A program made the translations under genes and the position numbers. A model generated the notes under the pieces. That model saw only the letters and a program-made list of their open reading frames with translations, did not search any database and was not told the origin of the DNA. Positions 1 through 64,000 of a DNA stretch of 64,000 bases are shown one piece after another. Source of the stretch: Candidatus Poribacteria bacterium (GTDB lineage: Bacteria; Poribacteria; WGA-4E; WGA-3G); contig JAPOZO010000063.1 of NCBI GenBank assembly GCA_026706025.1, positions 248,001 through 312,000 of the forward strand. Reading direction: 5' to 3'. Position 1 is the first letter of the stretch. The number at the start of each line of letters is the position of its first letter.

Positions 1-2
1 TA

Positions 3-512
3 GACTCGGATGAGCCGGTTGCACACCTTGATGATGCTCTCCGATTTACACGGGAAAACCAGATGCCGTGCTTCATTGAGCCGAAGGCGGACACGCCAGA
101 ACTGCTCCCTATCATTGTCCAACGCGTACGCAACTTCGAGGTCGTCCATCTCACCAGTATCCTCACTTTTTACCTCCGGAAGCAGCTACTTGTTGATGCC
201 AAACATTTAGAACCGAGGTTAGGGACGAGCGCAATACTCATCAATCCGATGGCGAATTTCCTCAAAGCAGCCGCCGCAATTGATGCAGACCGCATGATCT
301 TAGGGTGGAGCCGGATTAACCACTTTAAACTCTATAATACTTTCGTACCCACTGTTACGCGGCAGCTCAAGCAACTTCGGAAAAATGGGATTGTTGTGGA
401 AGCCGGGTTCATTCAGACGGCAAAGGATGTTGCTTGGGCAATCAAAAACGGCGTTGAAGGATTGTGGGCAGATGATGTGCCTTACATCAGAAGTTGTCTC
501 AAGGAAATTTAA
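3..512 (+). CDS. Glycerophosphodiester phosphodiesterase-like protein (3' part)
   Basis: The reading frame is open from the left window edge, so only the last 169 residues are present. The start of the visible part reads VAHLDDALRFTREN followed by FIEPKAD, which matches the part of the GDPD TIM barrel where a list-of-days phrase is followed by the metal-binding E-x-K strand. The end, GVEGLWADDVPYIRSC, resembles the last GDPD strand, where a general 'G-v-d-g-i-i-T-D-x-P' motif is usual. GDPD enzymes hydrolyse glycerophosphodiesters to glycerol-3-phosphate and an alcohol. The N-terminal catalytic His lies outside the window, so activity cannot be judged. The next gene follows 57 bases later on the same strand. 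Confidence 0.6.
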   Translation, partial: DSDEPVAHLDDALRFTRENQMPCFIEPKADTPELLPIIVQRVRNFEVVHLTSILTFYLRKQLLVDAKHLEPRLGTSAILINPMANFLKAAAAIDADRMILGWSRINHFKLYNTFVPTVTRQLKQLRKNGIVVEAGFIQTAKDVAWAIKNGVEGLWADDVPYIRSCLKEI

Positions 513-569
513 CTATCGCACCTGCCTTTAAAAGTTTGATCCCAACCATCCCGACAGAGAACACGAATT

Positions 570-1874
570 ATGAACACTACTATCTGCAACCCCCTGTTAA
601 GAACCCCTCTCTCTCTTATCGTTGACGATTCGTGTCCGGTCATCAATCTTACCTATTATTGGATACAGCAGCGACACGCATGGAAAGCACGGCATCAGCC
701 CGGTGTGCCACCTGACCGTTGGGAGGGAAACGCCTCTCAACTGAAAAAAATACCGCCAACAATCCCCGCAGATTTCGCAGCAGAATGGGCAGAATGGTGT
801 TGGGAGAACGGTGTGAAAGGTAAATTCAGCCTTATTCCTTATCCCGCTGGAATTGGGCGCGTTGATGAGGGGTTTCCCGATTTTTCGGCGTTGGAATATC
901 AGGCATGGCTGCGAGTTTACCGAGAACTTATCTGGCCCAGTTTCGATTTGACACCGGAGATGCTCACGCATACGACTGTCGTTGATCTGGACACATTCAC
1001 GCTCACCGAGGCGTGGGAACAGGTCGAATGGGTAGATCCGCCTGTTGATAATAGGCTCACAGACTATATCATCACAGCGATGGAAATGCTTGATAATGTC
1101 GGCATTCCGTGTGAAGGCGTGACCAGCCCGGGTGCCTTCGGAAAACGCCAAGAGGCAGCGTATGCCAAAGCCGTGCTAACTGCCTCTCAACATGTCAATA
1201 ACAACCCACGACCCTTCTATTTCCTCTGGCTCAAACACGACGAACTTCCTGATGTGCCTATCTGGTATGTTGAGAAGGAGAACGGAATCGCAATTGCCAG
1301 TATTGTCGCATGTGCTGGCGACTGGTTCGGTGGATGGACAGGCTACGACTTAGGCGATGCTGACCGCTTTATCACGGAAGATTTGCAAGGCGGTCGCTTG
1401 CCACCAATTCTGGAAAAGGAACTTCCGTGTGTCCTGGTCGGACATTGGCCCGGGTTCTATTTCAACGGTGAAAAATGTGGGTTTGACATATTGAAGACTG
1501 TTAAGGCGAGACTTGACAATTATGATCCGGATGGCACGAAAACGCTTTGGATGAAAACCTCAGAAATCGGTCATTATTGGATGGCACGTGAACTCACTGA
1601 TATCTCAGTCTCGGAACAAAATGCTTCTTGCCCCCCTGAGAAGGGGGGTAGGGGGGTTACGCGAGAGATTAACCTCTCTACTCAATTCCCTACAGCAAAC
1701 TTTACACTCGCTATTGATGCACCGATACGTCATGTTCAGGTCAACGGGTGGGACCTGCGCGAAGTTCATTCCCGACGCGATTTTCAGAGCGATACATTTC
1801 TCTGTGAAGCCAAGCAGACGTTTGTCGCCTTTGATTTGGAAATTGGTGACACGGAACTTACCGTTACGGTATAA
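570..1874 (+). CDS. Unknown protein, NodB/polysaccharide-deacetylase-like fold suspected
   Basis: A 434-residue protein without signal peptide. The N-terminus contains SLIVDDSCPVINLTYYW, where the adjacent aspartates recall the metal-binding Asp pair that opens NodB-type deacetylase barrels, and KGKFSLIPYPAG and EGVTSPGAFG resemble later barrel strands. I do not recognise a named family and the reaction is unknown. The C-terminal part after about residue 350 looks like a small beta domain. Bases 1630-1660 carry a palindromic genomic repeat read in frame (residues about 354-363, CPPEKGGRGV), so this stretch is probably not ancestral. The stop overlaps by 11 bases the end of the convergent SDR gene. 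The start ATG has only a weak purine-rich upstream stretch. Confidence 0.55.
   Translation: MNTTICNPLLRTPLSLIVDDSCPVINLTYYWIQQRHAWKARHQPGVPPDRWEGNASQLKKIPPTIPADFAAEWAEWCWENGVKGKFSLIPYPAGIGRVDEGFPDFSALEYQAWLRVYRELIWPSFDLTPEMLTHTTVVDLDTFTLTEAWEQVEWVDPPVDNRLTDYIITAMEMLDNVGIPCEGVTSPGAFGKRQEAAYAKAVLTASQHVNNNPRPFYFLWLKHDELPDVPIWYVEKENGIAIASIVACAGDWFGGWTGYDLGDADRFITEDLQGGRLPPILEKELPCVLVGHWPGFYFNGEKCGFDILKTVKARLDNYDPDGTKTLWMKTSEIGHYWMARELTDISVSEQNASCPPEKGGRGVTREINLSTQFPTANFTLAIDAPIRHVQVNGWDLREVHSRRDFQSDTFLCEAKQTFVAFDLEIGDTELTVTV
1630..1660. repeat. In-frame C5/G5 palindromic repeat inside a coding gene
   Basis: The sequence reads CCCCCCTGAGAAGGGGGG followed by TAGGGGGGTTAC. The same pattern (CCCCCTGATAAGGGGG then ATTTAGGGGG) lies in the intergenic element at 27389-27478, which shows it is a dispersed repeat. 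Here it has entered a gene without shifting the frame. Confidence 0.75.
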
Positions 1875-2613
1875 GGATACGTCCGCCACTTGCAATAACA
1901 GTTGATCCTGTCATATAACTTGATTCCTCGCTTAAGAGGAACGCGATCACATCTGCCATCTCTTCCGGTTCGCCGAGCCTACCAAGCGGTGTTGTTGAAC
2001 GCAGCTGCTCAACCATTTCTGTTGAGACTTCGCCTAACATGTCTGTCGCTATTGCACCCGGCGCGACCGAGTTGATACGTATATTGTGGGGTGCAAGCGG
2101 ACCACAGCACGATTTCGTCAACGAGATAACTCCGGCTTTCGCTGCCGCGTAAGGCAGCTGATTCGGACGGACTGCCAACGCAGCAATCGACGACACATTA
2201 ACAATACGTCCAAATTGCCGCTCAATCATTCCCGGTTTGACTGCCCATAGCACGTTGAAGGGACCTGTCAGATTAATCGCGACAATCCGATCCCAGTGTT
2301 CCGGTGTGAGCTCGTCAAACATCATATCACCGACAGCTCCGGCGTTGTTCACTAACAATTCGATTGAACCGAGTTTTTCCGCCACGGTTGTCACCATTCT
2401 GTTCACGGCATCTCTATCGGCGATATCGGCTTGAACAGGTATCGCTTCCTGTCCTAAACCGCGAATCTCTTCACAGACGGCTTCCGCTTTATCAATCGCG
2501 CGGGAATAGTGAACAGCAACGCTCGCGCCTTCACCTGCAACTTTAAGCGCAGTTGCCTTCCCAATTCCACGGCTCCCGCCGGTTACCAATGCGACTCTTC
2601 CCTGAAATTTCAT
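1864..2613 (-). CDS. Short-chain dehydrogenase/reductase, FabG-like
   Basis: A 249-residue classical SDR that oxidises or reduces a hydroxyl/keto group with NAD(P)(H). The Rossmann motif TGGSRGIG is at residues 11-18, NNAG at 89-92, the catalytic Ser at 141-142, and YxxxK at Tyr155/Lys159. Length and motifs match 3-oxoacyl-ACP reductase and the many sugar or secondary-metabolite SDRs, so the substrate is open. It ends in GGRILIP rather than the usual GG and short hydrophobic tail. It is convergent with the preceding gene and overlaps it by 11 bases. No fatty-acid synthesis genes are nearby, which argues against a dedicated FabG. Confidence 0.9.
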   Translation of the reverse strand: MKFQGRVALVTGGSRGIGKATALKVAGEGASVAVHYSRAIDKAEAVCEEIRGLGQEAIPVQADIADRDAVNRMVTTVAEKLGSIELLVNNAGAVGDMMFDELTPEHWDRIVAINLTGPFNVLWAVKPGMIERQFGRIVNVSSIAALAVRPNQLPYAAAKAGVISLTKSCCGPLAPHNIRINSVAPGAIATDMLGEVSTEMVEQLRSTTPLGRLGEPEEMADVIAFLLSEESSYMTGSTVIASGGRILIP

Positions 2614-2776
2614 TTTTTAATTATACCTTGCGGAAGAATAACGGACATTAGGACTGTAGCGTGCGTTCCTTAAATCCGCCCTCCATTACATTACGGGCTA
2701 CAGGTTTTGACGCTATCTTAAGAGTAACCCTTTGTTAGATGAACACTTCTTAACCGACAACTGACTTTCCTGTTAC

Positions 2777-3679
2777 TTACAAAAGTGCCTGTAATTGTTT
2801 CCACACATCGTTGGGAACCGGTGTCGTAGCGGCGGCAAAGTTCTGCTCTACTTCTGTCGCATTCTTAGAACCCGTCAAGCTCATCGCAATCCTCGGTTGG
2901 CGGAAACAAAATTGAATGGCGAGGTTCAGCACGTTCAGGTTGTTTTCAGTTGCCCACTGATAGAGTTGATGTGCTTTTTCAGCGTCAGATGTGTCTAAGT
3001 GTGCGTTGCTGGCTGATACATCTGGCTCAATCCCGGAAAGCAACCCCATCGCAATAGGACTCCCGTTAATAATGCCAATATCGTTTTCAGCAGCAAGCGG
3101 TATCAACCACTCGTTTGCGGTTTGACTCAGGAGCGTGTAATCCAAATACGTTAGAATAACATCAACGACACCGGTCTCTATGGCAATTTTGTGGAACTCG
3201 TGTTGTCGGACCCCAAGTCCAATAAACTTAATCAGTCCTTCCTCGCGCATCCGCTGAAGTTCATCCAACGCACCACCTTTCGCGACGACAGGGTCCATAC
3301 TATCTGGGTCATGTACTAAGCAGACATCGAGGTAGTCTGTACCCAGCAACCGAAGGCTATTTTCGACGCTACGGCGCGTGCCTGCGGCACTAAAATCGCC
3401 GCGCCATTCAGGATGTGTGCCTGTTTTCGTGGCAAGATAAATTTTCTCACGCCACCCATCAGCGAGTGCAAGTCCTACCCGTCTTTCGCTCTCACCGTAG
3501 AGTGGTGCGGTGTCCAGATAATTGATTCCCAAATCAATCGCTCGGTGTACCGCTTCGACCGCTTCATCGTCGGTGACATCGCCTCTGCCGAGACCTGCAC
3601 CGCCCATACCGAGGCATGTGACCTCTAATTCCGTGCGTCCTAACCGCCGCCTTGACAACGGATTTGCTTGTGTTGACAT
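2777..3679 (-). CDS. Aldo/keto reductase
   Basis: A 300-residue NADP-dependent aldo/keto reductase of the (beta/alpha)8 type. The catalytic tetrad is visible: Asp56 and Tyr61 in NYLDTAPLYGESE, Lys85 in ATKTG, and His123 in LVHDPD. Members of the L-galactose/D-threo-aldose dehydrogenase branch have similar length and the LGMGGAGLG N-terminus, so a sugar dehydrogenase role is possible but not proven. The start ATG follows AAAGGCAAAATT. The gene stands alone, with 163 bases of non-coding sequence to the SDR gene downstream. Confidence 0.9.
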   Translation of the reverse strand: MSTQANPLSRRRLGRTELEVTCLGMGGAGLGRGDVTDDEAVEAVHRAIDLGINYLDTAPLYGESERRVGLALADGWREKIYLATKTGTHPEWRGDFSAAGTRRSVENSLRLLGTDYLDVCLVHDPDSMDPVVAKGGALDELQRMREEGLIKFIGLGVRQHEFHKIAIETGVVDVILTYLDYTLLSQTANEWLIPLAAENDIGIINGSPIAMGLLSGIEPDVSASNAHLDTSDAEKAHQLYQWATENNLNVLNLAIQFCFRQPRIAMSLTGSKNATEVEQNFAAATTPVPNDVWKQLQALL

Positions 3680-3714
3680 AATTTTGCCTTTCTTAGTAAG
3701 CGTGTGCTATAGAA

Positions 3715-4059
3715 TTATTCGCTTTTCTCCTTAAGAATCTCTTGGATTTCTGTCTTCAAAATCGGAATATTTGATTGCACCACACCCCAGACAATTTCAA
3801 GGTTGACATCAAAATATTTGTGAATGAGAATGTCTCTCAACCCAGCAATCTTGCGCCATGCAACACTTGGATACTTTTCTCAAACGGAATCAGGCACCTG
3901 TTTAACAGCCTCACCAATGACTTCAAGGTTTCGGATGACCGCGTCAACCCGCATCCGATCCGTTTCAAAGGTCTCGCGTGTAATATCCTGTACATATTCT
4001 TGAATCCTATCTATCGCCTCTAATATATCCTCGAGATAGATGTCAAAGTCCTGCGACAT
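3715..4059 (-). pseudogene. HepT-like (DUF86) protein interrupted by TGA
   Basis: From ATG at 4059 the frame reads MSQDFDIYLEDILEAIDRIQ and continues for 59 residues to VPDSV, where TGA (3882-3880) stops it. The same frame continues with [16 protein letters not shown] and [15 protein letters not shown] to a TAA at 3715. HepT toxins have Arg at the TGA position (general form P-x-x-i-R-x-x-y-P-x-i-P/A-W), so a CGA-to-TGA change is the simplest reading. The catalytic R-x4-6-H motif (R-D-I-L-I-H) lies beyond the stop and would be lost. No stem-loop at the right distance supports selenocysteine. The start overlaps the upstream MntA gene by 17 bases, as is usual for MntA/HepT modules. Confidence 0.8.
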
Positions 4060-4360
4060 ACTCAATTTCCTTTTCGATGCGTGGTCGCAAACGTGGTTTG
4101 AGCGAATCAGCGATGACGAGGTCAATCTTCTTCTGAAATAGATCTTCGAGAAAAATACGGAGCTCCATATACCGGTCAAATGATACTTCCTCAAGTTCTA
4201 CAAGAAAATCAATGTCGCTTTCGCTATGAGCAGTGTCTTTAACATAGGATCCGAAAAGTCCAAGCCGTTTCACACCGTAAGTTCTCAGCGTATTCTGGTG
4301 GCTGAGAAGTGTCTGTTTGATCTCGCGTTTGGTAAGGGTTACTGTATTCATATTGTACAT
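4043..4360 (-). CDS. MntA-like minimal nucleotidyltransferase (antitoxin)
   Basis: A 105-residue protein with the nucleotidyltransferase signature GSYVKDTAHSESDIDFLVE, that is Gly37-Ser38 followed by Asp49 and Asp51. In MntA/HepT toxin-antitoxin pairs MntA adds AMP to the HepT RNase and blocks it. The partner HepT gene follows directly with a 17-base overlap but carries a premature TGA, so the pair is probably no longer a working toxin-antitoxin system. ATG at 4351 (MNTVTL), preceded by GGA at suitable distance, is as plausible a start as 4360. Confidence 0.88.
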   Translation of the reverse strand: MYNMNTVTLTKREIKQTLLSHQNTLRTYGVKRLGLFGSYVKDTAHSESDIDFLVELEEVSFDRYMELRIFLEDLFQKKIDLVIADSLKPRLRPRIEKEIEYVAGL

Positions 4361-4395
4361 TCCGTGTCACGGCACAACGGGATATGCCTACACTT

Positions 4396-4770
4396 TTATA
4401 CTGATGCGAATTCTCGGTGCAAATGCCCGCGACGGGCATCAGGATGAATCACGCTCACCCACTGCACCCCTTTAACAACATCGTCTGGGGTATGTCCATG
4501 CTCAACACCTTTCGGTGTGACGACCAAATCCCCAGGACCGATACGATAGGATTCGGATTGACCATCAGCCGTTCGGAGCGTCACGGTTGTTGTGCCTTCG
4601 GTGAAATACCAATACTCATCGAAATCGTGATAGTGAAGCTCAGTCGGGTTTTCTTTCGAAACAGCGAAAGCTCCAATCGTCGTCATATCTGGGGTATCCA
4701 AAACTTTCCCAAGTGTATCCCCGATCCGTTCTCCTTCACCGAGCCGAATAACGCAAAGATTCGTATCCAT
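4396..4770 (-). CDS. Small single-domain cupin protein
   Basis: A 124-residue cupin. Motif 1 is visible as ELHYHDFDEYWYFTEG (two His and an acidic residue for metal binding) and motif 2 as GDLVVTPKGVEHGHTP. Such stand-alone cupins are often sugar isomerases, epimerases or binding proteins, and the substrate here cannot be read from the sequence. The start codon overlaps the stop of the upstream TIM-barrel gene (TAATG), so the two are probably translated together and act in one sugar-related pathway. Confidence 0.85.
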   Translation of the reverse strand: MDTNLCVIRLGEGERIGDTLGKVLDTPDMTTIGAFAVSKENPTELHYHDFDEYWYFTEGTTTVTLRTADGQSESYRIGPGDLVVTPKGVEHGHTPDDVVKGVQWVSVIHPDARRGHLHREFASV

Positions 4771-5531
4771 TAGATGACCCCTATATCTTTTAGGTGTTGC
4801 AACGAATCTGCCACGCGTGCTTTGGCGCCAGCTTCGTCAAGGTTTTCGCCTTCAACACCCTCTAATTCCATAGTGAAAGGACCGTAGAAACCGGCATCGT
4901 TCAGTGTCTGAAAGACCGCTTTAAAATCAACCACGCCTTCACCGAGCGTCGGAAAATGCCACGTGCGATAGCCGCCGTTTGTGTCCTTAAGGTGAACCGC
5001 ACCGACGTGTGGAATAACCTTCTGGACTTCGCCAACAGCCGTCACATTATGGTTGTAATAATAGACGTTGCCTGTATCGAAATTGACACAGATATTCGGG
5101 TGGTTAACCGCTTGCATCGTCTCAAGCGCGATGTCGCCGTTGTGTATCAAATCCGGGTGTGTTTCCAGGCACACCTTAATCCCCGCGGGTGCAGCGTTCT
5201 CGCCGATAGCGCGGAGTCGATCGTATACGGCACTCCGGTCTGCGTCGCCAGCGTGCGCGCTGACAAATATTACCTTCACACCCATCTTGTCGGCAATCTC
5301 TAATGTTGGCTGGAAGTCGGAAACAACCGTTTCAGACTGAACGTCGCAACGCCCTAAAAGGCTTGTGGCGGTGAGCCCGTGTGCTTTCAAATTTGACTGA
5401 ACTTCGCCGACAGATTCAGCCGAAGGCACACCGATCTCCACATTCGTCAAACCGATTTCTGCCAAGTGCGTATATGCATTGGCACCAAACTGTCGATAAC
5501 TGCCTAAGTTACATGCAATAATATTTTCCAT
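4770..5531 (-). CDS. Sugar phosphate isomerase/epimerase (xylose-isomerase-like TIM barrel)
   Basis: A TIM-barrel protein of the AP-endonuclease-2/xylose-isomerase-like family, about 253 residues. Typical strands are VCLETHPD, ICVNFDTGNVYYYN, HVGAVHLKDTNG and GPFTMELEG, which carry the expected Glu, Asp and His metal ligands. These enzymes interconvert or dehydrate sugars, often in inositol or rare-sugar catabolism. ATG at 5531 is preferred because AGGAG lies four bases upstream; a longer start at 5546 overlaps the stop of the VWA gene. It is followed by the cupin gene with a TAATG junction. Confidence 0.85.
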   Translation of the reverse strand: MENIIACNLGSYRQFGANAYTHLAEIGLTNVEIGVPSAESVGEVQSNLKAHGLTATSLLGRCDVQSETVVSDFQPTLEIADKMGVKVIFVSAHAGDADRSAVYDRLRAIGENAAPAGIKVCLETHPDLIHNGDIALETMQAVNHPNICVNFDTGNVYYYNHNVTAVGEVQKVIPHVGAVHLKDTNGGYRTWHFPTLGEGVVDFKAVFQTLNDAGFYGPFTMELEGVEGENLDEAGAKARVADSLQHLKDIGVI

Positions 5532-5545
5532 TTTTCTCCTATCCA

Positions 5546-6553
5546 TTATGGTATTTTCCGTAGGACTGTGTTGCTCAATAGAATCTCCATTCCCAACAGG
5601 AACATTGTGGGTATCAGGAAATATCCTGCTAATTCTTTTTCAACAATAGCGTTGGCTACTTCAAATTTCGTCTTTTCAAACCTGTCAATTTCTGTATAGA
5701 CCTGTTTCAGCGATTGTCCGTCTGTCGCGCGGAAATAACTGCCACCTGTTGTACTGGCAATCAGTTTTAGGGTCTTCTCGTCGAGATAGGTTAAAACCTC
5801 TCGGTACCGTTTGCCGAACGTCGTATCCGCGTACGGGATACGCGCACCGCCTTCTTTCCCCATGCCGATGGTATAAACCTTAATGCCGAAAGATTCCGCA
5901 ACGGCTGCTGCTGTTTCAGGGGCAATACTCCCAGCGTTGTTCTCACCATCGGTCAGGAGAATAACAATCTTCGTTTTCGATTGCGAAACGCGTAACCGAT
6001 GTGTGGCAGTCGCGAGTGCGTCACCGATAGCCGTTCCATCTTCCAGCTGCCCAAGTTTTACATCGCTAAGCAATTCTGCCAATACAGGGTAATCTAATGT
6101 GAGCGGACAGAGCGTAAAACTCTCGCCAGCAAAAACAACCAAACCGATGCGATCGTTTTCACGATGTGCCAGAAAATTGTTGATGACCGATTTGGCAGTT
6201 TGGATGCGATTGGTGCCCTCAAAATCCTCTGCCCGCATACTCTCCGAGATGTCAAGAACTAAGAGGATATCAATCCCCTCCGCTGATCTATACGCGTGAC
6301 TTTGAGAGAGTTGCGGACGGGCGAGCGTAACGATGAGTAGTGCGAGAATGATGAATCTCAGAATTCTCAGAGCGGGTAACACTTTAACCGAAAAGGTCTG
6401 TCGCATCTTCTGAACGCTGGCTGCAAAGCCGTGGTTAAAGTCAGAAAAACGTACAACCGGGGTGATTGTCCGTTTCTGCAGCCATCGGGAAACAATAAAC
6501 AGCAGAGGGACTATAATAAGCAAAATTAGAAAAAGGGGTGATGCTAATTGCAT
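5546..6553 (-). CDS. BatA-like von Willebrand factor A membrane protein
   Basis: About 335 residues. A membrane helix at the N-terminus (LASPLFLILLIIVPLLFIVS), a second at VLPALRILRFIILALLIVTL, then a VWA domain with a complete MIDAS motif DISES, and a last helix near the C-terminus (LAGYFLIPTMFLLGMEILL). This is the Bat/aerotolerance layout seen next to MoxR ATPases. No MoxR gene is in this window. ATG at 6553 is chosen because AAAGGA is upstream and it starts five bases after the stop of the upstream gene; 6586 is the longest alternative. It is probably in one operon with the genes on both sides. Confidence 0.88.
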   Translation of the reverse strand: MQLASPLFLILLIIVPLLFIVSRWLQKRTITPVVRFSDFNHGFAASVQKMRQTFSVKVLPALRILRFIILALLIVTLARPQLSQSHAYRSAEGIDILLVLDISESMRAEDFEGTNRIQTAKSVINNFLAHRENDRIGLVVFAGESFTLCPLTLDYPVLAELLSDVKLGQLEDGTAIGDALATATHRLRVSQSKTKIVILLTDGENNAGSIAPETAAAVAESFGIKVYTIGMGKEGGARIPYADTTFGKRYREVLTYLDEKTLKLIASTTGGSYFRATDGQSLKQVYTEIDRFEKTKFEVANAIVEKELAGYFLIPTMFLLGMEILLSNTVLRKIP

Positions 6554-6558
6554 GTGAA

Positions 6559-7740
6559 CTACATCCTTTCTGAGCGCGGACTCCATTCGTTACCGGGGAG
6601 CAGGGATGTGTTTCTCCGCCGGTCTTGTGATCTCATCATGCTGATAGCACTCAGTAGGCAGATTCCGATGCCAACTGTGTTGACAACAAGAAACGTTATC
6701 CAATCAATATATGGCAGTGCCGTCGCCATAAAGTAGAGGATATAACCGAAAATTACCGCAAGCGGTTTCAATCGACCTGAAAAGAGAGTCCCGCCGAGCG
6801 TAAGGAAGATCGCCGCTTTCCCACAGATCGCTAACGGCAGTAAAAAGGATAACCCCAACAACATAAACGGAACGCCAATAATTGACAACGTCAGCAGCGA
6901 AAGAATCAGCGGTATTACAACTAACATCAAGGCACTAAATAGTATACTGCTGACCGGTTGATGGGTCAATAGCCCACTGACAGCGTTTATCGGTCTTGGA
7001 AATATCGCGACGACCAAGAGATACATAAAGAGAAGTAGGACGAACTTAACGATCATCAACCGAAGGTCCATCTCTTTGCGGATTTCCCAGAAGGTTCGCG
7101 GATGCATCACAAGTTTCACTGCCGCGGGGATCATCTGCCAGCGATTACTTACCTGAAGATTTTCTACTTTCTCTATGTTTCCTGTAACCGCTCCACCAAT
7201 AAGATGAAGTGTCCCTTTCACCTGGGCACTGGGTGCGAGTTCAACGTTTCCGCCGAGGACGACCACATTCTCGGTGACGCGCCCCTCTAACCTCGCGTCG
7301 CCCGCAATTATAATAAGGCTTGTTAATACCTCATTCGCTGCCAGTTCATAGTCGTTAACGACTTTGAGCACCCGCCGCGTCTTTTCCCACTGCACGGCTG
7401 TCTCTCCAGCGGTTTCGTTGTTCTCTGAATTGACAACTTCGGTTTGCTGGGTCGGCGTGTTAGGCGTCTGTTCCAAAGTTGATTCAGTGCCTGAGAGTTC
7501 AGTGTCCTCTGCTGAATTATCTTCTTCCGTTGGATGCTCCGGCTCGGTTTTCGTCTGCAAATCTGCTGCTTGCTCTGTTAAACCCTGCGCAATGAGAACG
7601 CCGTTTTTGAAATTTCCATATCTGAAATCGGAGCGTAATTGCAGATCATCACTTTTCGGATTTCCTAACGCTACAGACTGCCCAAACAAGGGCAGTATAC
7701 CAACGCCTAAAAATAAAAAAATAAATCCTATTCCCTTCAT
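6559..7740 (-). CDS. Exported polymer-forming-domain membrane protein
   Basis: A 393-residue protein. An N-terminal signal sequence ends near FGQSVA. A low-complexity acidic Thr/Glu/Pro stretch follows (about residues 60-115), then a bactofilin/polymer-forming-like segment (SLIIIAGDARLEGRV, NVVVLGGNVELAPSAQV, GTLHLIGGAVTG), then four or five membrane helices in the C-terminal half. Such proteins with a beta-helix-like domain outside and a helical bundle in the membrane are found in several phyla without known function. Its stop lies just before the start of the VWA gene, suggesting an operon and a cell-envelope role. Confidence 0.7.
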   Translation of the reverse strand: MKGIGFIFLFLGVGILPLFGQSVALGNPKSDDLQLRSDFRYGNFKNGVLIAQGLTEQAADLQTKTEPEHPTEEDNSAEDTELSGTESTLEQTPNTPTQQTEVVNSENNETAGETAVQWEKTRRVLKVVNDYELAANEVLTSLIIIAGDARLEGRVTENVVVLGGNVELAPSAQVKGTLHLIGGAVTGNIEKVENLQVSNRWQMIPAAVKLVMHPRTFWEIRKEMDLRLMIVKFVLLLFMYLLVVAIFPRPINAVSGLLTHQPVSSILFSALMLVVIPLILSLLTLSIIGVPFMLLGLSFLLPLAICGKAAIFLTLGGTLFSGRLKPLAVIFGYILYFMATALPYIDWITFLVVNTVGIGICLLSAISMMRSQDRRRNTSLLPGNEWSPRSERM

Positions 7741-8076
7741 ATTTGCCTACACTTTATGTAAAAATATATAAGGATATTGTAGGTGAAACTTGCTTTGCTG
7801 TCAACGTTTTTTGTAATTTATCAGAACCGTGCAGTTCTTCCATAATTTTGATTTTCCAATCGCAGGTGCTTTCTTGTAAAAGCGACTCAATTGCTGATTG
7901 CTGACAACTGATAACAGAATACCTTTGCATTTTCCTCTTGACACATACCTCCGAATCTGATATGATAAATATATTGGTATTTTAAGCGTTTTATGCCTTA
8001 GGACGTGGTCGCCGTACTTGGATAAATCGCTTATGTATAGAAGTGCTTGAATTGTAATACCCAACAGGAGGTAAAA
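7741..8076. other. Intergenic region between divergent genes
   Basis: This 336-base stretch lies between a leftward and a rightward gene. It holds the sigma-70-type promoter at 7938-7966, a piece of the TGACAACTGATAAC dispersed repeat at about 7890-7917, and AT-rich DNA near 7750 that probably contains the leftward promoter. No convincing gene was seen in it. Confidence 0.6.
7938..7966 (+). promoter_or_regulatory. Sigma-70-type promoter of the LamG-protein gene
   Basis: TTGACA at 7938-7943, a 17-base spacer, and TATGAT at 7961-7966. The start codon of the exported LamG protein lies 110 bases downstream, so the messenger would have an untranslated leader of about 100 bases. Confidence 0.75.
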
Positions 8077-8904
8077 ATGGATTTTAGATCTCTTTTTTCT
8101 CGGAAATTCTGGCTTTCGAGTATAACTCTTACATGTTTCAGCCTCTTTTCTTTTAGCATTCTGTTCATTTCCACTACTTCAGCCGAAATTGACCCAGATA
8201 CCCTTGTCGGCATGTGGCTCTTTGATGAAGGCAACGGGAAAGTCGCAACCGATGCATCTGAAAATGGCTTAGATGGCGAATTGGTGGACGGTCCAAAATG
8301 GGTTGATGGTAAGTTTGGGGACGGACTTGAACTTGATGGCTCTGGTGCGCATGTCGTCATCCCGGAACATGATAACCCAAGAGACGCAATAACTGTCACG
8401 ATCTGGGTGAGAAGCCATACCGATACTTGGAACCAGCACGGTTGGATGGTTGAAAAACGTAACGCCTATATTATCCATCCCAACCAAGGAACGAAGAACG
8501 TTTCATGGCCCATTTGTAACGGCGGATGTTGGAATAAACCCGGTGGTTGGCGCGATGGTGAAGTCGGTCCCAAAGATATTACCGAATGGCACATGTATAC
8601 GACCACTTATGATAGCGACACCGGTGAGTGGTACATCTATATTGATGGTGAGATGGAGAGTGATATGGATCTGACTAAGAATCAGCTTGATCCGGATAGC
8701 GGTCCAGTTTACATCGGTAACGACACTTGTTGTGCGGGACGCTTCGCCGATGCCACCGTTGATGAGGTCGCGATTTTCAGTGTCGCTTTGGAAGAAGCCG
8801 ACATTCAACAAATTTATGAGAAGGGTCTCGAATTTGCAGTCCTGGCGGTTGACCCAGCTGATAAAATGACGACCACTTGGGCAAACGTGAAGGTCAAGTA
8901 TTAG
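8077..8904 (+). CDS. Exported LamG/concanavalin-A-like protein
   Basis: About 275 residues. A signal peptide (residues about 1-33, ending TTSAEI) is followed by a LamG-like beta-sandwich: LVGMWLFDEGNG, ASENGLDGEL, FGDGLELDGSGAHVVIP, AITVTIWVRSH, WHMYTTTYD, YIYIDGE and DEVAIFSVALEEADIQ are the standard strand motifs. The domain usually binds carbohydrates or is part of surface adhesins. The C-terminus ends AVDPADKMTTTWANVKVKY, which is similar to the tails of two other exported proteins in this window (19959-20705 and 22602-23315). ATG at 8077 is chosen for its excellent AGGAGG site. Confidence 0.88.
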   Translation: MDFRSLFSRKFWLSSITLTCFSLFSFSILFISTTSAEIDPDTLVGMWLFDEGNGKVATDASENGLDGELVDGPKWVDGKFGDGLELDGSGAHVVIPEHDNPRDAITVTIWVRSHTDTWNQHGWMVEKRNAYIIHPNQGTKNVSWPICNGGCWNKPGGWRDGEVGPKDITEWHMYTTTYDSDTGEWYIYIDGEMESDMDLTKNQLDPDSGPVYIGNDTCCAGRFADATVDEVAIFSVALEEADIQQIYEKGLEFAVLAVDPADKMTTTWANVKVKY

Positions 8905-8982
8905 GAACCTTTAAATATTCACGCGGCGTTTATAAGCCTATACGCAAATAGTGCTGTATACCGACTTTAAAATTGGCGTAGA

Positions 8983-9004
8983 GGGCGGGATACCATACCC
9001 GCCC
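8983..9004. terminator. GC-rich hairpin downstream of the LamG gene
   Basis: GGGCGGG (8983-8989), loop ATACCATA, CCCGCCC (8998-9004). A perfect seven-base-pair stem 79 bases after the stop. There is no run of T after it, so it may be a processing or stability hairpin or a dispersed repeat rather than a true intrinsic terminator. Confidence 0.4.
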
Positions 9005-9119
9005 ATACCCACGCTGGAGTGAGTGCTAAACCCTCGTTTTACAGCATATATCGGATAGCCGAAGCGGGGGGTTGGTTCTCAAGCCTACCGGAATATAAAA
9101 ACAGAAAACGGAGGAACAA

Positions 9120-9902
9120 ATGACATTTAGTTATGACGAAGCAGATGATTTTGACGAAACCGATAACTTTGACGAAGCAGATGATTTTGACGAAACCGAT
9201 GATTTTGACGAAACCGATGATTTTGATGAGGCACCGGAGGAGGCATTTCTGGAAGAAGATGATGACGACGATACCGATACCGCGCTCTCTCAGGCTTTTC
9301 GTCAAGCAGCGGCAGGCACAATAATGGACGAAGACGAGGCAGATGAAGACGAAGATGATATCGAAGAAGATGATACCGAGGAGGATGATACGAAAGAAAA
9401 AGATGTTGTGGAGGCTAATGCCGAAGAAGATAATACCAAGGAAGAAGATGCTGCTGCGGATGCTAATGCTTATGAACAACCACCTGTAGAGTTAGTAGAC
9501 GCACTGCCCGACGAAGGCAAAGATGATTTAGAAGTAGAGCTGCCCCCACTTGAACTCGCTCCCACGGAGCCGGAAGTCCAACTTTTCCGACCCAAAGAAC
9601 AGACTAACGCTGCCTATAGGGACGCGAGGACAGCCTACCATGAAGAGAAAGATTATCAACGGGCAATCGAAAAATTTAACGAGGCTATTGAATACGAAGT
9701 TCAAAGTACCGAGGACAGTCTCATCGATGCCAGCGAAATCGTCGCAAAATCGAAGTACTGGCAAGCAGAAGCATACGTCAAGTTACAAGACCTTCCGCAA
9801 GCTATTGGAACTTTTGAGGATCTGGTCAAAACTTGCCAAGCACATTATCTCTCATTAGCTGCACAACGAAGAGCGGATCAATTGAACGAGAAAAATTCTT
9901 AA
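9120..9902 (+). CDS. Highly acidic low-complexity protein with C-terminal TPR
   Basis: A 260-residue protein with strong upstream GGAGG. Residues 6-35 consist of five six-residue repeats (DEADDF, DETDNF, DETDDF), followed by a long Asp/Glu-rich region to about residue 125 and a Pro-rich spacer. The C-terminal third (AAYRDARTAYHEEKDYQRAIEKF and later YWQAEAYVKLQDLPQAIGTF) reads as two tetratricopeptide repeats, which bind other proteins. There is no signal peptide. The acidic part is probably disordered and could bind cations or basic partners. The function is unknown; transketolase follows 81 bases later. Confidence 0.75.
   Translation: MTFSYDEADDFDETDNFDEADDFDETDDFDETDDFDEAPEEAFLEEDDDDDTDTALSQAFRQAAAGTIMDEDEADEDEDDIEEDDTEEDDTKEKDVVEANAEEDNTKEEDAAADANAYEQPPVELVDALPDEGKDDLEVELPPLELAPTEPEVQLFRPKEQTNAAYRDARTAYHEEKDYQRAIEKFNEAIEYEVQSTEDSLIDASEIVAKSKYWQAEAYVKLQDLPQAIGTFEDLVKTCQAHYLSLAAQRRADQLNEKNS
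9135..9224 (+). repeat. Five tandem 18-base units inside the acidic-protein gene
   Basis: Five direct copies of an 18-base unit of the form GACGAAACCGATGATTTT start at 9135, 9153, 9171, 9189 and 9207. Each encodes D-E-[AT]-D-[DN]-F. A degenerate sixth copy follows. Copies 1 and 3 are identical, as are copies 4 and 5, which points to recent duplication. Confidence 0.95.
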
Positions 9903-9983
9903 ACATCGGGTACTTGGACGTACTGATGCGATTCTATATGGCTAAAGGGCAAACCTATATTTAGAAAAAGGATTGGCGAATTT

Positions 9984-11834
9984 GTGGAAACCTTGAAGAA
10001 CATTCTCAAACAAAAGGCAACTAACTTACGTATTCACTCCATAATCTCCACTTCGGAGGCAGGGTCTGGACATCCGACCACGTGTCTCTCAGCCGCGGAT
10101 ATCGTCTCTGCTCTCTTTTTCCACGCGATGCGTTATGACTGTGACGACGCGCAGCACCCTAACAACGATAGGTTCATCTTATCCAAGGGGCATGCGGCAC
10201 CCTTACTCTATGCTGCGTATGCCGAAGCGGGGATCATTCCGACCGAAAAACTCCGGACGCTACGGCAAATCGACAGCATCTTGGAAGGACACCCTACACC
10301 TCGGTTTGAATGGACAGAGGTAGCAACCGGGTCCCTTGGACAAGGGTTATCGCTCGGACTCGGTATGGCACTCAACGGCAAATACTTAGACAAATCTGAT
10401 TATCGCGTTTACGTGCTTCTCGGTGATGGCGAGACCGCTGAAGGTGGGGTCTGGGAAGCCGCCGCTTTGGCATCGCACTACCAACTTAATAATCTGATTG
10501 GAATTGTGGATGTCAACGCATTTGGACAGAGTCAGCGCACTATGTACGCCTTTGATGTTGACACCTATTGTCGGCGTTTCGAGGCGTTCGGATGGCAAAC
10601 CATCGGGATTGATGGCCATGATTTTGATGAAATCTTGCCTGCCCTCGCGCAAGCCAAAGCTTCAACAGATAAACCGACGATGATAATCGCTAAGACGTTT
10701 AAAGGGAAGGGCGTTTCATTCCTTGAAGACGCAGATAACTGGCACGGGAAGGCTGTTGCCAAAGGTGAGGAACTTGACAAAGCATTAGCCGAACTCGGTC
10801 CATTAAATTTAGATGTCCCTGTTCAGATTGAATCACCTGATGCTGTCAATACAGATGGAAATCTTAATATCGATACCGAGTGTGAGCCGCCTGACTATCC
10901 GTCCGATGAAGAGGTCGCTACACGTGGTGGATACGGCGTTGGTCTCGCCAAACTCGGTAGTGCAAACCCTAATATTGTTGCCTTAGACGGAGATACCAAA
11001 AATTCTACCTATGCCGAACAGTTTATGGTGCTTCATCCGAACCGCTACTTTGAGATGTTCATCGCAGAGCAGAACTTGGTAGGGGCAGGTATCGGTTTAG
11101 CGAAGCGCGGGAAAATTCCGTTTGTTTCCACCTTTGCTGCGTTTTTATCGCGTGCCTACGATCAGATTCGGATGTCTGCGATTTCACAAGCAAATATTAA
11201 ATATGCCGGTTCACATTGTGGCGTTTCAATCGGAGAAGACGGTCCCTCACAGATGGGCTTAGAAGACATAGCCATGTTCCGGGCAATTCCAGGAGCAGTT
11301 GTGCTTTATCCGAGCGATGCTGTCAGTGCTGAACGGCTTGTCGTCGAGGCTGCCGCACATAAAGGTATCGTTTACCTCCGAACCTCGCGCCCCAAAACGC
11401 CTATTCTCTATGATACCGATGAAAATTTCCCTATCGGTGGGTCTAAGGTTATTCAACAAAGCAACGCAGATAAGGTAACAGTTGTTGCCGCAGGTGTTAC
11501 CATTCATGAGGCGTTGAAGGCATACGAAGCACTTGAAGCGGAAGGTATTGCTATCCGTGTTATCGACCTCTATTCCATCAAACCCGTTGACGCGGAAGCA
11601 CTGAAAACAGCGGCAGCCGAGACAAACAACACTTTAATCACTGTTGAAGATCATTATCCTGAAGGCGGTTTAGGAGATGCTGTATTGGACGCTGTTGCAA
11701 CTGAAGATATTTGTGTTCACAAACTCGCCGTTACGGGAGTGCCACGTTCTGGAAAACCCGAGGAACTCTTGGAACATCACGGTATTAGTGCGGATGCTAT
11801 TATACAGAAAGTGAAGGATATTATCGCGCGGTAG
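9984..11834 (+). CDS. tkt: Transketolase
   Basis: A 616-residue transketolase, which moves two-carbon ketol units between sugar phosphates in the pentose phosphate pathway. GSGHPTTCLSAADI with His30, SKGHAAPLLYAAY with His70, and the thiamine-diphosphate motif GDGETAEGGVWEAA (from residue 147) with a following N-N are all present. The pyrimidine domain (FIAEQNLVGAGIGLAKRGKIPFVSTFAAFL) and C-terminal domain follow. The length is close to the shorter, animal-like transketolases rather than the roughly 660-residue enterobacterial type. The start is GTG at 9984; I see no better ATG. Confidence 0.95.
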   Translation: METLKNILKQKATNLRIHSIISTSEAGSGHPTTCLSAADIVSALFFHAMRYDCDDAQHPNNDRFILSKGHAAPLLYAAYAEAGIIPTEKLRTLRQIDSILEGHPTPRFEWTEVATGSLGQGLSLGLGMALNGKYLDKSDYRVYVLLGDGETAEGGVWEAAALASHYQLNNLIGIVDVNAFGQSQRTMYAFDVDTYCRRFEAFGWQTIGIDGHDFDEILPALAQAKASTDKPTMIIAKTFKGKGVSFLEDADNWHGKAVAKGEELDKALAELGPLNLDVPVQIESPDAVNTDGNLNIDTECEPPDYPSDEEVATRGGYGVGLAKLGSANPNIVALDGDTKNSTYAEQFMVLHPNRYFEMFIAEQNLVGAGIGLAKRGKIPFVSTFAAFLSRAYDQIRMSAISQANIKYAGSHCGVSIGEDGPSQMGLEDIAMFRAIPGAVVLYPSDAVSAERLVVEAAAHKGIVYLRTSRPKTPILYDTDENFPIGGSKVIQQSNADKVTVVAAGVTIHEALKAYEALEAEGIAIRVIDLYSIKPVDAEALKTAAAETNNTLITVEDHYPEGGLGDAVLDAVATEDICVHKLAVTGVPRSGKPEELLEHHGISADAIIQKVKDIIAR

Positions 11835-11916
11835 CAGCGGTCTCTAAAACGGGTTGTAGGTGTGACTGAAACTACGACTCTCTAAAAAGGGTCAATCGCG
11901 CAAACTTGATGTGAAC

Positions 11917-12285
11917 ATGCAAAAGACAATTGTCTGGGGAACTGTCATAGGTGTAATCATCCTCGTAGGAATTGGAATGATCTATGCCTTGCGCGCGCCG
12001 CGCACAGTCCCAAAAACCTATCCAGCGGATAAGGGTCCTAATTTTATTGATGTTACTGCTTATCCTGTGAAGATGCAGGAGACTTACGAACTTTTTACCA
12101 ATAAATGCAGCCGGTGCCATACAGTTGCGCGCCCCATTAACTCTACCTTCACGCCGGAAGAGTGGCGAAAATATGTATATAAAATGATGCGCAAGCCAGG
12201 TTCAGGGCTTACGCCGAAAACTGCTGAAAAGGTAATTGAATTCCTAATTTACGATGCGCAACATAGGGAGAGAAAGGGAAAATGA
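11917..12285 (+). CDS. Membrane-anchored cytochrome c-like protein
   Basis: About 122 residues. An N-terminal membrane helix (IVWGTVIGVIILVGIGMIYAL) anchors one haem-binding domain outside the membrane. The haem attachment motif CSRCH is followed by HTVARPINSTFTPEEW and YKMMRKPGSGL, where one Met may be the sixth ligand. The stop overlaps the start of the selenocysteine TlpA-like gene (ATGA), so the two proteins are probably made together and may exchange electrons in the periplasm. GTG at 11911 is an alternative start; neither has a good ribosome site. Confidence 0.82.
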   Translation: MQKTIVWGTVIGVIILVGIGMIYALRAPRTVPKTYPADKGPNFIDVTAYPVKMQETYELFTNKCSRCHTVARPINSTFTPEEWRKYVYKMMRKPGSGLTPKTAEKVIEFLIYDAQHRERKGK

Positions 12286-13412
12286 TTGTTACTCGCAAAC
12301 TTCGCTCTATAGTCGGACTCTCAACGTTGCTGGTATTATTTTTCGTAATGGGTGTACAAATGGGGTTCGCTGAAGGGGATGGTATGAAGAAAGAGAATTT
12401 TCAGGTTTCAATAGATGCGCGGCGCGTTACATTTACCGCACCACCTATTTTCAAAAATGGCACATGGTTAGTGCCTTTAAAACCCTTTGCTGAGCAACTC
12501 GGGTTGAAGATAGAATATCCAGAAGGATCGGAGATGGTGGTTTTGTGCGGCGGTGTAGAATTAGAACTGTGTGTACCGCTTCGATTCCAAGATGACAAAG
12601 ACGGTGCTTTGGATATTGACGGTGTAACTTATGTACACCCGACTCACATAGCCGAAGTCTTTGGCTATGAAATTTATGAAGCATCAAAGAACCGATTGGA
12701 AGTGATCCATCCGGCGCACCTCGCTCCCGAATTCACGCTCCCCGATTTAACTGATACCCCAAGACATTTGCGGGATTTCCGAGGCAAAAAGACGTTTCTC
12801 TATGTTTGGGGTTCGTGGTGAGGCTGCCGTGGACAACTGCCGGGCTGGCAGGAATTTTACGCTAAACATAAAGAAAAGTTGAACTTGGTCTCAATCGCAC
12901 TTGATGCACAAGGCGCATCTGTGGTACGTCCTTGGCATGATGCCGCGGATGCCGATTTTGTTACACTCGTTGATTCACAAAATATTTTCGGCACTCGCTA
13001 TAACCTCAAAGCGATTCCTTATGGTGTCATGATTGACGAGTCGGGTCGCCTCGTTAAAGCACCTTTCAATGTCAATGTCAAGAATCAGAAAACGCTTGCA
13101 ATGCTTGAAAAGTGGTTGTCAGACCCCGACTACAATGCGATGCTACTTCGTGAGATGAAACCATCAAACGGGTCAACTGCAAAGACGAACGCCGAAGCGG
13201 CTGCTCGTTTTCAACTCGGACTCATCTTACTGGAAAATGGTAAAAAGGACGAAGCAATGACAGAATGGCGAAAGGCACTCGCGTTAGACCCACAAAACTG
13301 GATTATCCATAAGCAAATTTGGGCGGTTGAGCATCCAGACAAATTCTATAAAGGAAGCGTTGATTACGGTTGGCAGAAGGCGCAGTTAGAGGTTGAGAAG
13401 AGTGAACCGTAA
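12282..13412 (+). CDS. Selenocysteine-containing TlpA-like thioredoxin protein
   Basis: One frame of 376 residues if TGA at 12819-12821 is read as selenocysteine. Residues 1-31 are a signal peptide. Residues 40-145 resemble a copper-amine-oxidase-N-type domain (SIDARRVTFTAPP, WLVPLKPFAEQLGLKIEY, GVTYVHPTHIAEVFGY). Residues 148-290 are a TlpA/thioredoxin domain: APEFTLPDLTDTPRHLRDFRGKK, FLYVWGSW, then TGA, then GCRGQLPGWQEFYAKHKEKL. In ordinary TlpA proteins this place is W-C-x-x-C-R, so the TGA falls on the first catalytic Cys and the motif becomes U-G-C (Sec180, Cys182), one residue shorter than C-x-x-C. Later come IPYGVMIDESGRL (the cis-Pro region) and a TPR-like tail (ARFQLGLILLENGKKDEAMTEWRKALALDP). 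A stem-loop lies 15 nt after the TGA. A simple nonsense mutation is the alternative, but the frame stays intact for 196 codons. Confidence 0.82.
12837..12851 (+). promoter_or_regulatory. Candidate bacterial SECIS of the TlpA-like gene
   Basis: After TGA (12819-12821) come 15 bases, then CTGCC (12837-12841), loop GGGCT, and GGCAG (12847-12851). The stem is perfect and the loop starts with G, which is the base the published bacterial SECIS model asks for among the first two loop positions. The distance of 20 bases from TGA to the loop is within the known range. Confidence 0.6.
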
Positions 13413-13613
13413 AGAAGGTCTCTATCAGATAAGTCACGCCGATACTGTTTTCAGCCGAACCCTATTCTAACTATTTTGTCCTAAAGGATGACGCGTCCGC
13501 GGTGAGGGTCAGAATGTTTTCATTATTTTCTATGAAATTTGCTATATTGTCTGTCGTTTTGCCTGACTCGCGTGCGAATACCGAAACGCTTTGGTGTCTT
13601 GAGAACCGTTGTT

Positions 13614-14300
13614 ATGAGAGAGAGTTGGCAAAACCTCATTGATCTCATCGTGAGACCGAGTGCCACGTTTACGAGGCTGAAAGCCAAACCAAAGTGCGGT
13701 ATTGCCTTCTTTGTTTTTTGCGTCCTTGTTGTGTTGTTGGCATGGATAGTTTTTCCGTTTACGCAGAAGTTCCTTAACCCACAATATGCCGGTAGTTTAG
13801 CTCGTATTGAGTTGTTTGGATCTACCAAAGCAGCATCTATGGTGTTTGTGGCGGTGAGTGGGATTGTTCTTGGAGTTCTCTGTGCTGTTGTATTCAGTAT
13901 TCTACTCACCGTGGTATTGCGAGTTTTCAAGGTAAATGAGGCACTCAAATTTAAACACATTTTCGCGGCTTGGTGGCATACGATCTTGATTAATCCATTG
14001 GTGTTTTTTATCAATATCGCATTTCTCCCAGTCTTTAGGCACCTTGAGGATATTGAGACGGTTGTTGATATAAGAATTATTCCCGGCATCCACATGTTGG
14101 TGCCATTTGTCGAAAACCTCTATTTTCTGATGTTTTTGAGTTTTGTAGATGTCTTGGGTATATGGAATATCTTTGTTCTAACCGTAGCGGTTGCTACGCT
14201 CGCGGAAGTCAGTAAAACGAAGGCGTGTCTCACAGCAGTAATTATTTGGCTATTAAGAGTTGGCGTTGATGTTATATTTCAGGTTTCATCTGCTTCTTAA
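13614..14300 (+). CDS. Yip1-family membrane protein
   Basis: About 228 residues with the Yip1 layout: an N-terminal amphipathic stretch (ESWQNLIDLIVRPSATFTRLKAKP) followed by five hydrophobic helices, the first at GIAFFVFCVLVVLLAWIVF. The phrase 'p-x-x-t-F-x-x-l' before the first helix is typical. Bacterial Yip1 proteins have no established function. ATG at 13614 is chosen because the longer form (13539) would start with poorly fitting sequence; no strong ribosome site is visible. It probably forms a transcription unit with the DUF4175-like gene 67 bases downstream. Confidence 0.7.
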   Translation: MRESWQNLIDLIVRPSATFTRLKAKPKCGIAFFVFCVLVVLLAWIVFPFTQKFLNPQYAGSLARIELFGSTKAASMVFVAVSGIVLGVLCAVVFSILLTVVLRVFKVNEALKFKHIFAAWWHTILINPLVFFINIAFLPVFRHLEDIETVVDIRIIPGIHMLVPFVENLYFLMFLSFVDVLGIWNIFVLTVAVATLAEVSKTKACLTAVIIWLLRVGVDVIFQVSSAS

Positions 14301-14367
14301 GGGACACGCAGATTGAAAAGAGCCGGTAGAATCTTATGGATCGTGGGTAATGTAGGTGGAGGAAAAT

Positions 14368-17300
14368 ATGAATACGCGAGAAGGTTACGCAGAATTACAG
14401 ACAAGAATTTTGGATGCGCGACGCGCCTGGAAACGTAGTATTTTTTGGGCAGGATTTTCTATTGTCCTGACAGGTATAATTGCTGTATTTGTGGGTGAAG
14501 CGATCATTGATTGGCTGATGCCCCTTCCGAGTTTTGTGCGAATCGCTTTGCTAACAGCCGGTGTCGGCGTGACGGGTTACTTGCTTTATAAGTATCTCGT
14601 TCAACCCCTTCGAGCAACCCTCACGCTCCGTGATATCGCGCTCAACGTTGAGCAGAATCACCCTGACCTTGAAGATAGATTGGTGAGTGCGATTGAATTC
14701 GGCAATCGCGAGTCAACAGACCCAATTGAAGCGCACATGCTCCAACGCCTGCTTGAAGATACCACGCAGCGGGTAGAAAGTATTGATTTCAAAGCGACAG
14801 TCGATCATAGCCGTACCCGTAAGCATGCTGGCATTGCCGCTTTGGTTGTTGTTGGCTGCTGTGTTCTTGCACTCCTATTTCCGACGGAACTCCATACGAG
14901 TCTCCTCCGCGTGTTGGTCCCTTGGGAGAAGACTGAACCGGTTTTGACGACGAAGTTAACTGTTGAACCGGGAAATGTACGTATCCTTCGCGGCAAAAGC
15001 CTACCCATTCACGTCACTGTCACCGGAAAATCTGCTGAGAAGGCTGTCTTGACCTACGGAGATATTGAGAGGCAGGAAGCCCCTCCTTCCGAAACTCAGA
15101 CAACCCAGCAACAGATTAATATGTTGCAAAACCCAGACGATAAACGCGGGTTTGCTTATGAAATTTTTAACATTGACGCGGATATCGAATACTACGTCGT
15201 CGCAAACGAGGCCACTTCAGAACGCTATACTGTTGAAGTCTTTGAGATGCCAAAGGTAACAGAAATCTCTGTCGCTTACACTTATCCTGACTACACAGGT
15301 CTTAAACCCGTCGTGCAAACAGGGACAGGTGATATTCAAGCGGTCGTCGGGACACAGGCAAAAATAAAACTCACGACCAATAAAGCTATCCAAACCGCAA
15401 CGTTTACCCTGAAGACGGATGTTAAGCAGGAAAAATTGGACGAAACTCAAGAACCTGCTTCAACCCAGATGGCGATCTTCGATGGAAACATCCTCGCAAC
15501 AACTGTAGATGTTATTGCAGATGGGACGTATACCGTTGAACTTCTCGGCATTGATGGTTTCCATAACGAGATACCCATTGAATACACCATAAAAGCCATC
15601 CCTGACGCTGTGCCTGAAGTTGTCATCAAAGAACCTGGACGCGATATCAAAACAACAAAGTTGGGTGAGGTGGAAATCATTGCTGAGGCGACGGACGACT
15701 ATGGGGTCGCAGAACTAAAACTTATGTATCGCATCGGGTCTGACGAACTGCAGGAACTGACCTTAGAAACCTCCACGCCTGATGCTGTTATAGGATCAGG
15801 GATTACCGGCCCGGTTCAGCGCCGCGTCGCAGAGGGGCGTTATACATTCTACCTTGAGGAGTTTGACGTTGAACCCGGGGATATTATCTCTTACTACGCA
15901 CACGCTGTTGATAATAACACGCGCACGGGGCCCGGTGAAGCCAGTAGTGATATTTATTTCATTGAAGTCCGGCCCTTTAATGAAAACTTTCAAGAGATGG
16001 AAGCAGAACAGGGACCACCGATGCCGAATCCGCTTTTAGAGATACTCGCCTCCCAGAAGCAGATTATTCGAGAAACAGCGAAGCACATTAACGCCAGACC
16101 GTCATCAGGTACGGAGGAATATCGCAGTGCCGTTAAGAAAACAGGAGACAAGCAAGATAAATTGAAGGATAAGACGCAGGAACTTGCAGATGAGTTTAGC
16201 ATGGCGATGCAAGGCGACTCACCGATCACCCCTGAGATTCTGATGAACTTGGAGGACGCAATAGAAAAAATGCGTGAGGCAACCGATAGCCTGAACGCTG
16301 TCCAACCTGTTGAAGCCATTCCTGCGGAACAAGAGGCACTTGAGCTGCTCACAAAAGTTAGCCTTGAGCTTCCGAACATACTGATGCAGATGCGGAATAG
16401 TAATCCGCAACTTGCTGAGAATCTTGAACTCGAAATGGAAGAGCTGCAAAGCGAACTTGAGGATCAGCAGAACGAGCTTGATCAGGAGATGCAAGAACAG
16501 ACGCAAGAGATGTTGGATCAAGCGCGTCAGATGTTGGGGGAACAACAGCAGCTAAGTCAGCAGAGCCAGCAGTTAGGACGTGAAAACGAACCCTCTCCGA
16601 GCGATATGCAGCAAAACAGTCAGCAACAGGGGCAGTTGTCACAACAGGCACAGCAGATGGCAGAGCAACTCGGCACCATGCAACAGGATGCTCAAGGTTC
16701 CCAAGGACAACGCTTGGATCAAGCCGGTCAAGCGATGCAACAGGCGGGTGAACAGATGCAGCAAGCCTCCCAGGGCATGCAACAACAAGAGCCGCAGCTC
16801 AGTGCCGCTAAGGGGCAAAAAGCGGAGGAAAGGCTTGAGGAGGCCATTGAACAGTTGGAGAGGGTCGCATCGGAATTCAGCGATGCTGCGCTCGCCAATG
16901 CTGCACAACAGGTCCAGGAATTGATAGACGAACAGTCCGGAGTCCAACAGGAGACGCAAGAACTCAGGAACCGTTCGCAACAGTCAGAAATGCGTCCCGA
17001 AGATTTCCGAAAGGCAACTGAGCTTGCTAACGAGCAGCGAGAACTTCAGCAGGATCTCGGATCACTTGAGAATACACTCGAAAATCTACCGGAGCAGCTT
17101 AGCGAGGAGAATCCAGAGGCAGCCCAAAATGTAAGGGATGCTACAAGACGACTTACTGAAGAGCAGACAGCTGGGGATATGTCAACGGCGCAACGCGCCC
17201 TGCAATGGCGTAGTTTCCGCGCCGCTGAGCTGAATCAGCAAGAAGCCGTAGAGACACTAAGGCAGGTACAAGCAGACCTACAACAGGCGCAAGCCAATAT

Positions 17301-17862
17301 GGCAAGCACTGAAGAAGAGCAGCTGGAAGCCGCGCTCCAACAACTCCAGCGCGCCCGTGAACAGACGCAAGACATCCAACGCGAACTTCAAGCGATGGAG
17401 GGGCAAGAGCAGACGGAAGAACAACAACAGCGTCAGCAACAACTCGCTGAGCAGCAACAACAAATTCAGGAACAGATGCAACAGGCACAACAAGCCATGC
17501 AAAACGGACAGGAAGGGCAACAACCCGGGGAGGAGGGTCAGGAAGGACAACAACCCGGACAACAGGATGGGCAGGAGGGCGATAACCAAGAAGCACGCAC
17601 GGGCGGTAGGGAATCCGAACGTGAAATTAACGAACTCTGGCTCGACCTTCTTGATACCATGGACTACCGACCTGGAAATCGCTCAACCCCATTCCCTAAC
17701 TATGAATTCGTTATTCGGGACCTGACGAAATTAGAAGCTGCACTTGAAGAACGACTCAACACGCTTCAGGAGAAGAAACAGCTCACACAGGTTGCCAAAG
17801 AGGATGTCCCACCTGAGTATCGAAGGCTCGTTGATAACTACTACGAGTCTTTATCACAATAA
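14368..17862 (+). CDS. Large DUF4175-like membrane protein with Gln-rich coiled coil
   Basis: About 1164 residues. Two membrane helices near residues 20-75 and a third near 155-170, then an Ig-like periplasmic part (residues about 200-520; the phrases PKVTEISVAYTYPDYTG and TDDYGVAELKLMYRI are typical of this family), then 500 residues of Gln- and Glu-rich coiled coil with many QQ pairs, ending in a conserved-looking segment (DLLDTMDYRPGNRS, VPPEYRRLVDNYYESLS). DUF4175-type proteins often sit near BatA/VWA genes; one lies at 5.5 kb. ATG at 14368 has GGAGG four to five bases upstream; GTG at 14356 is less likely. A role in envelope structure is inference. Confidence 0.82.
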   Translation: MNTREGYAELQTRILDARRAWKRSIFWAGFSIVLTGIIAVFVGEAIIDWLMPLPSFVRIALLTAGVGVTGYLLYKYLVQPLRATLTLRDIALNVEQNHPDLEDRLVSAIEFGNRESTDPIEAHMLQRLLEDTTQRVESIDFKATVDHSRTRKHAGIAALVVVGCCVLALLFPTELHTSLLRVLVPWEKTEPVLTTKLTVEPGNVRILRGKSLPIHVTVTGKSAEKAVLTYGDIERQEAPPSETQTTQQQINMLQNPDDKRGFAYEIFNIDADIEYYVVANEATSERYTVEVFEMPKVTEISVAYTYPDYTGLKPVVQTGTGDIQAVVGTQAKIKLTTNKAIQTATFTLKTDVKQEKLDETQEPASTQMAIFDGNILATTVDVIADGTYTVELLGIDGFHNEIPIEYTIKAIPDAVPEVVIKEPGRDIKTTKLGEVEIIAEATDDYGVAELKLMYRIGSDELQELTLETSTPDAVIGSGITGPVQRRVAEGRYTFYLEEFDVEPGDIISYYAHAVDNNTRTGPGEASSDIYFIEVRPFNENFQEMEAEQGPPMPNPLLEILASQKQIIRETAKHINARPSSGTEEYRSAVKKTGDKQDKLKDKTQELADEFSMAMQGDSPITPEILMNLEDAIEKMREATDSLNAVQPVEAIPAEQEALELLTKVSLELPNILMQMRNSNPQLAENLELEMEELQSELEDQQNELDQEMQEQTQEMLDQARQMLGEQQQLSQQSQQLGRENEPSPSDMQQNSQQQGQLSQQAQQMAEQLGTMQQDAQGSQGQRLDQAGQAMQQAGEQMQQASQGMQQQEPQLSAAKGQKAEERLEEAIEQLERVASEFSDAALANAAQQVQELIDEQSGVQQETQELRNRSQQSEMRPEDFRKATELANEQRELQQDLGSLENTLENLPEQLSEENPEAAQNVRDATRRLTEEQTAGDMSTAQRALQWRSFRAAELNQQEAVETLRQVQADLQQAQANMASTEEEQLEAALQQLQRAREQTQDIQRELQAMEGQEQTEEQQQRQQQLAEQQQQIQEQMQQAQQAMQNGQEGQQPGEEGQEGQQPGQQDGQEGDNQEARTGGRESEREINELWLDLLDTMDYRPGNRSTPFPNYEFVIRDLTKLEAALEERLNTLQEKKQLTQVAKEDVPPEYRRLVDNYYESLSQ

Positions 17863-17865
17863 TAG

Positions 17866-18040
17866 TTGTCAGTACGGATTTTTCTTCCGAAAAATCCTTT
17901 CGGTTATCAGTTGTGGGTTAAGAGGTGTGTGTTTAACAAAACCCTTTTGTAATTGATAACTGACGGCTGATAACTATTAACTCTGACAACTGAAAGGGTT
18001 TTCGTAGAAAACCCGTACTGAGGACTGCTAACTACTAAAA
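17866..18040. repeat. Long inverted dispersed repeat (TGTCAGTACGG family)
   Basis: The left arm GTTGTCAGTACGGATTTTTC and the right arm, ending GAAAACCCGTACTGAGGACTG, are inverted copies of each other, with GATAACTGACGGCTGATAAC between. The same words occur at 39828-39973, 59497-59607, about 7890 and about 62245. It lies between the DUF4175-like gene and PPK2. Confidence 0.8.
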
Positions 18041-18042
18041 AT

Positions 18043-18855
18043 ATGGAACTTGAGACTAAAAATATCGTCAAACCCGGTGAACACGTCAGTCTGAACGATT
18101 ACGTACCCGGGTATACTGGAAGTTACACGAAAAAAGGTCAGACGAAGCGCAGACTGAAAAAACTACATAAGCAGCTCCTGAAACTTCAAGAACTGCTTTA
18201 CGCCGAAAATCAGCGTGCGCTTCTCATTATATTGCAGGGCATGGATACATGTGGCAAGGATGGCACGATCCGGAAGGTTATGGCAGGTATAAACGTGCAG
18301 GGATGTGATGTCGTTAGTTTCAAAGTCCCTTCTGTGGATGAGCTTTCCCGGGACTTTTTATGGCGTGCACACAGAGCCGCACCACCAAAAGGGAAAATAG
18401 GTATCTTTAACCGTTCACACTATGAAGATGTCCTTGTCGTCCGCGTGCATAACTTGGTACCAGCACCCGTTTGGGGGCAACGCTACCAGCAGATTAACGA
18501 TTTTGAGAAAATGTTGGTTGAAAATGGAACCGTTGTTCTAAAATTTTTCCTTCACATCTCAAAGGAAGAACAGAAAGCCCGTCTTGAATCCCGGATTAGC
18601 GATCCGACGAAGCATTGGAAAATCACGGAAGCCGATATTCGAGAACGTGCCTATTGGGACGATTACATGCAGGCCTACGAGACGGTTCTCCAAGAATGTA
18701 GTACTGATTGGGCACCTTGGCATATAGTACCCGCAGATAAGAAGTGGTATCGGAATCTCGTCATTACGGAGTGCATCGTTGATACACTGAGGAAACTCGG
18801 TATGCGGTATCCAGAACCCACGGCGGATGTCGCCAAATTCACAATTGATGACTGA
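18043..18855 (+). CDS. ppk2: Polyphosphate kinase 2
   Basis: A 270-residue PPK2-family enzyme, which transfers phosphate between polyphosphate and nucleotides. Walker A is QGMDTCGKDG (residues about 65-74), followed by the lid segment and Walker B region IGIFNRSHYEDVLVVRVH. The C-terminal phrases DPTKHWKITEADIRERAYWDD and WHIVPADKKWYRNL are characteristic. Length matches single-domain PPK2. The Cys in Walker A replaces the more common Ser or Ala. It stands alone between two repeat elements, so it is probably transcribed by itself. The nucleotide it prefers (ADP, GDP or AMP) cannot be read here. Confidence 0.93.
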   Translation: MELETKNIVKPGEHVSLNDYVPGYTGSYTKKGQTKRRLKKLHKQLLKLQELLYAENQRALLIILQGMDTCGKDGTIRKVMAGINVQGCDVVSFKVPSVDELSRDFLWRAHRAAPPKGKIGIFNRSHYEDVLVVRVHNLVPAPVWGQRYQQINDFEKMLVENGTVVLKFFLHISKEEQKARLESRISDPTKHWKITEADIRERAYWDDYMQAYETVLQECSTDWAPWHIVPADKKWYRNLVITECIVDTLRKLGMRYPEPTADVAKFTIDD

Positions 18856-19017
18856 GATATGTTCCTTGTGAAACATAGCCAGCGCGCCCTATTACTTTTA
18901 ATTGAGGCACTTTTAACAGCGGCGGCTTTGTAGACAAAAATGGGCCCGAAATTAATCGATAACCGATTTTGGTTCTCGCTGCGAAGCAGGACAAAAATCG
19001 AGCGGAGATACCATAGT

Positions 19018-19141
19018 AGGACTTAAGCATGTTGCTCTTTTGTAGCATAGGAAACCGTTAGCCTGTGCACTGAGAACGTCTCTGTTTTTTGAGAGCTTAC
19101 CCGCTGACGGAGCGTCATATCGTCAAAATTGCGTAAGTCCT
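19018..19141. mobile_element. MITE with AGGACTTACGCA termini, copy 1
   Basis: The ends AGGACTTAAGCA and TGCGTAAGTCCT are inverted repeats. The inside (GCTCTTTTGTAGCATAGGAA and ACCGTTAG) is the reverse complement of the inside of the element at 51129-51256, which confirms a family. CATAGT flanks both ends and may be a target duplication. There is no room for a transposase. Its right end supplied the spurious upstream codons of the following PhyH reading frame. Confidence 0.85.
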
Positions 19142-19155
19142 GCATAGTTAAAAAA

Positions 19156-19935
19156 ATGCTTTCAGAACAGCAATTAGCACAATTTGAAGAAGAAGGCTAT
19201 CTGCTCCTTTCCGGGTTGATTCCACAGGAGACTGTCACAAAAGCCGAGGCAGCGATGTGGCAAATGATGGGTATGGATGCGGATAACCCAGACTCGTGGG
19301 GACATTTCAAACGTCCGGGGCTTGCTGGATTTTACATGGAGCAGCTGTCGAATGGGAACCGCATTGAGCTTTTCGGTGTTACGAATCCAGATGTCTTAGC
19401 GTGTTGTACGTCTGATTATCTCACTGTCCTTAACCAACTCGCATCCGGATACCCAGAAATCCCACACTGTAAAGATCAACGTCCTGATGGTATCTGGGCA
19501 CTCAACCAATTCCCCGTTTCAGCCGAGTGGAAAAGCCCGTCGCCGCACTTAGATGGCGATTTCCGAGATTTCCGCTTGGATCCCGGCACTTTTCGAGCGA
19601 CCAGTTTAACCTACCTCACCGATGCAAATTCGCATGGCGGAACGACTGTGATATGGCCCGAAGGACCACAGCGCATTCGTAAATTCCGTAAGAAAAATCC
19701 AGAATTCTCCAATCATGTTAGCGATGTCCGAGCACTCTTCCCGCAAATGGATTTAGGCGAACCGATGGAAGTCGTCGCTAAACAGGGCGATGTCCTATTT
19801 TTTCACCACCTCCTACCGCATTCTGGCACAATGAATGTCGGTCCCTCTCCACGTTTCGCGATTCGGTATCTGTGTTTATGCCTTGCATGCCGCAAGTGGG
19901 AGAAGAAAGGCGAGTGGAATATCTGGATGCCATAA
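19156..19935 (+). CDS. Phytanoyl-CoA dioxygenase family protein (PhyH) 1
   Basis: A 259-residue Fe(II)/2-oxoglutarate-dependent oxygenase. The iron ligands are visible: HLD (His131, Asp133) and His222 in LPHSG; Arg233 in PRFAIRY would bind 2-oxoglutarate. GGTTVIWPEGPQ is the strand that in most members ends in PGSH. Such enzymes hydroxylate small molecules and the substrate is unknown. ATG at 19156 is chosen because everything upstream in the frame belongs to the MITE that ends at 19141. The gene for an exported beta-sandwich protein follows 23 bases later and may be in the same operon. Confidence 0.88.
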   Translation: MLSEQQLAQFEEEGYLLLSGLIPQETVTKAEAAMWQMMGMDADNPDSWGHFKRPGLAGFYMEQLSNGNRIELFGVTNPDVLACCTSDYLTVLNQLASGYPEIPHCKDQRPDGIWALNQFPVSAEWKSPSPHLDGDFRDFRLDPGTFRATSLTYLTDANSHGGTTVIWPEGPQRIRKFRKKNPEFSNHVSDVRALFPQMDLGEPMEVVAKQGDVLFFHHLLPHSGTMNVGPSPRFAIRYLCLCLACRKWEKKGEWNIWMP

Positions 19936-19958
19936 AAAACTAAGAGGAAAAATAGAAG

Positions 19959-20705
19959 ATGATTGAAAATAAACAGATCGCTTTTTACCAATATGTTCTC
20001 TTAGCACTTGTTGTTGCTTTAACCTTTGTTTTCGTGGGAGGTTCAAACGCACAGAAGGTGTTCGCACAAACCGGGTTTGAGGAATTCCCCACCGGTAATC
20101 CACCCAAAGATTGGGAAGTAATTGGCGGTGACTTTGAAGTTTCTGACGACACCGTCAAAACCGATAAAAAAGCACTCGCAATCTTGGGCGGTGGAGACGG
20201 AGACGGACTCGGTGTCCCCATAGAAACCGAAAATCCTATTATTTCGGTCGAATTCTGGGTGTATATTGAGGGTGGTGGTAGGTCTTTCAATCTCAAAGTC
20301 GCCACTGCTGATGGTTTCGGCGAAAACAATGGCTGCACCTACATCAACTGGGATGCGGGTGTTGTCCGACTTTACGACGGTGGTGCGTGGCAACTCATTG
20401 GAGATTTTGAAACCGATACATGGAAATACGTCTACATTGTTGCCGATGTCAGCAAAAGTGAATTTAACTTCTCTTCTGGTGACAGCAGAGACGATGCATT
20501 AGGTGCCAAACCGGAAAAAGATCTCCCATTTCGGAACGCTGCGCTCGGTCCCACCGCCAAATGGTTCGCTTTCTATACGTGGGGAATAGTTGTCCCCGGT
20601 TATGTTGATGATTTACTTGTCTATGAAGGAGAAGAAGCACTTGATCTCGCCGTTGACCCAAACGGAAAACTCACCACCTTCTGGGGACGTATCAAGACAC
20701 CATAA
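19959..20705 (+). CDS. Exported beta-sandwich protein (LamG/ConA-like)
   Basis: A 248-residue protein with a signal peptide of about 36 residues ending in a cleavage site near VFAQTG. The rest reads as one beta-sandwich (GFEEFPTGNPPKDWEVIGG, ISVEFWVYIEGGGRSFNLKV, WKYVYIVADVSKSEFNF, GYVDDLLVYEGEE). The C-terminal tail LAVDPNGKLTTFWGRIKTP closely resembles those of the proteins at 8077-8904 and 22602-23315. It is probably secreted or surface bound; ligand unknown. Confidence 0.82.
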   Translation: MIENKQIAFYQYVLLALVVALTFVFVGGSNAQKVFAQTGFEEFPTGNPPKDWEVIGGDFEVSDDTVKTDKKALAILGGGDGDGLGVPIETENPIISVEFWVYIEGGGRSFNLKVATADGFGENNGCTYINWDAGVVRLYDGGAWQLIGDFETDTWKYVYIVADVSKSEFNFSSGDSRDDALGAKPEKDLPFRNAALGPTAKWFAFYTWGIVVPGYVDDLLVYEGEEALDLAVDPNGKLTTFWGRIKTP

Positions 20706-20751
20706 GTGTCAATTTTAAAAAAGAATAACCTCTTCACTACCAGACCCAGTA

Positions 20752-20773
20752 GGTTCGGTTTCCTAACCGAACC
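20752..20773. repeat. GGTTCGGTT hairpin repeat
   Basis: GGTTCGGTT, loop TCCT, AACCGAACC: a perfect nine-base-pair stem, 47 bases after the stop of the exported protein gene. A similar sequence (GGTTTCCCAACCGAACC) is inside the element at 30571-30696, so it is a dispersed repeat. It may also stop transcription. Confidence 0.6.
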
Positions 20774-20810
20774 GGATTTTACGCGGAAACCTTGAAGACT
20801 TCAAAACCTT

Positions 20811-20890
20811 CTTCAGTCCCGTTGGGACGCAATGTTTATAGCAGCGTTGGCAACTAAGAATCTTAGTCCCGTAGGGACGGCATGTTTATA
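20811..20890. repeat. Two copies of a 30-base GTCCCgtwGGGAC repeat
   Basis: Unit 1 at 20811-20840 starts CTTCAGTCCCGTTGGGACGC and unit 2 at 20861-20890 starts TCTTAGTCCCGTAGGGACGG; both end in ATGTTTATA. They are 20 bases apart. The units are palindromic in their middle. With two diverged copies this is not a CRISPR array. The rest of the intergenic stretch 20706-21013 holds the hairpin at 20752 and the duplicated start region at 20979-21018. Confidence 0.7.
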
Positions 20891-21013
20891 TCTACAGTTC
20901 CTAAAACGCTATCAAAAACCGCTAAATTGACACCTATGGGGCAGCATTTGTAGGGACTCACTTATTTTTTTGAAGTGTGGAGATATTTAAACTATGAAGG
21001 AGATATTTAAACT

Positions 21014-21760
21014 ATGAAATTGATGCGAGATATGAAAGAGCGCATTCACACTGCCGCTACATCGTCACGAGACCTGTTAAGTACCGTTCGGGAGTTAACA
21101 GATGGTATCCGTTCTATAGACAGAGAGCGCATACCGGATCCTAAAGAAGCTACTCAGGCGTTAAAAAACGCCGCAAGTACTGTCCGTAAGGCGGGATTAG
21201 ATGAGTTGAAAAAGTTGAGAGAGGCTATTCAGGATCTGCAAGATGCTATTGATTCTATGAAAATTGAAGCAAAAACACGGGTGCCAGATATGCCTTTGGC
21301 TGAGTGGTGGTGGAATTTGAAAAATGTCTTTGATAAATTGAAGAAAGCGGCTCCTTCTATAAGCGATATACGACTACCAAATCCAGATAACCTACCGTTA
21401 GGCGAGATAGTGGGATTAATTGCCGGATTTGGAGTCCCCGGCCTTGTGTTGGTTATGTTTATAACAACTTCATCTTGGACCGGTGCGGCAGCGATAACAT
21501 CATCCCTTGCTGCCTTGGGCCCCTTTGGAATGCTTAGTGGAATCGCTGCGATGGGGGTTTTAGCATTCATTTCAAGGGCACTCGCGAAATATGGCTTTGA
21601 GAAAGTATTCCGAGCGGTGCTTATCAAGTTAAGAGAGGATGGCAGAACTTCTGAAGATATCCGAGAGGAGATTAATGCATATCCGATTTCCGATGAACTA
21701 AAACAAAAAATTGAGGAATTTATTGAAGAGTTCTACGAAGGAGAAAATCATGAGCAATGA
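21014..21760 (+). CDS. Unknown protein with helical N-terminus and membrane hairpin
   Basis: A 248-residue protein I do not recognise. Residues 1-130 are predicted helical and charged, with the repeated phrases IRSIDRERIPDPKEATQ and ISDIRLPNPDNLP. Residues about 135-200 form two Gly/Ala-rich hydrophobic segments (IVGLIAGFGVPGLVLVMFIT and LGPFGMLSGIAAMGVLAFIS). The tail (REDGRTSEDIREEINAYPIS) is acidic and helical. The ribosome site and start codon lie in a 20-base direct duplication. The stop overlaps the following PhyH gene by 11 bases, which suggests joint translation. Confidence 0.7.
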   Translation: MKLMRDMKERIHTAATSSRDLLSTVRELTDGIRSIDRERIPDPKEATQALKNAASTVRKAGLDELKKLREAIQDLQDAIDSMKIEAKTRVPDMPLAEWWWNLKNVFDKLKKAAPSISDIRLPNPDNLPLGEIVGLIAGFGVPGLVLVMFITTSSWTGAAAITSSLAALGPFGMLSGIAAMGVLAFISRALAKYGFEKVFRAVLIKLREDGRTSEDIREEINAYPISDELKQKIEEFIEEFYEGENHEQ

Positions 21761-22565
21761 AACGGTATGCCTAACGCCAGCACAACGACTCCATTTCGAC
21801 ATCTACGGTTATGTGTTATTAGAGAACGTCCTAAACAGCGATGAAATTCAACGTATGAAGGATGCACTCTATAAAATAAAAGCCGACGAAGATCGGGATG
21901 CTAAGCGTGTTTATGCGCGTCCGGGCGGAGAACACCATGTGCTTTTCGGTAACCTTGTTGCGTATGATCCGGCGTTGTTGGAATATGCCGCACATCCAAA
22001 ACTTGTGCCGCTGGTCGAAGAAGTGGTGGGTGGCGCAGTCCGTCTTGAGGAAACCGAAGCAATCATTAATAGTCGTAACCCAGAGACAGAATTAGATGAA
22101 CTCCATAAACGCCGCTATAACCCGACGGGGTTTCATCGCGGGACGCAACACGGGTGGGGCACCTATATAGAACAGAACAAGTTTCACTGTATCTTTGTAA
22201 AGACACTTGCATACCTTACCGATGTCGGTCCTGACGATGGCGGGACGTGTGTTATACCGGGAAGCCACCGCTTAACGTGGAACCATAACGAGATGATCGA
22301 AGCCGCATTGTCTGATGACAAACTCATCTACCAAGTCGAAGCCTCAGCGGGGTCCGTCCTGCTTTTTGCCGAGGCGTTGATTCACAGCACGACTGCCATC
22401 CGTAGCGACAAAGAGCGCGTCATTCTTATCTCCGGTTATACACCGCCGATGGTGCGCGAATGGCCCGGCAACGAAGTCAGTCCGGAGTTCATTGAGACCC
22501 TACCAGAAGACATCCGTCCGCTCATCTCAGGAAGCGACAGTTGGCACTGGAAGCGTCGGTATTGA
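21750..22565 (+). CDS. PhyH-family protein 2, with HxG instead of HxD
   Basis: A 271-residue PhyH-fold protein. The helix HFDIYGYVLLENVL, the strand CIFVKTLAYLTDVGPDDGG and VIPGSHR are typical. The iron motif place, about 17 residues before the FVKTLAYL strand, reads GFHRGTQHGW: His129-Arg130-Gly131, so the usual Asp is Gly. His212 (IHSTT) and Arg223 (ERVIL) are kept. HxG or HxA is known from Fe/2-oxoglutarate halogenases, where it makes room for chloride; loss of activity or a different ligand is equally possible. ATG at 21750 has AAGGAG upstream. Confidence 0.85.
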   Translation: MSNETVCLTPAQRLHFDIYGYVLLENVLNSDEIQRMKDALYKIKADEDRDAKRVYARPGGEHHVLFGNLVAYDPALLEYAAHPKLVPLVEEVVGGAVRLEETEAIINSRNPETELDELHKRRYNPTGFHRGTQHGWGTYIEQNKFHCIFVKTLAYLTDVGPDDGGTCVIPGSHRLTWNHNEMIEAALSDDKLIYQVEASAGSVLLFAEALIHSTTAIRSDKERVILISGYTPPMVREWPGNEVSPEFIETLPEDIRPLISGSDSWHWKRRY

Positions 22566-22601
22566 TTTACCGCTTTTCTGGTAAGCGCGCCTCTATACCT
22601 G

Positions 22602-23315
22602 TTATTGACGCTTGAGTTTTCCCCATGTAATAGCGAGTTTGCCGCTCGGTTCTACGGGAAGGGTTCCGGGACCGCCGTCTGGAATATTGCTCCCTGTGAT
22701 TTTAACGTCATCAAACCGAGCCTGCGCACCTGAGACTATGAGCCCAGCTTTTCCGCTTTTTATCGGGTTTTTGTCAGTAACAGTGAACACCTCGTCATCA
22801 ATTTGAAATTTAAGTTTCCCTCTGCTGTCAATAGATGCGGTAAGGGCATACCATCTATTGAGTTTCGCTGCAAAATCGAATTCGCCGAGTGTTGATGCTC
22901 TGCCTGTATACTTTGTAATATAGATGGTCTTCGACAGGTAAAAAATCTCACATATGTAGAAGGAAGATGCCTCCCATCTCTGATGCAGGATCAGTCCGAA
23001 CGAGGCTGGTTTATCCTTGGCTTTAACTAACTTGGCTCTACATGAAAGCGAGTAGGCTCTCCAATCAAGTTCACCTGTTGACCATACGGTGGGCAAGTCA
23101 TGGTGAGGTTCAAATGTTTCAGCCACTGCCTCACCTCTATCAATCCACCATTTTGCCTCTTCTTCGTCAAGAGTATTAAAGAGTTCCCATTCTTGCGTAT
23201 TGTTATCTTCAAAAGCGTCTGTCCATGTACCAGCAAAGCTCTGTTGATTAAAGACCATAGCACACAGAACAACATAGAAGGGGCATAAAAAACCTCTGAA
23301 TTTCTTGAATCTCAT
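22602..23315 (-). CDS. Exported DUF1080/LamG-like protein
   Basis: About 237 residues with signal peptide (FLCPFYVVLCAMVFNQQSFA). The remainder resembles the 3-keto-disaccharide-hydrolase (DUF1080) type of beta-sandwich: WTDAFEDNNTQEWELFN, GELDWRAYSLSCRAKL, ASFGLILHQRWE, WYALTASIDSRGKLKFQIDD, GKAGLIVSGAQARFDDVKI. The tail LPVEPSGKLAITWGKLKRQ matches those of two other exported proteins here. ATG at 23315 follows AAGGAG; a longer form starting at 23420 would overlap the sulfatase and is rejected. It is convergent with the PhyH 2 gene, 36 bases away. Confidence 0.85.
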   Translation of the reverse strand: MRFKKFRGFLCPFYVVLCAMVFNQQSFAGTWTDAFEDNNTQEWELFNTLDEEEAKWWIDRGEAVAETFEPHHDLPTVWSTGELDWRAYSLSCRAKLVKAKDKPASFGLILHQRWEASSFYICEIFYLSKTIYITKYTGRASTLGEFDFAAKLNRWYALTASIDSRGKLKFQIDDEVFTVTDKNPIKSGKAGLIVSGAQARFDDVKITGSNIPDGGPGTLPVEPSGKLAITWGKLKRQ

Positions 23316-23367
23316 TGCCTTCTCCTTTGCAATTCTTACGAGTCGTGTTGATATAGCGGCACTTCGT

Positions 23368-24879
23368 TTATGCCCCAGCAGTCCGCGGCATCCACAACGG
23401 CTCTTTCCCCATCTCCGCAAACAGCAACTTCATAACCAAATCCGCCTTCAATTCGGCATGTTCAGCCGAATTCCAGAGATTATTGACCTCTCCAGGATCC
23501 GTTTCCAAATCGAACAATTCTCCATAGTCTTGATTGTAATAGACGGTGAGTTTATAGCGGTCATCAACGTAGGTTTTGACGTGTACCGTTGTCGGTTCGT
23601 GATGGTTTTCGACGAGGATATGGTCGCGTGCCTGTTCTGCTTGACCTGACCAGACCGGCATCTGATCTACACCCGTCATCGAACGCGGAATATCAATACC
23701 GGTAGCACTGAGAAACGAAGGAGCTAAGTCCACCAATGTCTGCAATGCCTCTGATTGTTTCCCGGCAGGTACAACACCCGGATACCGCGCGATAAACGGC
23801 ACTCGGATGACATCTTCATAGTGGAATGCCCCTTTTGCGATAAGTCCGTGCTGTCCGTAAAAATGCCCGTGGTCGGACGTGAACACAACCAATGTGTTAT
23901 CTGCAAGTCCGAGTTCGTCAAGTTTCGTCAAGATTTTCCCGATATACTTATCCATCAGCGTCACCATACCGTAATAGACAGCGATGTCTTTGGCGAGTTC
24001 GTCGCGGTCGCGTAAATGCGATCTGAATCCGTGTACGCCTTTCCCACTTTCGCGCCAAGCAGAGAAATCCGGCTTTTGCTGTTGTGTTAATTGGAAGTGC
24101 AGCGGATTATTATCATGCTCTCCTTCCGTCACAGAAGGCACAGTTAATTCTGCTGGGTCATACATCGTATCCCACGGTTCTGGCACAAGATATTTCGGAT
24201 GTGGATCGAAGAAACTCGCCCAAAGGAAGAAGTTTTCGCCGTTCTGTTGGTACGTCTCCATGAGTGCGTTTGTGCGTTCCGCAATCCATGTATCGTAGTG
24301 GTATTCCTCTGGGATGGGCCACTTTCGATATTGTCCGCGGGCGTTCCCTGTCGGTGGCGCGAAGTAATCACGCCAATTGGTACAACCGTTTTCTTCCATC
24401 CAGATCGCATAATGCTGTCCGACGTGCGCTTCATCAGCATGGTTGCGTGCCAGTTCGACGTGTTCAAATCCATAGAACGGTTCGTCGAAACTCCGCCAGA
24501 AATCTAAATCTTGGAGGATCGGATAGGATTCCAAAGACGGGAATTCCTCAGTCCCATGCAGCGGTTGAAAATGCGCTTTTCCGACCAAGGCAGTCCGATA
24601 GTCTGCGTCCATGAAGTCTTCACCGACGGTGTGTTCATCTTCGGAGAGTTTTGTGCCGACGGACCAGGCACCGTGTTGACTCGGATACTTCCCCGTGATA
24701 ATAGATGCGCGCGTCGGCGTGCAAGTCGGATTCGGGCAATAGGCTCTATTGAAGAGCGTCCCTTGCTGTGCCAATGTGTCTAAGTGCGGTGTCTGGATTT
24801 CAGGGTTGAGGCAGCCCAAGGTGTTCCAATGCTGCTGGTCGCTGGTGATGAGTAAGATATTAGGTCTGGTTTCGGTCAT
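23368..24879 (-). CDS. Sulfatase 1 (type I, formylglycine)
   Basis: A 503-residue arylsulfatase-family enzyme that hydrolyses sulfate esters. Cys53 in CTPTRASIITGKYPSQHG is the residue converted to formylglycine; Arg57 and the strand NILLITSDQQH with its Asp provide the metal site. VVFTSDHGHFYGQHG is the later Asp/His pair. There is no signal peptide, so it seems to act in the cytoplasm unless exported otherwise. AAAGGA lies upstream of ATG 24879. The separate formylglycine-generating enzyme is not in this window. Confidence 0.93.
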   Translation of the reverse strand: MTETRPNILLITSDQQHWNTLGCLNPEIQTPHLDTLAQQGTLFNRAYCPNPTCTPTRASIITGKYPSQHGAWSVGTKLSEDEHTVGEDFMDADYRTALVGKAHFQPLHGTEEFPSLESYPILQDLDFWRSFDEPFYGFEHVELARNHADEAHVGQHYAIWMEENGCTNWRDYFAPPTGNARGQYRKWPIPEEYHYDTWIAERTNALMETYQQNGENFFLWASFFDPHPKYLVPEPWDTMYDPAELTVPSVTEGEHDNNPLHFQLTQQQKPDFSAWRESGKGVHGFRSHLRDRDELAKDIAVYYGMVTLMDKYIGKILTKLDELGLADNTLVVFTSDHGHFYGQHGLIAKGAFHYEDVIRVPFIARYPGVVPAGKQSEALQTLVDLAPSFLSATGIDIPRSMTGVDQMPVWSGQAEQARDHILVENHHEPTTVHVKTYVDDRYKLTVYYNQDYGELFDLETDPGEVNNLWNSAEHAELKADLVMKLLFAEMGKEPLWMPRTAGA

Positions 24880-24917
24880 ATTGTTTCCTTTGTGACTGAT
24901 TTAAAGGAGGAGTTAGT

Positions 24918-24956
24918 ATGAAGACAGTTATGGCTATGCCACAAGCTTTTCGTTAG
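24918..24956 (+). CDS. Twelve-codon ORF with a strong ribosome site
   Basis: AAAGGAGGAG is followed by ATG at 24918 and the 12-residue peptide MKTVMAMPQAFR, then TAG. The ribosome site is better than that of most genes here. It may be a leader peptide or the remains of a lost gene; no gene follows on this strand before 25984. Confidence 0.25.
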   Translation: MKTVMAMPQAFR

Positions 24957-24994
24957 TAGAAGAAAATTGAGTTTTAACAAATTCTTACTGCCGA

Positions 24995-25411
24995 TTAATT
25001 TGTCCAATCTTCCAGTCGCAACCCGAATCCAGCGATTCTTTGAAAGTCTGAATCAGCAGTGACGAGAATCGCATCAAGTGCCATGGCAGTTGCAGCTATC
25101 CAAAGATCGTTCTCTGACAAGGGGGTTCCGTATTGTTCCGCGTGACTTTTCATTGCTGCATAGTAATCCGCAGCTTCTTTAGGGACTGCTAAACATGGCA
25201 ATTCCTCAAACAAATTAATAGCTTGATTTCCCAAATCCTGTCGCCTACGCCCTATCGGCAGTTTCTGAATTCCAAAGAGGATTTCGCCTCTAACAATCGT
25301 ACAGGTAAAGAGATAGTCATTGAGATCGGACAGAGAATTGAAATGAGAAGTAGCATAGGGGGCGTGCGCCATCAAGAGACTGCACGTTGATGTGTCCAGA
25401 AGGTAATTCAT
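24995..25411 (-). CDS. PIN-domain RNase, VapC-like toxin
   Basis: A 138-residue PIN-domain protein. The first acidic residue is Asp6 in NYLLDTSTC, a Glu is in VRGEILFGIQ, and the later Asp residues are in ENDLWIAATAMALDAILVTADSDFQRI. VapC toxins cut RNA, often initiator tRNA or rRNA. It starts directly after the stop of the partner gene (TAG TTG ATG), so ATG 25411 is the likely start. Confidence 0.9.
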   Translation of the reverse strand: MNYLLDTSTCSLLMAHAPYATSHFNSLSDLNDYLFTCTIVRGEILFGIQKLPIGRRRQDLGNQAINLFEELPCLAVPKEAADYYAAMKSHAEQYGTPLSENDLWIAATAMALDAILVTADSDFQRIAGFGLRLEDWTN

Positions 25412-25414
25412 CAA

Positions 25415-25720
25415 CTATTTACCTGCCGATTCGTCAAAATCAGAATCAAATTGGATTGGGATTTCACCTTCTTTAATGGATTGAAGTAATGCTTCAGCAT
25501 CTTCTATCGACACCCGATGTGATCTGTTAAGGGCTGCTAAAATTTGTGTAGGTTGACCCGTTGGTTCAGATTTTGGCGAATCTGGTGGGGTTTCAAGACT
25601 TGTTGTTGAAAGTTGTGATTTCCAAATGAGGTATTCCAAATACCGCTTTAATTCTTCAATTTCAGAGACAGATAATTTCTCAACAGTATCAAGCACCCAT
25701 TTTTTTTCTGCAACTGACAC
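25415..25720 (-). CDS. Probable antitoxin of the VapC-like toxin
   Basis: A 101-residue protein directly upstream of the PIN toxin. The N-terminus (VLDTVEKLSVSEIEELKRYLEYLIW) is helical. The C-terminus (RVSIEDAEALLQSIKEGEIPIQFDSDFDESAGK) is acidic, as expected for a segment that blocks the toxin site. I see no clear DNA-binding ribbon-helix-helix or AbrB motif, so the family cannot be named and the call rests largely on position. Confidence 0.7.
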   Translation of the reverse strand: MSVAEKKWVLDTVEKLSVSEIEELKRYLEYLIWKSQLSTTSLETPPDSPKSEPTGQPTQILAALNRSHRVSIEDAEALLQSIKEGEIPIQFDSDFDESAGK

Positions 25721-25914
25721 GGTTTTTCTCCCTCTTCGCGATGCCCCGAAGTTTACTAAAAACTGGTCACACGGCGATCTTCACGAACTTGCTGTACATT
25801 TTATCAGAGTTTACCGTCCATGTCAATGTTTTTCGATTTTTATGCGAACTCGCTACATACTGATATTACTGGAGACAACTGTCCTCTGATGAAAAAAGTC
25901 ACAGTTGTTTTCTC

Positions 25915-25944
25915 TTGACAGTAGATATAAAGAGGTGGTATCTT
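25915..25944 (+). promoter_or_regulatory. Promoter of sulfatase 2
   Basis: TTGACA at 25915-25920, an 18-base spacer, and TATCTT at 25939-25944. It lies 40 bases ahead of the ATG of the sulfatase at 25984. Confidence 0.6.
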
Positions 25945-25983
25945 AGACGAAATTGATAATTTTCCGATGATATTAGGAGTGCC

Positions 25984-27390
25984 ATGCCTGCAAAACAACA
26001 CCCCAATCTTCTCATCATCATGTCCGACGAGCACGCACCGATGTACAGCGGTCCGTACGGACATCCGCTCGTCCAGACACCGCACATGGACAGACTCGCT
26101 GAAGATGGTGTCACCTTCTCGAATGCTTACTGCAATTCGCCGCTCTGTATGCCGTCTCGGATGTCGTTTATGACGGGTCGGTATATCCACAAAATCGGTG
26201 CGTGGGATAACGCTGCGCCCTTGCGTCCAGATGCCGTCACATGGGCACACCTCTTACGGTCAGAAGGCTATGATGTTGTGCTCTCTGGGAAACAGCATTT
26301 CGGCGGCATGGATCAGCTCCACGGATTTCGTGCGCAACTCGCCCGCGATCTGCACGCAGAACGACAGCACGGACTTTCGGACTGGGATAACGGCACACCG
26401 CCAGCAAACCGTCCATGGCAAGGGTTAGCACAGGCACGTCCCGGAACAACTGGGGAAATTGAAGTCGATGACCTCGCAGAAACAGAGGCATTAGCGTATC
26501 TCCGAGACCCAGCACGACAGGAACAACCGTGGGCACTCAATGTCTCGTTTATCGCACCGCATTTCCCGCTCATCGTGCCGCAGCGATTTTGGGACCTCTA
26601 TCCGCTTGACGAGATTGATTCCCCCAACATTCCAGAGGGACACCTTGAAAACCAGCATCCCGTCTATCAACGGATGCGACGCATGTTCGGTTGTGTTGAT
26701 TTTCCAGAGGAACTCGTCCGGCGTGGGAGAGCAGGCTATTATGGATTGATTACCTATCTCGACGAAAAGATTGGCAACTTGCTTAAGACGCTTGAGGAGA
26801 CCGGACAGTTGGAGAATACCGTGGTTATCTATACCAGCGACCACGGTGAAATGAATGGCGAACACGGGATGTGGCGGAAATCGAATTTTTATGAGGCTTC
26901 CGCTCGCGTCCCGCTGCAGATTATGTTCCCTGACCGATTATCTGCAGGCAAGCGTATTGATGAAGTGGTTTCACTCGTAGATCTGACAGCGACGTTTGTT
27001 GATATTGCCGGTGGGCAGTCTGTCCAGCAGTTTGATGGAGACAGTCTACTACCTCTGATGCAAGGCACTGCGAGCGACTGGAAAGATTTCGCGTTCTCCG
27101 AATACCTCGCACACGGCGTTGAACGTCCGATGGCGATGCTGCGGAAGGGGCAGTATAAATTCAACTATAGCCTCGGCGACCCGCCAGAACTCTACGACAT
27201 CGCTGAAGATCCGGGTGAATTTCGGAATCTCGCCACTGACGAGGCGTATCAAACGATTTGCCATGGACTTGAGGCGCAACTATTAGCAGAGTGGGATCCA
27301 GTTGAAATCGAAAACCAAGTTCGCGCCAGTCAAAAAGCCCGTATCTTGATTGATCAGGTCACTGAAGGACAATGGAGAAAACTACCTTAG
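25984..27390 (+). CDS. Sulfatase 2 (choline-sulfatase-like)
   Basis: A 468-residue type I sulfatase. Cys55 in CMPSRMSFMTGRYIHK is the formylglycine position and fits the C-x-P-S-R form. NLLIIMSDEHAPMYSGPYGH at the start carries a metal-binding Asp, and VIYTSDHGEMNGEHGMWRK is the second metal site. The phrase DEHAP and the length resemble choline- and related alkyl-sulfatases. No signal peptide is seen. The gene stands alone; a MITE begins at its stop codon. Confidence 0.92.
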   Translation: MPAKQHPNLLIIMSDEHAPMYSGPYGHPLVQTPHMDRLAEDGVTFSNAYCNSPLCMPSRMSFMTGRYIHKIGAWDNAAPLRPDAVTWAHLLRSEGYDVVLSGKQHFGGMDQLHGFRAQLARDLHAERQHGLSDWDNGTPPANRPWQGLAQARPGTTGEIEVDDLAETEALAYLRDPARQEQPWALNVSFIAPHFPLIVPQRFWDLYPLDEIDSPNIPEGHLENQHPVYQRMRRMFGCVDFPEELVRRGRAGYYGLITYLDEKIGNLLKTLEETGQLENTVVIYTSDHGEMNGEHGMWRKSNFYEASARVPLQIMFPDRLSAGKRIDEVVSLVDLTATFVDIAGGQSVQQFDGDSLLPLMQGTASDWKDFAFSEYLAHGVERPMAMLRKGQYKFNYSLGDPPELYDIAEDPGEFRNLATDEAYQTICHGLEAQLLAEWDPVEIENQVRASQKARILIDQVTEGQWRKLP

Positions 27391-27478
27391 AACTTACGCA
27401 TTTCGCCTTAAAGTCCCCCTGATAAGGGGGATTTAGGGGGTTTAATGAACGCGAATTCCAACTTTTTGCGTAAGTCCT
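27389..27478. mobile_element. Short element with AGAACTTACGCA termini and C5/G5 core
   Basis: Left end AGAACTTACGCA and right end TGCGTAAGTCCT are the same as the ends of the MITEs at 19018 and 51129, but the inside is different: it holds CCCCCTGATAAGGGGG and ATTTAGGGGG. TACCT on both sides may be a target duplication. It starts at the stop codon of sulfatase 2. Confidence 0.75.
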
Positions 27479-27519
27479 GTACCTGATAAGTAGTAGCAGA
27501 TAAGGAACGGGATGCAATT

Positions 27520-27570
27520 GGAAGAGTGGAAGGATGGCGCAATGCTACGCTTCCAACCTTCCACTCTTCC
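27520..27570. terminator. Long hairpin between two convergent genes
   Basis: GGAAGAGTGGAAGGATGG (27520-27537) pairs with CCAACCTTCCACTCTTCC (27553-27570) with one mismatch over 18 bases, loop of 15. It sits just downstream of the 5'-nucleotidase gene and could end transcription from both sides, though there is no T run. Confidence 0.55.
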
Positions 27571-27580
27571 AGTCTTTGCG

Positions 27581-30463
27581 CTACTTCATGATGACCATCT
27601 TACGTGTTGCCGATGAATCAGGTGTGCTCAGTTGGTAGAAATAGACACCTGAAGCGAGCCTTTCCCCCAAATCGTTCCGTCCATCCCAGTAAGCGGCACG
27701 TGACTTCCCGATGTAATACCCCGCCTGTTGGAATCCGAGGTCCAAATGCCGAACAAGTTGTCCTGCTGATGAGTAGATGCGAATTGCGACTTCAGCGTCG
27801 TTTGCCAACTGATACGGCAACCACGTTTCTGGATTGAACGGGTTCGGATAATTGGCAAGCAGTACAGTCCGTTTTGGGATCAGGTCAGCCGGTGTGAGTC
27901 GAAGTTCAGTGAACGCTCGGTGAAGGTCTGCGACACTAATTTCGTGTTGGAGGGTGCGAATGAGTTCCCCGGTGGTATCACGGACTTCAATCGTCAGCGT
28001 ATCACCAACAGAGACAACGGCGTGGCGGTTCATATCTGCCCAAGCAGCGTGGAAACCGTTAGCGGCAGCCGCTTCGGCAACTCTGGTGTGCTTGTTGTAG
28101 ACAGTGAGCGTTACGCCACTAATGCCTTCAAGCTGCGCCCGTAAAACAAATGCCCACGTTTTCGGAATTGATGGCTGCAGCGGAGCCGCTGCCGTCGGTG
28201 GAGTGTTTTGCCAAGCACTACCACTGAAACTTACAGTCTTCGGTGTAGTGACGTTGACAATGTATCCCATTCCACCTTCAATCGGGAATCCGTTGCCGGT
28301 AGAATTCGCCGTGAATCCGGTGAATTGTTGTGTAGCGACATCGAATTCAATAACAGTCGTCGCACCAGTTTTTTCCATGAGTGAACGTGCTGTGTAGGGT
28401 TTGTTTGGCATGAGTGGTAGGCTAATCATGTTCAAACCTGTGCTGAGTGCGATATCAAAAGCGTTTTCGGCTGCCACCGGCACAACCAGGCTGTCGGCAC
28501 GGAATGCGAGGTTTTGGATACGTTCATCGTTTTCGGGGCCAACATCTGTCAGGTCAAAGGGTGTTTCGGCGAAGTTCGCCGCAAGGTATTCGGCGAGCGC
28601 ATCTTGTTCTGTCCCGGGATTAGCGAAGATTGCCTGTCCACCAGATTGCGCCTCTGTCATCGTTTCAGTAAGGTCAACGCGATGCGTATTCGGGAAATTA
28701 GCATACGGATAGTCGTCTCCACCATCAACAAGGAAAGTGATCGTGACCATTCGGAACGTGCGATCCGCATCGCCCACGATTTCACCATTCTGGGCAATTG
28801 TGTCCATCGGGTTTCCATCTGTGTCGGTAATGACAAGCGACTGAACCCTTGAACCCTCCGGCAGTGAAGTATCAAAGCTGAACGCCATGCCTGCGATTTG
28901 TGGGAAACGTCCGGGGGTTGAGCCTTCACCAGAAGCAGCAACTGTGTGTTCGATGACTTCAAGCAGTTCCGCTGCGCTTAAGGTCAAAAGTGTCAATCCG
29001 TTATTGAATCGAAGCGTATTTTCGATGTCAATTTGTGAAATCTGACCCATCGTTTTACCGACCAAAGCATTCGCAGGCGGAGGGAGCAATTCTCCATAGG
29101 CAGCCACGCCAATCGATGCACGAATACCGCCGCCATTTTTCAAAGACACAACGACGCTTGGGTCAACTTGTTGCCCCGCAGCAAGGTTTGCCTCGGCGAT
29201 TAGGTTACCGATGTTTGTTTCCTCTGTGCGGATAGAACCACGGTTCCCGTTCAGATAGACACTCGTTTGTCCGAAAATATTGCCATCCTTTTCAGTCACG
29301 ACATTCCGTACCGCTTCCGTAATTTCGACCACGCGTGCTGCCGGTTCCGCATTGCCCGTGTCTACAACACCTTGTTCGTCGGTGACAAAGGCACCGCTAA
29401 CTGTAGCGTCAATCGATTCGGCAACTAAGACACCTGAGGCATCAAAATCGACGACCAACCGTCCGACGTATCGGTAGTTCCCATCTGTACCGACAATCGC
29501 AATCGGTTCGCCTGATGCGGATTGTGTCAAGATCGGATAGGGACGGTCTGCAGTATCACCGGGATGGAGGCGATCCGTTTCATCGGCGAGGCGTGTGTTT
29601 GAACCGCCAGCAATAATAATGTCAACATCCTTGATGTGTGCTGCGATGGCTTCATCAAGGCTAATTTGTTGGAGGTGCCCGGTAAGAATAATCTTATTGA
29701 TGCCTGCTGCTGTCAGCGCGTCAACGGATTCTTGAACGATGGCTGCCAATGCCGCCATATCGTTCGGATCTGCGGGGGCAATGCCGACGTTTCCGGGTAC
29801 AGAAAGACTGCCGAGCTGTGGCGTTGTCATACCGACAACACCGATTTTCTCGCCGGAAGGTGTCGTAATAACGACGCTCTTGGTGATACTATTCGGAATT
29901 GTGCTCGCTTCCTGTCCTGGTTCAACAACAAGAGCAGCGAGGTTGCTATCAAGGCCGAAATCTAAGTTCGCGCTCAAGAATGGGAACGCTGTTCCAACAT
30001 ACTCTCTATCTGCTGCAATCAAACTCGCAAGTGTACCCGTCCCTGCGTCAAATTCGTGATTTCCAAGGGCGCCCGCCATGAAGCCCATCGCGTTGAGCAT
30101 CAGAATATCGGCGCGTCCTGAACCCTCGCGTCCTAATACTTCACGAAGGCTCCCGTTATTCGCAGCCGCAAAAAACGGGCCGGGAATATAACTATCACCG
30201 GCACCGATGATCACTGTATTTTCTACTTCGGCTTTGAGTGCGTTCAGCACGGATGAGAAGCGAGGCGCGTTTTCGAGTGCCTCAATACCGCCCTCCATGT
30301 CTGCTGCGTGGAGCAGTTGAAGTGTAGTTTGAGACGAGGGGACCTCGCCGTTTTGGGAAAAGGCAGGTGTGAGAAGACCTAACAGTAAAATTGAGAAAAC
30401 TATTTTTGTAATATGGGCTTTCAGCCCTATAACATTCGGAACGACAGGTTCCTTATTCTGCAT
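27581..30463 (-). CDS. Exported 5'-nucleotidase with C-terminal FlgD/T9SS-like domain
   Basis: A 960-residue protein. Signal peptide at residues about 18-38. The metallophosphatase domain contains LLHAADMEGGIEALENA, IIGAGDSYIPG, GALGNHEFDAG and LTGHLQQISLDEAIAAH, and the 5_nucleotid_C domain begins near NIGNLIAEANLAAG and holds LKNGGGIRAS. A beta-rich middle part follows (LSTGLNMISLPLMPNKPYTA). The last 85 residues (LLANYPNPFNPETWLPYQL, WDGRNDLGERLASGVYFYQL, KMVIMK) are the FlgD-Ig/sorting-like domain widespread in secreted proteins of several phyla. It probably releases phosphate from nucleotides outside the cell. AAGGAG lies before ATG 30463. Confidence 0.92.
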   Translation of the reverse strand: MQNKEPVVPNVIGLKAHITKIVFSILLLGLLTPAFSQNGEVPSSQTTLQLLHAADMEGGIEALENAPRFSSVLNALKAEVENTVIIGAGDSYIPGPFFAAANNGSLREVLGREGSGRADILMLNAMGFMAGALGNHEFDAGTGTLASLIAADREYVGTAFPFLSANLDFGLDSNLAALVVEPGQEASTIPNSITKSVVITTPSGEKIGVVGMTTPQLGSLSVPGNVGIAPADPNDMAALAAIVQESVDALTAAGINKIILTGHLQQISLDEAIAAHIKDVDIIIAGGSNTRLADETDRLHPGDTADRPYPILTQSASGEPIAIVGTDGNYRYVGRLVVDFDASGVLVAESIDATVSGAFVTDEQGVVDTGNAEPAARVVEITEAVRNVVTEKDGNIFGQTSVYLNGNRGSIRTEETNIGNLIAEANLAAGQQVDPSVVVSLKNGGGIRASIGVAAYGELLPPPANALVGKTMGQISQIDIENTLRFNNGLTLLTLSAAELLEVIEHTVAASGEGSTPGRFPQIAGMAFSFDTSLPEGSRVQSLVITDTDGNPMDTIAQNGEIVGDADRTFRMVTITFLVDGGDDYPYANFPNTHRVDLTETMTEAQSGGQAIFANPGTEQDALAEYLAANFAETPFDLTDVGPENDERIQNLAFRADSLVVPVAAENAFDIALSTGLNMISLPLMPNKPYTARSLMEKTGATTVIEFDVATQQFTGFTANSTGNGFPIEGGMGYIVNVTTPKTVSFSGSAWQNTPPTAAAPLQPSIPKTWAFVLRAQLEGISGVTLTVYNKHTRVAEAAAANGFHAAWADMNRHAVVSVGDTLTIEVRDTTGELIRTLQHEISVADLHRAFTELRLTPADLIPKRTVLLANYPNPFNPETWLPYQLANDAEVAIRIYSSAGQLVRHLDLGFQQAGYYIGKSRAAYWDGRNDLGERLASGVYFYQLSTPDSSATRKMVIMK

Positions 30464-30570
30464 CAGAAAATACTCCTTAATAATGAATGTGGGTTTGAAA
30501 AAAGTAGAAGGTTTTCAGTAAAATGATGATGAGATAGGGGTTTCTCATAACGCTCTTGTCTCATCTTTGT

Positions 30571-30696
30571 TTATAGTGAAATCTAAAAATAAAGAGACAC
30601 TTTCATCCCCCGGTAGGGTTTTTGATAGGGTGTTTCTTCGCGGTTTCCCAACCGAACCTACGCAGGGTGTCCTATTAATTCTAAACTTTACTATAG
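30571..30696. mobile_element. MITE with TTATAGT termini, copy 1
   Basis: Left end TTATAGTGAAATCTAAAAAT; the right end, read in reverse, is CTATAGTAAAGTTTAGAATT. The inside carries GGTGTTTCTTCGCGGTTTCC and CAACCGAACC. A related element is at 37589-37717. It lies in the 381-base gap between the nucleotidase and sulfatase 3, both of which are transcribed away from it. Confidence 0.75.
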
Positions 30697-30784
30697 TAAG
30701 CATAAGTCTAACAGAAATCGGAAAAAATTGTGAATAAAAATCAGTCTGAGTTTATTGCTTTTCCCTAAAAAATACCGTTTTATC

Positions 30785-30820
30785 TTGAGGTGTCTACCAA
30801 AATATGCTATATTGTAGACA
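30785..30820 (+). promoter_or_regulatory. Promoter of sulfatase 3 with overlapping inverted repeat
   Basis: TTGAGG (30785-30790), a 17-base spacer, and TATATT (30808-30813). TGTCTAC (30791-30797) and GTAGACA (30814-30820) are perfect inverted repeats that enclose the spacer and the -10 box, which is a typical place for an operator. Confidence 0.6.
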
Positions 30821-30844
30821 TCACAAATCAAGGGGAATATTTTG

Positions 30845-32284
30845 ATGTCTCGTTCAAGAAATAAGCGACCGAATCTCGTCTATGTTTTCGCAGATCAGCT
30901 CCGTTACCAATCGTGTGGCTATGCTGGCGATGCCCGCGCGCGGACACCTAATATTGACCAACTTGCAACAGAGAGTGTGAATTTCTGTAACGCTGTCTCT
31001 GGCAGCCCGATGTGCGCGCCCTATCGCGCCTCACTCTTCACCGGCAAATATGCCAGTAGCACCGGTATGGCAATCAATGAACTCAGGATGAATTCGAACC
31101 ACGACTGTTTCGGACATGTTTTGCATCGAAACGGTTACCAGACAAGCTACATCGGAAAATGGCATCTGTGGGCAAATCAATTGGGAAGGCACAACGATCC
31201 GCAGAACTCCTACATTCCGCCCGGGCAGCATCGCCTCGGTTTCGATGGGGAGTGGTCAGCATACAATTTTCATCATCTCTATTTTGACGCGTATTATCAC
31301 ACGGATTCGCCTGAAAAGATCGTGCTTCCCGGATATGAACCGGACGGACAGACCGATTTAGCAATTGATTACCTACAACGAGCATCAACGACAGACGACC
31401 CTTTCGCGCTTTTCCTCTCAATCGGGACACCCCACGACCCGTGGACACAAGATAACGTGCCAGCCGCTGATTATGAGATATTCCAAGACATCGACTTCCC
31501 ACTACCACCTAACTATCGCGATGAAAATGACCCTTACGGTGATACGTGGGCAATTATGTCCGATGCCCAAAGGGCTCAGCTACCTGAATGGCTGCGCGTC
31601 TACTACGCAATGACGACCAATCTGGATTGGAATATAGGGAGGCTGCTCCGGGCTATTGACGACCTTGGATTGCGCGATGATACAATCTTTGTTTTTACGT
31701 CTGATCACGGTGAAATGTTTGGCGCGCAGGGTCGCCGAGCGAAGAACATCTTTTATGAAGAGGCTGTCCGCGTTCCATTTCTGGTCCGGTGGCAAGAACA
31801 GGTTCCGGCGGGACACATCTCAGACGCTTGCCTGAATACACCCGACGTCATGCCCACGCTGTTATCAATGCTGGGTCTACCGATTCCAGAGGAAGTTGAA
31901 GGCTCTGATTTAAGCCAAGCTGCATTTAATCAACCCACCACTAACGAACCCGATGCAGCGTTCATGCAAGGCATGGGGTGTACCGCAAAATGGGAAGACG
32001 GCTATGAATGGCGCGCCCTCCGCACCAAGCAACACACCTACGCCGTCCATCGTCCAGATCGCAGTGAGAAGCTTTTCGATAATATCGCCGATCCGTTTCA
32101 AACCCGTAATCTGATTGATGATCCTGAATCCACCGAACTCCGAGAGCGATTCCGAACGATGTTGCAGCAACGCATGGATGCGCTTAACGATACCTTTGAG
32201 GCGTGTACCTGGTATCGCGATAATTGGACCGAGGATCGGGTTATCCTCCGTACAGCAACGTTGAATAGTAGTGTTGAGAAATAA
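30845..32284 (+). CDS. Sulfatase 3 (type I)
   Basis: A 479-residue sulfatase. Cys57 in CAPYRASLFTGKYASSTG is the formylglycine position (C-A-P-Y-R instead of the common C-x-P-S/T-R, still within known variation). NLVYVFADQLRYQSCGYAG gives the N-terminal metal site and FVFTSDHGEMFGAQG the second. No signal peptide. The TTG codon just before the ATG can be ignored; AAGGGG lies upstream. The gene for the PLP enzyme follows 31 bases later on the same strand, so the two may be co-transcribed. Confidence 0.92.
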   Translation: MSRSRNKRPNLVYVFADQLRYQSCGYAGDARARTPNIDQLATESVNFCNAVSGSPMCAPYRASLFTGKYASSTGMAINELRMNSNHDCFGHVLHRNGYQTSYIGKWHLWANQLGRHNDPQNSYIPPGQHRLGFDGEWSAYNFHHLYFDAYYHTDSPEKIVLPGYEPDGQTDLAIDYLQRASTTDDPFALFLSIGTPHDPWTQDNVPAADYEIFQDIDFPLPPNYRDENDPYGDTWAIMSDAQRAQLPEWLRVYYAMTTNLDWNIGRLLRAIDDLGLRDDTIFVFTSDHGEMFGAQGRRAKNIFYEEAVRVPFLVRWQEQVPAGHISDACLNTPDVMPTLLSMLGLPIPEEVEGSDLSQAAFNQPTTNEPDAAFMQGMGCTAKWEDGYEWRALRTKQHTYAVHRPDRSEKLFDNIADPFQTRNLIDDPESTELRERFRTMLQQRMDALNDTFEACTWYRDNWTEDRVILRTATLNSSVEK

Positions 32285-32315
32285 CCGAAGTTTTAATACG
32301 GAAAGAGGTGAACCC

Positions 32316-33425
32316 ATGGATAAGAGATACCGTATTCAGAACGTTGAGACAATACCGAGTCCATCACTGGTCGTCTATCTTGCACAGGTTCAGCAGAACA
32401 TTGAACACGCGATTGCTACTGTTAATGGGGATGTCTCAAAGCTCAGACCGCATGCGAAGACGCACAAAACCGCAGAGATTATCGCTATAGAACGGGATGC
32501 GGGTATCCTCAAACACAAATGCGCAACTTTACGGGAAGCAGAGATGCTGGCACAGAACGGTATTCAGGATATTCTAATCGCCTATCAGATGGTGGGACCC
32601 AACGTCAACCGTTTTGTTGCGATGCAACAGAAATATCCCGATGCTGACTTCAAGGTCGTCGTTGATCATACAGAAGCAGTGTCGGCACTCTCGGCGGAAG
32701 TGGCGAAGTTCGGGTTAACGGTCAAAGTTATGTTAGACTTGGACGTGGGGATGAACCGCACGGGGATACCCGTTGGCGATGCCGCTGTAGATGTCTACGC
32801 ACAGATTGAAGCGGCAGAAGGGTTGCAACCGTGGGGGTTACACGTCTACGATGGACACATCCACGATGAAGATGTCGCTGAGCGAAAAGCGTCCTGCGAC
32901 GGAAGTCTCGCACAGGTAGCAGAAATGCAGGATAAACTTGCAGCCAAAGGACTTGACGTGCCGTTAATTGTGATGGGCGGGACACCGACATTCCCAATCT
33001 ATGCCGAGACACCAGGGGTAGAGACATCACCGGGAACGTTCGTTTTCCACGACCATGGTTATACAACCCGCTATCCCGATCTCGGTTTTACGCCAGCAGC
33101 TTTACTCCTAAGCCGTATTATTAGTATTCCGACACCGCATCGAATTACGCTTGATTTGGGACATAAAGCCATCGCTGCGGATCCTGATGGCGTGCGCGGT
33201 GTCGTTTTGAGTATTGACGATGCTGAGGTGAGCATGCAACACGAAGAACATTGGGCAATTAACGTCCCTGACAGTACACCGATGCACATCGGGCAAGAGA
33301 TTTACGTCTGCCCGACGCATATCTGTCCGTGTGTCGCGTTGCATCCGTTTTACTATCTCGTGGATACCGATGGGTATTGTCGCGGAACATGGGAAGTCAC
33401 GGCACGCAATCGGACTGCTGCATGA
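32316..33425 (+). CDS. D-serine dehydratase / D-threonine aldolase-like PLP enzyme
   Basis: A 369-residue fold-type III PLP enzyme. RPHAKTHK (residues 44-51) holds the PLP lysine, and the barrel phrases VMLDLDVGMNRTGI and GLHVYDGHIHDED are typical. Near the C-terminus PTHICPC gives His335 and Cys337. D-threonine aldolases bind their metal through His and Asp at this place, while the zinc-dependent D-serine dehydratases use His and Cys, so the sequence leans to D-serine dehydratase; this is inference. Start ATG 32316 has GAGG upstream. Confidence 0.85.
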   Translation: MDKRYRIQNVETIPSPSLVVYLAQVQQNIEHAIATVNGDVSKLRPHAKTHKTAEIIAIERDAGILKHKCATLREAEMLAQNGIQDILIAYQMVGPNVNRFVAMQQKYPDADFKVVVDHTEAVSALSAEVAKFGLTVKVMLDLDVGMNRTGIPVGDAAVDVYAQIEAAEGLQPWGLHVYDGHIHDEDVAERKASCDGSLAQVAEMQDKLAAKGLDVPLIVMGGTPTFPIYAETPGVETSPGTFVFHDHGYTTRYPDLGFTPAALLLSRIISIPTPHRITLDLGHKAIAADPDGVRGVVLSIDDAEVSMQHEEHWAINVPDSTPMHIGQEIYVCPTHICPCVALHPFYYLVDTDGYCRGTWEVTARNRTAA

Positions 33426-33443
33426 ACCTGTAAAATATGACGC

Positions 33444-35402
33444 TTAGGGCCACGGGAAGAACGGGGCTGGGACATTTGCCGCCCAGCTGACGAGCGACCA
33501 CACAACCGCCATGCTGAATTCCCCGAAGACCATGCCTAAAAAGAAAGGGCGAAATCGCTGATACTGCCGAATTCCACTGTAACGGAGAAGTGGCGTTTTG
33601 ATCCCCCACGCGATTAAGACGGGAAACCAGAACACAATCAGTGTCCACGAAGCCGATAACGCATACCCAAGGGGGTGCAGGGGCCACCACCAGTATAGCA
33701 TTCTCAAAATGACCAAACCGGTCGTCACGAATATGCCTATCCCGAAAAAAAGTCCGCCTGTCGTGCGGTGGTCTGTGCCTAATCCCTCCATCGCCGCGAT
33801 GTTGTCCTGAAATGCCCAAAGCGGATTCCCGCGATACGTGTAGCCATACATATAGTTCGCACCGTGGGTGTAGGGAAGCCAGAGATGGATAGCTGCTGCG
33901 GTTATGAACGCCAACGTACTGCCTAATACGAACACCCCGACCAACGACCGATAAGACATTCCCACCCGATCCCTGATTTTTAAGCCGTCAAGGAAGCCTG
34001 TCAGGATTAACCCGCGCTGATCGCGAGTGAAAATTGCATCGAGGAACGACAGCACGGTGAGACTCTGCGCGCCTAATGAGGCTTTGCTCGCAATGAGTTG
34101 ATATAAATCTAATGGTCGAAACGATGTTTCTGTCATCAATAGACCACCTTCTGCTGTACTACGCGCCATCACAACCGCAACAATGCAGATATAAACCAGT
34201 ATCTCAAATGCTGCAAACCCTAAGTTCAGTCCTGCCGCGTAGCACCAACCTATCGCAAGGATCAAGCTGACGATAAGTCCCCAAACTGCTGTCCGGTAAG
34301 ATAGGAGCTCCTCAGTATCATCTGTTTTGTTTGCGCTGAAGGCGTGACGAAATACACGTCGGAAATGTGGTAATCCCATATAGATAAACGAAATTACCAG
34401 CACCATATAAGCACCTGCGACTTGGTAGCCGATATAGAGACGGGTTGGATAGAGCGGCATAGTGCTGACTCGCCAACCAAATATCGCAGCGACAACATCT
34501 TGGAACCGTGTGAGAAGAAAGAAGAACCACAGACTGAAAAGTAGTTGCGTGGGGAGTAGATAGAAAAAGCCTATCGCCGCGAAAGAGAGAAAAATCGGTG
34601 TGTAGACCATAGCGTTGAACGGTCGTTCTGTAAAATATTGATTGAGTACGTACCTCAGCGAGATGTGGGGAATTTGGGGCCAGATTTCATGAAGTCCATT
34701 TAACGTAAAAATGAATGCTGGCAGTGCAAACCCAACCCACATAAGCCTATTCCGAAAGAAACCGCGCCCCTCGTGGACGAACTCAAGCGGGAGCGAAACT
34801 AACGGAAACGAGAGTTTCTCGTTTTCAATCCACTGTTTCCGCAAAATTGCTGCCAAGCAGAGAAACGCAGTGAACACTAAAAAGACCAGCACGCCCCAAA
34901 CGCACAACGGCTCTAACCACGCTCGCCACGGGATAGCATCACCGGTTTGTATACCTTCATAGAAACTGCTGGCAATAGGTGCTTGCCCCGGTTGTTCAGG
35001 CGAGAATGGCACTAACCACGGCTTGATATGTGGAAAGAAGAGGGTATCCCAGCTGTTGGTTTCGTTGGTAAAATAGTTGACTGCGATGAGAGCAGGGATG
35101 AGTTTTTCCATGACCCCGCGCGACGAAATCATTGACGCAACGAGCATCATGCAGTAGATACACATCAATTCGCGCGGGGACAGCGCAAACCGATCGTTTA
35201 GTTTGGCAAGCAACCGATTCCCTAATACCAAGAAAAAGAACAACCCGATTACTGCTGGTGGCAGCTGTAAAAACCCGATTTGGATGTAGGTAATTACTAA
35301 TTCGGCGTAAGAGACGATGCAGCATATTAGGATAACAAAGCAGATACCGAGCAGGAGGGAACGCGCAGATAGGCGATTTTCGTTCGAGGAAGGCAATAGC
35401 AC
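33444..35402 (-). CDS. DUF6785/DUF6784-like polytopic membrane protein
   Basis: A 652-residue membrane protein with about 14 hydrophobic helices, the first at SLLLGICFVILICCIVSY. The phrases ALSPRELMCIYCMMLVASMISSRG, FFPHIKPWLVPFSPEQPG and KQWIENEKLSFPLVSLPLE are typical of a family seen often in Planctomycetes and Poribacteria-like genomes and annotated DUF6784/6785. The family has been compared to oligopeptide transporters, but no substrate is known. It is convergent with the PLP enzyme (18 bases) and has no neighbour in its own transcript. Confidence 0.8.
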   Translation of the reverse strand: MLLPSSNENRLSARSLLLGICFVILICCIVSYAELVITYIQIGFLQLPPAVIGLFFFLVLGNRLLAKLNDRFALSPRELMCIYCMMLVASMISSRGVMEKLIPALIAVNYFTNETNSWDTLFFPHIKPWLVPFSPEQPGQAPIASSFYEGIQTGDAIPWRAWLEPLCVWGVLVFLVFTAFLCLAAILRKQWIENEKLSFPLVSLPLEFVHEGRGFFRNRLMWVGFALPAFIFTLNGLHEIWPQIPHISLRYVLNQYFTERPFNAMVYTPIFLSFAAIGFFYLLPTQLLFSLWFFFLLTRFQDVVAAIFGWRVSTMPLYPTRLYIGYQVAGAYMVLVISFIYMGLPHFRRVFRHAFSANKTDDTEELLSYRTAVWGLIVSLILAIGWCYAAGLNLGFAAFEILVYICIVAVVMARSTAEGGLLMTETSFRPLDLYQLIASKASLGAQSLTVLSFLDAIFTRDQRGLILTGFLDGLKIRDRVGMSYRSLVGVFVLGSTLAFITAAAIHLWLPYTHGANYMYGYTYRGNPLWAFQDNIAAMEGLGTDHRTTGGLFFGIGIFVTTGLVILRMLYWWWPLHPLGYALSASWTLIVFWFPVLIAWGIKTPLLRYSGIRQYQRFRPFFLGMVFGEFSMAVVWSLVSWAANVPAPFFPWP

Positions 35403-35560
35403 ACCGTCTTGTATGAAATTTGGTAGAGTTTACCACAACTTCAAAAAATTGTCAAAAGCAGCGGGATAGGTACATCAAAGGACGCTGCGCTATTCATGGA
35501 CCAAGAAGATACCTGAGGTCATTTATTACTTTTTGTAACCCGTCTTCACTTACATACGTT

Positions 35561-35878
35561 ATGCAAGGTATGAATAACTCTGCTTATCTATGGACTGAAG
35601 CAATGCCGAACGAATCGCTCCAATCCTTTGCTGAGATTAACCCACTTGTTGGATTGCCTCCAAGGACGCTGCGTTTGTACAATGCTTTGGAGGTTTTTAA
35701 AAAAAGATATCGTTCTTCCGATAACCCCGAGTGGTTTCGTATGCCACGCCGTGACCCGCTTCTTCAAAAGATCGGATTTTCTAAGACAGATATTGAAAAC
35801 GGTCTGCAAGAATTGGTTCAGGCGAATCTGTTGCAAATCCACGAGGGACAAGATACAAAATGGTATTGTCTGAAATAG
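35561..35878 (+). CDS. Small protein of unknown function, winged-helix-like
   Basis: About 105 residues. The C-terminal half (LLQKIGFSKTDIENGLQELVQANLLQIHEGQDTKWYCLK) reads as a helix-turn-helix followed by a wing, as in many small regulators, but no family is recognised. A longer form beginning at 35420 is possible but unlikely to be translated; ATG at 35570 is another possibility. It ends one base before the start of maf, so the two are probably expressed together. Confidence 0.6.
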   Translation: MQGMNNSAYLWTEAMPNESLQSFAEINPLVGLPPRTLRLYNALEVFKKRYRSSDNPEWFRMPRRDPLLQKIGFSKTDIENGLQELVQANLLQIHEGQDTKWYCLK

Positions 35879-35879
35879 C

Positions 35880-36494
35880 ATGCGAACGCGCGAATGCCCT
35901 GTAGAAATTCCGCCCCTAATTTTAGCTTCTGCATCACCTCGACGCTCAGCGTTGCTAACGCAGATTGGGTTAACATTTAAAATACACCCGAGTGATATTG
36001 TCGAACCGCCGCACACCGTCCACGCAAACAAGCCCGCGAGTGAAGTCACACAAGAACTTGCCGCGCTAAAGGCTGCAGCTGTCACACAACATTACAATCA
36101 CGGTCTGATTATCGGAGCCGATACGTTGGTATCTTTAGATGGGGAGCTTCTCGGTAAACCCACTGACGATGCGGACGCATTGGCGATGTTGTCGCGCCTT
36201 AACGGCACCTGCCATGAAGTCGTGACAGGCCTGGCGTTAATTGACGCAGCAACAGGAACGGACACGGTCTGGGCAGAAACGACCCAAGTCTATTTTCGAC
36301 AGTTAAATACCGCCGAGATAACCACCTATATTGAAAGCGGAGAGGCATCAGACAAAGCCGGTGCTTATGGGATTCAAGGACGCGGTGCCGCTTTTGTTCG
36401 GCGCATTGAAGGGTGCTATTTTAATGTCGTTGGGCTTCCATTAGCAAGCCTCGTTGAACATCTCTCGAATTTTCAATCCAATGTCGGCATCTAA
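35880..36494 (+). CDS. maf: Maf-family nucleoside triphosphate pyrophosphatase
   Basis: A 204-residue Maf protein, which removes non-canonical or excess nucleoside triphosphates (dTTP/UTP type in many species). LILASASPRRSALLTQIGL carries the S-x-S-P-R-R motif, IIGADTLVSLDGELLGKP the catalytic Asp, and SDKAGAYGIQGRGAAFVRRIEGCYFNVVGLP the C-terminal signature. The end overlaps the start of the next gene by 14 bases. Confidence 0.92.
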   Translation: MRTRECPVEIPPLILASASPRRSALLTQIGLTFKIHPSDIVEPPHTVHANKPASEVTQELAALKAAAVTQHYNHGLIIGADTLVSLDGELLGKPTDDADALAMLSRLNGTCHEVVTGLALIDAATGTDTVWAETTQVYFRQLNTAEITTYIESGEASDKAGAYGIQGRGAAFVRRIEGCYFNVVGLPLASLVEHLSNFQSNVGI

Positions 36495-37149
36495 AAATTA
36501 TACACCTACCAACGGATACACCGAAATCGTGAAGCCCGGTGAGATGGGCATCACGAAACTCCATTTCGGGATACTGCGTCTCACACCTGAGACAACCTTC
36601 TTTGAGCATTCTGACGATACTGAAGTCGCACTAATTGCGTTAAGTGGAGACTGTACTTTATTAGTGGGGCATAACGGCAATAAAGCGTATGGGATTTTGG
36701 GTGAGCGTCCGGATGTTTTCCAAGGAGAAGCATGTATCGCATATATCCCCCATCACACAACCTATGAAGTACTCGCAAATGAAACGGGCGTCGAAATTGC
36801 GGTGTGTAAAGTACCATCTCACTCGGAATCCGCAGCGGTTATCTTAGAGGCGGGTGAGACCGTAAATCAAGATGAAACCCACCTTAGCATTCGCGAGAAT
36901 ACCTTTTCAGAGGATTCAGAAGTAAACGCAAGCGACGCGCACATGATACCTACCGGAGCGGAGGCGATCTGCCTCCATCGGTTCCAAAATGCCGATGGCG
37001 TTGCTGTTTTCGATGTCACGCGCACCACGGGGACGGCGCGCGTGCAATTGTATCACAACGATGTATTCGCTGTTCCAGAGCAAGAGAGCATCGTGTTGCT
37101 AACGTCTGAAGGCGTTGGCTACCGATTATGGGTACAGCCAAATTTCTGA
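36481..37149 (+). CDS. IolB/KduI-like cupin protein, shortened
   Basis: About 222 residues. The N-terminal half (TKLHFGILRLTPETTFFEHS, EVALIALSGDCTLLVGHNG, RPDVFQGEACIAYIPHHTTYEVLA) matches 5-deoxy-glucuronate isomerase (IolB), an inositol-catabolism enzyme. The C-terminal half is shorter and lacks the usual His-rich H-x-x-P-P-H-K-H/D-D metal segment, so the activity is uncertain. The start ATG 36481 lies inside maf. No other iol genes are near, except possibly the TIM-barrel/cupin pair at 4.4-5.5 kb. Confidence 0.65.
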   Translation: MSASKNYTPTNGYTEIVKPGEMGITKLHFGILRLTPETTFFEHSDDTEVALIALSGDCTLLVGHNGNKAYGILGERPDVFQGEACIAYIPHHTTYEVLANETGVEIAVCKVPSHSESAAVILEAGETVNQDETHLSIRENTFSEDSEVNASDAHMIPTGAEAICLHRFQNADGVAVFDVTRTTGTARVQLYHNDVFAVPEQESIVLLTSEGVGYRLWVQPNF

Positions 37150-37245
37150 AAAACCGATTATTTTCTTGTAGAAGCAAGTGTTTTGGCGTAGGTGTTTCTT
37201 GTCGCTCGCGACTTCTATACCCTTCAACTTTGACGTGCCAAAACA

Positions 37246-37554
37246 CTACTCACCTTCAATGAGTTCGCCACCTTTTTTCAGAAAGGCGACAGCACTCCTC
37301 GAAATTTGAACCTTTACCTCTTGGCTATTCAGTTCTCCAACGACAATGAGGATCGTGTTTTTATCGTTACTAAGCCCAAGGATCTTGCCGTGAAGTCCGC
37401 CGTTGGTTACGATTTCGTCGCCTTTAGACAGATTTTCCAGCATATTCTGGTGTTTTTTGCGTTTGGCTTGTTCAGGTCGGAATAGCAAAAAATAAAAAAT
37501 TGCACCCATTGCCACAAATAAAAATAGTGGACTTGCGATTGCTTCCATTCCCAT
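37246..37554 (-). CDS. yajC: Preprotein translocase subunit YajC
   Basis: A 102-residue protein with one N-terminal helix (ASPLFLFVAMGAIFYFLLFRPEQAKRKKHQ) and the cytoplasmic motif LSKGDEIVTNGGLHGKILGL, both diagnostic of YajC, an accessory part of the Sec translocase. AAGGAG lies before ATG 37554. It is downstream of queA in the same direction, as in many bacteria, but a MITE separates them. Confidence 0.95.
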   Translation of the reverse strand: MGMEAIASPLFLFVAMGAIFYFLLFRPEQAKRKKHQNMLENLSKGDEIVTNGGLHGKILGLSNDKNTILIVVGELNSQEVKVQISRSAVAFLKKGGELIEGE

Positions 37555-37588
37555 GGAATATCTCCTTCTCTTTTGACGTAGTTTGCTG

Positions 37589-37717
37589 TTATAGTAAATC
37601 CCATAATTATTTGCCTACACGGTAACTCGTAGGGGTGTTTTTGCTTGGGTGTTTCTTCAAGGTAACCCAGCCCCTACGAAGGGGAAAGTGTAAACATATT
37701 TTCCGATTTTACTATAA
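37589..37717. mobile_element. MITE with TTATAGT termini, copy 2
   Basis: Left end TTATAGTAAATCCCATAATT; the right end read in reverse is TTATAGTAAAATCGGAAAAT; both are followed by a GTTTACAC or GCCTACAC word. The inside has CGTAGGGG ... CCCCTACG arms, the left of which is split by GTGTTTTTGCTTGGGTGTTT. It lies between queA and yajC. Confidence 0.8.
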
Positions 37718-37721
37718 AAGA

Positions 37722-38759
37722 TCAAAGAATCAGCATGGCATCGCCATAACTGTAAAAACGGTAGTTGTGTTGGAGTGCCTCTTGATACGCTTTCTGAATC
37801 AAATCTCGTCCAGCGAAAGCACTCACAAGCATCAGTAAGGTTGATTTAGGTAGATGGAAGTTCGTAACCAAGGCATCTACCACATTAAATTGGTGTCCGG
37901 GATAGATAAAAAGTTCGCTATATCCCGTATAAGGGCAGACAATTCCCGTCGCACCAGCGGTTTCGAGCGAACGCACGACTGTCGTCCCGATGGCGACAAT
38001 TTTCGCGCCTGCCTCCCGTGCCGTGCGAATCCGCCTCGCTTCTGTGTCACCGAGATGGATATATTCGGCGTGCATCTTGTGCGCCTGAATATTTTCAACT
38101 TTCACGGGTTGGAACGTCCCGGGACCGACGTGCAGTGTTAGCGTTACTATCTCTATTCCCTTATTTTTTAAGGTTTCCAGCAATTCTTGTGTAAAGTGCA
38201 ATCCTGCTGTCGGGGCAGCAATCGCACCTTCACTCGCCGCGTAGATTGACTGATAACGCACCGTATCTTCAGCGTTCGGTGGACGACGAATATAGGGCGG
38301 TAAAGGCATCATGCCAATCTCAGCGAGGATAGCTGAAAACGCCTCGTTATGATCATAATCAAGGCGAACGATACAGTGTCCATCATCTGGTTTCGCAAGC
38401 ACCTCTGCTATCAGTTGGTTTCCGTTACCGAATGTCACTTGTGTACCGGTTCGGAGACTCCGCCGCGGTTTCGCGAGCACTTCCCAAGTATCGGGTTCTT
38501 TTTCTCGGATGAGGAGCAGTTCTATCTTGCCTCCGGTTCCAATCTTATGACCGACTAACCGTGCCGGGATTACCTTCGTGTCGTTCAGAACTAACAGCGC
38601 GTTGCTCGGTAAGTATTCCCCAATCTGTGAAAACTGGATATGATGAAAAGCACAGGTGTCACGGTCAACTACCAGAAGTCGGGACGCATCGCGCTCTTGA
38701 AGCGGGCTTTGCGCGATCCGGTCAGAAGGGAGGTGGTAATCGAAATCTGTGAGTTTCAT
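37722..38759 (-). CDS. queA: S-adenosylmethionine:tRNA ribosyltransferase-isomerase
   Basis: A 345-residue QueA, which makes epoxyqueuosine in tRNA. The start MKLTDFDYHLPSDRIAQSPL, then ALLVLNDTKVIPARLVGHK, AAPTAGLHFT and VGPGTFQPVKVENIQAHKMH, and VTNFHLPKSTLLMLVSAF near the C-terminus, are the family signature. Length is usual. It is followed by yajC and preceded by ruvB (32 bases), forming a tRNA/recombination gene cluster that also contains ruvA and ruvC. Confidence 0.96.
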   Translation of the reverse strand: MKLTDFDYHLPSDRIAQSPLQERDASRLLVVDRDTCAFHHIQFSQIGEYLPSNALLVLNDTKVIPARLVGHKIGTGGKIELLLIREKEPDTWEVLAKPRRSLRTGTQVTFGNGNQLIAEVLAKPDDGHCIVRLDYDHNEAFSAILAEIGMMPLPPYIRRPPNAEDTVRYQSIYAASEGAIAAPTAGLHFTQELLETLKNKGIEIVTLTLHVGPGTFQPVKVENIQAHKMHAEYIHLGDTEARRIRTAREAGAKIVAIGTTVVRSLETAGATGIVCPYTGYSELFIYPGHQFNVVDALVTNFHLPKSTLLMLVSAFAGRDLIQKAYQEALQHNYRFYSYGDAMLIL

Positions 38760-38791
38760 GACTGTGGGTGAAGTAGAGACCTCGCCAGAAT

Positions 38792-39802
38792 TTACAACGA
38801 ATTAAACAACGATGCTTGTGAGCTTACAGGATAGTTAAAATACTCGTAAGCTGCATCCGTTGCGACCCGTCCTCTGGGTGTCGGTGCCAAAAATCCTTCT
38901 TTAATATAGTAAGGTTCGTAAACCTCTGAAATGGTGCGTTCGTCCTCACTGAGCGCGACAGCGAGTGCCTTAAGCCCCGCACGTCCGCTGAAGTTCTCAA
39001 TAAGCGTCTGAAAGTAGGCGTAATCCTGCGCGTTTAATCCACGTTCGTCAATTCCAAAGAATTCGAGTGCCTCCTCCGCAACCTCAAGCGAAAGCATACC
39101 ATCGCCTTTGACTTCAGCATAATCCCTAACATTGGCGAGTAGTTTATTCGCAATTCGCATCGTGCCGCGCGAACGGCGAGCTAATGCATATTCTGCGTCT
39201 TCGTCAATATTAATCTTGAGTTTGGCACTATTGATACGGATTGCCTGTTGGATGTCTTCTGCTTCGTAGTAATCGAGATGGATACGGATGCCAAACCGAT
39301 CCCGAAAAGGACCCGCAAGTAAGCCTTCGCGCGTTGTCGCACCAACGAGCGTGAATGGGTCAAGCGGTACTTGCATAATGTCGGACCCAGGCCCTTGACC
39401 GATCGTTAAATCGAGTTGATAATCCTCCATTGCTGGATAGAGCGATTCTTGCACATATCCTTTCACCCGGTGAATTTCGTCAATAAAGAGAATATCCCCC
39501 TTTTCAAGATTCGTCAGCGTTGAGGCTAAGTCTAACTTTTCCATAACAGGGCCGATCGCCTGTTTAAAATTGCTCTGAATTTCATTGGCGATGATCCGTG
39601 CAAGTGTGGTCTTCCCAAGACCCGGCGGACTCACAAGTAGGACATGCTCCAAGGCTTCACTACGCTTTTTGGCGGCTTCAATGTGAATACGAAGCTGCTC
39701 TTTAGCTTTATCCTGTCCGATAAATTCGTTTAACGTTTTCGGACGAAGACTATATCCAAAATCATCGTCTTCAGATAAATCTAATATTTTATCGTTATCC
39801 AT
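38792..39802 (-). CDS. ruvB: Holliday junction branch-migration ATPase RuvB
   Basis: A 336-residue RuvB. RPKTLNEFIGQDKAKEQL at the start, Walker A PPGLGKTT (residues 59-66), Walker B ILFIDEIHR, sensor-1 GATTREGLL and the C-terminal winged-helix domain (FFGIDERGLNAQDYAYFQ, EDERTISEVYEPYYIKEGFL, TPRGRVAT). With RuvA it moves Holliday junctions. The gene follows ruvA, separated by a repeat of about 146 bases instead of the usual short gap. Confidence 0.97.
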   Translation of the reverse strand: MDNDKILDLSEDDDFGYSLRPKTLNEFIGQDKAKEQLRIHIEAAKKRSEALEHVLLVSPPGLGKTTLARIIANEIQSNFKQAIGPVMEKLDLASTLTNLEKGDILFIDEIHRVKGYVQESLYPAMEDYQLDLTIGQGPGSDIMQVPLDPFTLVGATTREGLLAGPFRDRFGIRIHLDYYEAEDIQQAIRINSAKLKINIDEDAEYALARRSRGTMRIANKLLANVRDYAEVKGDGMLSLEVAEEALEFFGIDERGLNAQDYAYFQTLIENFSGRAGLKALAVALSEDERTISEVYEPYYIKEGFLAPTPRGRVATDAAYEYFNYPVSSQASLFNSL

Positions 39803-39827
39803 TTCGTTTGGCCCTTGAATGGTTTTC

Positions 39828-39973
39828 AGTTTTCAGTTATCAGAAGAATGGTTATCAGTTGTCAGTTGCCAGTTATCAGTTACAAGAGGGGTTCGTTAAA
39901 CGAAAACCTCTTACCTGACAACTGAAAGGTTTTTTTGAAAAAAAACCGTACTGACAACTGACAACTAAAAACT
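39828..39973. repeat. TGTCAGT dispersed repeat between ruvA and ruvB
   Basis: CAGTTATCAGTTGTCAGT-like words on the left and GTACTGACAACTGACAACTA on the right, with GAAAACCTC and GAAAGGTTTTT inverted in the centre. The same family as at 17866-18040 and 59497-59607. Confidence 0.75.
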
Positions 39974-40568
39974 AATTTCGGATATAACGCAGTGCCTGTT
40001 TGATTAAGTTGTCCCGTTGTGCAGCGTCTCCGAGGACTTTTTGTGCTTTTTCGACGGCTTGTTCTGCTTCAAGTTCTGATGCCCCAAGATTGACAAGCAT
40101 TTCGATTACCTCTGCGTTGGGTGCCATGGATTTTGAAGGGTCAGCGGCACCTTCAAATTTCATTTTACCGATATTCTTTTTCAGTTTGGTAATGATCACT
40201 TGCGCAAGGTCTTTACTTAGACGTGGCACCCGCATCAGTGTAGTAGCGTCCCCTCGGTTGACGGCGCGTTGGAATTGTAAAGGGGACAACCGCGCAACGA
40301 TGTTTTGCGCGAGTGCCGGTCCTACACCCGACACAGTCAGGGCCAATTCAAAAACTTTTAGCGCGTCCCTTGAAAGGAACCCGTAGAGGGTAATCTTATT
40401 TTCACGGTTTTGGTAATAATAGGTGTAAAAGGTGACGGTATCACCTATAGGTGGTAAACCCGTTAGGACTCTCGGTGGTACATCAAGGAGATACCCGATA
40501 CCGTTGACATCTACGATGACTTGCTTTGTCTCTTTATGGACAATAATGCCTTTGATATAAGCGATCAT
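39972..40568 (-). CDS. ruvA: Holliday junction DNA-binding protein RuvA
   Basis: A 198-residue RuvA: N-terminal OB domain (MIAYIKGIIVHKETKQVIVDVNGIGYLLDV), two helix-hairpin-helix motifs (LTVSGVGPALAQNIV, LMRVPRLSKDLAQVI; the second has P-R-L-S instead of the common G-I-G) and a C-terminal UBA-like domain (EVIEMLVNLGASELEAEQAVEKA). It lies between ruvC and ruvB. Confidence 0.95.
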   Translation of the reverse strand: MIAYIKGIIVHKETKQVIVDVNGIGYLLDVPPRVLTGLPPIGDTVTFYTYYYQNRENKITLYGFLSRDALKVFELALTVSGVGPALAQNIVARLSPLQFQRAVNRGDATTLMRVPRLSKDLAQVIITKLKKNIGKMKFEGAADPSKSMAPNAEVIEMLVNLGASELEAEQAVEKAQKVLGDAAQRDNLIKQALRYIRN

Positions 40569-40601
40569 TCTGACATTCCTTTGGGCAGAGATGCGCCATT
40601 G

Positions 40602-41141
40602 CTACTCCCTAAGTTTTTTACGGAGTTCAAGGACTTTATGAGAGCGGGCATGGCAAAGTGCGAGCGCGAGTGCATCTGCAGCGTGATCAGGACGCGGCGG
40701 TTCTTTGAGTTTAAGTTGTACTTGCACCATCTTTTGCATCTGGGATTTTGTGGCTTTCCCGTAACCGACGACTGCTTGTTTGACCTGAGTGGGTGTATAG
40801 AGCGTAACTGGACAATCCGCATTTGCCGCTGCAAGTTTCACGATACCCTTGACTTCGCCAACGGCGAACGCACTGCTTACATTTTTACTAAAGAAAATAT
40901 CCTCAAGTACGACATTCTCAATAGCGTGTTCCAGTACCAAACGGGTTACAGCATCGTAAATTTGTTTCAGTCGCACTTCTGATGCTGTTTTCGGACTGGT
41001 TCTGATATTTCCGAAGTCCCGCGGGGTGTGACGGTTGGCATGAGATTCAACCACGCCGTATCCAGTATTCGCAATGCCAGGGTCAATGCCAAGAATTATT
41101 TTTTTACTGTTCCTTGCGGTTGGCGGACGTGGATTTTGCAT
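40602..41141 (-). CDS. ruvC: Holliday junction endonuclease RuvC
   Basis: A 179-residue RuvC. IILGIDPGIANTGYGVV has the first catalytic Asp, VLEDIFFSKNVSSAFAVGEVKGI the Glu, and PRPDHAADALALALCHARS the last Asp pair. It cuts Holliday junctions. A short N-terminal extension (about 13 residues) may not be translated. It is followed by ruvA after 33 bases. Confidence 0.95.
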   Translation of the reverse strand: MQNPRPPTARNSKKIILGIDPGIANTGYGVVESHANRHTPRDFGNIRTSPKTASEVRLKQIYDAVTRLVLEHAIENVVLEDIFFSKNVSSAFAVGEVKGIVKLAAANADCPVTLYTPTQVKQAVVGYGKATKSQMQKMVQVQLKLKEPPRPDHAADALALALCHARSHKVLELRKKLRE

Positions 41142-41313
41142 TTGATGTCCCTTTCCATAGATGCTTCGCAGTGAGAACCTCCACTACGTTACGGACTCGG
41201 TTTTTGATGCTGTGAAGAATTTTTAATTATCCTATTACCGAACACCTTGAGAGTTATGAGCAAGACTCGCTTCTACGAGTGATGGTTAAATAGTCGCGAG
41301 TTAGATGCAGCAG

Positions 41314-42060
41314 TTACGCTGCGGCTTCTAAGAGGTTGTCGGGGATATCGAAATTGGCATAAACTTTTTGAACATCGTCGAGTTCATCGAGGGCATCCAT
41401 GAGGCGTAACATCCGTTCCGCTTCTTTCCCTTCGAGCTTCACCGTGTTTTGTGGAATCATGCTAATTTCAGCGAGTTGAACTTCAGCAGATGTTTCCTGA
41501 ATTGCCGTTAAAACACCATCGAACATCTCAAACGGCGTAACAATTTCCATACCTGTTGCGGAAGCGGTTACATCTTCAGCACCGGCTTCAACCGCAGTCA
41601 TAAACAATTCTTCTTCTTCAATACTATCAGGCGTGACGACGATCAATCCGCATTTATCGAATCCCCATGCGACGCACCCGCGTTCCCCGATTCTACCTTC
41701 GTGTTTGCTAAAGGCGTGTCGGATCGCCGCGACAGCCCGATTCCGGTTGTCGGTCAAGACTTCTATCATCACAGCGACTCCGCCGGGTCCGTAACCTTCG
41801 TAGAGGATTTCTTCGTAGGTTTCACCCTCAAGTTCACCCGTGCCACGCAGAATCGCTTTTCCTATATTATCGTTGGGAACATTGCTCGATTTTGCAGCCG
41901 CGATGGCGGTTCTAAGTCGTGGATTCGTGTCTATATCACCACCACCGACACGCGCAGCCGCTGTAATTTCTTTCACCAACTTTGAGAAGAGTTTGCCGCG
42001 TCTGGAGTCGTTCGCAGCTTTTTTATGTTTGATTGTTGACCATTTAGAGTGGCCTGACAT
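41314..42060 (-). CDS. YebC/PmpR-family translation or transcription factor
   Basis: A 248-residue YebC-family protein. MSGHSKWSTIKHKKAANDSRRGK, NPRLRTAIAAAKSSNVPNDNI, YEGYGPGGVAVMIEVLTDNRNR and GRIGERGCVAWGFDKCGLI are the signature. Members act as transcriptional regulators or help ribosomes through difficult sequences. It often precedes ruvC, as here, with 172 bases between them that carry a dispersed-repeat-like word (CCTCCACTACGTTACGG) but no gene. Confidence 0.94.
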   Translation of the reverse strand: MSGHSKWSTIKHKKAANDSRRGKLFSKLVKEITAAARVGGGDIDTNPRLRTAIAAAKSSNVPNDNIGKAILRGTGELEGETYEEILYEGYGPGGVAVMIEVLTDNRNRAVAAIRHAFSKHEGRIGERGCVAWGFDKCGLIVVTPDSIEEEELFMTAVEAGAEDVTASATGMEIVTPFEMFDGVLTAIQETSAEVQLAEISMIPQNTVKLEGKEAERMLRLMDALDELDDVQKVYANFDIPDNLLEAAA

Positions 42061-42131
42061 AACCTATTTCCTTTCTGAATGATTGAATTAAAGCAGATAG
42101 CAAAAAATGCAACTTAAATTTCTGATTGACA

Positions 42132-42263
42132 CAGAGCCATTCAGTTTTAAGAAATTATAGAGTTTCTCGTACTTTTTTCAGGATCCGGTGCGGTTCCAAA
42201 CCGCACCTACCGGGCCTGGAGGGTCTGAAATTAAACGAAAAAACCGAAAACTGAATGGTTCTG
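42132..42263. mobile_element. MITE with 17-bp terminal repeats and 10-bp target duplication
   Basis: Left end CAGAGCCATTCAGTTTT and right end AAAACTGAATGGTTCTG are inverted repeats with one mismatch. CTGATTGACA stands directly outside both ends (42122-42131 and 42264-42273), a perfect 10-base target duplication. The inside holds GGTGCGGTT CCA AACCGCACC, a nine-base-pair hairpin (42187-42207). There is no transposase. Confidence 0.92.
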
Positions 42264-42282
42264 CTGATTGACATAATTGGAC

Positions 42283-42311
42283 TGGACAAAGATCAACATC
42301 TATGCTATACT
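42283..42311 (+). promoter_or_regulatory. Promoter of the zinc-ribbon protein gene
   Basis: TGGACA (42283-42288), a 17-base spacer and TATACT (42306-42311). The -10 box overlaps an in-frame ATG at 42302, which therefore cannot be the start codon; the ATG at 42350 fits. Confidence 0.6.
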
Positions 42312-42349
42312 TGTTACATCCCTCGTCTAAGGAGTTTAAATGGGTTGCT

Positions 42350-43132
42350 ATGTTACCTTTTGTTCTGAAAATCGCGGACCAACCAGTGGAACGTTTACAG
42401 CGTATCAATGCTGAAAATCAGCCGCTTGACGTTAATGTACAAGTTGAACTTTACGCCCGGGAGATTAACCGGACCGATATGCCGCGTACACCAGAATCGC
42501 GGCGATTAAGTCAGTTAATCTTGGACGAAGCCACCGAAAACGCTTACACAACTTTTATCGCGTTCCTCCGAAATAGTGCGGAACTGGAAGATTTTCTGCC
42601 ATTTGAACGTCTCGCGCAATATCCTTGTCGACAATATGCGTTGATCCTTTCTACTTCGCGTTCTCATGAACTCTTTGAAATCTGCCAGATGCAACCTGGG
42701 ACAAATGCCTCTACTTTCCACTATGGTGGATACGAAATAACAATCAAACCGCGCAGATATATTTTGGATACTGCAGCGTATTTGGTAGCACCTGATAAAT
42801 ATACGCTTTTTATACGACAGGTGCGAGAAGAAAACACTATTCGGGTTTACCGTAGCGATTTTATTAACCTCGCCCGGAATTCACCACCGCCATTTAAACT
42901 GGATACCCGCGATATAATTGAGAACCTGCAGCTCCAACTTGCTGGTGAAAGAGAACAACCTTTACCTATAGAACAGTTACTCATGTTTCCACCAAGTACC
43001 GAAGATACAAGTTCGCCTCGCATTAATAAGTGCCCTGAGTGTGGCGGCAGCGTACGCCGACTTGGTAGAGAAGCCGATTTCTGCTTAGAGTGCGATTGGG
43101 ATAACCTACCGCCTCTGAGACAGGTACGATGA
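42350..43132 (+). CDS. Unknown protein with C-terminal zinc ribbon
   Basis: About 260 residues. The last 40 residues hold C-P-E-C-G-G and F-C-L-E-C-D-W, two knuckles of a zinc ribbon. The rest (LPFVLKIADQPVERLQRINAEN, LSQLILDEATENAYTTFIAFLRN, YGGYEITIKPRRYILDTAAYLVAP) has no known relative that I recognise. No signal peptide or membrane helix. It could bind nucleic acid or be part of a protein complex. It is convergent with the Rpn-family gene, with 69 bases between them. Confidence 0.7.
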   Translation: MLPFVLKIADQPVERLQRINAENQPLDVNVQVELYAREINRTDMPRTPESRRLSQLILDEATENAYTTFIAFLRNSAELEDFLPFERLAQYPCRQYALILSTSRSHELFEICQMQPGTNASTFHYGGYEITIKPRRYILDTAAYLVAPDKYTLFIRQVREENTIRVYRSDFINLARNSPPPFKLDTRDIIENLQLQLAGEREQPLPIEQLLMFPPSTEDTSSPRINKCPECGGSVRRLGREADFCLECDWDNLPPLRQVR

Positions 43133-43201
43133 TTTATTGTCATCACCCATAACCTCCTCATGGAGGTCTAATAGTTTCAGAAGATTGACAAATATTTGCC
43201 A

Positions 43202-44317
<1,116 letters not shown>

Positions 44318-44415
44318 AAAGGATTCTGTTTCTATTCAAGGTCGTCCTGATGAAAGTATAACATGTTTCGTTCTGTTCGTCAAGGAAAACGCTAAAATGA
44401 TCCTTGAAAAGACAC

Positions 44416-44444
44416 TTGACATCCGCTACCGGTTTTGCTATGCT
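44416..44444 (+). promoter_or_regulatory. Strong sigma-70-type promoter with no gene on its strand
   Basis: TTGACA (44416-44421), 17-base spacer, TATGCT (44439-44444). It points right, but all genes from here to 48.6 kb are on the other strand, so any transcript would be antisense or non-coding. Confidence 0.45.
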
Positions 44445-44522
44445 TTTAGGCATGTTTATCGCTAGACGTTCCGAGTTGATCTATTCCAGAAATCCGTGCT
44501 TGGTGAAGTCCCGCAGGTGCAG

Positions 44523-44954
44523 TTACATTAAATTCGACTGGATATTCAACGCGCTGTAAAAGCCTCCATGCGGTTTCAGATTTATTAACCCGACCAAGGG
44601 GGAGACATCCGAGATGTTGTTATTCTGAAGATCCAAAGAAACCAAGTTTTTGAGTTCAGCGAGAGGCGATAGGTCCGAGATGTTGTTATCAGGAAGAAGC
44701 AAAATTCTGAGGTTGTGTGCGTGTTCAAGTCCGGTGAGGTCTTCTATCCCGTGATGGCTGGCAGATAAACGCCTCAGAGCCAGCATCGTGTGCGTCGTAA
44801 TTGTGTTTTCGCCAGTCGCGTTTTTGATCGCTGCTGCTAAATTCGGATCGGGGATGTTCACGACTTGCGGTTCATCTTGTTGTGCGCGGACAGCACTCGG
44901 CAGTAAAAGCATGCAAATAACCGTCAGGATGAAAAATAAATGTTTGATTGGCAT
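44523..44954 (-). CDS. Short exported leucine-rich-repeat protein
   Basis: A 143-residue protein with signal peptide (LFFILTVICMLLLPSAVRAQQ). VNIPDPNLAAAIKNATGENTITTHTM is the cap found before bacterial LRRs, followed by three repeats of the internalin type (LRILLLPDNNISDLSPLAEL, LVSLDLQNNNISDVSPLVGL). Only three repeats are present and the end (HGGFYSALNIQSNLM) no longer fits the repeat, so the gene may be a 3'-truncated remnant. It lies 32 bases after the PAP2-like gene in the same direction. Confidence 0.8.
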   Translation of the reverse strand: MPIKHLFFILTVICMLLLPSAVRAQQDEPQVVNIPDPNLAAAIKNATGENTITTHTMLALRRLSASHHGIEDLTGLEHAHNLRILLLPDNNISDLSPLAELKNLVSLDLQNNNISDVSPLVGLINLKPHGGFYSALNIQSNLM

Positions 44955-44985
44955 ATAAACTGCTCATCCATCAGACTGCTGTTCT

Positions 44986-45600
44986 TTAAGTTTGACTGCC
45001 AAGTTGTGCCATATACAGAACAATTACCGTGGTACTGACAGCAAGTACTGCGCCGACAACGGTTTGAAGGAGCGTGTGCCGTTTGCGGTAGACTCGTGCC
45101 CAAGAAATCAGTGGAACTAATAAGAATAACCACGCGAACTGCGGGTTAACAAGCATCACAAGAACGGTAACACATCCCGTCGTAACGCTGCTGTGAAAAC
45201 TGATTTTCCAGATCGGGGTAATTGCCGAAAAAATAACACTATTCGCGACGTAGGCAACGCCTGCCCAAACGATTTCACGTGCCGCACCGAGTTGGTGCAG
45301 TAAAACAGTGCCGACAATCATACTGATGAGCGTACAACATAAAGGTAGGAGGCGTTCCTCTCTGTTCTGCAGATGTAAGTCGCTCACTTTGGAAAACCGG
45401 ACCATGAGTGCTATTGATAGGAGTGGTAGCACGGTAACAAATAGCACGACAATCACTAACCAGCGGAGGACATTTTGCGGGTCCGCATGTTTTTGGACAA
45501 CACTGACAGCCGTGACGATTGGCACCAAAAACGGGCTAAACAGAACAGAGATTCCCCACGCAATGCCTGCCGGAATTGTTGATAAATTGCTACGCACCAT
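44986..45600 (-). CDS. PAP2-like membrane phosphatase
   Basis: A 204-residue membrane protein with about six helices. Weak PAP2 signatures are present: NREERLLP (for K-x6-R-P), SFHSSVTTG (for P-S-G-H) and WARVYRKRHTLLQTVVGAVL (for S-R-x5-H-x3-D). Key residues are partly changed, so phosphatase activity is doubtful. It starts three bases after the stop of the double peroxiredoxin, suggesting joint translation and a common envelope role. Confidence 0.65.
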   Translation of the reverse strand: MVRSNLSTIPAGIAWGISVLFSPFLVPIVTAVSVVQKHADPQNVLRWLVIVVLFVTVLPLLSIALMVRFSKVSDLHLQNREERLLPLCCTLISMIVGTVLLHQLGAAREIVWAGVAYVANSVIFSAITPIWKISFHSSVTTGCVTVLVMLVNPQFAWLFLLVPLISWARVYRKRHTLLQTVVGAVLAVSTTVIVLYMAQLGSQT

Positions 45601-45603
45601 CTA

Positions 45604-46614
45604 TTAATTTGACGTTTCCAAAGTTTTAAAGAAGTTAACTAAGTCTGTTCCGTGTGTACTGGCGTTGACCGCTTTATCAATTTCTACGATCTTCCCTGTT
45701 TTATCAATGATAATCGCCATTCGCTGGATTTTGCCATCTGGCGTGTCCGTCGCGCCGTACAAAAGCGCGAGATTGCGTCCAGCGTCTACCAAAAGCGGAA
45801 AATTCAACTGGTTTTCTTCCGAAAATTTTTGACGCGAATCCGCGTCATTGTGGGTGATCCCGAAGATCTGGGCATCATGTTTCGCGAAACTACTCGACTC
45901 ATCACGGAGCGAGCAAACTTGTGCCGTTCAGCCACGCCCGAAGTCGCGCGGGTAAAACGATAAGACGACGTTCTTTTTCTCGATTAACCCACTGAGTTGA
46001 TAACTTTTGCCTGTACTATCAGTTGCGATGAAATCTGGGGCAGATTGCCCAACTTCTATCTTCGGTAGCACTTTCTTAAGCAGCGCGGCGACATCTTCAC
46101 CGTGCGTTTTGACATTAACTTCTGTGTCGATGGCGCGGATGTATCCCGCTTTATCTATGATGAAAGTCGTCCGTTTTGAGGCGTTGAACCTTTCCATAAC
46201 ACCGCTGTACTGTTTACTCACCTCAAATTCGGTGTCCGCTAACAGCGAAAACCCAAATTTCTGTTCTGCTCTGAACCGTTTATGTGATTTGACATCGTCA
46301 ACACTAACACCGAAAAGGACACTCTCGGTTGCTTCTATCTCGCTCAAATTATCCCGGAGCGAGCAAAGTTCTGCTGTTCAGCCACCCGTAAAATCTTTTG
46401 GATAAAATGCGAGAACGATATTCTTTTTTCCTAAGTAGTCGCTGAGACGCCGCTCAGTACCCGATTCATCTTTCAATGTGAAGTCGGGGGCGATCATTCC
46501 TACTTTTAGTGTGTCTGGAGTTTTCACTGCTTTCTCCCCTGAAGCTGCTACAATCAAAATGACTGTCGTGAGGATAACAGCCAACACGCTTACATTAAGT
46601 CGCGTTTGAAACAT
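45604..46614 (-). CDS. Fused double peroxiredoxin with two selenocysteines
   Basis: One continuous frame of 336 residues if two TGA codons are read as selenocysteine. Residues 1-30 are a signal peptide. Domain 1: APDFTLKDESGTERRLSDYL, VLAFYPKDFTGG, TGA (Sec79), TAELCSLRDNLSEIE, GVSVDDVKSHKRFRAEQKFGF, TTFIIDKAGYI. Domain 2: APDFIATDSTGKSYQLSG, VLSFYPRDFGRG, TGA (Sec229), TAQVCSLRDESSS, FPLLVDAGRNLALLYGA, MAIIIDKTGKI. In bacterioferritin-comigratory-type (PrxQ) peroxiredoxins this is D-F-T-P-G-C-T-x4-C, so each TGA is the peroxidatic Cys and the resolving Cys (84 and 234) stays five residues later. It reduces peroxides, here probably in the periplasm. Two independent nonsense mutations at exactly homologous catalytic sites are very unlikely. 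Confidence 0.9.
45893..45913 (-). promoter_or_regulatory. Candidate SECIS of peroxiredoxin domain 2
   Basis: After TGA (45930-45928) come 14 bases, then CTCGCTC, loop CGTGAT, GAG, a bulged T, CGAG. Stem of seven pairs with one bulge; G is the second loop base. It has the same spacing and the same left arm as the domain 1 element. Confidence 0.55.
46339..46363 (-). promoter_or_regulatory. Candidate SECIS of peroxiredoxin domain 1
   Basis: After TGA (46380-46378) come 14 bases, then CTCGCTC (46363-46357), an 11-base loop CGGGATAATTT and GAGCGAG (46345-46339). Perfect seven-base-pair stem; G is the second loop base; 21 bases lie between TGA and the loop. Confidence 0.6.
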
Positions 46615-46760
46615 CGCGTTATGCCTCCGTTAATACGTTAGTTAATCAAATTATACGCTATTTTCTTACGAGTGTCAAGTGAATTGGTGTTCCGTCCAGA
46701 GCCATTCAATTTGTCACCAATCACTCTTGTGGGAGGGGTTTGTAACCCCGATTTTTATGC

Positions 46761-47624
46761 TTAGTTCGAGATAGCCCCGTGCTCTTCAAGCCAAATTTTC
46801 AGAGGGACATCTGCATCCTTGGGTGAAAAATGTCCATTTGCATTCGTTCCACCGCCGAGGAGCTGCTGTCGAATCGGATCGTTCCGTTCAAACATCTCTG
46901 CTGGAATGGTCATGTTGTCTTTACTCCGTAACCAACGATAGCCATATCCGTAAAAGAGACCTTTACGTGTGATGTCTGAATCATTTTCGCTGCGGGCGTG
47001 CCATATCCGGCGGTCAAAGAAAACCGCATCACCTGGTTTGCAACAGACTGGTACTGCACCTTCCGGCAATGATCCATCTGCTGGACGTTCAAGTTTATCC
47101 CAGAGATGGCTTCCGGGAATGACATAGAAATTCCCGCGCCCCGTTTCGGAGCAGTCGGAGAGCCAGTAAACGACTTTGATGGAGAGGCGTGGGCGTGGTG
47201 AGCTTTCGATCTCAATGTTAACGCGTCCGCTGTCTTGATGCCAACCCAGTGAGGCGGATTTGCCGCGAACTGCCTCCGGACGTGGCGGTGTGATAATGAA
47301 GTGGCTGTGGTAAGAGTAGATATTCCAGCCCAAGATGCCCCACACCTTCGGGAACGTTTTATACCAATCCAAAATATTCACAAAAATCTGGTCTCTGCCG
47401 AGGAAATTCGGATAGAAAAAGTTGCTGTGTGCAGTCATCTGATTTTTGGTATACGGATCATAGCCAGCATCAAGATGATTCTCATAGATATTATCTACCC
47501 GGGCTTCAAGGCGTTCAACAAGGTCTAACGGCAGCGCGTTTTCAACGGTGAAATACCCGTCCTCATTTAAACGAGTGCGTTGTTCGTCAGTAATCTGATG
47601 TTGCAGATGGCGTTCATCAAGCAT
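46761..47624 (-). CDS. Phytanoyl-CoA dioxygenase family protein (PhyH) 3
   Basis: A 287-residue PhyH protein with the complete iron site: HQD (His129, Asp131) in SLGWHQDSGR and a His in IWHARSEND. FYVIPGSHLWDKL and KPGDAVFFDRRIWH are typical. The start of the longer reading frame at 47639 is a TTG; ATG 47624 with GGAG upstream is preferred. It follows the Gfo/Idh/MocA gene in the same direction after 47 bases, so both probably belong to one pathway for an unknown small molecule. Confidence 0.92.
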   Translation of the reverse strand: MLDERHLQHQITDEQRTRLNEDGYFTVENALPLDLVERLEARVDNIYENHLDAGYDPYTKNQMTAHSNFFYPNFLGRDQIFVNILDWYKTFPKVWGILGWNIYSYHSHFIITPPRPEAVRGKSASLGWHQDSGRVNIEIESSPRPRLSIKVVYWLSDCSETGRGNFYVIPGSHLWDKLERPADGSLPEGAVPVCCKPGDAVFFDRRIWHARSENDSDITRKGLFYGYGYRWLRSKDNMTIPAEMFERNDPIRQQLLGGGTNANGHFSPKDADVPLKIWLEEHGAISN

Positions 47625-47671
47625 AGATTCGATCTCCAATGCGTCATATTTTATCCAAGTACAGACACAAA

Positions 47672-48625
47672 TTAATCGGGTAAAGGTCCTTCAATCTGAT
47701 CCACGAGATGAATGGAGTGGATAACATCACGGAGGTCTGTGAGCGGGACTGTCCGATTGCGGACACTGTCAACGAAGTGTTGATGCATGGTTAGCACGCC
47801 TTCATAACTCGGTGAGTCGCGCTCGTCAACGCCATCAACTTCCCAGCCGCCCATTACATTTCTCTGGTTATCTTCATGAATTTCGATCTCTTCGGGAATC
47901 TTCATATAGCAACCGATGCCGACACCGTGCAATTCCGAACGCAGCACGCGTCCGCCCGACGCGCGACTCCCAAAAAGTACACCTGTAACGTTGTTATCAA
48001 AGCGGACAAAGGCGGTGTAAAAGTTGCGTTGTTCGGCACCAAACGTGTCGCGATGCGCAGTGACTTCTACCGGTTCACCACCTGCCATATACCGGAGTAG
48101 ATCGACAACATGGCAGACATCGTTCCAAAGTGTTGTCGTAAACTCCCGATTCCCGCCCAACATCTGCTTGTTAAAGGTGGTGACGGCTAATGTAACGGGG
48201 CCCTTCTCTGCAACGCGCCGCATGGCTTCGCGTGTGACGGCGGCGTATCTACGCTGAAACCCCACCATGCAGTAGACATCGTTCGCAATCGCTGCATCCA
48301 GTAATTGCTGTGTTTCATCACTGTTTGCCCCCGGAGGTTTTTCAATAAACAGATGCTTGCCGGCGTTCAGACAGTCCAAAGCGGGTTGCAAAATCCACTT
48401 CTCGTTCATGACACAATAGACAACATCTAAATCTAAGGTATCTAACATCTTCCGATGGTCTGTGAAGGTGTGCGGAAACTCGTATTTTTGTGCGACTTGG
48501 GCAAGTTTGGACTCGTCTAATTCACACGCACCGAGCATCTCAACATCATCTTCCAAGCGATTAACGTTTGGGTAATGGGCACCTTGGCTACGTCCACCTG
48601 CACCGATAAATCCTGCTTTAAGCAT
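47672..48625 (-). CDS. Gfo/Idh/MocA-family oxidoreductase
   Basis: A 317-residue NAD(P)-dependent dehydrogenase. The Rossmann start LKAGFIGAGGRSQGAH, the EKPPGANSDETQQLLDAA motif (the E-K-P of the family) and the C-terminal beta-sheet domain (GFQRRYAAVTREAMRRVAEKG, TLWNDVCHVVDLLRYMAGGEPVEV) are all present. Members oxidise sugars, inositols or amino sugars; the substrate is not known. PhyH 3 follows directly. Confidence 0.92.
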   Translation of the reverse strand: MLKAGFIGAGGRSQGAHYPNVNRLEDDVEMLGACELDESKLAQVAQKYEFPHTFTDHRKMLDTLDLDVVYCVMNEKWILQPALDCLNAGKHLFIEKPPGANSDETQQLLDAAIANDVYCMVGFQRRYAAVTREAMRRVAEKGPVTLAVTTFNKQMLGGNREFTTTLWNDVCHVVDLLRYMAGGEPVEVTAHRDTFGAEQRNFYTAFVRFDNNVTGVLFGSRASGGRVLRSELHGVGIGCYMKIPEEIEIHEDNQRNVMGGWEVDGVDERDSPSYEGVLTMHQHFVDSVRNRTVPLTDLRDVIHSIHLVDQIEGPLPD

Positions 48626-48902
48626 TGGGGACTCTCTCCTACATCTCAGTGTTCGCTAAATTATATGCTTCACAAGTGTCCGTACTTTAGCACAGGATTA
48701 AGTCAATTGCAAGAAAATTTTTCAGAGTTTCGATTCCGATCAAACGCCGCTAAAAATCCCTGAATTGACTTCTATGGTCTAAAAATTTGAATTTTCTTAA
48801 CGTTTTGTGGTATTCTTAACACTACATTGATTTTCAGATAATCAGAACATTGTCCTATTCATAGAACAACTTGGAATTGATCCAATTGATAAGGAGAAAG
48901 TC

Positions 48903-49727
48903 ATGCCAGTTTTTGATGCAGAAGCCTTAGAATTTTGGGAAGAAAACGGTTATGTTGTCGTGCCAGAAGCGGTACCCCTTGAAAATTGCCGCGCAGCGGA
49001 ACAAGCCGTCTGGGATTTTCTTGAAATGGATGGTGATGATCCGGACAGTTGGTATCCCGATCCACCGCGCCGGAGCATCATGGTAGAGATTTATCAGCAT
49101 CAAGCATTATGGGATAACCGCCAATACCCTCGCGTTCATCAGGCGTTCACAGAGATTTGGGAAAACGATAAACTCTGGGTCAGTTTCGATCGCGCGAGTA
49201 TGAATCCGCCGGAACGTCCGGATTGGAAGTTCACCGGTCCTTACCTGCATTGGGATATGTCGTTAGACAGTATGCCGGTGCGTTTAAAAGTGCAGGGTGT
49301 GCTATATCTGGCGGATACGCCGGGCAATCAAGGCGCGTTTACCTGTATTCCCGGTTTCCATCGGAAGTTGGAATCGTGGTTGAATGACCTTCCTGATGAT
49401 GCCAACCCACGGGAGGTGGTGCGAGAATACCAAGCAGAAGCGGTACCAGTCGCAGGAAAAGCAGGCGATCTGGTTATCTGGCATAGCGCATTGCCGCACG
49501 GCAGCAGCCCAAACTCCGCTGAACGTCCGCGGATGGCACAGTACATCACAATGTCACCAGCACCGGATGGCGGCACAGCGACAAGCGAAGGCCGTGTTAA
49601 AGGATGGCGAGAACGGCTAACAGGACTCGGAAAAGAGCAACAAGAGAAGGAGCATCACCAGGGTAAGACTGCCGAATTGACACCTTTAGGCAAGAAACTT
49701 CTCGGACTTGAACCGTGGATTGTGTGA
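48903..49727 (+). CDS. Phytanoyl-CoA dioxygenase family protein (PhyH) 4
   Basis: A 274-residue PhyH protein. HWD (His116, Asp118) in PYLHWDMSLDS and a His in ALPHGSSPNSAERPRMAQY, with the Arg for 2-oxoglutarate. FWEENGYVVVPEAVPLENC at the start is typical of the Poribacteria-like PhyH group. AAGGAG lies seven bases before the ATG. It is divergent from the Gfo/Idh/MocA gene, with 277 bases between; that gap holds only AT-rich DNA and a candidate promoter. It is followed by cydA, which probably has its own signals. Confidence 0.9.
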   Translation: MPVFDAEALEFWEENGYVVVPEAVPLENCRAAEQAVWDFLEMDGDDPDSWYPDPPRRSIMVEIYQHQALWDNRQYPRVHQAFTEIWENDKLWVSFDRASMNPPERPDWKFTGPYLHWDMSLDSMPVRLKVQGVLYLADTPGNQGAFTCIPGFHRKLESWLNDLPDDANPREVVREYQAEAVPVAGKAGDLVIWHSALPHGSSPNSAERPRMAQYITMSPAPDGGTATSEGRVKGWRERLTGLGKEQQEKEHHQGKTAELTPLGKKLLGLEPWIV

Positions 49728-49814
49728 TGCGTCTCTTCTCTATCGTTAATAAATAGGGTGGGTGCTTGGAGCCACTCGCTGGTGTGCAGCTCGTGCATGA
49801 AGGAGATCACTCTC

Positions 49815-51125
49815 ATGACAGATTTGTTGGCAGCACGCGCACAGATGGCGATGTCACTCGCATTCCACATCATTTTCGCAGCAGTTGGCATAGCCATGCC
49901 ACTATTGATGGTGATTGCCGAAGGGTTGTGGCTCAAGACGCGGGAAGAAGTCTACCTAACGCTGGCGAAGCAGTGGGCGAAAGGCACGGCTATCATGTTC
50001 GCTGTTGGGGCGGTCTCAGGAACCGTTTTGTCTTTTGAGCTCGGTCTGTTGTGGCCCAATTTCATGGCTTACGCCGGTCCGATCATCGGTATGCCGTTTT
50101 CGCTGGAAGGGTTCGCATTCTTCTTAGAGGCAATCTTCTTAGGACTTTACCTCTACGGTTGGGACCGTATCCCCAAATTAGCGCACTGGTTTGCGGGGAT
50201 GATGGTGCTGCTCGGCGGCACATTTTCCGGTATCTTCGTTGTTACCGCCAACGCATGGATGAATACGCCTACTGGGTTCTCAATTGTTGATGGCAAAGTG
50301 ACAAACGTTGATCCGATTGCGGCAATGTTGAACCCTTCCTCATTCAGCCAAGCACTTCACATGACGATTGCTGCCTTTCTGGCAGTCGGTTTTGCGGTAG
50401 CCGGCATCCACGCCTATTTTCTCAGACGCGACCCCGATAACCTATTCCATCGTCGGGCGTTTGCTATTGCCTTAAGTGTGGGGGCTGTATTCGCGCTCCT
50501 CCAACCCATTTCGGGCGACATCAGTGCCAAGCGCGTCGCAAAATACCAACCTATTAAACTCGCAGCGATGGAAGCACAATGGGAGACGGAGCGCGGCGCA
50601 CCCTTGCGCATCGGCGGTATTCCCGATGAAGATGCCGAGAAAACTCGGTATGCACTTGAGATTCCGAAAGCACTCAGCTTCCTTGCACATTTTGATTTCA
50701 ACGCAGAAATCATGGGGCTCAAGGAAGTGCCGCGCGAAGATCGTCCACCGGTGACAATCGTGCATTTCGCATTTCAGATTATGGTCGCGTGTGGGATCGT
50801 CTTGATTACCGTCGGTATCATTGGAGGCTGGTTGGCGTGGAAACACAAAAGTCTACCAACCCAACGCTGGTATCTTCGGTGCGTTACGTTCTGCACGCCG
50901 CTCGGATTTATTGCGATTGAAGCGGGTTGGACAGTCACAGAGGTCGGACGGCAACCGTGGGTTATCTACAATATCATGCGCACAGCAGATGCGGTGACCC
51001 CGATGCCGAACCTCGTTGTTCCCTTTGTCAGTTTTACTATCCTTTACATTTTTCTTTCAATTATTGTTGTTGTCCTATTACGCCGTCAAATCTTCCAGAG
51101 TCCGCGCTTGTATGATGGAAATTAA
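49815..51125 (+). CDS. cydA: Cytochrome bd-type quinol oxidase subunit I
   Basis: A 436-residue CydA, the haem-bearing subunit of a terminal oxidase that reduces oxygen with quinol. LLAARAQMAMSLAFHIIFAAVGI contains the haem b595 His; SQALHMTIAAFLAVGFAVAGIHAY the b558 His; EAGWTVTEVGRQPWVIYNIM the conserved quinol-site G-R-Q-P-W. The loop that binds quinol is of the short type, as in cyanide-insensitive oxidases. ATG at 49815 has AAGGAG nine bases upstream; longer forms are unlikely. A MITE lies directly after the stop codon, separating it from cydB. Confidence 0.95.
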   Translation: MTDLLAARAQMAMSLAFHIIFAAVGIAMPLLMVIAEGLWLKTREEVYLTLAKQWAKGTAIMFAVGAVSGTVLSFELGLLWPNFMAYAGPIIGMPFSLEGFAFFLEAIFLGLYLYGWDRIPKLAHWFAGMMVLLGGTFSGIFVVTANAWMNTPTGFSIVDGKVTNVDPIAAMLNPSSFSQALHMTIAAFLAVGFAVAGIHAYFLRRDPDNLFHRRAFAIALSVGAVFALLQPISGDISAKRVAKYQPIKLAAMEAQWETERGAPLRIGGIPDEDAEKTRYALEIPKALSFLAHFDFNAEIMGLKEVPREDRPPVTIVHFAFQIMVACGIVLITVGIIGGWLAWKHKSLPTQRWYLRCVTFCTPLGFIAIEAGWTVTEVGRQPWVIYNIMRTADAVTPMPNLVVPFVSFTILYIFLSIIVVVLLRRQIFQSPRLYDGN

Positions 51126-51128
51126 TGT

Positions 51129-51256
51129 AGGACTTACGCAATTTTGATTTTAGCACACACTGTTTAAGTAGCGTGCTTGGAAAAAACACGGATGTTCTCT
51201 TGACACAGGAGACTAACGGTTTCCTATGCTACAAAAGAGCAGCATGCGTAAGTCCT
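51129..51256. mobile_element. MITE with AGGACTTACGCA termini, copy 2
   Basis: AGGACTTACGCA at the left and TGCGTAAGTCCT at the right, with ATTAATG on both sides as likely target duplication. Its inside is the reverse complement of the element at 19018-19141 (for example GGTTTCCTATGCTACAAAAG). The cydA stop codon is within the left target copy, and the right copy is close to the cydB ribosome site. Confidence 0.9.
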
Positions 51257-51273
51257 ATTAATGGAGAAATCTG

Positions 51274-52314
51274 ATGCTAACACTTGAACTTTGCGTTGCG
51301 GGTGTGATGCTTATCTCCTTGATTATCTATATGCTGACAGGTGGCGCGGATTTCGGTGGCGGGATCTGGGATCTGTTCGCGACCGGTCCGCGTGCCAAAT
51401 CACAACGCGCACTCATCACACAAGCCATTGCCCCTATCTGGGAAGCGAATCACGTCTGGCTAATTGTGATTGTCGTGCTGCTTTTCGTGGCATTTCCTGT
51501 CGCGTTCGCGGCGATTAGCACAGCGTTACACATTCCACTGACGTTGATGCTTATCGGGATTGTGCTGCGCGGTTCGGCGTTTGTATTTCGTACCTACGAT
51601 GTCCAATCGGATACAACACATCGCCGTTGGAGTCGGGTGTTTGCGATTGCAAGTGCGATCACGCCTGTGATGTTGGGGATTACGTTGGGCGCGGTAGCCT
51701 CCGGCACAATTCACGTTGATGTGGAAAGCGGACAGGTAGACACCAATTTCATATCAGCCTGGCTTGCGCCGTTTCCGTTTGCGATCGGTTTCTTCACCTT
51801 AACGCTCTGCGCGTTGCTTGCAGCGGTATATCTCACACTGGAGACGGATGACAGCGCGTTGCAGGAAGATTTTCGGCGACGCGCGCTTGTCGCTGCAGTG
51901 AGTGTCGGTGCGATGGCGGGACTGAGTTTTATCTTATCTGCTGATGGTGCGCCAACAATTCGACGTGGACTCGGTAATGCCCCTTGGTCAATCCCGTTTC
52001 ATATTTTAACTGGTGCCGTGGCATTGTGGGCAATCTGGACGATTTGGAACCGTCAATTTCGGCTTGCGCGTATCCTTGTCCCGATACAGGTTACGTTGAT
52101 CGTTTTCGGTTGGGGGTTGGCACAGTATCCATCGCTCGTCACGCCTGATTTAACCTTTTCAAACACAGCCGCGCCAGATGCTGTGCTGCGTCCGGTACTG
52201 ATTGTGTTGGGTGTAGGCGGTGTGCTGTTAGTGCCTGCATTCTGGTATCTTTACGCTGTGTTTAAAGGCACAACTCGAAAGGCGCGGCAAACCGAAGAAG
52301 ATATTAGTACTTAA
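51274..52314 (+). CDS. cydB: Cytochrome bd-type quinol oxidase subunit II
   Basis: A 346-residue CydB with eight or nine membrane helices. The start (VMLISLIIYMLTGGADFGGGIWDLFATGPR) and EANHVWLIVIVVLLFVAFPVAFAAISTALHIPL are the family signature. It forms the oxidase with CydA. GGAG is upstream of ATG 51274. No cydX-type short gene is visible after it. The distance to cydA is 148 bases instead of the usual few, because of the MITE. Confidence 0.95.
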   Translation: MLTLELCVAGVMLISLIIYMLTGGADFGGGIWDLFATGPRAKSQRALITQAIAPIWEANHVWLIVIVVLLFVAFPVAFAAISTALHIPLTLMLIGIVLRGSAFVFRTYDVQSDTTHRRWSRVFAIASAITPVMLGITLGAVASGTIHVDVESGQVDTNFISAWLAPFPFAIGFFTLTLCALLAAVYLTLETDDSALQEDFRRRALVAAVSVGAMAGLSFILSADGAPTIRRGLGNAPWSIPFHILTGAVALWAIWTIWNRQFRLARILVPIQVTLIVFGWGLAQYPSLVTPDLTFSNTAAPDAVLRPVLIVLGVGGVLLVPAFWYLYAVFKGTTRKARQTEEDIST

Positions 52315-52413
52315 CGTGAGTTTGATAGAAGATTTTGAATCTTGTAGGTTGGGTTGAGCGGAACATCTGTCTCTTTCTGAATAAAAGCTTGCAAGTAGTT
52401 GTCGCGTCCTGTT

Positions 52414-52920
52414 CTATGCGATTGCTCTGTCACCAATAAATTCCAATTCCCACTTTCCTTTTCTTCTGATCCAAATGTATGAAGCCCAAGACGCGCTAAG
52501 ATTGCCTTCGGAGTATCCGCCAGAAATTTTAACACAATTTCCAAACAAACCAATCCATTGGTAACTGTCAATTCGGAATAGAAGACCATTCCCCTCCATT
52601 GGAACTTCTCCTTCAATCACGATACTGCCCCCCATTACAAATTCCGAACCCTTCTTTACGGGTGGCGAGTGTCCCTTAAACCGCGCAAGAAATTCTGGTG
52701 AAGGATCTTCTCCGTCAATTTCCAAGAAATACGCTTCGGCATCTTGTTTTTGTGCGGAGGCATTATTTTCAAACTTATAGCGAAAAAACGTCTCAAAGAG
52801 GTCGAGTATTTCGGGATCAGGTGCTTCGTCTTGCAAATCGCCGCATGAAGATAGGACGGGGACAGCCAAGCAAAAAACGGCTAACACACACATTTTCTGT
52901 TTTCTCTTGAATAAAGTCAT
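52414..52920 (-). CDS. Lipoprotein of unknown function 1
   Basis: A 168-residue protein with lipobox LSSC (Cys26) after a hydrophobic stretch (VLAVFCLAVPVLSSC), so it is lipid-anchored outside the membrane. The rest (LFETFFRYKFENNASAQKQDAEAYFLEIDGEDPSPEFL, GKWELEFIGDRAIA) resembles small envelope proteins with an NTF2-like or a beta-barrel fold, but no family is recognised. It is convergent with cydB. Confidence 0.7.
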   Translation of the reverse strand: MTLFKRKQKMCVLAVFCLAVPVLSSCGDLQDEAPDPEILDLFETFFRYKFENNASAQKQDAEAYFLEIDGEDPSPEFLARFKGHSPPVKKGSEFVMGGSIVIEGEVPMEGNGLLFRIDSYQWIGLFGNCVKISGGYSEGNLSASWASYIWIRRKGKWELEFIGDRAIA

Positions 52921-52974
52921 GGAAATGCTCCAATCTTGACGATCTCTGCTTGGGTTGGTGTGTCGTCGTGAAGT

Positions 52975-53490
52975 TTAGTCATCTATACCAACCACACCGA
53001 CAAAAATAATAATGGTCCCACCGGTTAGGGTTAGGCAACCAAAAGCGGATCCTGCGGCCCCTGATTTAATTTGATACGATCGCATTTTCGCCCGATAAGC
53101 ATCGGCGTAAAACTTAACGTATTCAGGCGATTTTCCGATCAATCTTTCAGGTGGCGGATTCGGTGGATGGAGACGCATATAATATCGAGTCAGCAGACTG
53201 AAGACCGTTGCAGCACTCATTGAGGCGATTATGTATGAAGGTTCGGGCTGCCTATGTCCAAAGTGCAAGTCAGCGATACATCCTGTCATCAAAGCACACA
53301 TCCCTGCAGCGAGAGGTGCACTCATGCCTGCTCCAAAATAAGCCGGTAAATTGACATCGCTTTTGGCATCCGATTCAGCATCTACTTTCGCCTGAAGATG
53401 TAGCGGATCATGTGGTATATTCTCATAACCTTTAGAACCACAACCTGTAAGAACAATTGACAAACAACAGAAATATAGCAAGAATTTCAC
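52975..53490 (-). CDS. Lipoprotein of unknown function 2
   Basis: A 171-residue protein with lipobox LTGC (Cys17). Two Gly/Ala-rich hydrophobic segments (YFGAGMSAPLAAGMCALMTGCIADL and AGSAFGCLTLTGGTIIIFVGVVGIDD) flank a polar Pro-rich part. The GxxG-rich segments could be membrane-inserting. No relative recognised. It is 54 bases from lipoprotein 1 on the same strand. Confidence 0.65.
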   Translation of the reverse strand: MKFLLYFCCLSIVLTGCGSKGYENIPHDPLHLQAKVDAESDAKSDVNLPAYFGAGMSAPLAAGMCALMTGCIADLHFGHRQPEPSYIIASMSAATVFSLLTRYYMRLHPPNPPPERLIGKSPEYVKFYADAYRAKMRSYQIKSGAAGSAFGCLTLTGGTIIIFVGVVGIDD

Positions 53491-53802
53491 AAGAAATCTC
53501 CTTACCGCTCAACCCAACCTATAGGAAACCGCTTTTCCTCATTTTCTTAAACCTTTTTCCCAAATGTTTCCCTCTTTAAGTCTAAAAAATTAGTGGTAAA
53601 TTCGGATTGTTACCTTCAGTTTTTATGAGGGTGATATCTGGCTACCATCCTTTTTTGCCAGATACAGTTCTCCTTTTCCCTTGATTTTCCCCTTATTTCC
53701 TGCTAAACTTAAAGAAATTTCGGGTATCCCCTTATTCGCCTTGAAAACAGGTGGAAGTCCAAGCCTTGTCGGCAAACTCAAAAATCAGAGTCGGTCAACC
53801 TA
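53491..53802. other. Intergenic region ahead of the TRAP permease gene
   Basis: This 312-base stretch has no gene. It contains an inverted repeat ATCTGGC ... GCCAGAT at 53636-53663 and a C/T-rich tract after it. It probably holds two divergent promoters. The short sequence GGTGGAAGTCCA looked like part of a cobalamin riboswitch but the rest does not fit. Confidence 0.5.
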
Positions 53803-55881
53803 TTGAGACAAAAAATAAAAGATAATATCTTTCTAATAGTCTCGGTGCTGCTGTGTCTCTTTATCTTAGCCGAGGTCAATTACCCGCAGCTCGCACCACA
53901 ATCAGAGTTAGCACTCTTCGCGATGTTGGGGTTAATAGTGGTATTTTTGAGGTACCCTATTCATCCACGTTTCGCGGACAACCCTGTTTTTCAAACGCTT
54001 GATGTTGTGTTTATAGGCAGTGTGATCGCCTGCTTCGGCTACGTTGTAGTGCAAACAGAACCGATTTTTCAAGGCTTCTGGTTAGACGATAAATCCCTCG
54101 GTGATCGCGCTGGTGCAGAATTGCCACTGGATTACATCGTCGGTGGAATCGGACTTATTTTAGTATTAGAGGCGACGCGCCGTTCTATTGGTCTGACACT
54201 CCCGCTACTTTCTCTCGCATTTCTTCTCTATGCTGGTTTTGGGCAGTTTATGCCGGATGGGTTGTTTCCACATCGTGGGTATTCCGTTCAACGTATTATC
54301 AGTCAAACTTTTTTACACAGTCAAGGCACATTTGGCATCGCGCTTCGGGTAATGTTCACGTATGTGTTCCTATTTGTCCTGTTCGGTACGTTGCTCGAAC
54401 GGACGGGAGCAACCAGTTATGTCTTGGATTTGGCGAGGCGCGTATTCGGTACGAGTGCAGGCGCGCCTGCCAAGGTTGCTGTGCTGAGTAGCGGTATGAT
54501 GGGATCACTGTCGGGTTCTGCCGTAGCAAACACGGCGACGACTGGAACCTTTACGATTCCGCTGATGCAACGCTCTGGGTTTCCGCCTACGATAGCAGGT
54601 GGCATTGAAGCCGCGGCGAGTTCTGGCGGCGCATTAGTACCACCGATCATGGGGGCAGCCGCATATATGATGCTCGAAATCGTGGAGCCTGCTGTCACCT
54701 ATTTGGAGATCATCAGGGCGGCACTACTACCAGCTATCCTTTATTATACTGGTATGTTGTGTATGGTACACTTTTCTGCGAAGTTCGCGAGCCGAGAACT
54801 TGCGATGAAAAAGTCAGTGGAGTTTGACAGGCAATCTTCAAATCTGGCGGATGATGAAACATCAGACAGTCCTAACGAAACGCAAGACACGGTGCAGGAA
54901 GAAAAGCATGGAAAACTTTTGACGCTGCAAGGGTTTATCTTTCTCGCTGCGTTTGTTACGCTCATCGGTGTTTTGCTAATAGGTGCTACAGCGTTCCGCG
55001 CGGTGAGTTGGAGTCTATTAATAGTTATCGCAATAACGCTGTTGGGCTACCTGATACGTCGAATACGTGGACGCCCCTCTACCGCTGAAACGGGTGTTGG
55101 TGTTTCGGATTTGAGGCAAGGGGTCAACTTTTTAATATCGCCTTGTGAACGGGCAGCGCAGAGTGGCGTTTCGTTGATTGCGGCTGCAGCATGCGTTGGT
55201 ATCATTTTAGGGGTCGTGACACTGACGGGTATCGGTAGTAAGTTGCCATCGGTGCTTTTACCGCTTGCATCCACTAACCTCGTGTTAGCACTGTTCTTTC
55301 TGATGATCTCGACAATTATCCTTGGGATGGGCTTGCCTTCATCGGTCTGTTATCTGCTGATGGCGATCTTAGTGGGTCCCGTGCTTCTGGATTTGGGCGT
55401 TGTTCCGCTCGCGGCGCATTTTTTTATCTTCTATTTCGGGATGATGTCGATGGTGACCCCACCTGTTGCATTGGCGGCGTATGCTGCGGCTGCAATCGCA
55501 GGTTCCGGGATAATGGCGACAGGGTTTGCAGCCTTCAGGTTCGCGCTCGTCGGTTTCGCGTTGCCTTACGCGTTTGTCCTGCGCCCCGCGTTACTCTGGC
55601 TGAATAGCGATGGTGGTATACCAGGTTTATGGACAGTTTTCGGGACTTTCTCTCTCACGCTGGTTGGCACTGTTATCTTTGCGGCTGCGATTGCTGGTTA
55701 TGTCTTTAACAGGTTAGCCCTATGGACACGCGGTATTCTGTTTGCCGCTGCACTCATTCTCTTTTTTATCCCGACCGACGTTCAGTTTGTGTGGATTCAT
55801 GGAATAGTAATGCTCGCAGGTATTGCCATTTTCTATTATAATTGGCGAATAAAGGAGACACACCATGAAAAGCCCAATTAG
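53803..55881 (+). CDS. TRAP transporter permease, fused 4TM/12TM
   Basis: A 692-residue membrane protein of the fused TRAP permease family. The start (IFLIVSVLLCLFILAEVNYPQLAP) corresponds to the small subunit; VMFTYVFLFVLFGTLLERTGATSY, SGSAVANTATTGTFTIPLMQRSGF, PPIMGAAAYMMLEI and MGLPSSVCYLLMAILVGPVLL are hallmarks of the large subunit. A hydrophilic loop lies at about 340-370. TRAP systems take up organic acids with a periplasmic receptor (TAXI type for the fused permeases); no receptor gene is next to it. The start is TTG with no clear ribosome site. Confidence 0.9.
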   Translation: MRQKIKDNIFLIVSVLLCLFILAEVNYPQLAPQSELALFAMLGLIVVFLRYPIHPRFADNPVFQTLDVVFIGSVIACFGYVVVQTEPIFQGFWLDDKSLGDRAGAELPLDYIVGGIGLILVLEATRRSIGLTLPLLSLAFLLYAGFGQFMPDGLFPHRGYSVQRIISQTFLHSQGTFGIALRVMFTYVFLFVLFGTLLERTGATSYVLDLARRVFGTSAGAPAKVAVLSSGMMGSLSGSAVANTATTGTFTIPLMQRSGFPPTIAGGIEAAASSGGALVPPIMGAAAYMMLEIVEPAVTYLEIIRAALLPAILYYTGMLCMVHFSAKFASRELAMKKSVEFDRQSSNLADDETSDSPNETQDTVQEEKHGKLLTLQGFIFLAAFVTLIGVLLIGATAFRAVSWSLLIVIAITLLGYLIRRIRGRPSTAETGVGVSDLRQGVNFLISPCERAAQSGVSLIAAAACVGIILGVVTLTGIGSKLPSVLLPLASTNLVLALFFLMISTIILGMGLPSSVCYLLMAILVGPVLLDLGVVPLAAHFFIFYFGMMSMVTPPVALAAYAAAAIAGSGIMATGFAAFRFALVGFALPYAFVLRPALLWLNSDGGIPGLWTVFGTFSLTLVGTVIFAAAIAGYVFNRLALWTRGILFAAALILFFIPTDVQFVWIHGIVMLAGIAIFYYNWRIKETHHEKPN

Positions 55882-56065
55882 ATGGGTGTTGTACTGTCTG
55901 CTCGTCCTACTGTTTTTTCTTCACAACGATTTCTGGTTCTGGCAAACACCGCAAATTGTTTTAGGGTTACCGGTAGGGTTGCTCTATCATATCGGTTACT
56001 GCCTTGTGGCAGCGTTGCTGATGGCCGCTTTCGTCAAAGCGAGAAAGGACTGGGGACAGAAATGA
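55865..56065 (+). CDS. DUF3311-like small membrane protein
   Basis: A 66-residue protein with two membrane helices (WVLYCLLVLLFFLHNDFWFW and LGLPVGLLYHIGYCLVAALLMAAFV), the layout of DUF3311. Such proteins are usually coded just ahead of SSS symporters and are thought to be their small partner. It overlaps the TRAP permease gene by 17 bases and the symporter gene by four (ATGA), which shows a single transcript with linked translation. Confidence 0.88.
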   Translation: MKSPIRWVLYCLLVLLFFLHNDFWFWQTPQIVLGLPVGLLYHIGYCLVAALLMAAFVKARKDWGQK

Positions 56066-57507
56066 GTCTTGTTGTTATTTTTTCCTACCTTGCTGTGGTG
56101 TTGATTCTCGGTGTTTTGAGTCATAAACTTTTCCGAAATACTGGAGAAGACTACTTCGTCGCGAGCCGGACTATCAATTGGTTTATCCTGTTGATGACGC
56201 TTTTCGGTACGAATATGACAGCGTTCTCGATTCTCGGGGCATCCGGTGAAGCCTATCACAGAGGTATCGGTGTTTTTGCGCTGATGGCTTCTTCTTCTGC
56301 GATCGTTGTACCGTGTGTGTTCCTCTTTATCGGGACCCGCTTATGGCGAATAGGAAAACGATTCGGCTATGTAACACAGGCGCAGTACTTCCGAGACCGC
56401 TGGGAGTCCGATGGCATAGGACTATTGCTCTTTATTTTATTTGTGTTGCTGCTTATACCGTATCTACTGATCGGAGTGATGGGCGGCGGAGGGACATTGG
56501 CGACCCTCACAGATGGAAAAATTCCACAATGGGCTGGCGGCTTACTCATCTGTGCTGTTGTGCTCTGTTACGTTACCTACAGCGGGATGCGAGGCACCGC
56601 TTGGGTGAATACCTTCCAGACACTCGTTTTCATGACACTCGGAGGTATTACCTTCTTTGTTATCACAAATCGGATGGGCGGCTTTGCAAACGCAATCTCT
56701 AAAGTTGACACGGGTTTGCTGATGCAGGCGGAGCATATTAAACCGTTAGAACTATTGACATACCTCTGTATTCCGCTCTGTGTCGGTATGTTCCCACATA
56801 TCTTCTCACATTTTCTAACCGCAAAAGATGTCGGGACGTTCCGTTATGCAATTATCCTGTATCCATTGTGTATCGCAATTGTGTGGATTCCGAGCGTGCT
56901 GCTCGGAATATTAGGAAATGTAGATGTTCCGGGCTTAAAGGGATCGCAAGCAAACAATGTGCTGATTCAGATGATCGGTATGCACGCGCCCGGTGTGTTA
57001 GCGGGGTTTTTAGGCGCAGGTGTCTTCGCGGCGATTATGTCGTCGCTCGACTCACAATCACTCGCTATTGGGAGCATGTTCACACATGATATTATTGGGC
57101 ATTATCGTCGAGAGGCGTTTTCCGAGAAACAGCGGGTATGGGTCGGACGACTGTTTGTCAGCGGTGTGCTTTGCATCACTTATCTAATCTCTCTCATTGC
57201 GACACCGAGCATTTTTAGGCTCGCGATCTGGTCATTCACAGGGTTTTCGGGGCTTTTTCCGATTGTGGTAGCGGCACTGTTCTGGCGGCGGAGTACAAAA
57301 AGCGGAGTATTCGCCGCGATTATAAGCGTTATTCTGTTATGGCTCTATTTCTTTCTCCGCAACTGGCAGACCCCCGGATACACTGTGGGTGGAACTGGAA
57401 TTATGCCTGTTACGATCCTAATCGTTATTTCGTCTGTCACCTTGATAATCGTTTCGCTACTCACGAAACCGCCGAATTCACAGACACTTGGGAAGTTTTT
57501 TGATTGA
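56062..57507 (+). CDS. Sodium:solute symporter (SSS family)
   Basis: A 481-residue symporter with about 13 membrane helices. VLSHKLFRNTGEDYFVASRTINWFI, SGEAYHRGIGVFALMASSSAIVVPCVFLF, YVTQAQYFRDRWESD and FAAIMSSLDSQSLAIGSMFTHDI are typical of the SSS family; the last is the sodium-site segment. The substrate may be an organic acid or a sugar. ATG at 56062 overlaps the DUF3311 stop and is clearly right; a longer frame opening at 55882 is spurious. Confidence 0.92.
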   Translation: MSLVVIFSYLAVVLILGVLSHKLFRNTGEDYFVASRTINWFILLMTLFGTNMTAFSILGASGEAYHRGIGVFALMASSSAIVVPCVFLFIGTRLWRIGKRFGYVTQAQYFRDRWESDGIGLLLFILFVLLLIPYLLIGVMGGGGTLATLTDGKIPQWAGGLLICAVVLCYVTYSGMRGTAWVNTFQTLVFMTLGGITFFVITNRMGGFANAISKVDTGLLMQAEHIKPLELLTYLCIPLCVGMFPHIFSHFLTAKDVGTFRYAIILYPLCIAIVWIPSVLLGILGNVDVPGLKGSQANNVLIQMIGMHAPGVLAGFLGAGVFAAIMSSLDSQSLAIGSMFTHDIIGHYRREAFSEKQRVWVGRLFVSGVLCITYLISLIATPSIFRLAIWSFTGFSGLFPIVVAALFWRRSTKSGVFAAIISVILLWLYFFLRNWQTPGYTVGGTGIMPVTILIVISSVTLIIVSLLTKPPNSQTLGKFFD

Positions 57508-57586
57508 AGGAGTTGCGTTGAAAACGTGCAGCAGCGCGGCAGAGACCTCGCCGGACAACGCTTATATTTAAGGAGTGATATAAACT

Positions 57587-58372
57587 ATGATACCCCAAAA
57601 AATAGTTTTATTTTTATTATTCGTGGTATGTATTTCTGCATGTGAAAAGGCTGAAGATCCACTTGAACCTGAACCTGAACCTGAAAAACCGGTCGTGCTT
57701 GCGTACGGTACAGTTTCTGGCACCATTACCGATGCTGGGACAGGAAACCCTATTCCGGGGGCTATTGTAAAACTGTTAGAGTCGTCAGTTGAAACTGGTG
57801 TGGAGGGGGTCTATTCTTTTCAAGGTATTGTTTACGGTGATGCGCACACGCTAATTGTTGAAGATGCAGATTACAAATCCTATAACGAACCGTTCGTGCT
57901 CAATCAGGAACGCTTAGTTGTGGATGTTGCTTTGACACCACTGAAGGATCCAGCAGTAGAGATCCAAGAATTCTTTGACAATTTTTCCGACCTCCTTGAA
58001 TCCCTGGATATGGAGAACATTGAGGCGATCCGGGCACTCTTTTCGGAGACTTACGTCGCTGCAGACGATCCTGCTACACTCTTCGGTGTCGCATCAGGTA
58101 TTATTCCCGAAAATTATGAAGATGTCGTTCCGGCGATGACACAACTTTTTGAGGAATACGTCTCACTTGAATTCATATTCAATGATATAGAGGTAGATGT
58201 GACACATGCCCGTAAAATGGCAGTAACACTTCGACTTGATGTAAACGCGGAAAAGGGAGAGCAACGGGATCTGAGAGAACTCAAAGCACATTGTAGGTTT
58301 GAGTTCCGCCGTGAAGGGTCAGATTGGAAGATTGTTTATTGGCAGCTGATTGAGTTAGACCTCCGCTTATAA
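57587..58372 (+). CDS. Lipoprotein with carboxypeptidase-regulatory-like domain
   Basis: A 261-residue lipoprotein with lipobox ISAC (Cys19). An acidic E-P repeat (residues about 28-33, LEPEPEPEKP) is the linker, then a regulatory-like beta domain (YGTVSGTITDAGTGNPIPGAIVKLLES, GVYSFQGIVYGDAHTLIVE), then a C-terminal NTF2-like domain (VEIQEFFDNFSDLLESLD, CRFEFRREGSDWKIVYWQLIELDL). It probably sits at the outer surface; ligand unknown. AAGGAG is upstream of the start. Confidence 0.8.
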   Translation: MIPQKIVLFLLFVVCISACEKAEDPLEPEPEPEKPVVLAYGTVSGTITDAGTGNPIPGAIVKLLESSVETGVEGVYSFQGIVYGDAHTLIVEDADYKSYNEPFVLNQERLVVDVALTPLKDPAVEIQEFFDNFSDLLESLDMENIEAIRALFSETYVAADDPATLFGVASGIIPENYEDVVPAMTQLFEEYVSLEFIFNDIEVDVTHARKMAVTLRLDVNAEKGEQRDLRELKAHCRFEFRREGSDWKIVYWQLIELDLRL

Positions 58373-58470
58373 TCTCTTCTTGTAGGAGCGAGTTTTGCTC
58401 GCGCTCATAATCTCTCCTTGTAGGAGCGAGTGTGTTTACTTGGGGTGTTTTTGCAATGTAATACAAGGAA

Positions 58471-58500
58471 CGGATTTAGTCTAACCCCAGACTAAATCCG
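58471..58500. terminator. Hairpin between two convergent genes
   Basis: CGGATTTAGTCT, loop AACCCC, AGACTAAATCCG: a perfect 12-base-pair stem between the lipoprotein gene and ksgA. No T run follows; it may still end transcription in both directions. Two copies of CTTGTAGGAGCGAG lie upstream (58379 and 58419). Confidence 0.6.
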
Positions 58501-58559
58501 GTATTTCTGCGTATTTCTTGTCGCTCGCGACCCGTAATGTGATTTCAAGATTATGTGTC

Positions 58560-59483
58560 TCAAACACCGGTCTTCGCTGATACGGATTGAGACAAGCAAT
58601 TCGCAAGTGCTGCAAATTCGGTGATGTCCAATGTTTCAGCGCGCCGTTGTGGTGCTATACCAAGTTCCTTAAATGCAGCTGCCAATACTTCACCTGAAGC
58701 AAACTTGCCTCTGACTAAAGCATTTTTTAGCATCTTCCGTCGCGTCCGAAATGCAGTACGCACTACTTGAAAAAAGAGTTCCTCACTTTCTACCGCAACC
58801 TTTGGTGTTTCGCGCATTTCCAGTTTTAGAAGCGCGGAATCTACCTTCGGGGCAGGATAGAAATTTTCTGGCGACAGCGTAGCAATGAGTGTTGCCTCGG
58901 CGCGATAGGCGACACCGATTGTCAACGCACCGTAGTCCTTTCCCCCGGGACCTGCAACTATTCGTTCCGCTACCTCTTTCTGCATCATTAACACACAACT
59001 ATGAATTTGTTTGTGATGCGCGAGGAGTTTCCACAGGATGGGCGTTGTAATATTATAAGGTAGGTTCGCTATAACTTTAAAAGTAGTAGGCACAGTCCCT
59101 GTGCCGTCAACCAACAGTGAATTGAGTTCCAATTTGAGAATATCGGCGTTGAGCAGTTGGACACGCGGATTTGTTGACTTTTGTAGTAGTAGGGGCGAGG
59201 TTACCTCGCCCCTACTACAAGTTGCGCCAAAATGAGATGCTAAGGCGTTGTATAATAGTTCGTCCACTTCGATAGCAATGACGCGTTCGGCATGCCGCGC
59301 CAGTACCTCTGTGAGACATCCTAACCCAGCACCAATTTCTATGACCGTGTCGTGCGCTGTAACTGCTCCAGCTTCAAGGATTATTTTCAGGGCTTCTGGA
59401 TTAACGAGGAAATTTTGACCTAATTTCTTTTTAGGGCGGGTATGGTTTAGCGCGAAAAAAGCACGGATTTGTTGGTGGTTCAT
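58560..59483 (-). CDS. ksgA: 16S rRNA dimethyladenosine transferase KsgA
   Basis: A 307-residue KsgA/RsmA, which methylates two adenines near the end of 16S rRNA. KKKLGQNFLVNPEAL, VIEIGAGLGCLTEVLA (SAM site), VIANLPYNITTPIL (N-L-P-Y catalytic motif, 140-143) and the C-terminal FRTRRKMLKNAL region are present. Compared with the usual protein it has extra sequence at about residues 88-102 and 125-133; both come from palindromic repeats in the DNA (59181-59220 and 59089-59105). The SAM and NLPY motifs are intact, so it should still work. Confidence 0.95.
   Translation of the reverse strand: MNHQQIRAFFALNHTRPKKKLGQNFLVNPEALKIILEAGAVTAHDTVIEIGAGLGCLTEVLARHAERVIAIEVDELLYNALASHFGATCSRGEVTSPLLLQKSTNPRVQLLNADILKLELNSLLVDGTGTVPTTFKVIANLPYNITTPILWKLLAHHKQIHSCVLMMQKEVAERIVAGPGGKDYGALTIGVAYRAEATLIATLSPENFYPAPKVDSALLKLEMRETPKVAVESEELFFQVVRTAFRTRRKMLKNALVRGKFASGEVLAAAFKELGIAPQRRAETLDITEFAALANCLSQSVSAKTGV
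59089..59105. repeat. GGCACAG palindrome inside ksgA
   Basis: GGCACAG, loop TCC, CTGTGCC: a perfect seven-base-pair palindrome in frame, giving about nine extra residues (VDGTGTVPT) just before the N-L-P-Y motif strand. Confidence 0.7.
59181..59220. repeat. TAGGGGCGAGG palindrome inside ksgA
   Basis: TTGTAGTAGTAGGGGCGAGG on the left pairs with the right arm TACCTCGCCCCTACTACAA, with a three-base bulge. It encodes about 15 residues (CSRGEVTSPLLLQK) in frame within the SAM-domain loop. Confidence 0.85.
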
Positions 59484-59496
59484 TTTTTAAGGGTTG

Positions 59497-59607
59497 TCGG
59501 TTCGGTTTTTTCTACGAAAAAACCTTTCAGCAGTCAGTTTTCAGTTAAGAGGTGTTTTTGCTTGGGCGTTTTCCCGCGTCTAACAAAACCCTCTTATAAC
59601 TGATAAC
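59497..59607. repeat. TCAGTTTTCAGTTAAGAGG dispersed repeat between ksgA and coaBC
   Basis: It has the words GAAAAAACCTTTCAGCAGTC, TTTTCAGTTAAGAGG and ACCCTCTTATAACTGATAAC, the family also at 17866 and 39828. Inside one arm is GTGTTTTTGCTTGGGCGTTT, the same 20-base word as at 37635 with one change. Confidence 0.7.
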
Positions 59608-60821
59608 TATGACCTGAGGGAAATAATTTTTGTTAGAATAGCATCCGCCACGTCCCGTTTTGAGGAACGGGGTAGTTGTTCGCAAGTGCCATCCCGGTCC
59701 AGCAGCGTGACGATATTCGTGTCGGATTGGAAGCCCGCGCCTTCTTCAAGAATGTCGTTTGCTACAATTAAATCGCAATTCTTGCGTACCAGTTTCTTTC
59801 GGGCGTTCTCAAGAAGATCGTTCGTCTCGGCGGCAAAACAGACAAGCGTTTGATGCGTTTTCTGTTCGCCGAGCGTCTGTGCGATGTCTGGGTTTCTTTC
59901 AAGCGGGAGTGTTAATGTATCGGCACTCTTTTTGATTTTATGGGGTGTATATTCGCTTGGACGATAATCAGCGGGCGCGCCTGCCATAATGACGATATCT
60001 GTTTCATTGAATACCTCCAGAAGTGCATCATACATATCAAGGGTTGTTTCGACGTGCTGCGTCTTGATGCCAACGGGCGGAGAAACAGTAGCGGTACCGC
60101 TAATCAAGTGTACTTCTGCGCCACGTTGTGCCGCTGCTTCGGCGATGGCGTATCCCATCTTACCGCTGGAACGGTTTGTAATAAACCTGACTGGATCAAT
60201 ATATTCGCGTGTTGCCCCTGCTGTGACAAGGATACGTGTCCCTTTCAAGTCGTGTATTTTTTGTATTGACGCTATAGATGAGAGGATATCACTTGCACCT
60301 TCGAGGATCATCTCCACTGTATTTAAACGTCCTACACCTTCATAGCCGCATGCGAGATCACCGCTGTCGGGTTCAATGAAATGAACACCGTTCGTTTTTA
60401 GGAGGTCAATGTTCCGTTGAACGAAAGGGTTTTGATACATGTGACCGTTCATCGCGGGGGCGAGGAGTATCGGGCAGTGGACGGAGACAGCAACGGTGGA
60501 GAGCGCATCGTCAGCGATACCGTTTGCGAGCTTACCGATGATGTTCGCCGTCGCGGGGACAATTGCGAGCAGATCGGCACGGTCAGCGAGATCGATGTGC
60601 GGCGGTTTCCAATCTGTGCCTGCATCGAATAGATTCAGTAGGACAGGGTTCCGTGAGATAACTTGGAATTGCAAAGGTTGGACAAGGCGAGTGGCGTTTT
60701 CTGTCATCACGACGTGAACAGCGGCACCGATTTTGACAAGTTGACTCGTCAAGTCAAGGGATTTGTGGATGGCTATCCCGCCTGTAACACCTAAGATAAT
60801 AGTTCGATTTCTGAATTCCAT
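59607..60821 (-). CDS. coaBC: Coenzyme A biosynthesis bifunctional protein CoaBC
   Basis: A 404-residue fused phosphopantothenoylcysteine decarboxylase/synthetase. The decarboxylase half has LGVTGGIAIHKSLDL, PHIDLADRADLLAIVPATANIIGKLANGIADD and LAPAMNGHMYQNP; the synthetase half has LVTAGATREYIDPVRFITNRSSGKMGYAIAEAA and VCFAAET. It makes 4'-phosphopantetheine from phosphopantothenate and Cys. It follows gmk, as in many genomes; a small open frame with coding character lies between the two (60836-60916). Confidence 0.95.
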   Translation of the reverse strand: MEFRNRTIILGVTGGIAIHKSLDLTSQLVKIGAAVHVVMTENATRLVQPLQFQVISRNPVLLNLFDAGTDWKPPHIDLADRADLLAIVPATANIIGKLANGIADDALSTVAVSVHCPILLAPAMNGHMYQNPFVQRNIDLLKTNGVHFIEPDSGDLACGYEGVGRLNTVEMILEGASDILSSIASIQKIHDLKGTRILVTAGATREYIDPVRFITNRSSGKMGYAIAEAAAQRGAEVHLISGTATVSPPVGIKTQHVETTLDMYDALLEVFNETDIVIMAGAPADYRPSEYTPHKIKKSADTLTLPLERNPDIAQTLGEQKTHQTLVCFAAETNDLLENARKKLVRKNCDLIVANDILEEGAGFQSDTNIVTLLDRDGTCEQLPRSSKRDVADAILTKIISLRS

Positions 60822-60835
60822 ATTTTTTATGAGCG

Positions 60836-60916
60836 TTAAGATTTAGCCATTTGTGCGCGTAGTTTTTCCAATTCTGCTTCAGCCTGTTTTCTGCGTAGTG
60901 CTTCTTCTTCTGCAAT
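60836..60916 (-). other. Coding-like 26-codon tail after the gmk stop
   Basis: Directly after the gmk TAA, in the same frame, comes the peptide IAEEEALRRKQAEAELEKLR and then AQMAKS up to a TAA at 60836. It is charged and helical like the end of a real protein. It could be the former C-terminus of gmk, now cut off by TAA, or the end of a lost gene such as rpoZ that often follows gmk. No start codon is visible for it alone. Confidence 0.4.
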
Positions 60917-61570
60917 TTAATCTGATTTATCAACACCGAGCAACGGGTTAATTGTCTCTATCAATTGTGTATCTATGCGGGAACGCTCTGCGGCGATAAT
61001 AGCCTGAATCTGCTGAACTGCGTGTTGTAGCGCGTTTTCTGGGTTGCTGACCCAGTAATCAAAGTGTTCAATCTCAAGAATTTCAGATTTCGCGATAGCA
61101 AGGCGTTTGGTGAGTTCCGTTTCCGATTCTGTTTTTCTGCGATGGAGCCGTTCCTCCAAGATAGCGAAGGATGGGGGTATGATGAAGATAAACAGACTAC
61201 GCGCTGGGGACAGGTCTTGCGATTGGATCTGCAAGGCACCCTTTACTTCGATTTCTAAAATAGCGTCTTTTTCTCCTTCGCGGGCAGCGACTATTTCAGA
61301 TTTGAGCGTACCGTAGAAGTTACCACCATATTCCGCCCATTCTAAGAAACTTCCTTGCTGAATATGGTTTTCAAATTCTGCTTTTGACAGAAAGTGGTAA
61401 TCAACCCCATCTACTTCGCTCCGACGCGGTTTACGCGTCGTTGCAGAGATAGAGAACCGCAAAGTTTCATCCGATTTGCAAAGGGCATCAATGACGGTGC
61501 TTTTCCCTGAGCCGGATGGCCCAGAAATGACGATGACAAGATTCGGTTTATAAAGAGGTGTATTCGCCAT
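60917..61570 (-). CDS. gmk: Guanylate kinase
   Basis: A 217-residue guanylate kinase, which converts GMP to GDP with ATP. Walker A is SGPSGSGKSTVIDAL (from residue 16), followed by RFSISATTRKPRRSEVDGVDYHFLSK, EWAEYGGNFYGT and AILEIEVKGALQIQ. It is slightly longer than the usual 205 residues at the C-terminus. The ferredoxin gene ends 21 bases before its start in the same direction. Confidence 0.96.
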   Translation of the reverse strand: MANTPLYKPNLVIVISGPSGSGKSTVIDALCKSDETLRFSISATTRKPRRSEVDGVDYHFLSKAEFENHIQQGSFLEWAEYGGNFYGTLKSEIVAAREGEKDAILEIEVKGALQIQSQDLSPARSLFIFIIPPSFAILEERLHRRKTESETELTKRLAIAKSEILEIEHFDYWVSNPENALQHAVQQIQAIIAAERSRIDTQLIETINPLLGVDKSD

Positions 61571-61591
61571 TGGAACATCGCACCCACAACG

Positions 61592-62059
61592 TTAATCCGC
61601 TGCTTCGGCTGCTTCAGCGAGTTCTACAAGAACAGGGGATTCAATGCGGATGGCATCCTTGATGCAGACTTCTTCGCATAACTTGCAACCGACACATTCT
61701 TTCGGTTTAACAAGTTCGCAGATACCGAAGAAACTTTCGGCGTGTTCGCCGGTGTCCGGATCCTTAAGTTCGAGACACTCCCAAGGGCAGATATGGACGC
61801 AGAAATCGCATCCAGAGCAGAGTTCTTCGTAGATAACGGCAATAGGACGGTGTGTCGGGCGGCGGATGAATTTACACACCTCGCCAAACTGATCGCGAAT
61901 TGCTTCGACGGGACAGACCATCCCGCATGCAGTGCAATCGATGCATACGTCTGGGGCGATGATGTGCAGCATGTTCCTGTCCCCTGTAATCGCATCAACG
62001 GGACAATTCGTCAAACACGCCATACACCCAATACATTCGTCGGTGATATAGTATGCCAT
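61592..62059 (-). CDS. Four-cluster ferredoxin
   Basis: A 155-residue protein with four complete C-x2-C-x2-C-x3-C motifs: CIGCMACLTNCP, CIDCTACGMVCP, CSGCDFCVHICP and CVGCKLCEEVC. Each can bind one [4Fe-4S] cluster. It probably acts as an electron carrier in the cytoplasm; the partner is not visible. The tail LVELAEAAEAAD is Ala/Glu-rich. It is probably in one transcript with gmk. Confidence 0.92.
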   Translation of the reverse strand: MAYYITDECIGCMACLTNCPVDAITGDRNMLHIIAPDVCIDCTACGMVCPVEAIRDQFGEVCKFIRRPTHRPIAVIYEELCSGCDFCVHICPWECLELKDPDTGEHAESFFGICELVKPKECVGCKLCEEVCIKDAIRIESPVLVELAEAAEAAD

Positions 62060-62292
62060 AGGTCCTTTTCCTGTTTTTTCAGTCCGATAGAACTTGTCTA
62101 TTTCCTTAACACATATATTTTACCACAGTCATAATATATTGTCAAATCAATTTTATTTCAAGCCAGAACTATTCAGGATTTGCAAAATTAGCGTATGAAC
62201 AGGATTATAGGGGCTACGAGCTTAATACTCGGAATCCTTTGAGTGCTGACAGTCGATTGCTGACGGCTGATAGCCAATGAAAAACTATCCCG

Positions 62293-62322
62293 TTGACATT
62301 TTCGGAGGTTGTCGGCTATAAT
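62293..62322 (+). promoter_or_regulatory. Promoter of the SDR gene
   Basis: TTGACA (62293-62298), an 18-base spacer and the consensus TATAAT (62317-62322), 70 bases before the ATG at 62392. Confidence 0.75.
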
Positions 62323-62391
62323 AGCAACATAGAAATATTAGGGTGTTGCTTTCAAACCCATATTAAAAAAATAAAAGGACGTAGAATTCTA

Positions 62392-63162
62392 ATGGATTTA
62401 GGACTAAAGGATAAAATAGTCGTTGTGACAGGCGCGAGCCGCGGTATCGGACGCGCCATCGCACACGGATTCGCTGAAGAAGGCGCGCGACTTAGCATCT
62501 GCGGCAGAACCGAAGATACACTCCAAGGCGTAACAGACGAACTCACGACAAAAGGCGCGGCGGTTTTCGCCAAGCTCGCAGATGTTACGGACACCGAACA
62601 AGTTGAAGCATTTATAGCGGAAACAGTCGAAACCTACGGCAGAATTGATGTTGTTGTAAACAATGTCGGGGGCAGCCGATGGACCCCTCTCGAAGAGATT
62701 TCGGATACCGAGTGGCACGAAATCCTTGATCTGAATTTAGTTTCTGCGGCGCGCGTTAACCGGCTCGCGATCCCTGAAATGAAAAAACAGGGTGGCGGTG
62801 TGATTCTGATGATAACGTCTATCTACGGCAGGGAAGGCGGTGGACACATTACATATAACGCCGCGAAAGCCGCCGAAATCAGTATGACAAAATCTTTAGC
62901 GAAGGAACTCGCGCCGGACAGTATCCGCGTAAATAGCGTCGCTCCCGGTTCAATCCTGTTCCCCGGTGGCGGTTGGGCGCGTCGGATAGCAGCAGATCCA
63001 GAGGCGATGGAAGCCTTTGTGAAAAGCGATATGCCCCTCGGCAGATTCGGGAAACCGGAGGAAATCGCGAACGTTGTCGTTTTTCTCGCATCCGAACGCG
63101 CAAGCCTTGTAACGGGTGCTTGTGTGAACGTTGATGGATGCCAGACCCATTCAAATATTTGA
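62392..63162 (+). CDS. Short-chain dehydrogenase/reductase 2
   Basis: A 256-residue classical SDR. TGASRGIG at residues about 13-20, NNVGG (the N-N-A-G place), Ser in MITSIYGREGGG and YxxxK in TYNAAKAAEIS. The C-terminal half (NSVAPGSILFPGGGWARRIAADP) matches a group of SDRs for small alcohols or sugars. ATG at 62392 follows AAAGGA at a rather long distance; the longer frame from 62293 overlaps the promoter and is rejected. Confidence 0.9.
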   Translation: MDLGLKDKIVVVTGASRGIGRAIAHGFAEEGARLSICGRTEDTLQGVTDELTTKGAAVFAKLADVTDTEQVEAFIAETVETYGRIDVVVNNVGGSRWTPLEEISDTEWHEILDLNLVSAARVNRLAIPEMKKQGGGVILMITSIYGREGGGHITYNAAKAAEISMTKSLAKELAPDSIRVNSVAPGSILFPGGGWARRIAADPEAMEAFVKSDMPLGRFGKPEEIANVVVFLASERASLVTGACVNVDGCQTHSNI

Positions 63163-63344
63163 CGCGTTGACTGTATTGTAGGTGCGAAATCGTTCAATCC
63201 GAAGAGTTGACTAATACATGTTTGTAGTGGATGTGTAGAGTATCTTTCTGTTATTCGGATTTCGCTGGACGGAAATTTTTCCCTTGTTTATAAAGACACA
63301 AACATGGTAGAATGGTATAGATAAAATAATTGAGGAGGGTGGAC

Positions 63345-64000
63345 ATGGACACAAAATTGTGGGTTCCGGAATACGACACACCCGAATTATGGCACAAAGA
63401 AATCTCACGGCGTGGTTTTTTCAAGAGCGGTATCAGTAGTTTTCTCGGACTGATTGCGATGCAGCACTTCGGGTCCAGTAGTTTCGCGCAGCTTGAAGAT
63501 GTAATACCACGTGCGAAGCATTGTATCGTTCTTTTTATGAGTGGCGGTGCCAGCCAGTTAGATACATTTGATCCCAAACCCGGCACCAAAAACGGCGGTC
63601 CCTTTGCAGCGATTCCGACAAGTGCTAACGGTATACAGGTTTCCGAGCATCTACCGAATGTTGCCGAACAGGCACACCATCTCTCTATTATCCGTTCTAT
63701 GGTTTCGCGTGAAGGAAATCATGAACGCGCTCGCTACTTACTACATACTGGGTATGCGCCTGGTGGAGCCGTCAGACATCCGACGCTCGGTTCAATCACA
63801 TCTTATTATCTTGAAGACGCACTTTTGGACCTGCCGAGTTGCGTTAACATCAATTCGCCGATGTACTCCGGCGGCTTTCTCGGTGCGACGCACGACCCAT
63901 TTGTCGTCAAAGATCCGATGAAGCCTGTGGAAGACATCTCTTATCCGGCACAGATGGACACGCACCGTTTTCGTGAACGGCTCAAGATGCTGAGAACGAT
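63345..64000 (+). CDS. DUF1501 protein (5' part)
   Basis: Read to the window edge (about 218 residues). The N-terminus SRRGFFKSGISSFLGLIAM is a twin-arginine signal. CIVLFMSGGASQLDTFDPKPG, MVSREGNHERARYLLHTGYAPG and HPTLGSI are the signature of DUF1501, a family related to alkaline-phosphatase/sulfatase-fold proteins that often stands next to a DUF1800 or DUF1549 gene. Its role is not known. GAGGAGGGTGG lies before the ATG. The rest of the gene lies outside. Confidence 0.92.
   Translation, partial: MDTKLWVPEYDTPELWHKEISRRGFFKSGISSFLGLIAMQHFGSSSFAQLEDVIPRAKHCIVLFMSGGASQLDTFDPKPGTKNGGPFAAIPTSANGIQVSEHLPNVAEQAHHLSIIRSMVSREGNHERARYLLHTGYAPGGAVRHPTLGSITSYYLEDALLDLPSCVNINSPMYSGGFLGATHDPFVVKDPMKPVEDISYPAQMDTHRFRERLKMLRT

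Follow-up and report, generated by a model that had tools for sequence, protein, structure and literature searches.

A predicted U-G-C selenoprotein of the TlpA/ResA-like family and its overlapping cytochrome c gene in Poribacteria

Does the in-frame TGA of this locus end a gene or encode selenocysteine, and what would the protein that spans it do? We analysed a window of 64,000 nucleotides from a Candidatus Poribacteria bacterium with a genome of 6.27 Mb (closest named relative among the matches listed: a Candidatus Poribacteria MAG, 94% identity). Translated with TGA as selenocysteine (U) and compared with its homologues, the frame at 12282-13412 of the forward strand encodes 376 amino acids and ends in TAA. 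Its sole in-frame TGA is codon 180 (12819-12821); 196 codons follow it, and the translated active-site stretch reads ...KKTFLYVWGSW-U-GCRGQLPGWQEFYA... An earlier note, made from the letters alone, had placed this TGA between a W and GCRGQLP in a long open frame. That description is exact: the residues are ...LYVWGSW-U-GCRGQLPGWQ..., and the U of W-U-G-C-R takes the place of the first active-site residue in a ResA/TlpA-like thioredoxin domain. The note had also read the codon as selenocysteine, a reading supported by the conservation of the codon, the conservation of a hairpin behind it, and the sel genes. The TGA at 12819-12821 almost certainly inserts selenocysteine.

We examined the codon in related genomes. 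A homologue with one TGA was present in 50 of the 59 genomes of the bacterium's own family, and a TGA-containing homologue in 59 of 85 genomes of the Poribacteria phylum; identity fell to ~30%, and all homologues found there had the TGA. The aligned codon was TGA in each of the 63 loci read from 59 genomes, in the surroundings W-[GA]-S-W-U-[GA]-C-R. Among the matches listed from named genomes (n = 80), 72 loci carried TGA, seven carried Cys (W-C-G-C-R), the replacement that the earlier note had proposed to look for, and one carried Glu (W-E-L-C-R). The named-genome scan reached Poribacteria, Actinomycetota and Pseudomonadota as well as Chloroflexota, Planctomycetota, Armatimonadota, KSB1, Acidobacteriota, Verrucomicrobiota and Latescibacterota; among the matches listed, most relatives from the last seven phyla had the TGA form. 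C-x-C and U-x-C are therefore alternative states of a single shortened active site.

The protein continues past the codon in every case: no homologue ending at the TGA was found, residues after it are conserved, and synonymous changes were at least as numerous as replacements in most close relatives. All 83 distinct TGA sequences have a Cys at position 182 (C182, 12825-12827), the partner residue of the U-x-C motif. Because the same TGA recurs in independent genomes from other assemblies, it is no sequencing error, and a misread TGG or TGC, which the earlier note had considered, can be set aside. Two homologues have peculiarities of their own. L070 (G009, 4107-5178) is broken by a frameshift past the active site, reflecting either sequencing error or decay. 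L157, from the Acidimicrobiia, has the Glu codon GAA at the Sec position (W-E-L-C-R) and is nested among Acidobacteriota Sec forms; a search of its genome for tRNA-Sec gave no match.

The bacterium has the means to decode UGA. The four genes that the earlier note had named for a search, selA, selB, selC and selD, were all found in its genome: the tRNA-Sec gene (selC, 78 bits) lies directly beside selB, and selD (G000:C56:238667-239590), of the Sec type, itself holds one in-frame TGA. Where other members of the phylum were examined and had a complete selD, that gene likewise contained an in-frame TGA. A tRNA-Sec match was obtained in 52 of the 59 family genomes. The seven genomes without one all have the selenoprotein gene (7 of the 50 carriers), as expected of incomplete MAGs: most of them have selB or selD above cut-off, and the exceptions are less complete assemblies. 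Outside Poribacteria, tRNA-Sec was present in 22 of 25 genomes with the Sec form versus 2 of 8 with the Cys or Glu form (Fisher p 0.0017). In one study of sponge-symbiont genomes, Poribacteria bins included, most were reported to contain SelA together with SelB, and most relatives of those symbionts to lack them (PMC5649159).

Could TGA simply be a sense codon here? If it had been reassigned lineage-wide to another amino acid, or were read through by a near-cognate tRNA, the frame would be open as well. However, 8 of the 32 large ORFs of the window stop at TGA, the adjoining cytochrome gene among them, so that we rejected a general reassignment; the Sec machinery is complete, and Cys occupies the same position in relatives mostly devoid of tRNA-Sec. 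The probability of this explanation is negligible.

Behind the codon lies the hairpin CTGCC-GGGCT-GGCAG (12837-12851), the perfect stem-loop 15 nt past the TGA that the earlier note had described exactly. The bSECIS model calls for a loop of 3-9 nt, a stem of 4-16 bp, a G within the first two loop positions and a distance of 16-37 nt from the UGA (PMC13188914). The hairpin fits it, with a 5-nt loop located 20 nt from the UGA, a stem of 5 bp, and G as the second loop base in 82 of 83 sequences. The stem is built by the codons of L-P-G-W-Q, which force part of it, and our null therefore consisted of redrawing synonymous codons from each gene's own usage in the 83 distinct TGA sequences. All five pairs were kept in 83 of 83 sequences versus an expected 24 +/- 4 (maximum 39), a gap that overstates significance, and is not a p-value, as the sequences are related. 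The outer codon pair was CTG/CAG in 72 sequences, TTG/CAA in 10 and TTG/CAG, which retains a U-G pair, in one. TTG/CAA is a compensatory double change from C-G to U-A, and the TTG form was seen in three Poribacteria families, Planctomycetota, KSB1, Chloroflexota and Acidobacteriota. Such compensatory changes in separate lineages are firmer support than the distance from the null.

The presence of the hairpin alone proves little because it can also arise in Cys relatives that share these residues: the stem is kept in 4 of 7 Cys forms (null 2.8), and one Cys form has CTG/CAA, with the outer pair broken. Its minimum free energy is -13.2 kcal/mol, no better than that of shuffled sequence (z -0.61). 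Selection on the hairpin is shown by its conservation, not by its folding energy. A chance hairpin made by the L-P-G-W-Q codons was ruled out by the synonymous-codon test together with the compensatory changes. A rival account takes the TGA for a genuine stop, for damage in a pseudogene or for a misassembly, with the downstream part dead or restarted at TTG 12879 as a separate protein. It agrees with where standard annotation would end the gene and with nothing else, and is vanishingly improbable given the same codon in 59 phylum genomes and in other phyla, conserved residues past the TGA and ahead of any start codon, an otherwise intact frame, and a hairpin under selection.

What kind of protein does the full frame encode? 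The earlier note had recognised a copper-amine-oxidase-N-like front, a thioredoxin domain and a TPR-like tail, and Pfam matches bear out all three: Cu_amine_oxidN1-like (PF07833, 7.5e-9) at residues 44-94, AhpC-TSA/Redoxin (PF00578/PF08534) at 146-260, running across the TGA, and TPR (PF07719) at 306-339 (13197-13298). The protein starts with a hydrophobic helix (12282-12356; residues 5-25 of the model), an export signal or membrane anchor, followed by the N-domain (12384-12728) and the thioredoxin domain (residues 146-281, 12717-13124). An AlphaFold2 model had a mean pLDDT of 88.8 (91 in the N-domain). In this model, ResA was the best structural match of the thioredoxin domain (1st9: Z 18.4, rmsd 1.9, 133 aligned residues); TlpA (Z 16.0), DsbE/CcmG (Z 15.9) and PrxQ-type peroxiredoxins (Z ~15) scored lower. 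U180 occupies the first catalytic position of the ResA fold and C182 that of its partner; the invariant P246 would fit the cis-proline.

The flanking domains carry marks of their own. C89 (12546-12548) and C97 (12570-12572) are the only invariant N-domain columns in 24 sequences that include Sec and Cys forms, and the model places them on neighbouring strands of a beta-hairpin (85-90 and 96-102). Short Chloroflexota forms have neither the N-domain nor the Cys pair. A Foldseek search with the N-domain fold gave no hit below E 0.001, and the top named ones were weak, mostly E. coli amine oxidase chains, in agreement with PF07833. At the other end, the signature KQIWAxExPxxFYxGxVDYxWQ (residues 344-365, 13311-13376) is conserved about as strongly as the active site: Q345, W347, A348, P352, F355, Y356, D361, W364 and Q365 are invariant in alignment A1, Q345 and W347 in alignment A2. 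The core of this signature is common to Sec forms, Cys forms and the short Chloroflexota forms that lack the N-domain.

The earlier note knew of no protein that combined a U-G-C site with such a front and tail. This claim to newness fails, as the protein belongs to a catalogued selenoprotein family (NCBIfam NF041054, PMC13188914, PMC2398784). A 2008 ocean metagenome survey counted 46 'Prx-like (UGC-containing)' sequences (PMC2398784), and Table 1 of a 2026 review names a 'UGC-containing TlpA disulfide reductase family protein' (PMC13188914); both entries denote a predicted selenoprotein with a thioredoxin fold and Sec-Gly-Cys for Cys-x-x-Cys, as here. The window protein has the features of that family, namely PF00578/PF08534, a ResA fold and W-U-[GA]-C-R, and by sequence it is a member of the broad U-G-C TlpA/ResA-like family. 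Its best curated profile was NF041054, WAxxUGC_long (ResA-like WAxxUGC motif-containing protein), followed by ResA, StoA and TlpA, with no peroxiredoxin among the best. It scored 154 bits against an NF041054 cut-off of 300 and therefore represents a sister clade outside the model. The other scanned Sec forms and the Cys form L137 were in the same range (135-181 bits); only the Cys form L154 passed, with 530 bits. L154 shares the U/C-G-C site, the N-domain Cys pair and a related tail. In relatives the profile matches N-domain, thioredoxin domain and tail, spanning profile positions 26-323 of 354 in L071. Because L154 has the same Cys pair, the architecture characterises the wider family and is not specific to Poribacteria. 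On the other hand, the window protein has W-G-S-W where NF041054 is named for WAxxUGC, and the tree separates the Sec forms from the clade of L154.

In this tree (maximum likelihood, 50 rows) a branch with 100/100 support separates a six-member Cys clade, mainly Pseudomonadota, from the other 44 rows, almost all of them Sec forms. Nested among these 44 are a Cys form from Verrucomicrobiota and a Glu form from Actinomycetota, both best read as losses of selenocysteine, although the root was placed by midpoint only. The motif was also as the earlier note had it, one residue shorter than C-x-x-C: among the matches listed, all Sec forms had U-x-C, Cys forms had C-x-C, and C-x-x-C was absent. The window protein has the fold and the predicted export in common with ResA, CcmG (DsbE) and TlpA, and its gene is linked to that of a c-type cytochrome, but those three are C-x-x-C proteins that contain no selenium, and the window protein adds the N-domain and the TPR-like tail to its U-x-C. 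Sec thioredoxins and thiol:disulfide interchange selenoproteins (U-x-x-C) likewise have Sec at the first catalytic position, with a motif one residue longer and another domain architecture. The papers on UGC TlpA proteins give motif and domain only (PMC13188914; PMC2398784). The literature searched contained no mention of the Poribacteria clade, its Cys pair, its tail signature or its cytochrome partner, no paper joining Poribacteria with selenoproteins, and none naming WAxxUGC. New here are the ATGA overlap with the cytochrome gene, the invariant Cys pair of the N-domain and the C-terminal signature.

The gene neighbourhood provides a candidate partner. Immediately upstream on the same strand, 11911-12285 encodes a small membrane-anchored monoheme cytochrome c (CSRCH; haem-binding match PF09098); the TGA that ends this gene and the ATG that starts the selenoprotein gene overlap within ATGA (12282-12285). 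An identical 4-base overlap was found in 43 of 45 close genomes; in one of the others the cytochrome gene is 857 nt off, and one has no cytochrome nearby. C-S-[RK]-C-H is kept in 44 of 44 cytochrome copies. The next gene upstream encodes a transketolase and lies at a variable distance, whereas the cytochrome-selenoprotein pair is fixed. We looked for a conserved neighbourhood beyond Poribacteria and found none: the distant forms have unrelated neighbours (glycosyl hydrolase, TonB receptor, biotin carboxylase, aminotransferase, DUF6785). A DUF6785/DUF6784 protein is encoded in the window as well (33444-35402, reverse strand), and in the distant relatives L072 (2516-4456) and L076 (2833-4818) another is found a short way ahead of the selenoprotein gene. 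On balance we lean towards a functional link between selenoprotein and cytochrome within the close Poribacteria; the linkage says nothing about the rest of the family.

The best overall explanation, which we consider likely, is an exported selenoprotein of the U-G-C TlpA/ResA-like family with the cytochrome as its likeliest partner. Fold and predicted export point to an extracytoplasmic thiol-disulfide oxidoreductase, a role the protein probably has. Sec180 would attack an extracytoplasmic substrate at a disulfide (or an oxidised thiol), C182 would resolve the mixed selenide-sulfide, and a membrane or exported thiol donor would then reduce the Sec-Cys bond. A Sec-first site of this kind would be expected to combine fast attack on disulfides with release via the second residue; for comparison, a C-G-C peptide has a potential of about -167 mV, a value close to that of PDI (PMC2672033, PMC4316792). 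C89 and C97 could either form a cross-strand disulfide with a structural role or serve as a second redox station. Given the gene overlap, the likeliest substrate or partner in Poribacteria would be the CSRCH cytochrome, through reduction of its CxxCH before haem attachment or through electron exchange with the mature protein. ResA and CcmG reduce apocytochrome CxxCH before haem attachment, and apocytochrome reduction is a tentative assignment for the specific role, less likely than not. The bacterium's own genome also encodes ordinary ResA-like paralogues (W-C-G/P-P-C); thus the selenoprotein is not the sole candidate apocytochrome reductase, and as a Sec enzyme beside ordinary C-x-x-C proteins it would be dedicated rather than general. 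The fullest version of the scheme, in which Sec180-Cys182 acts on the CSRCH cytochrome and C89/C97 serve as an internal second redox station, is more doubtful still.

The strongest competitor is a general disulfide isomerase or reductase for exported proteins that is not specific to the cytochrome. The PDI-like potential of C-x-C peptides (CGC -167 mV; PMC2672033, PMC4316792) is consistent with it, the TPR tail suggests protein binding, and distant relatives have no cytochrome neighbour; it is a serious possibility that falls short of an even chance, as the tight ATGA overlap in 43 of 45 close genomes argues for the cytochrome. A selenium-dependent peroxidase of the peroxiredoxin type, with Sec180 peroxidatic and C182 resolving, is unlikely. 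Selenocysteine does favour peroxide chemistry, AhpC-TSA and Redoxin are the top Pfam matches, and the U-G-C family appears under Prx-like in the 2008 survey (PMC2398784), but ResA is the closest structure (Z 18.4 versus ~15 for the PrxQ type), the best curated profiles are WAxxUGC, ResA, StoA and TlpA, and the same genome encodes a separate and clearly peroxiredoxin-like Sec protein. It is very improbable that the UGA acts as a selenium switch, yielding a 179-residue N-domain protein under selenium shortage and the full enzyme under ample supply, an outcome inherent in UGA decoding and compatible with the N-domain being a complete predicted fold.

The peroxiredoxin-like protein came from a scan of the window for TGA codons flanked on each side by an open frame. 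It is an exported tandem two-domain PrxQ/BCP-like peroxiredoxin (45604-46614, reverse strand) with one TGA per peroxidatic position (46378-46380 and 45928-45930). The two sites read FYPKDFTGG-U-TAELC and FYPRDFGRG-U-TAQVC, with the resolving Cys five residues after each U, and the nearest NCBIfam family is thioredoxin-dependent thiol peroxidase/PrxQ. It was present in 64 of 83 phylum genomes, nearly always with both TGAs, at identities down to 52%. A literature search for a tandem double-Sec peroxiredoxin found none, and this protein is possibly more novel than the U-G-C selenoprotein. UshA-like proteins include listed selenoproteins (PMC13188914), and the window encodes a 960-residue protein with a 5'-nucleotidase C-terminal (UshA-like) domain (27581-30463, reverse strand); the same scan raised no flag in that gene.

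Taken together, these results give substance to a family that has been an entry in selenoprotein tables since 2008 without an assigned function: the Poribacteria clade offers a partner gene, an invariant Cys pair, a conserved tail and a series of Sec and Cys forms on one tree. The 300-bit cut-off of NF041054 leaves out this clade and the other scanned Sec forms, and their genes are therefore probably truncated in public annotation. The repeated exchange of CTG/CAG for TTG/CAA is a natural demonstration of bSECIS pairing within coding sequence. The U-G-C protein and the double-Sec peroxiredoxin are concrete products of Sec machinery like that reported in sponge symbionts (PMC5649159). If the proposed action on the cytochrome is true, the pair would represent a Sec variant of either cytochrome c maturation or electron transfer from thiols to a cytochrome, and a selenium-dependent route for thiol electrons to a cytochrome would be one reason why the phylum retains its Sec machinery.
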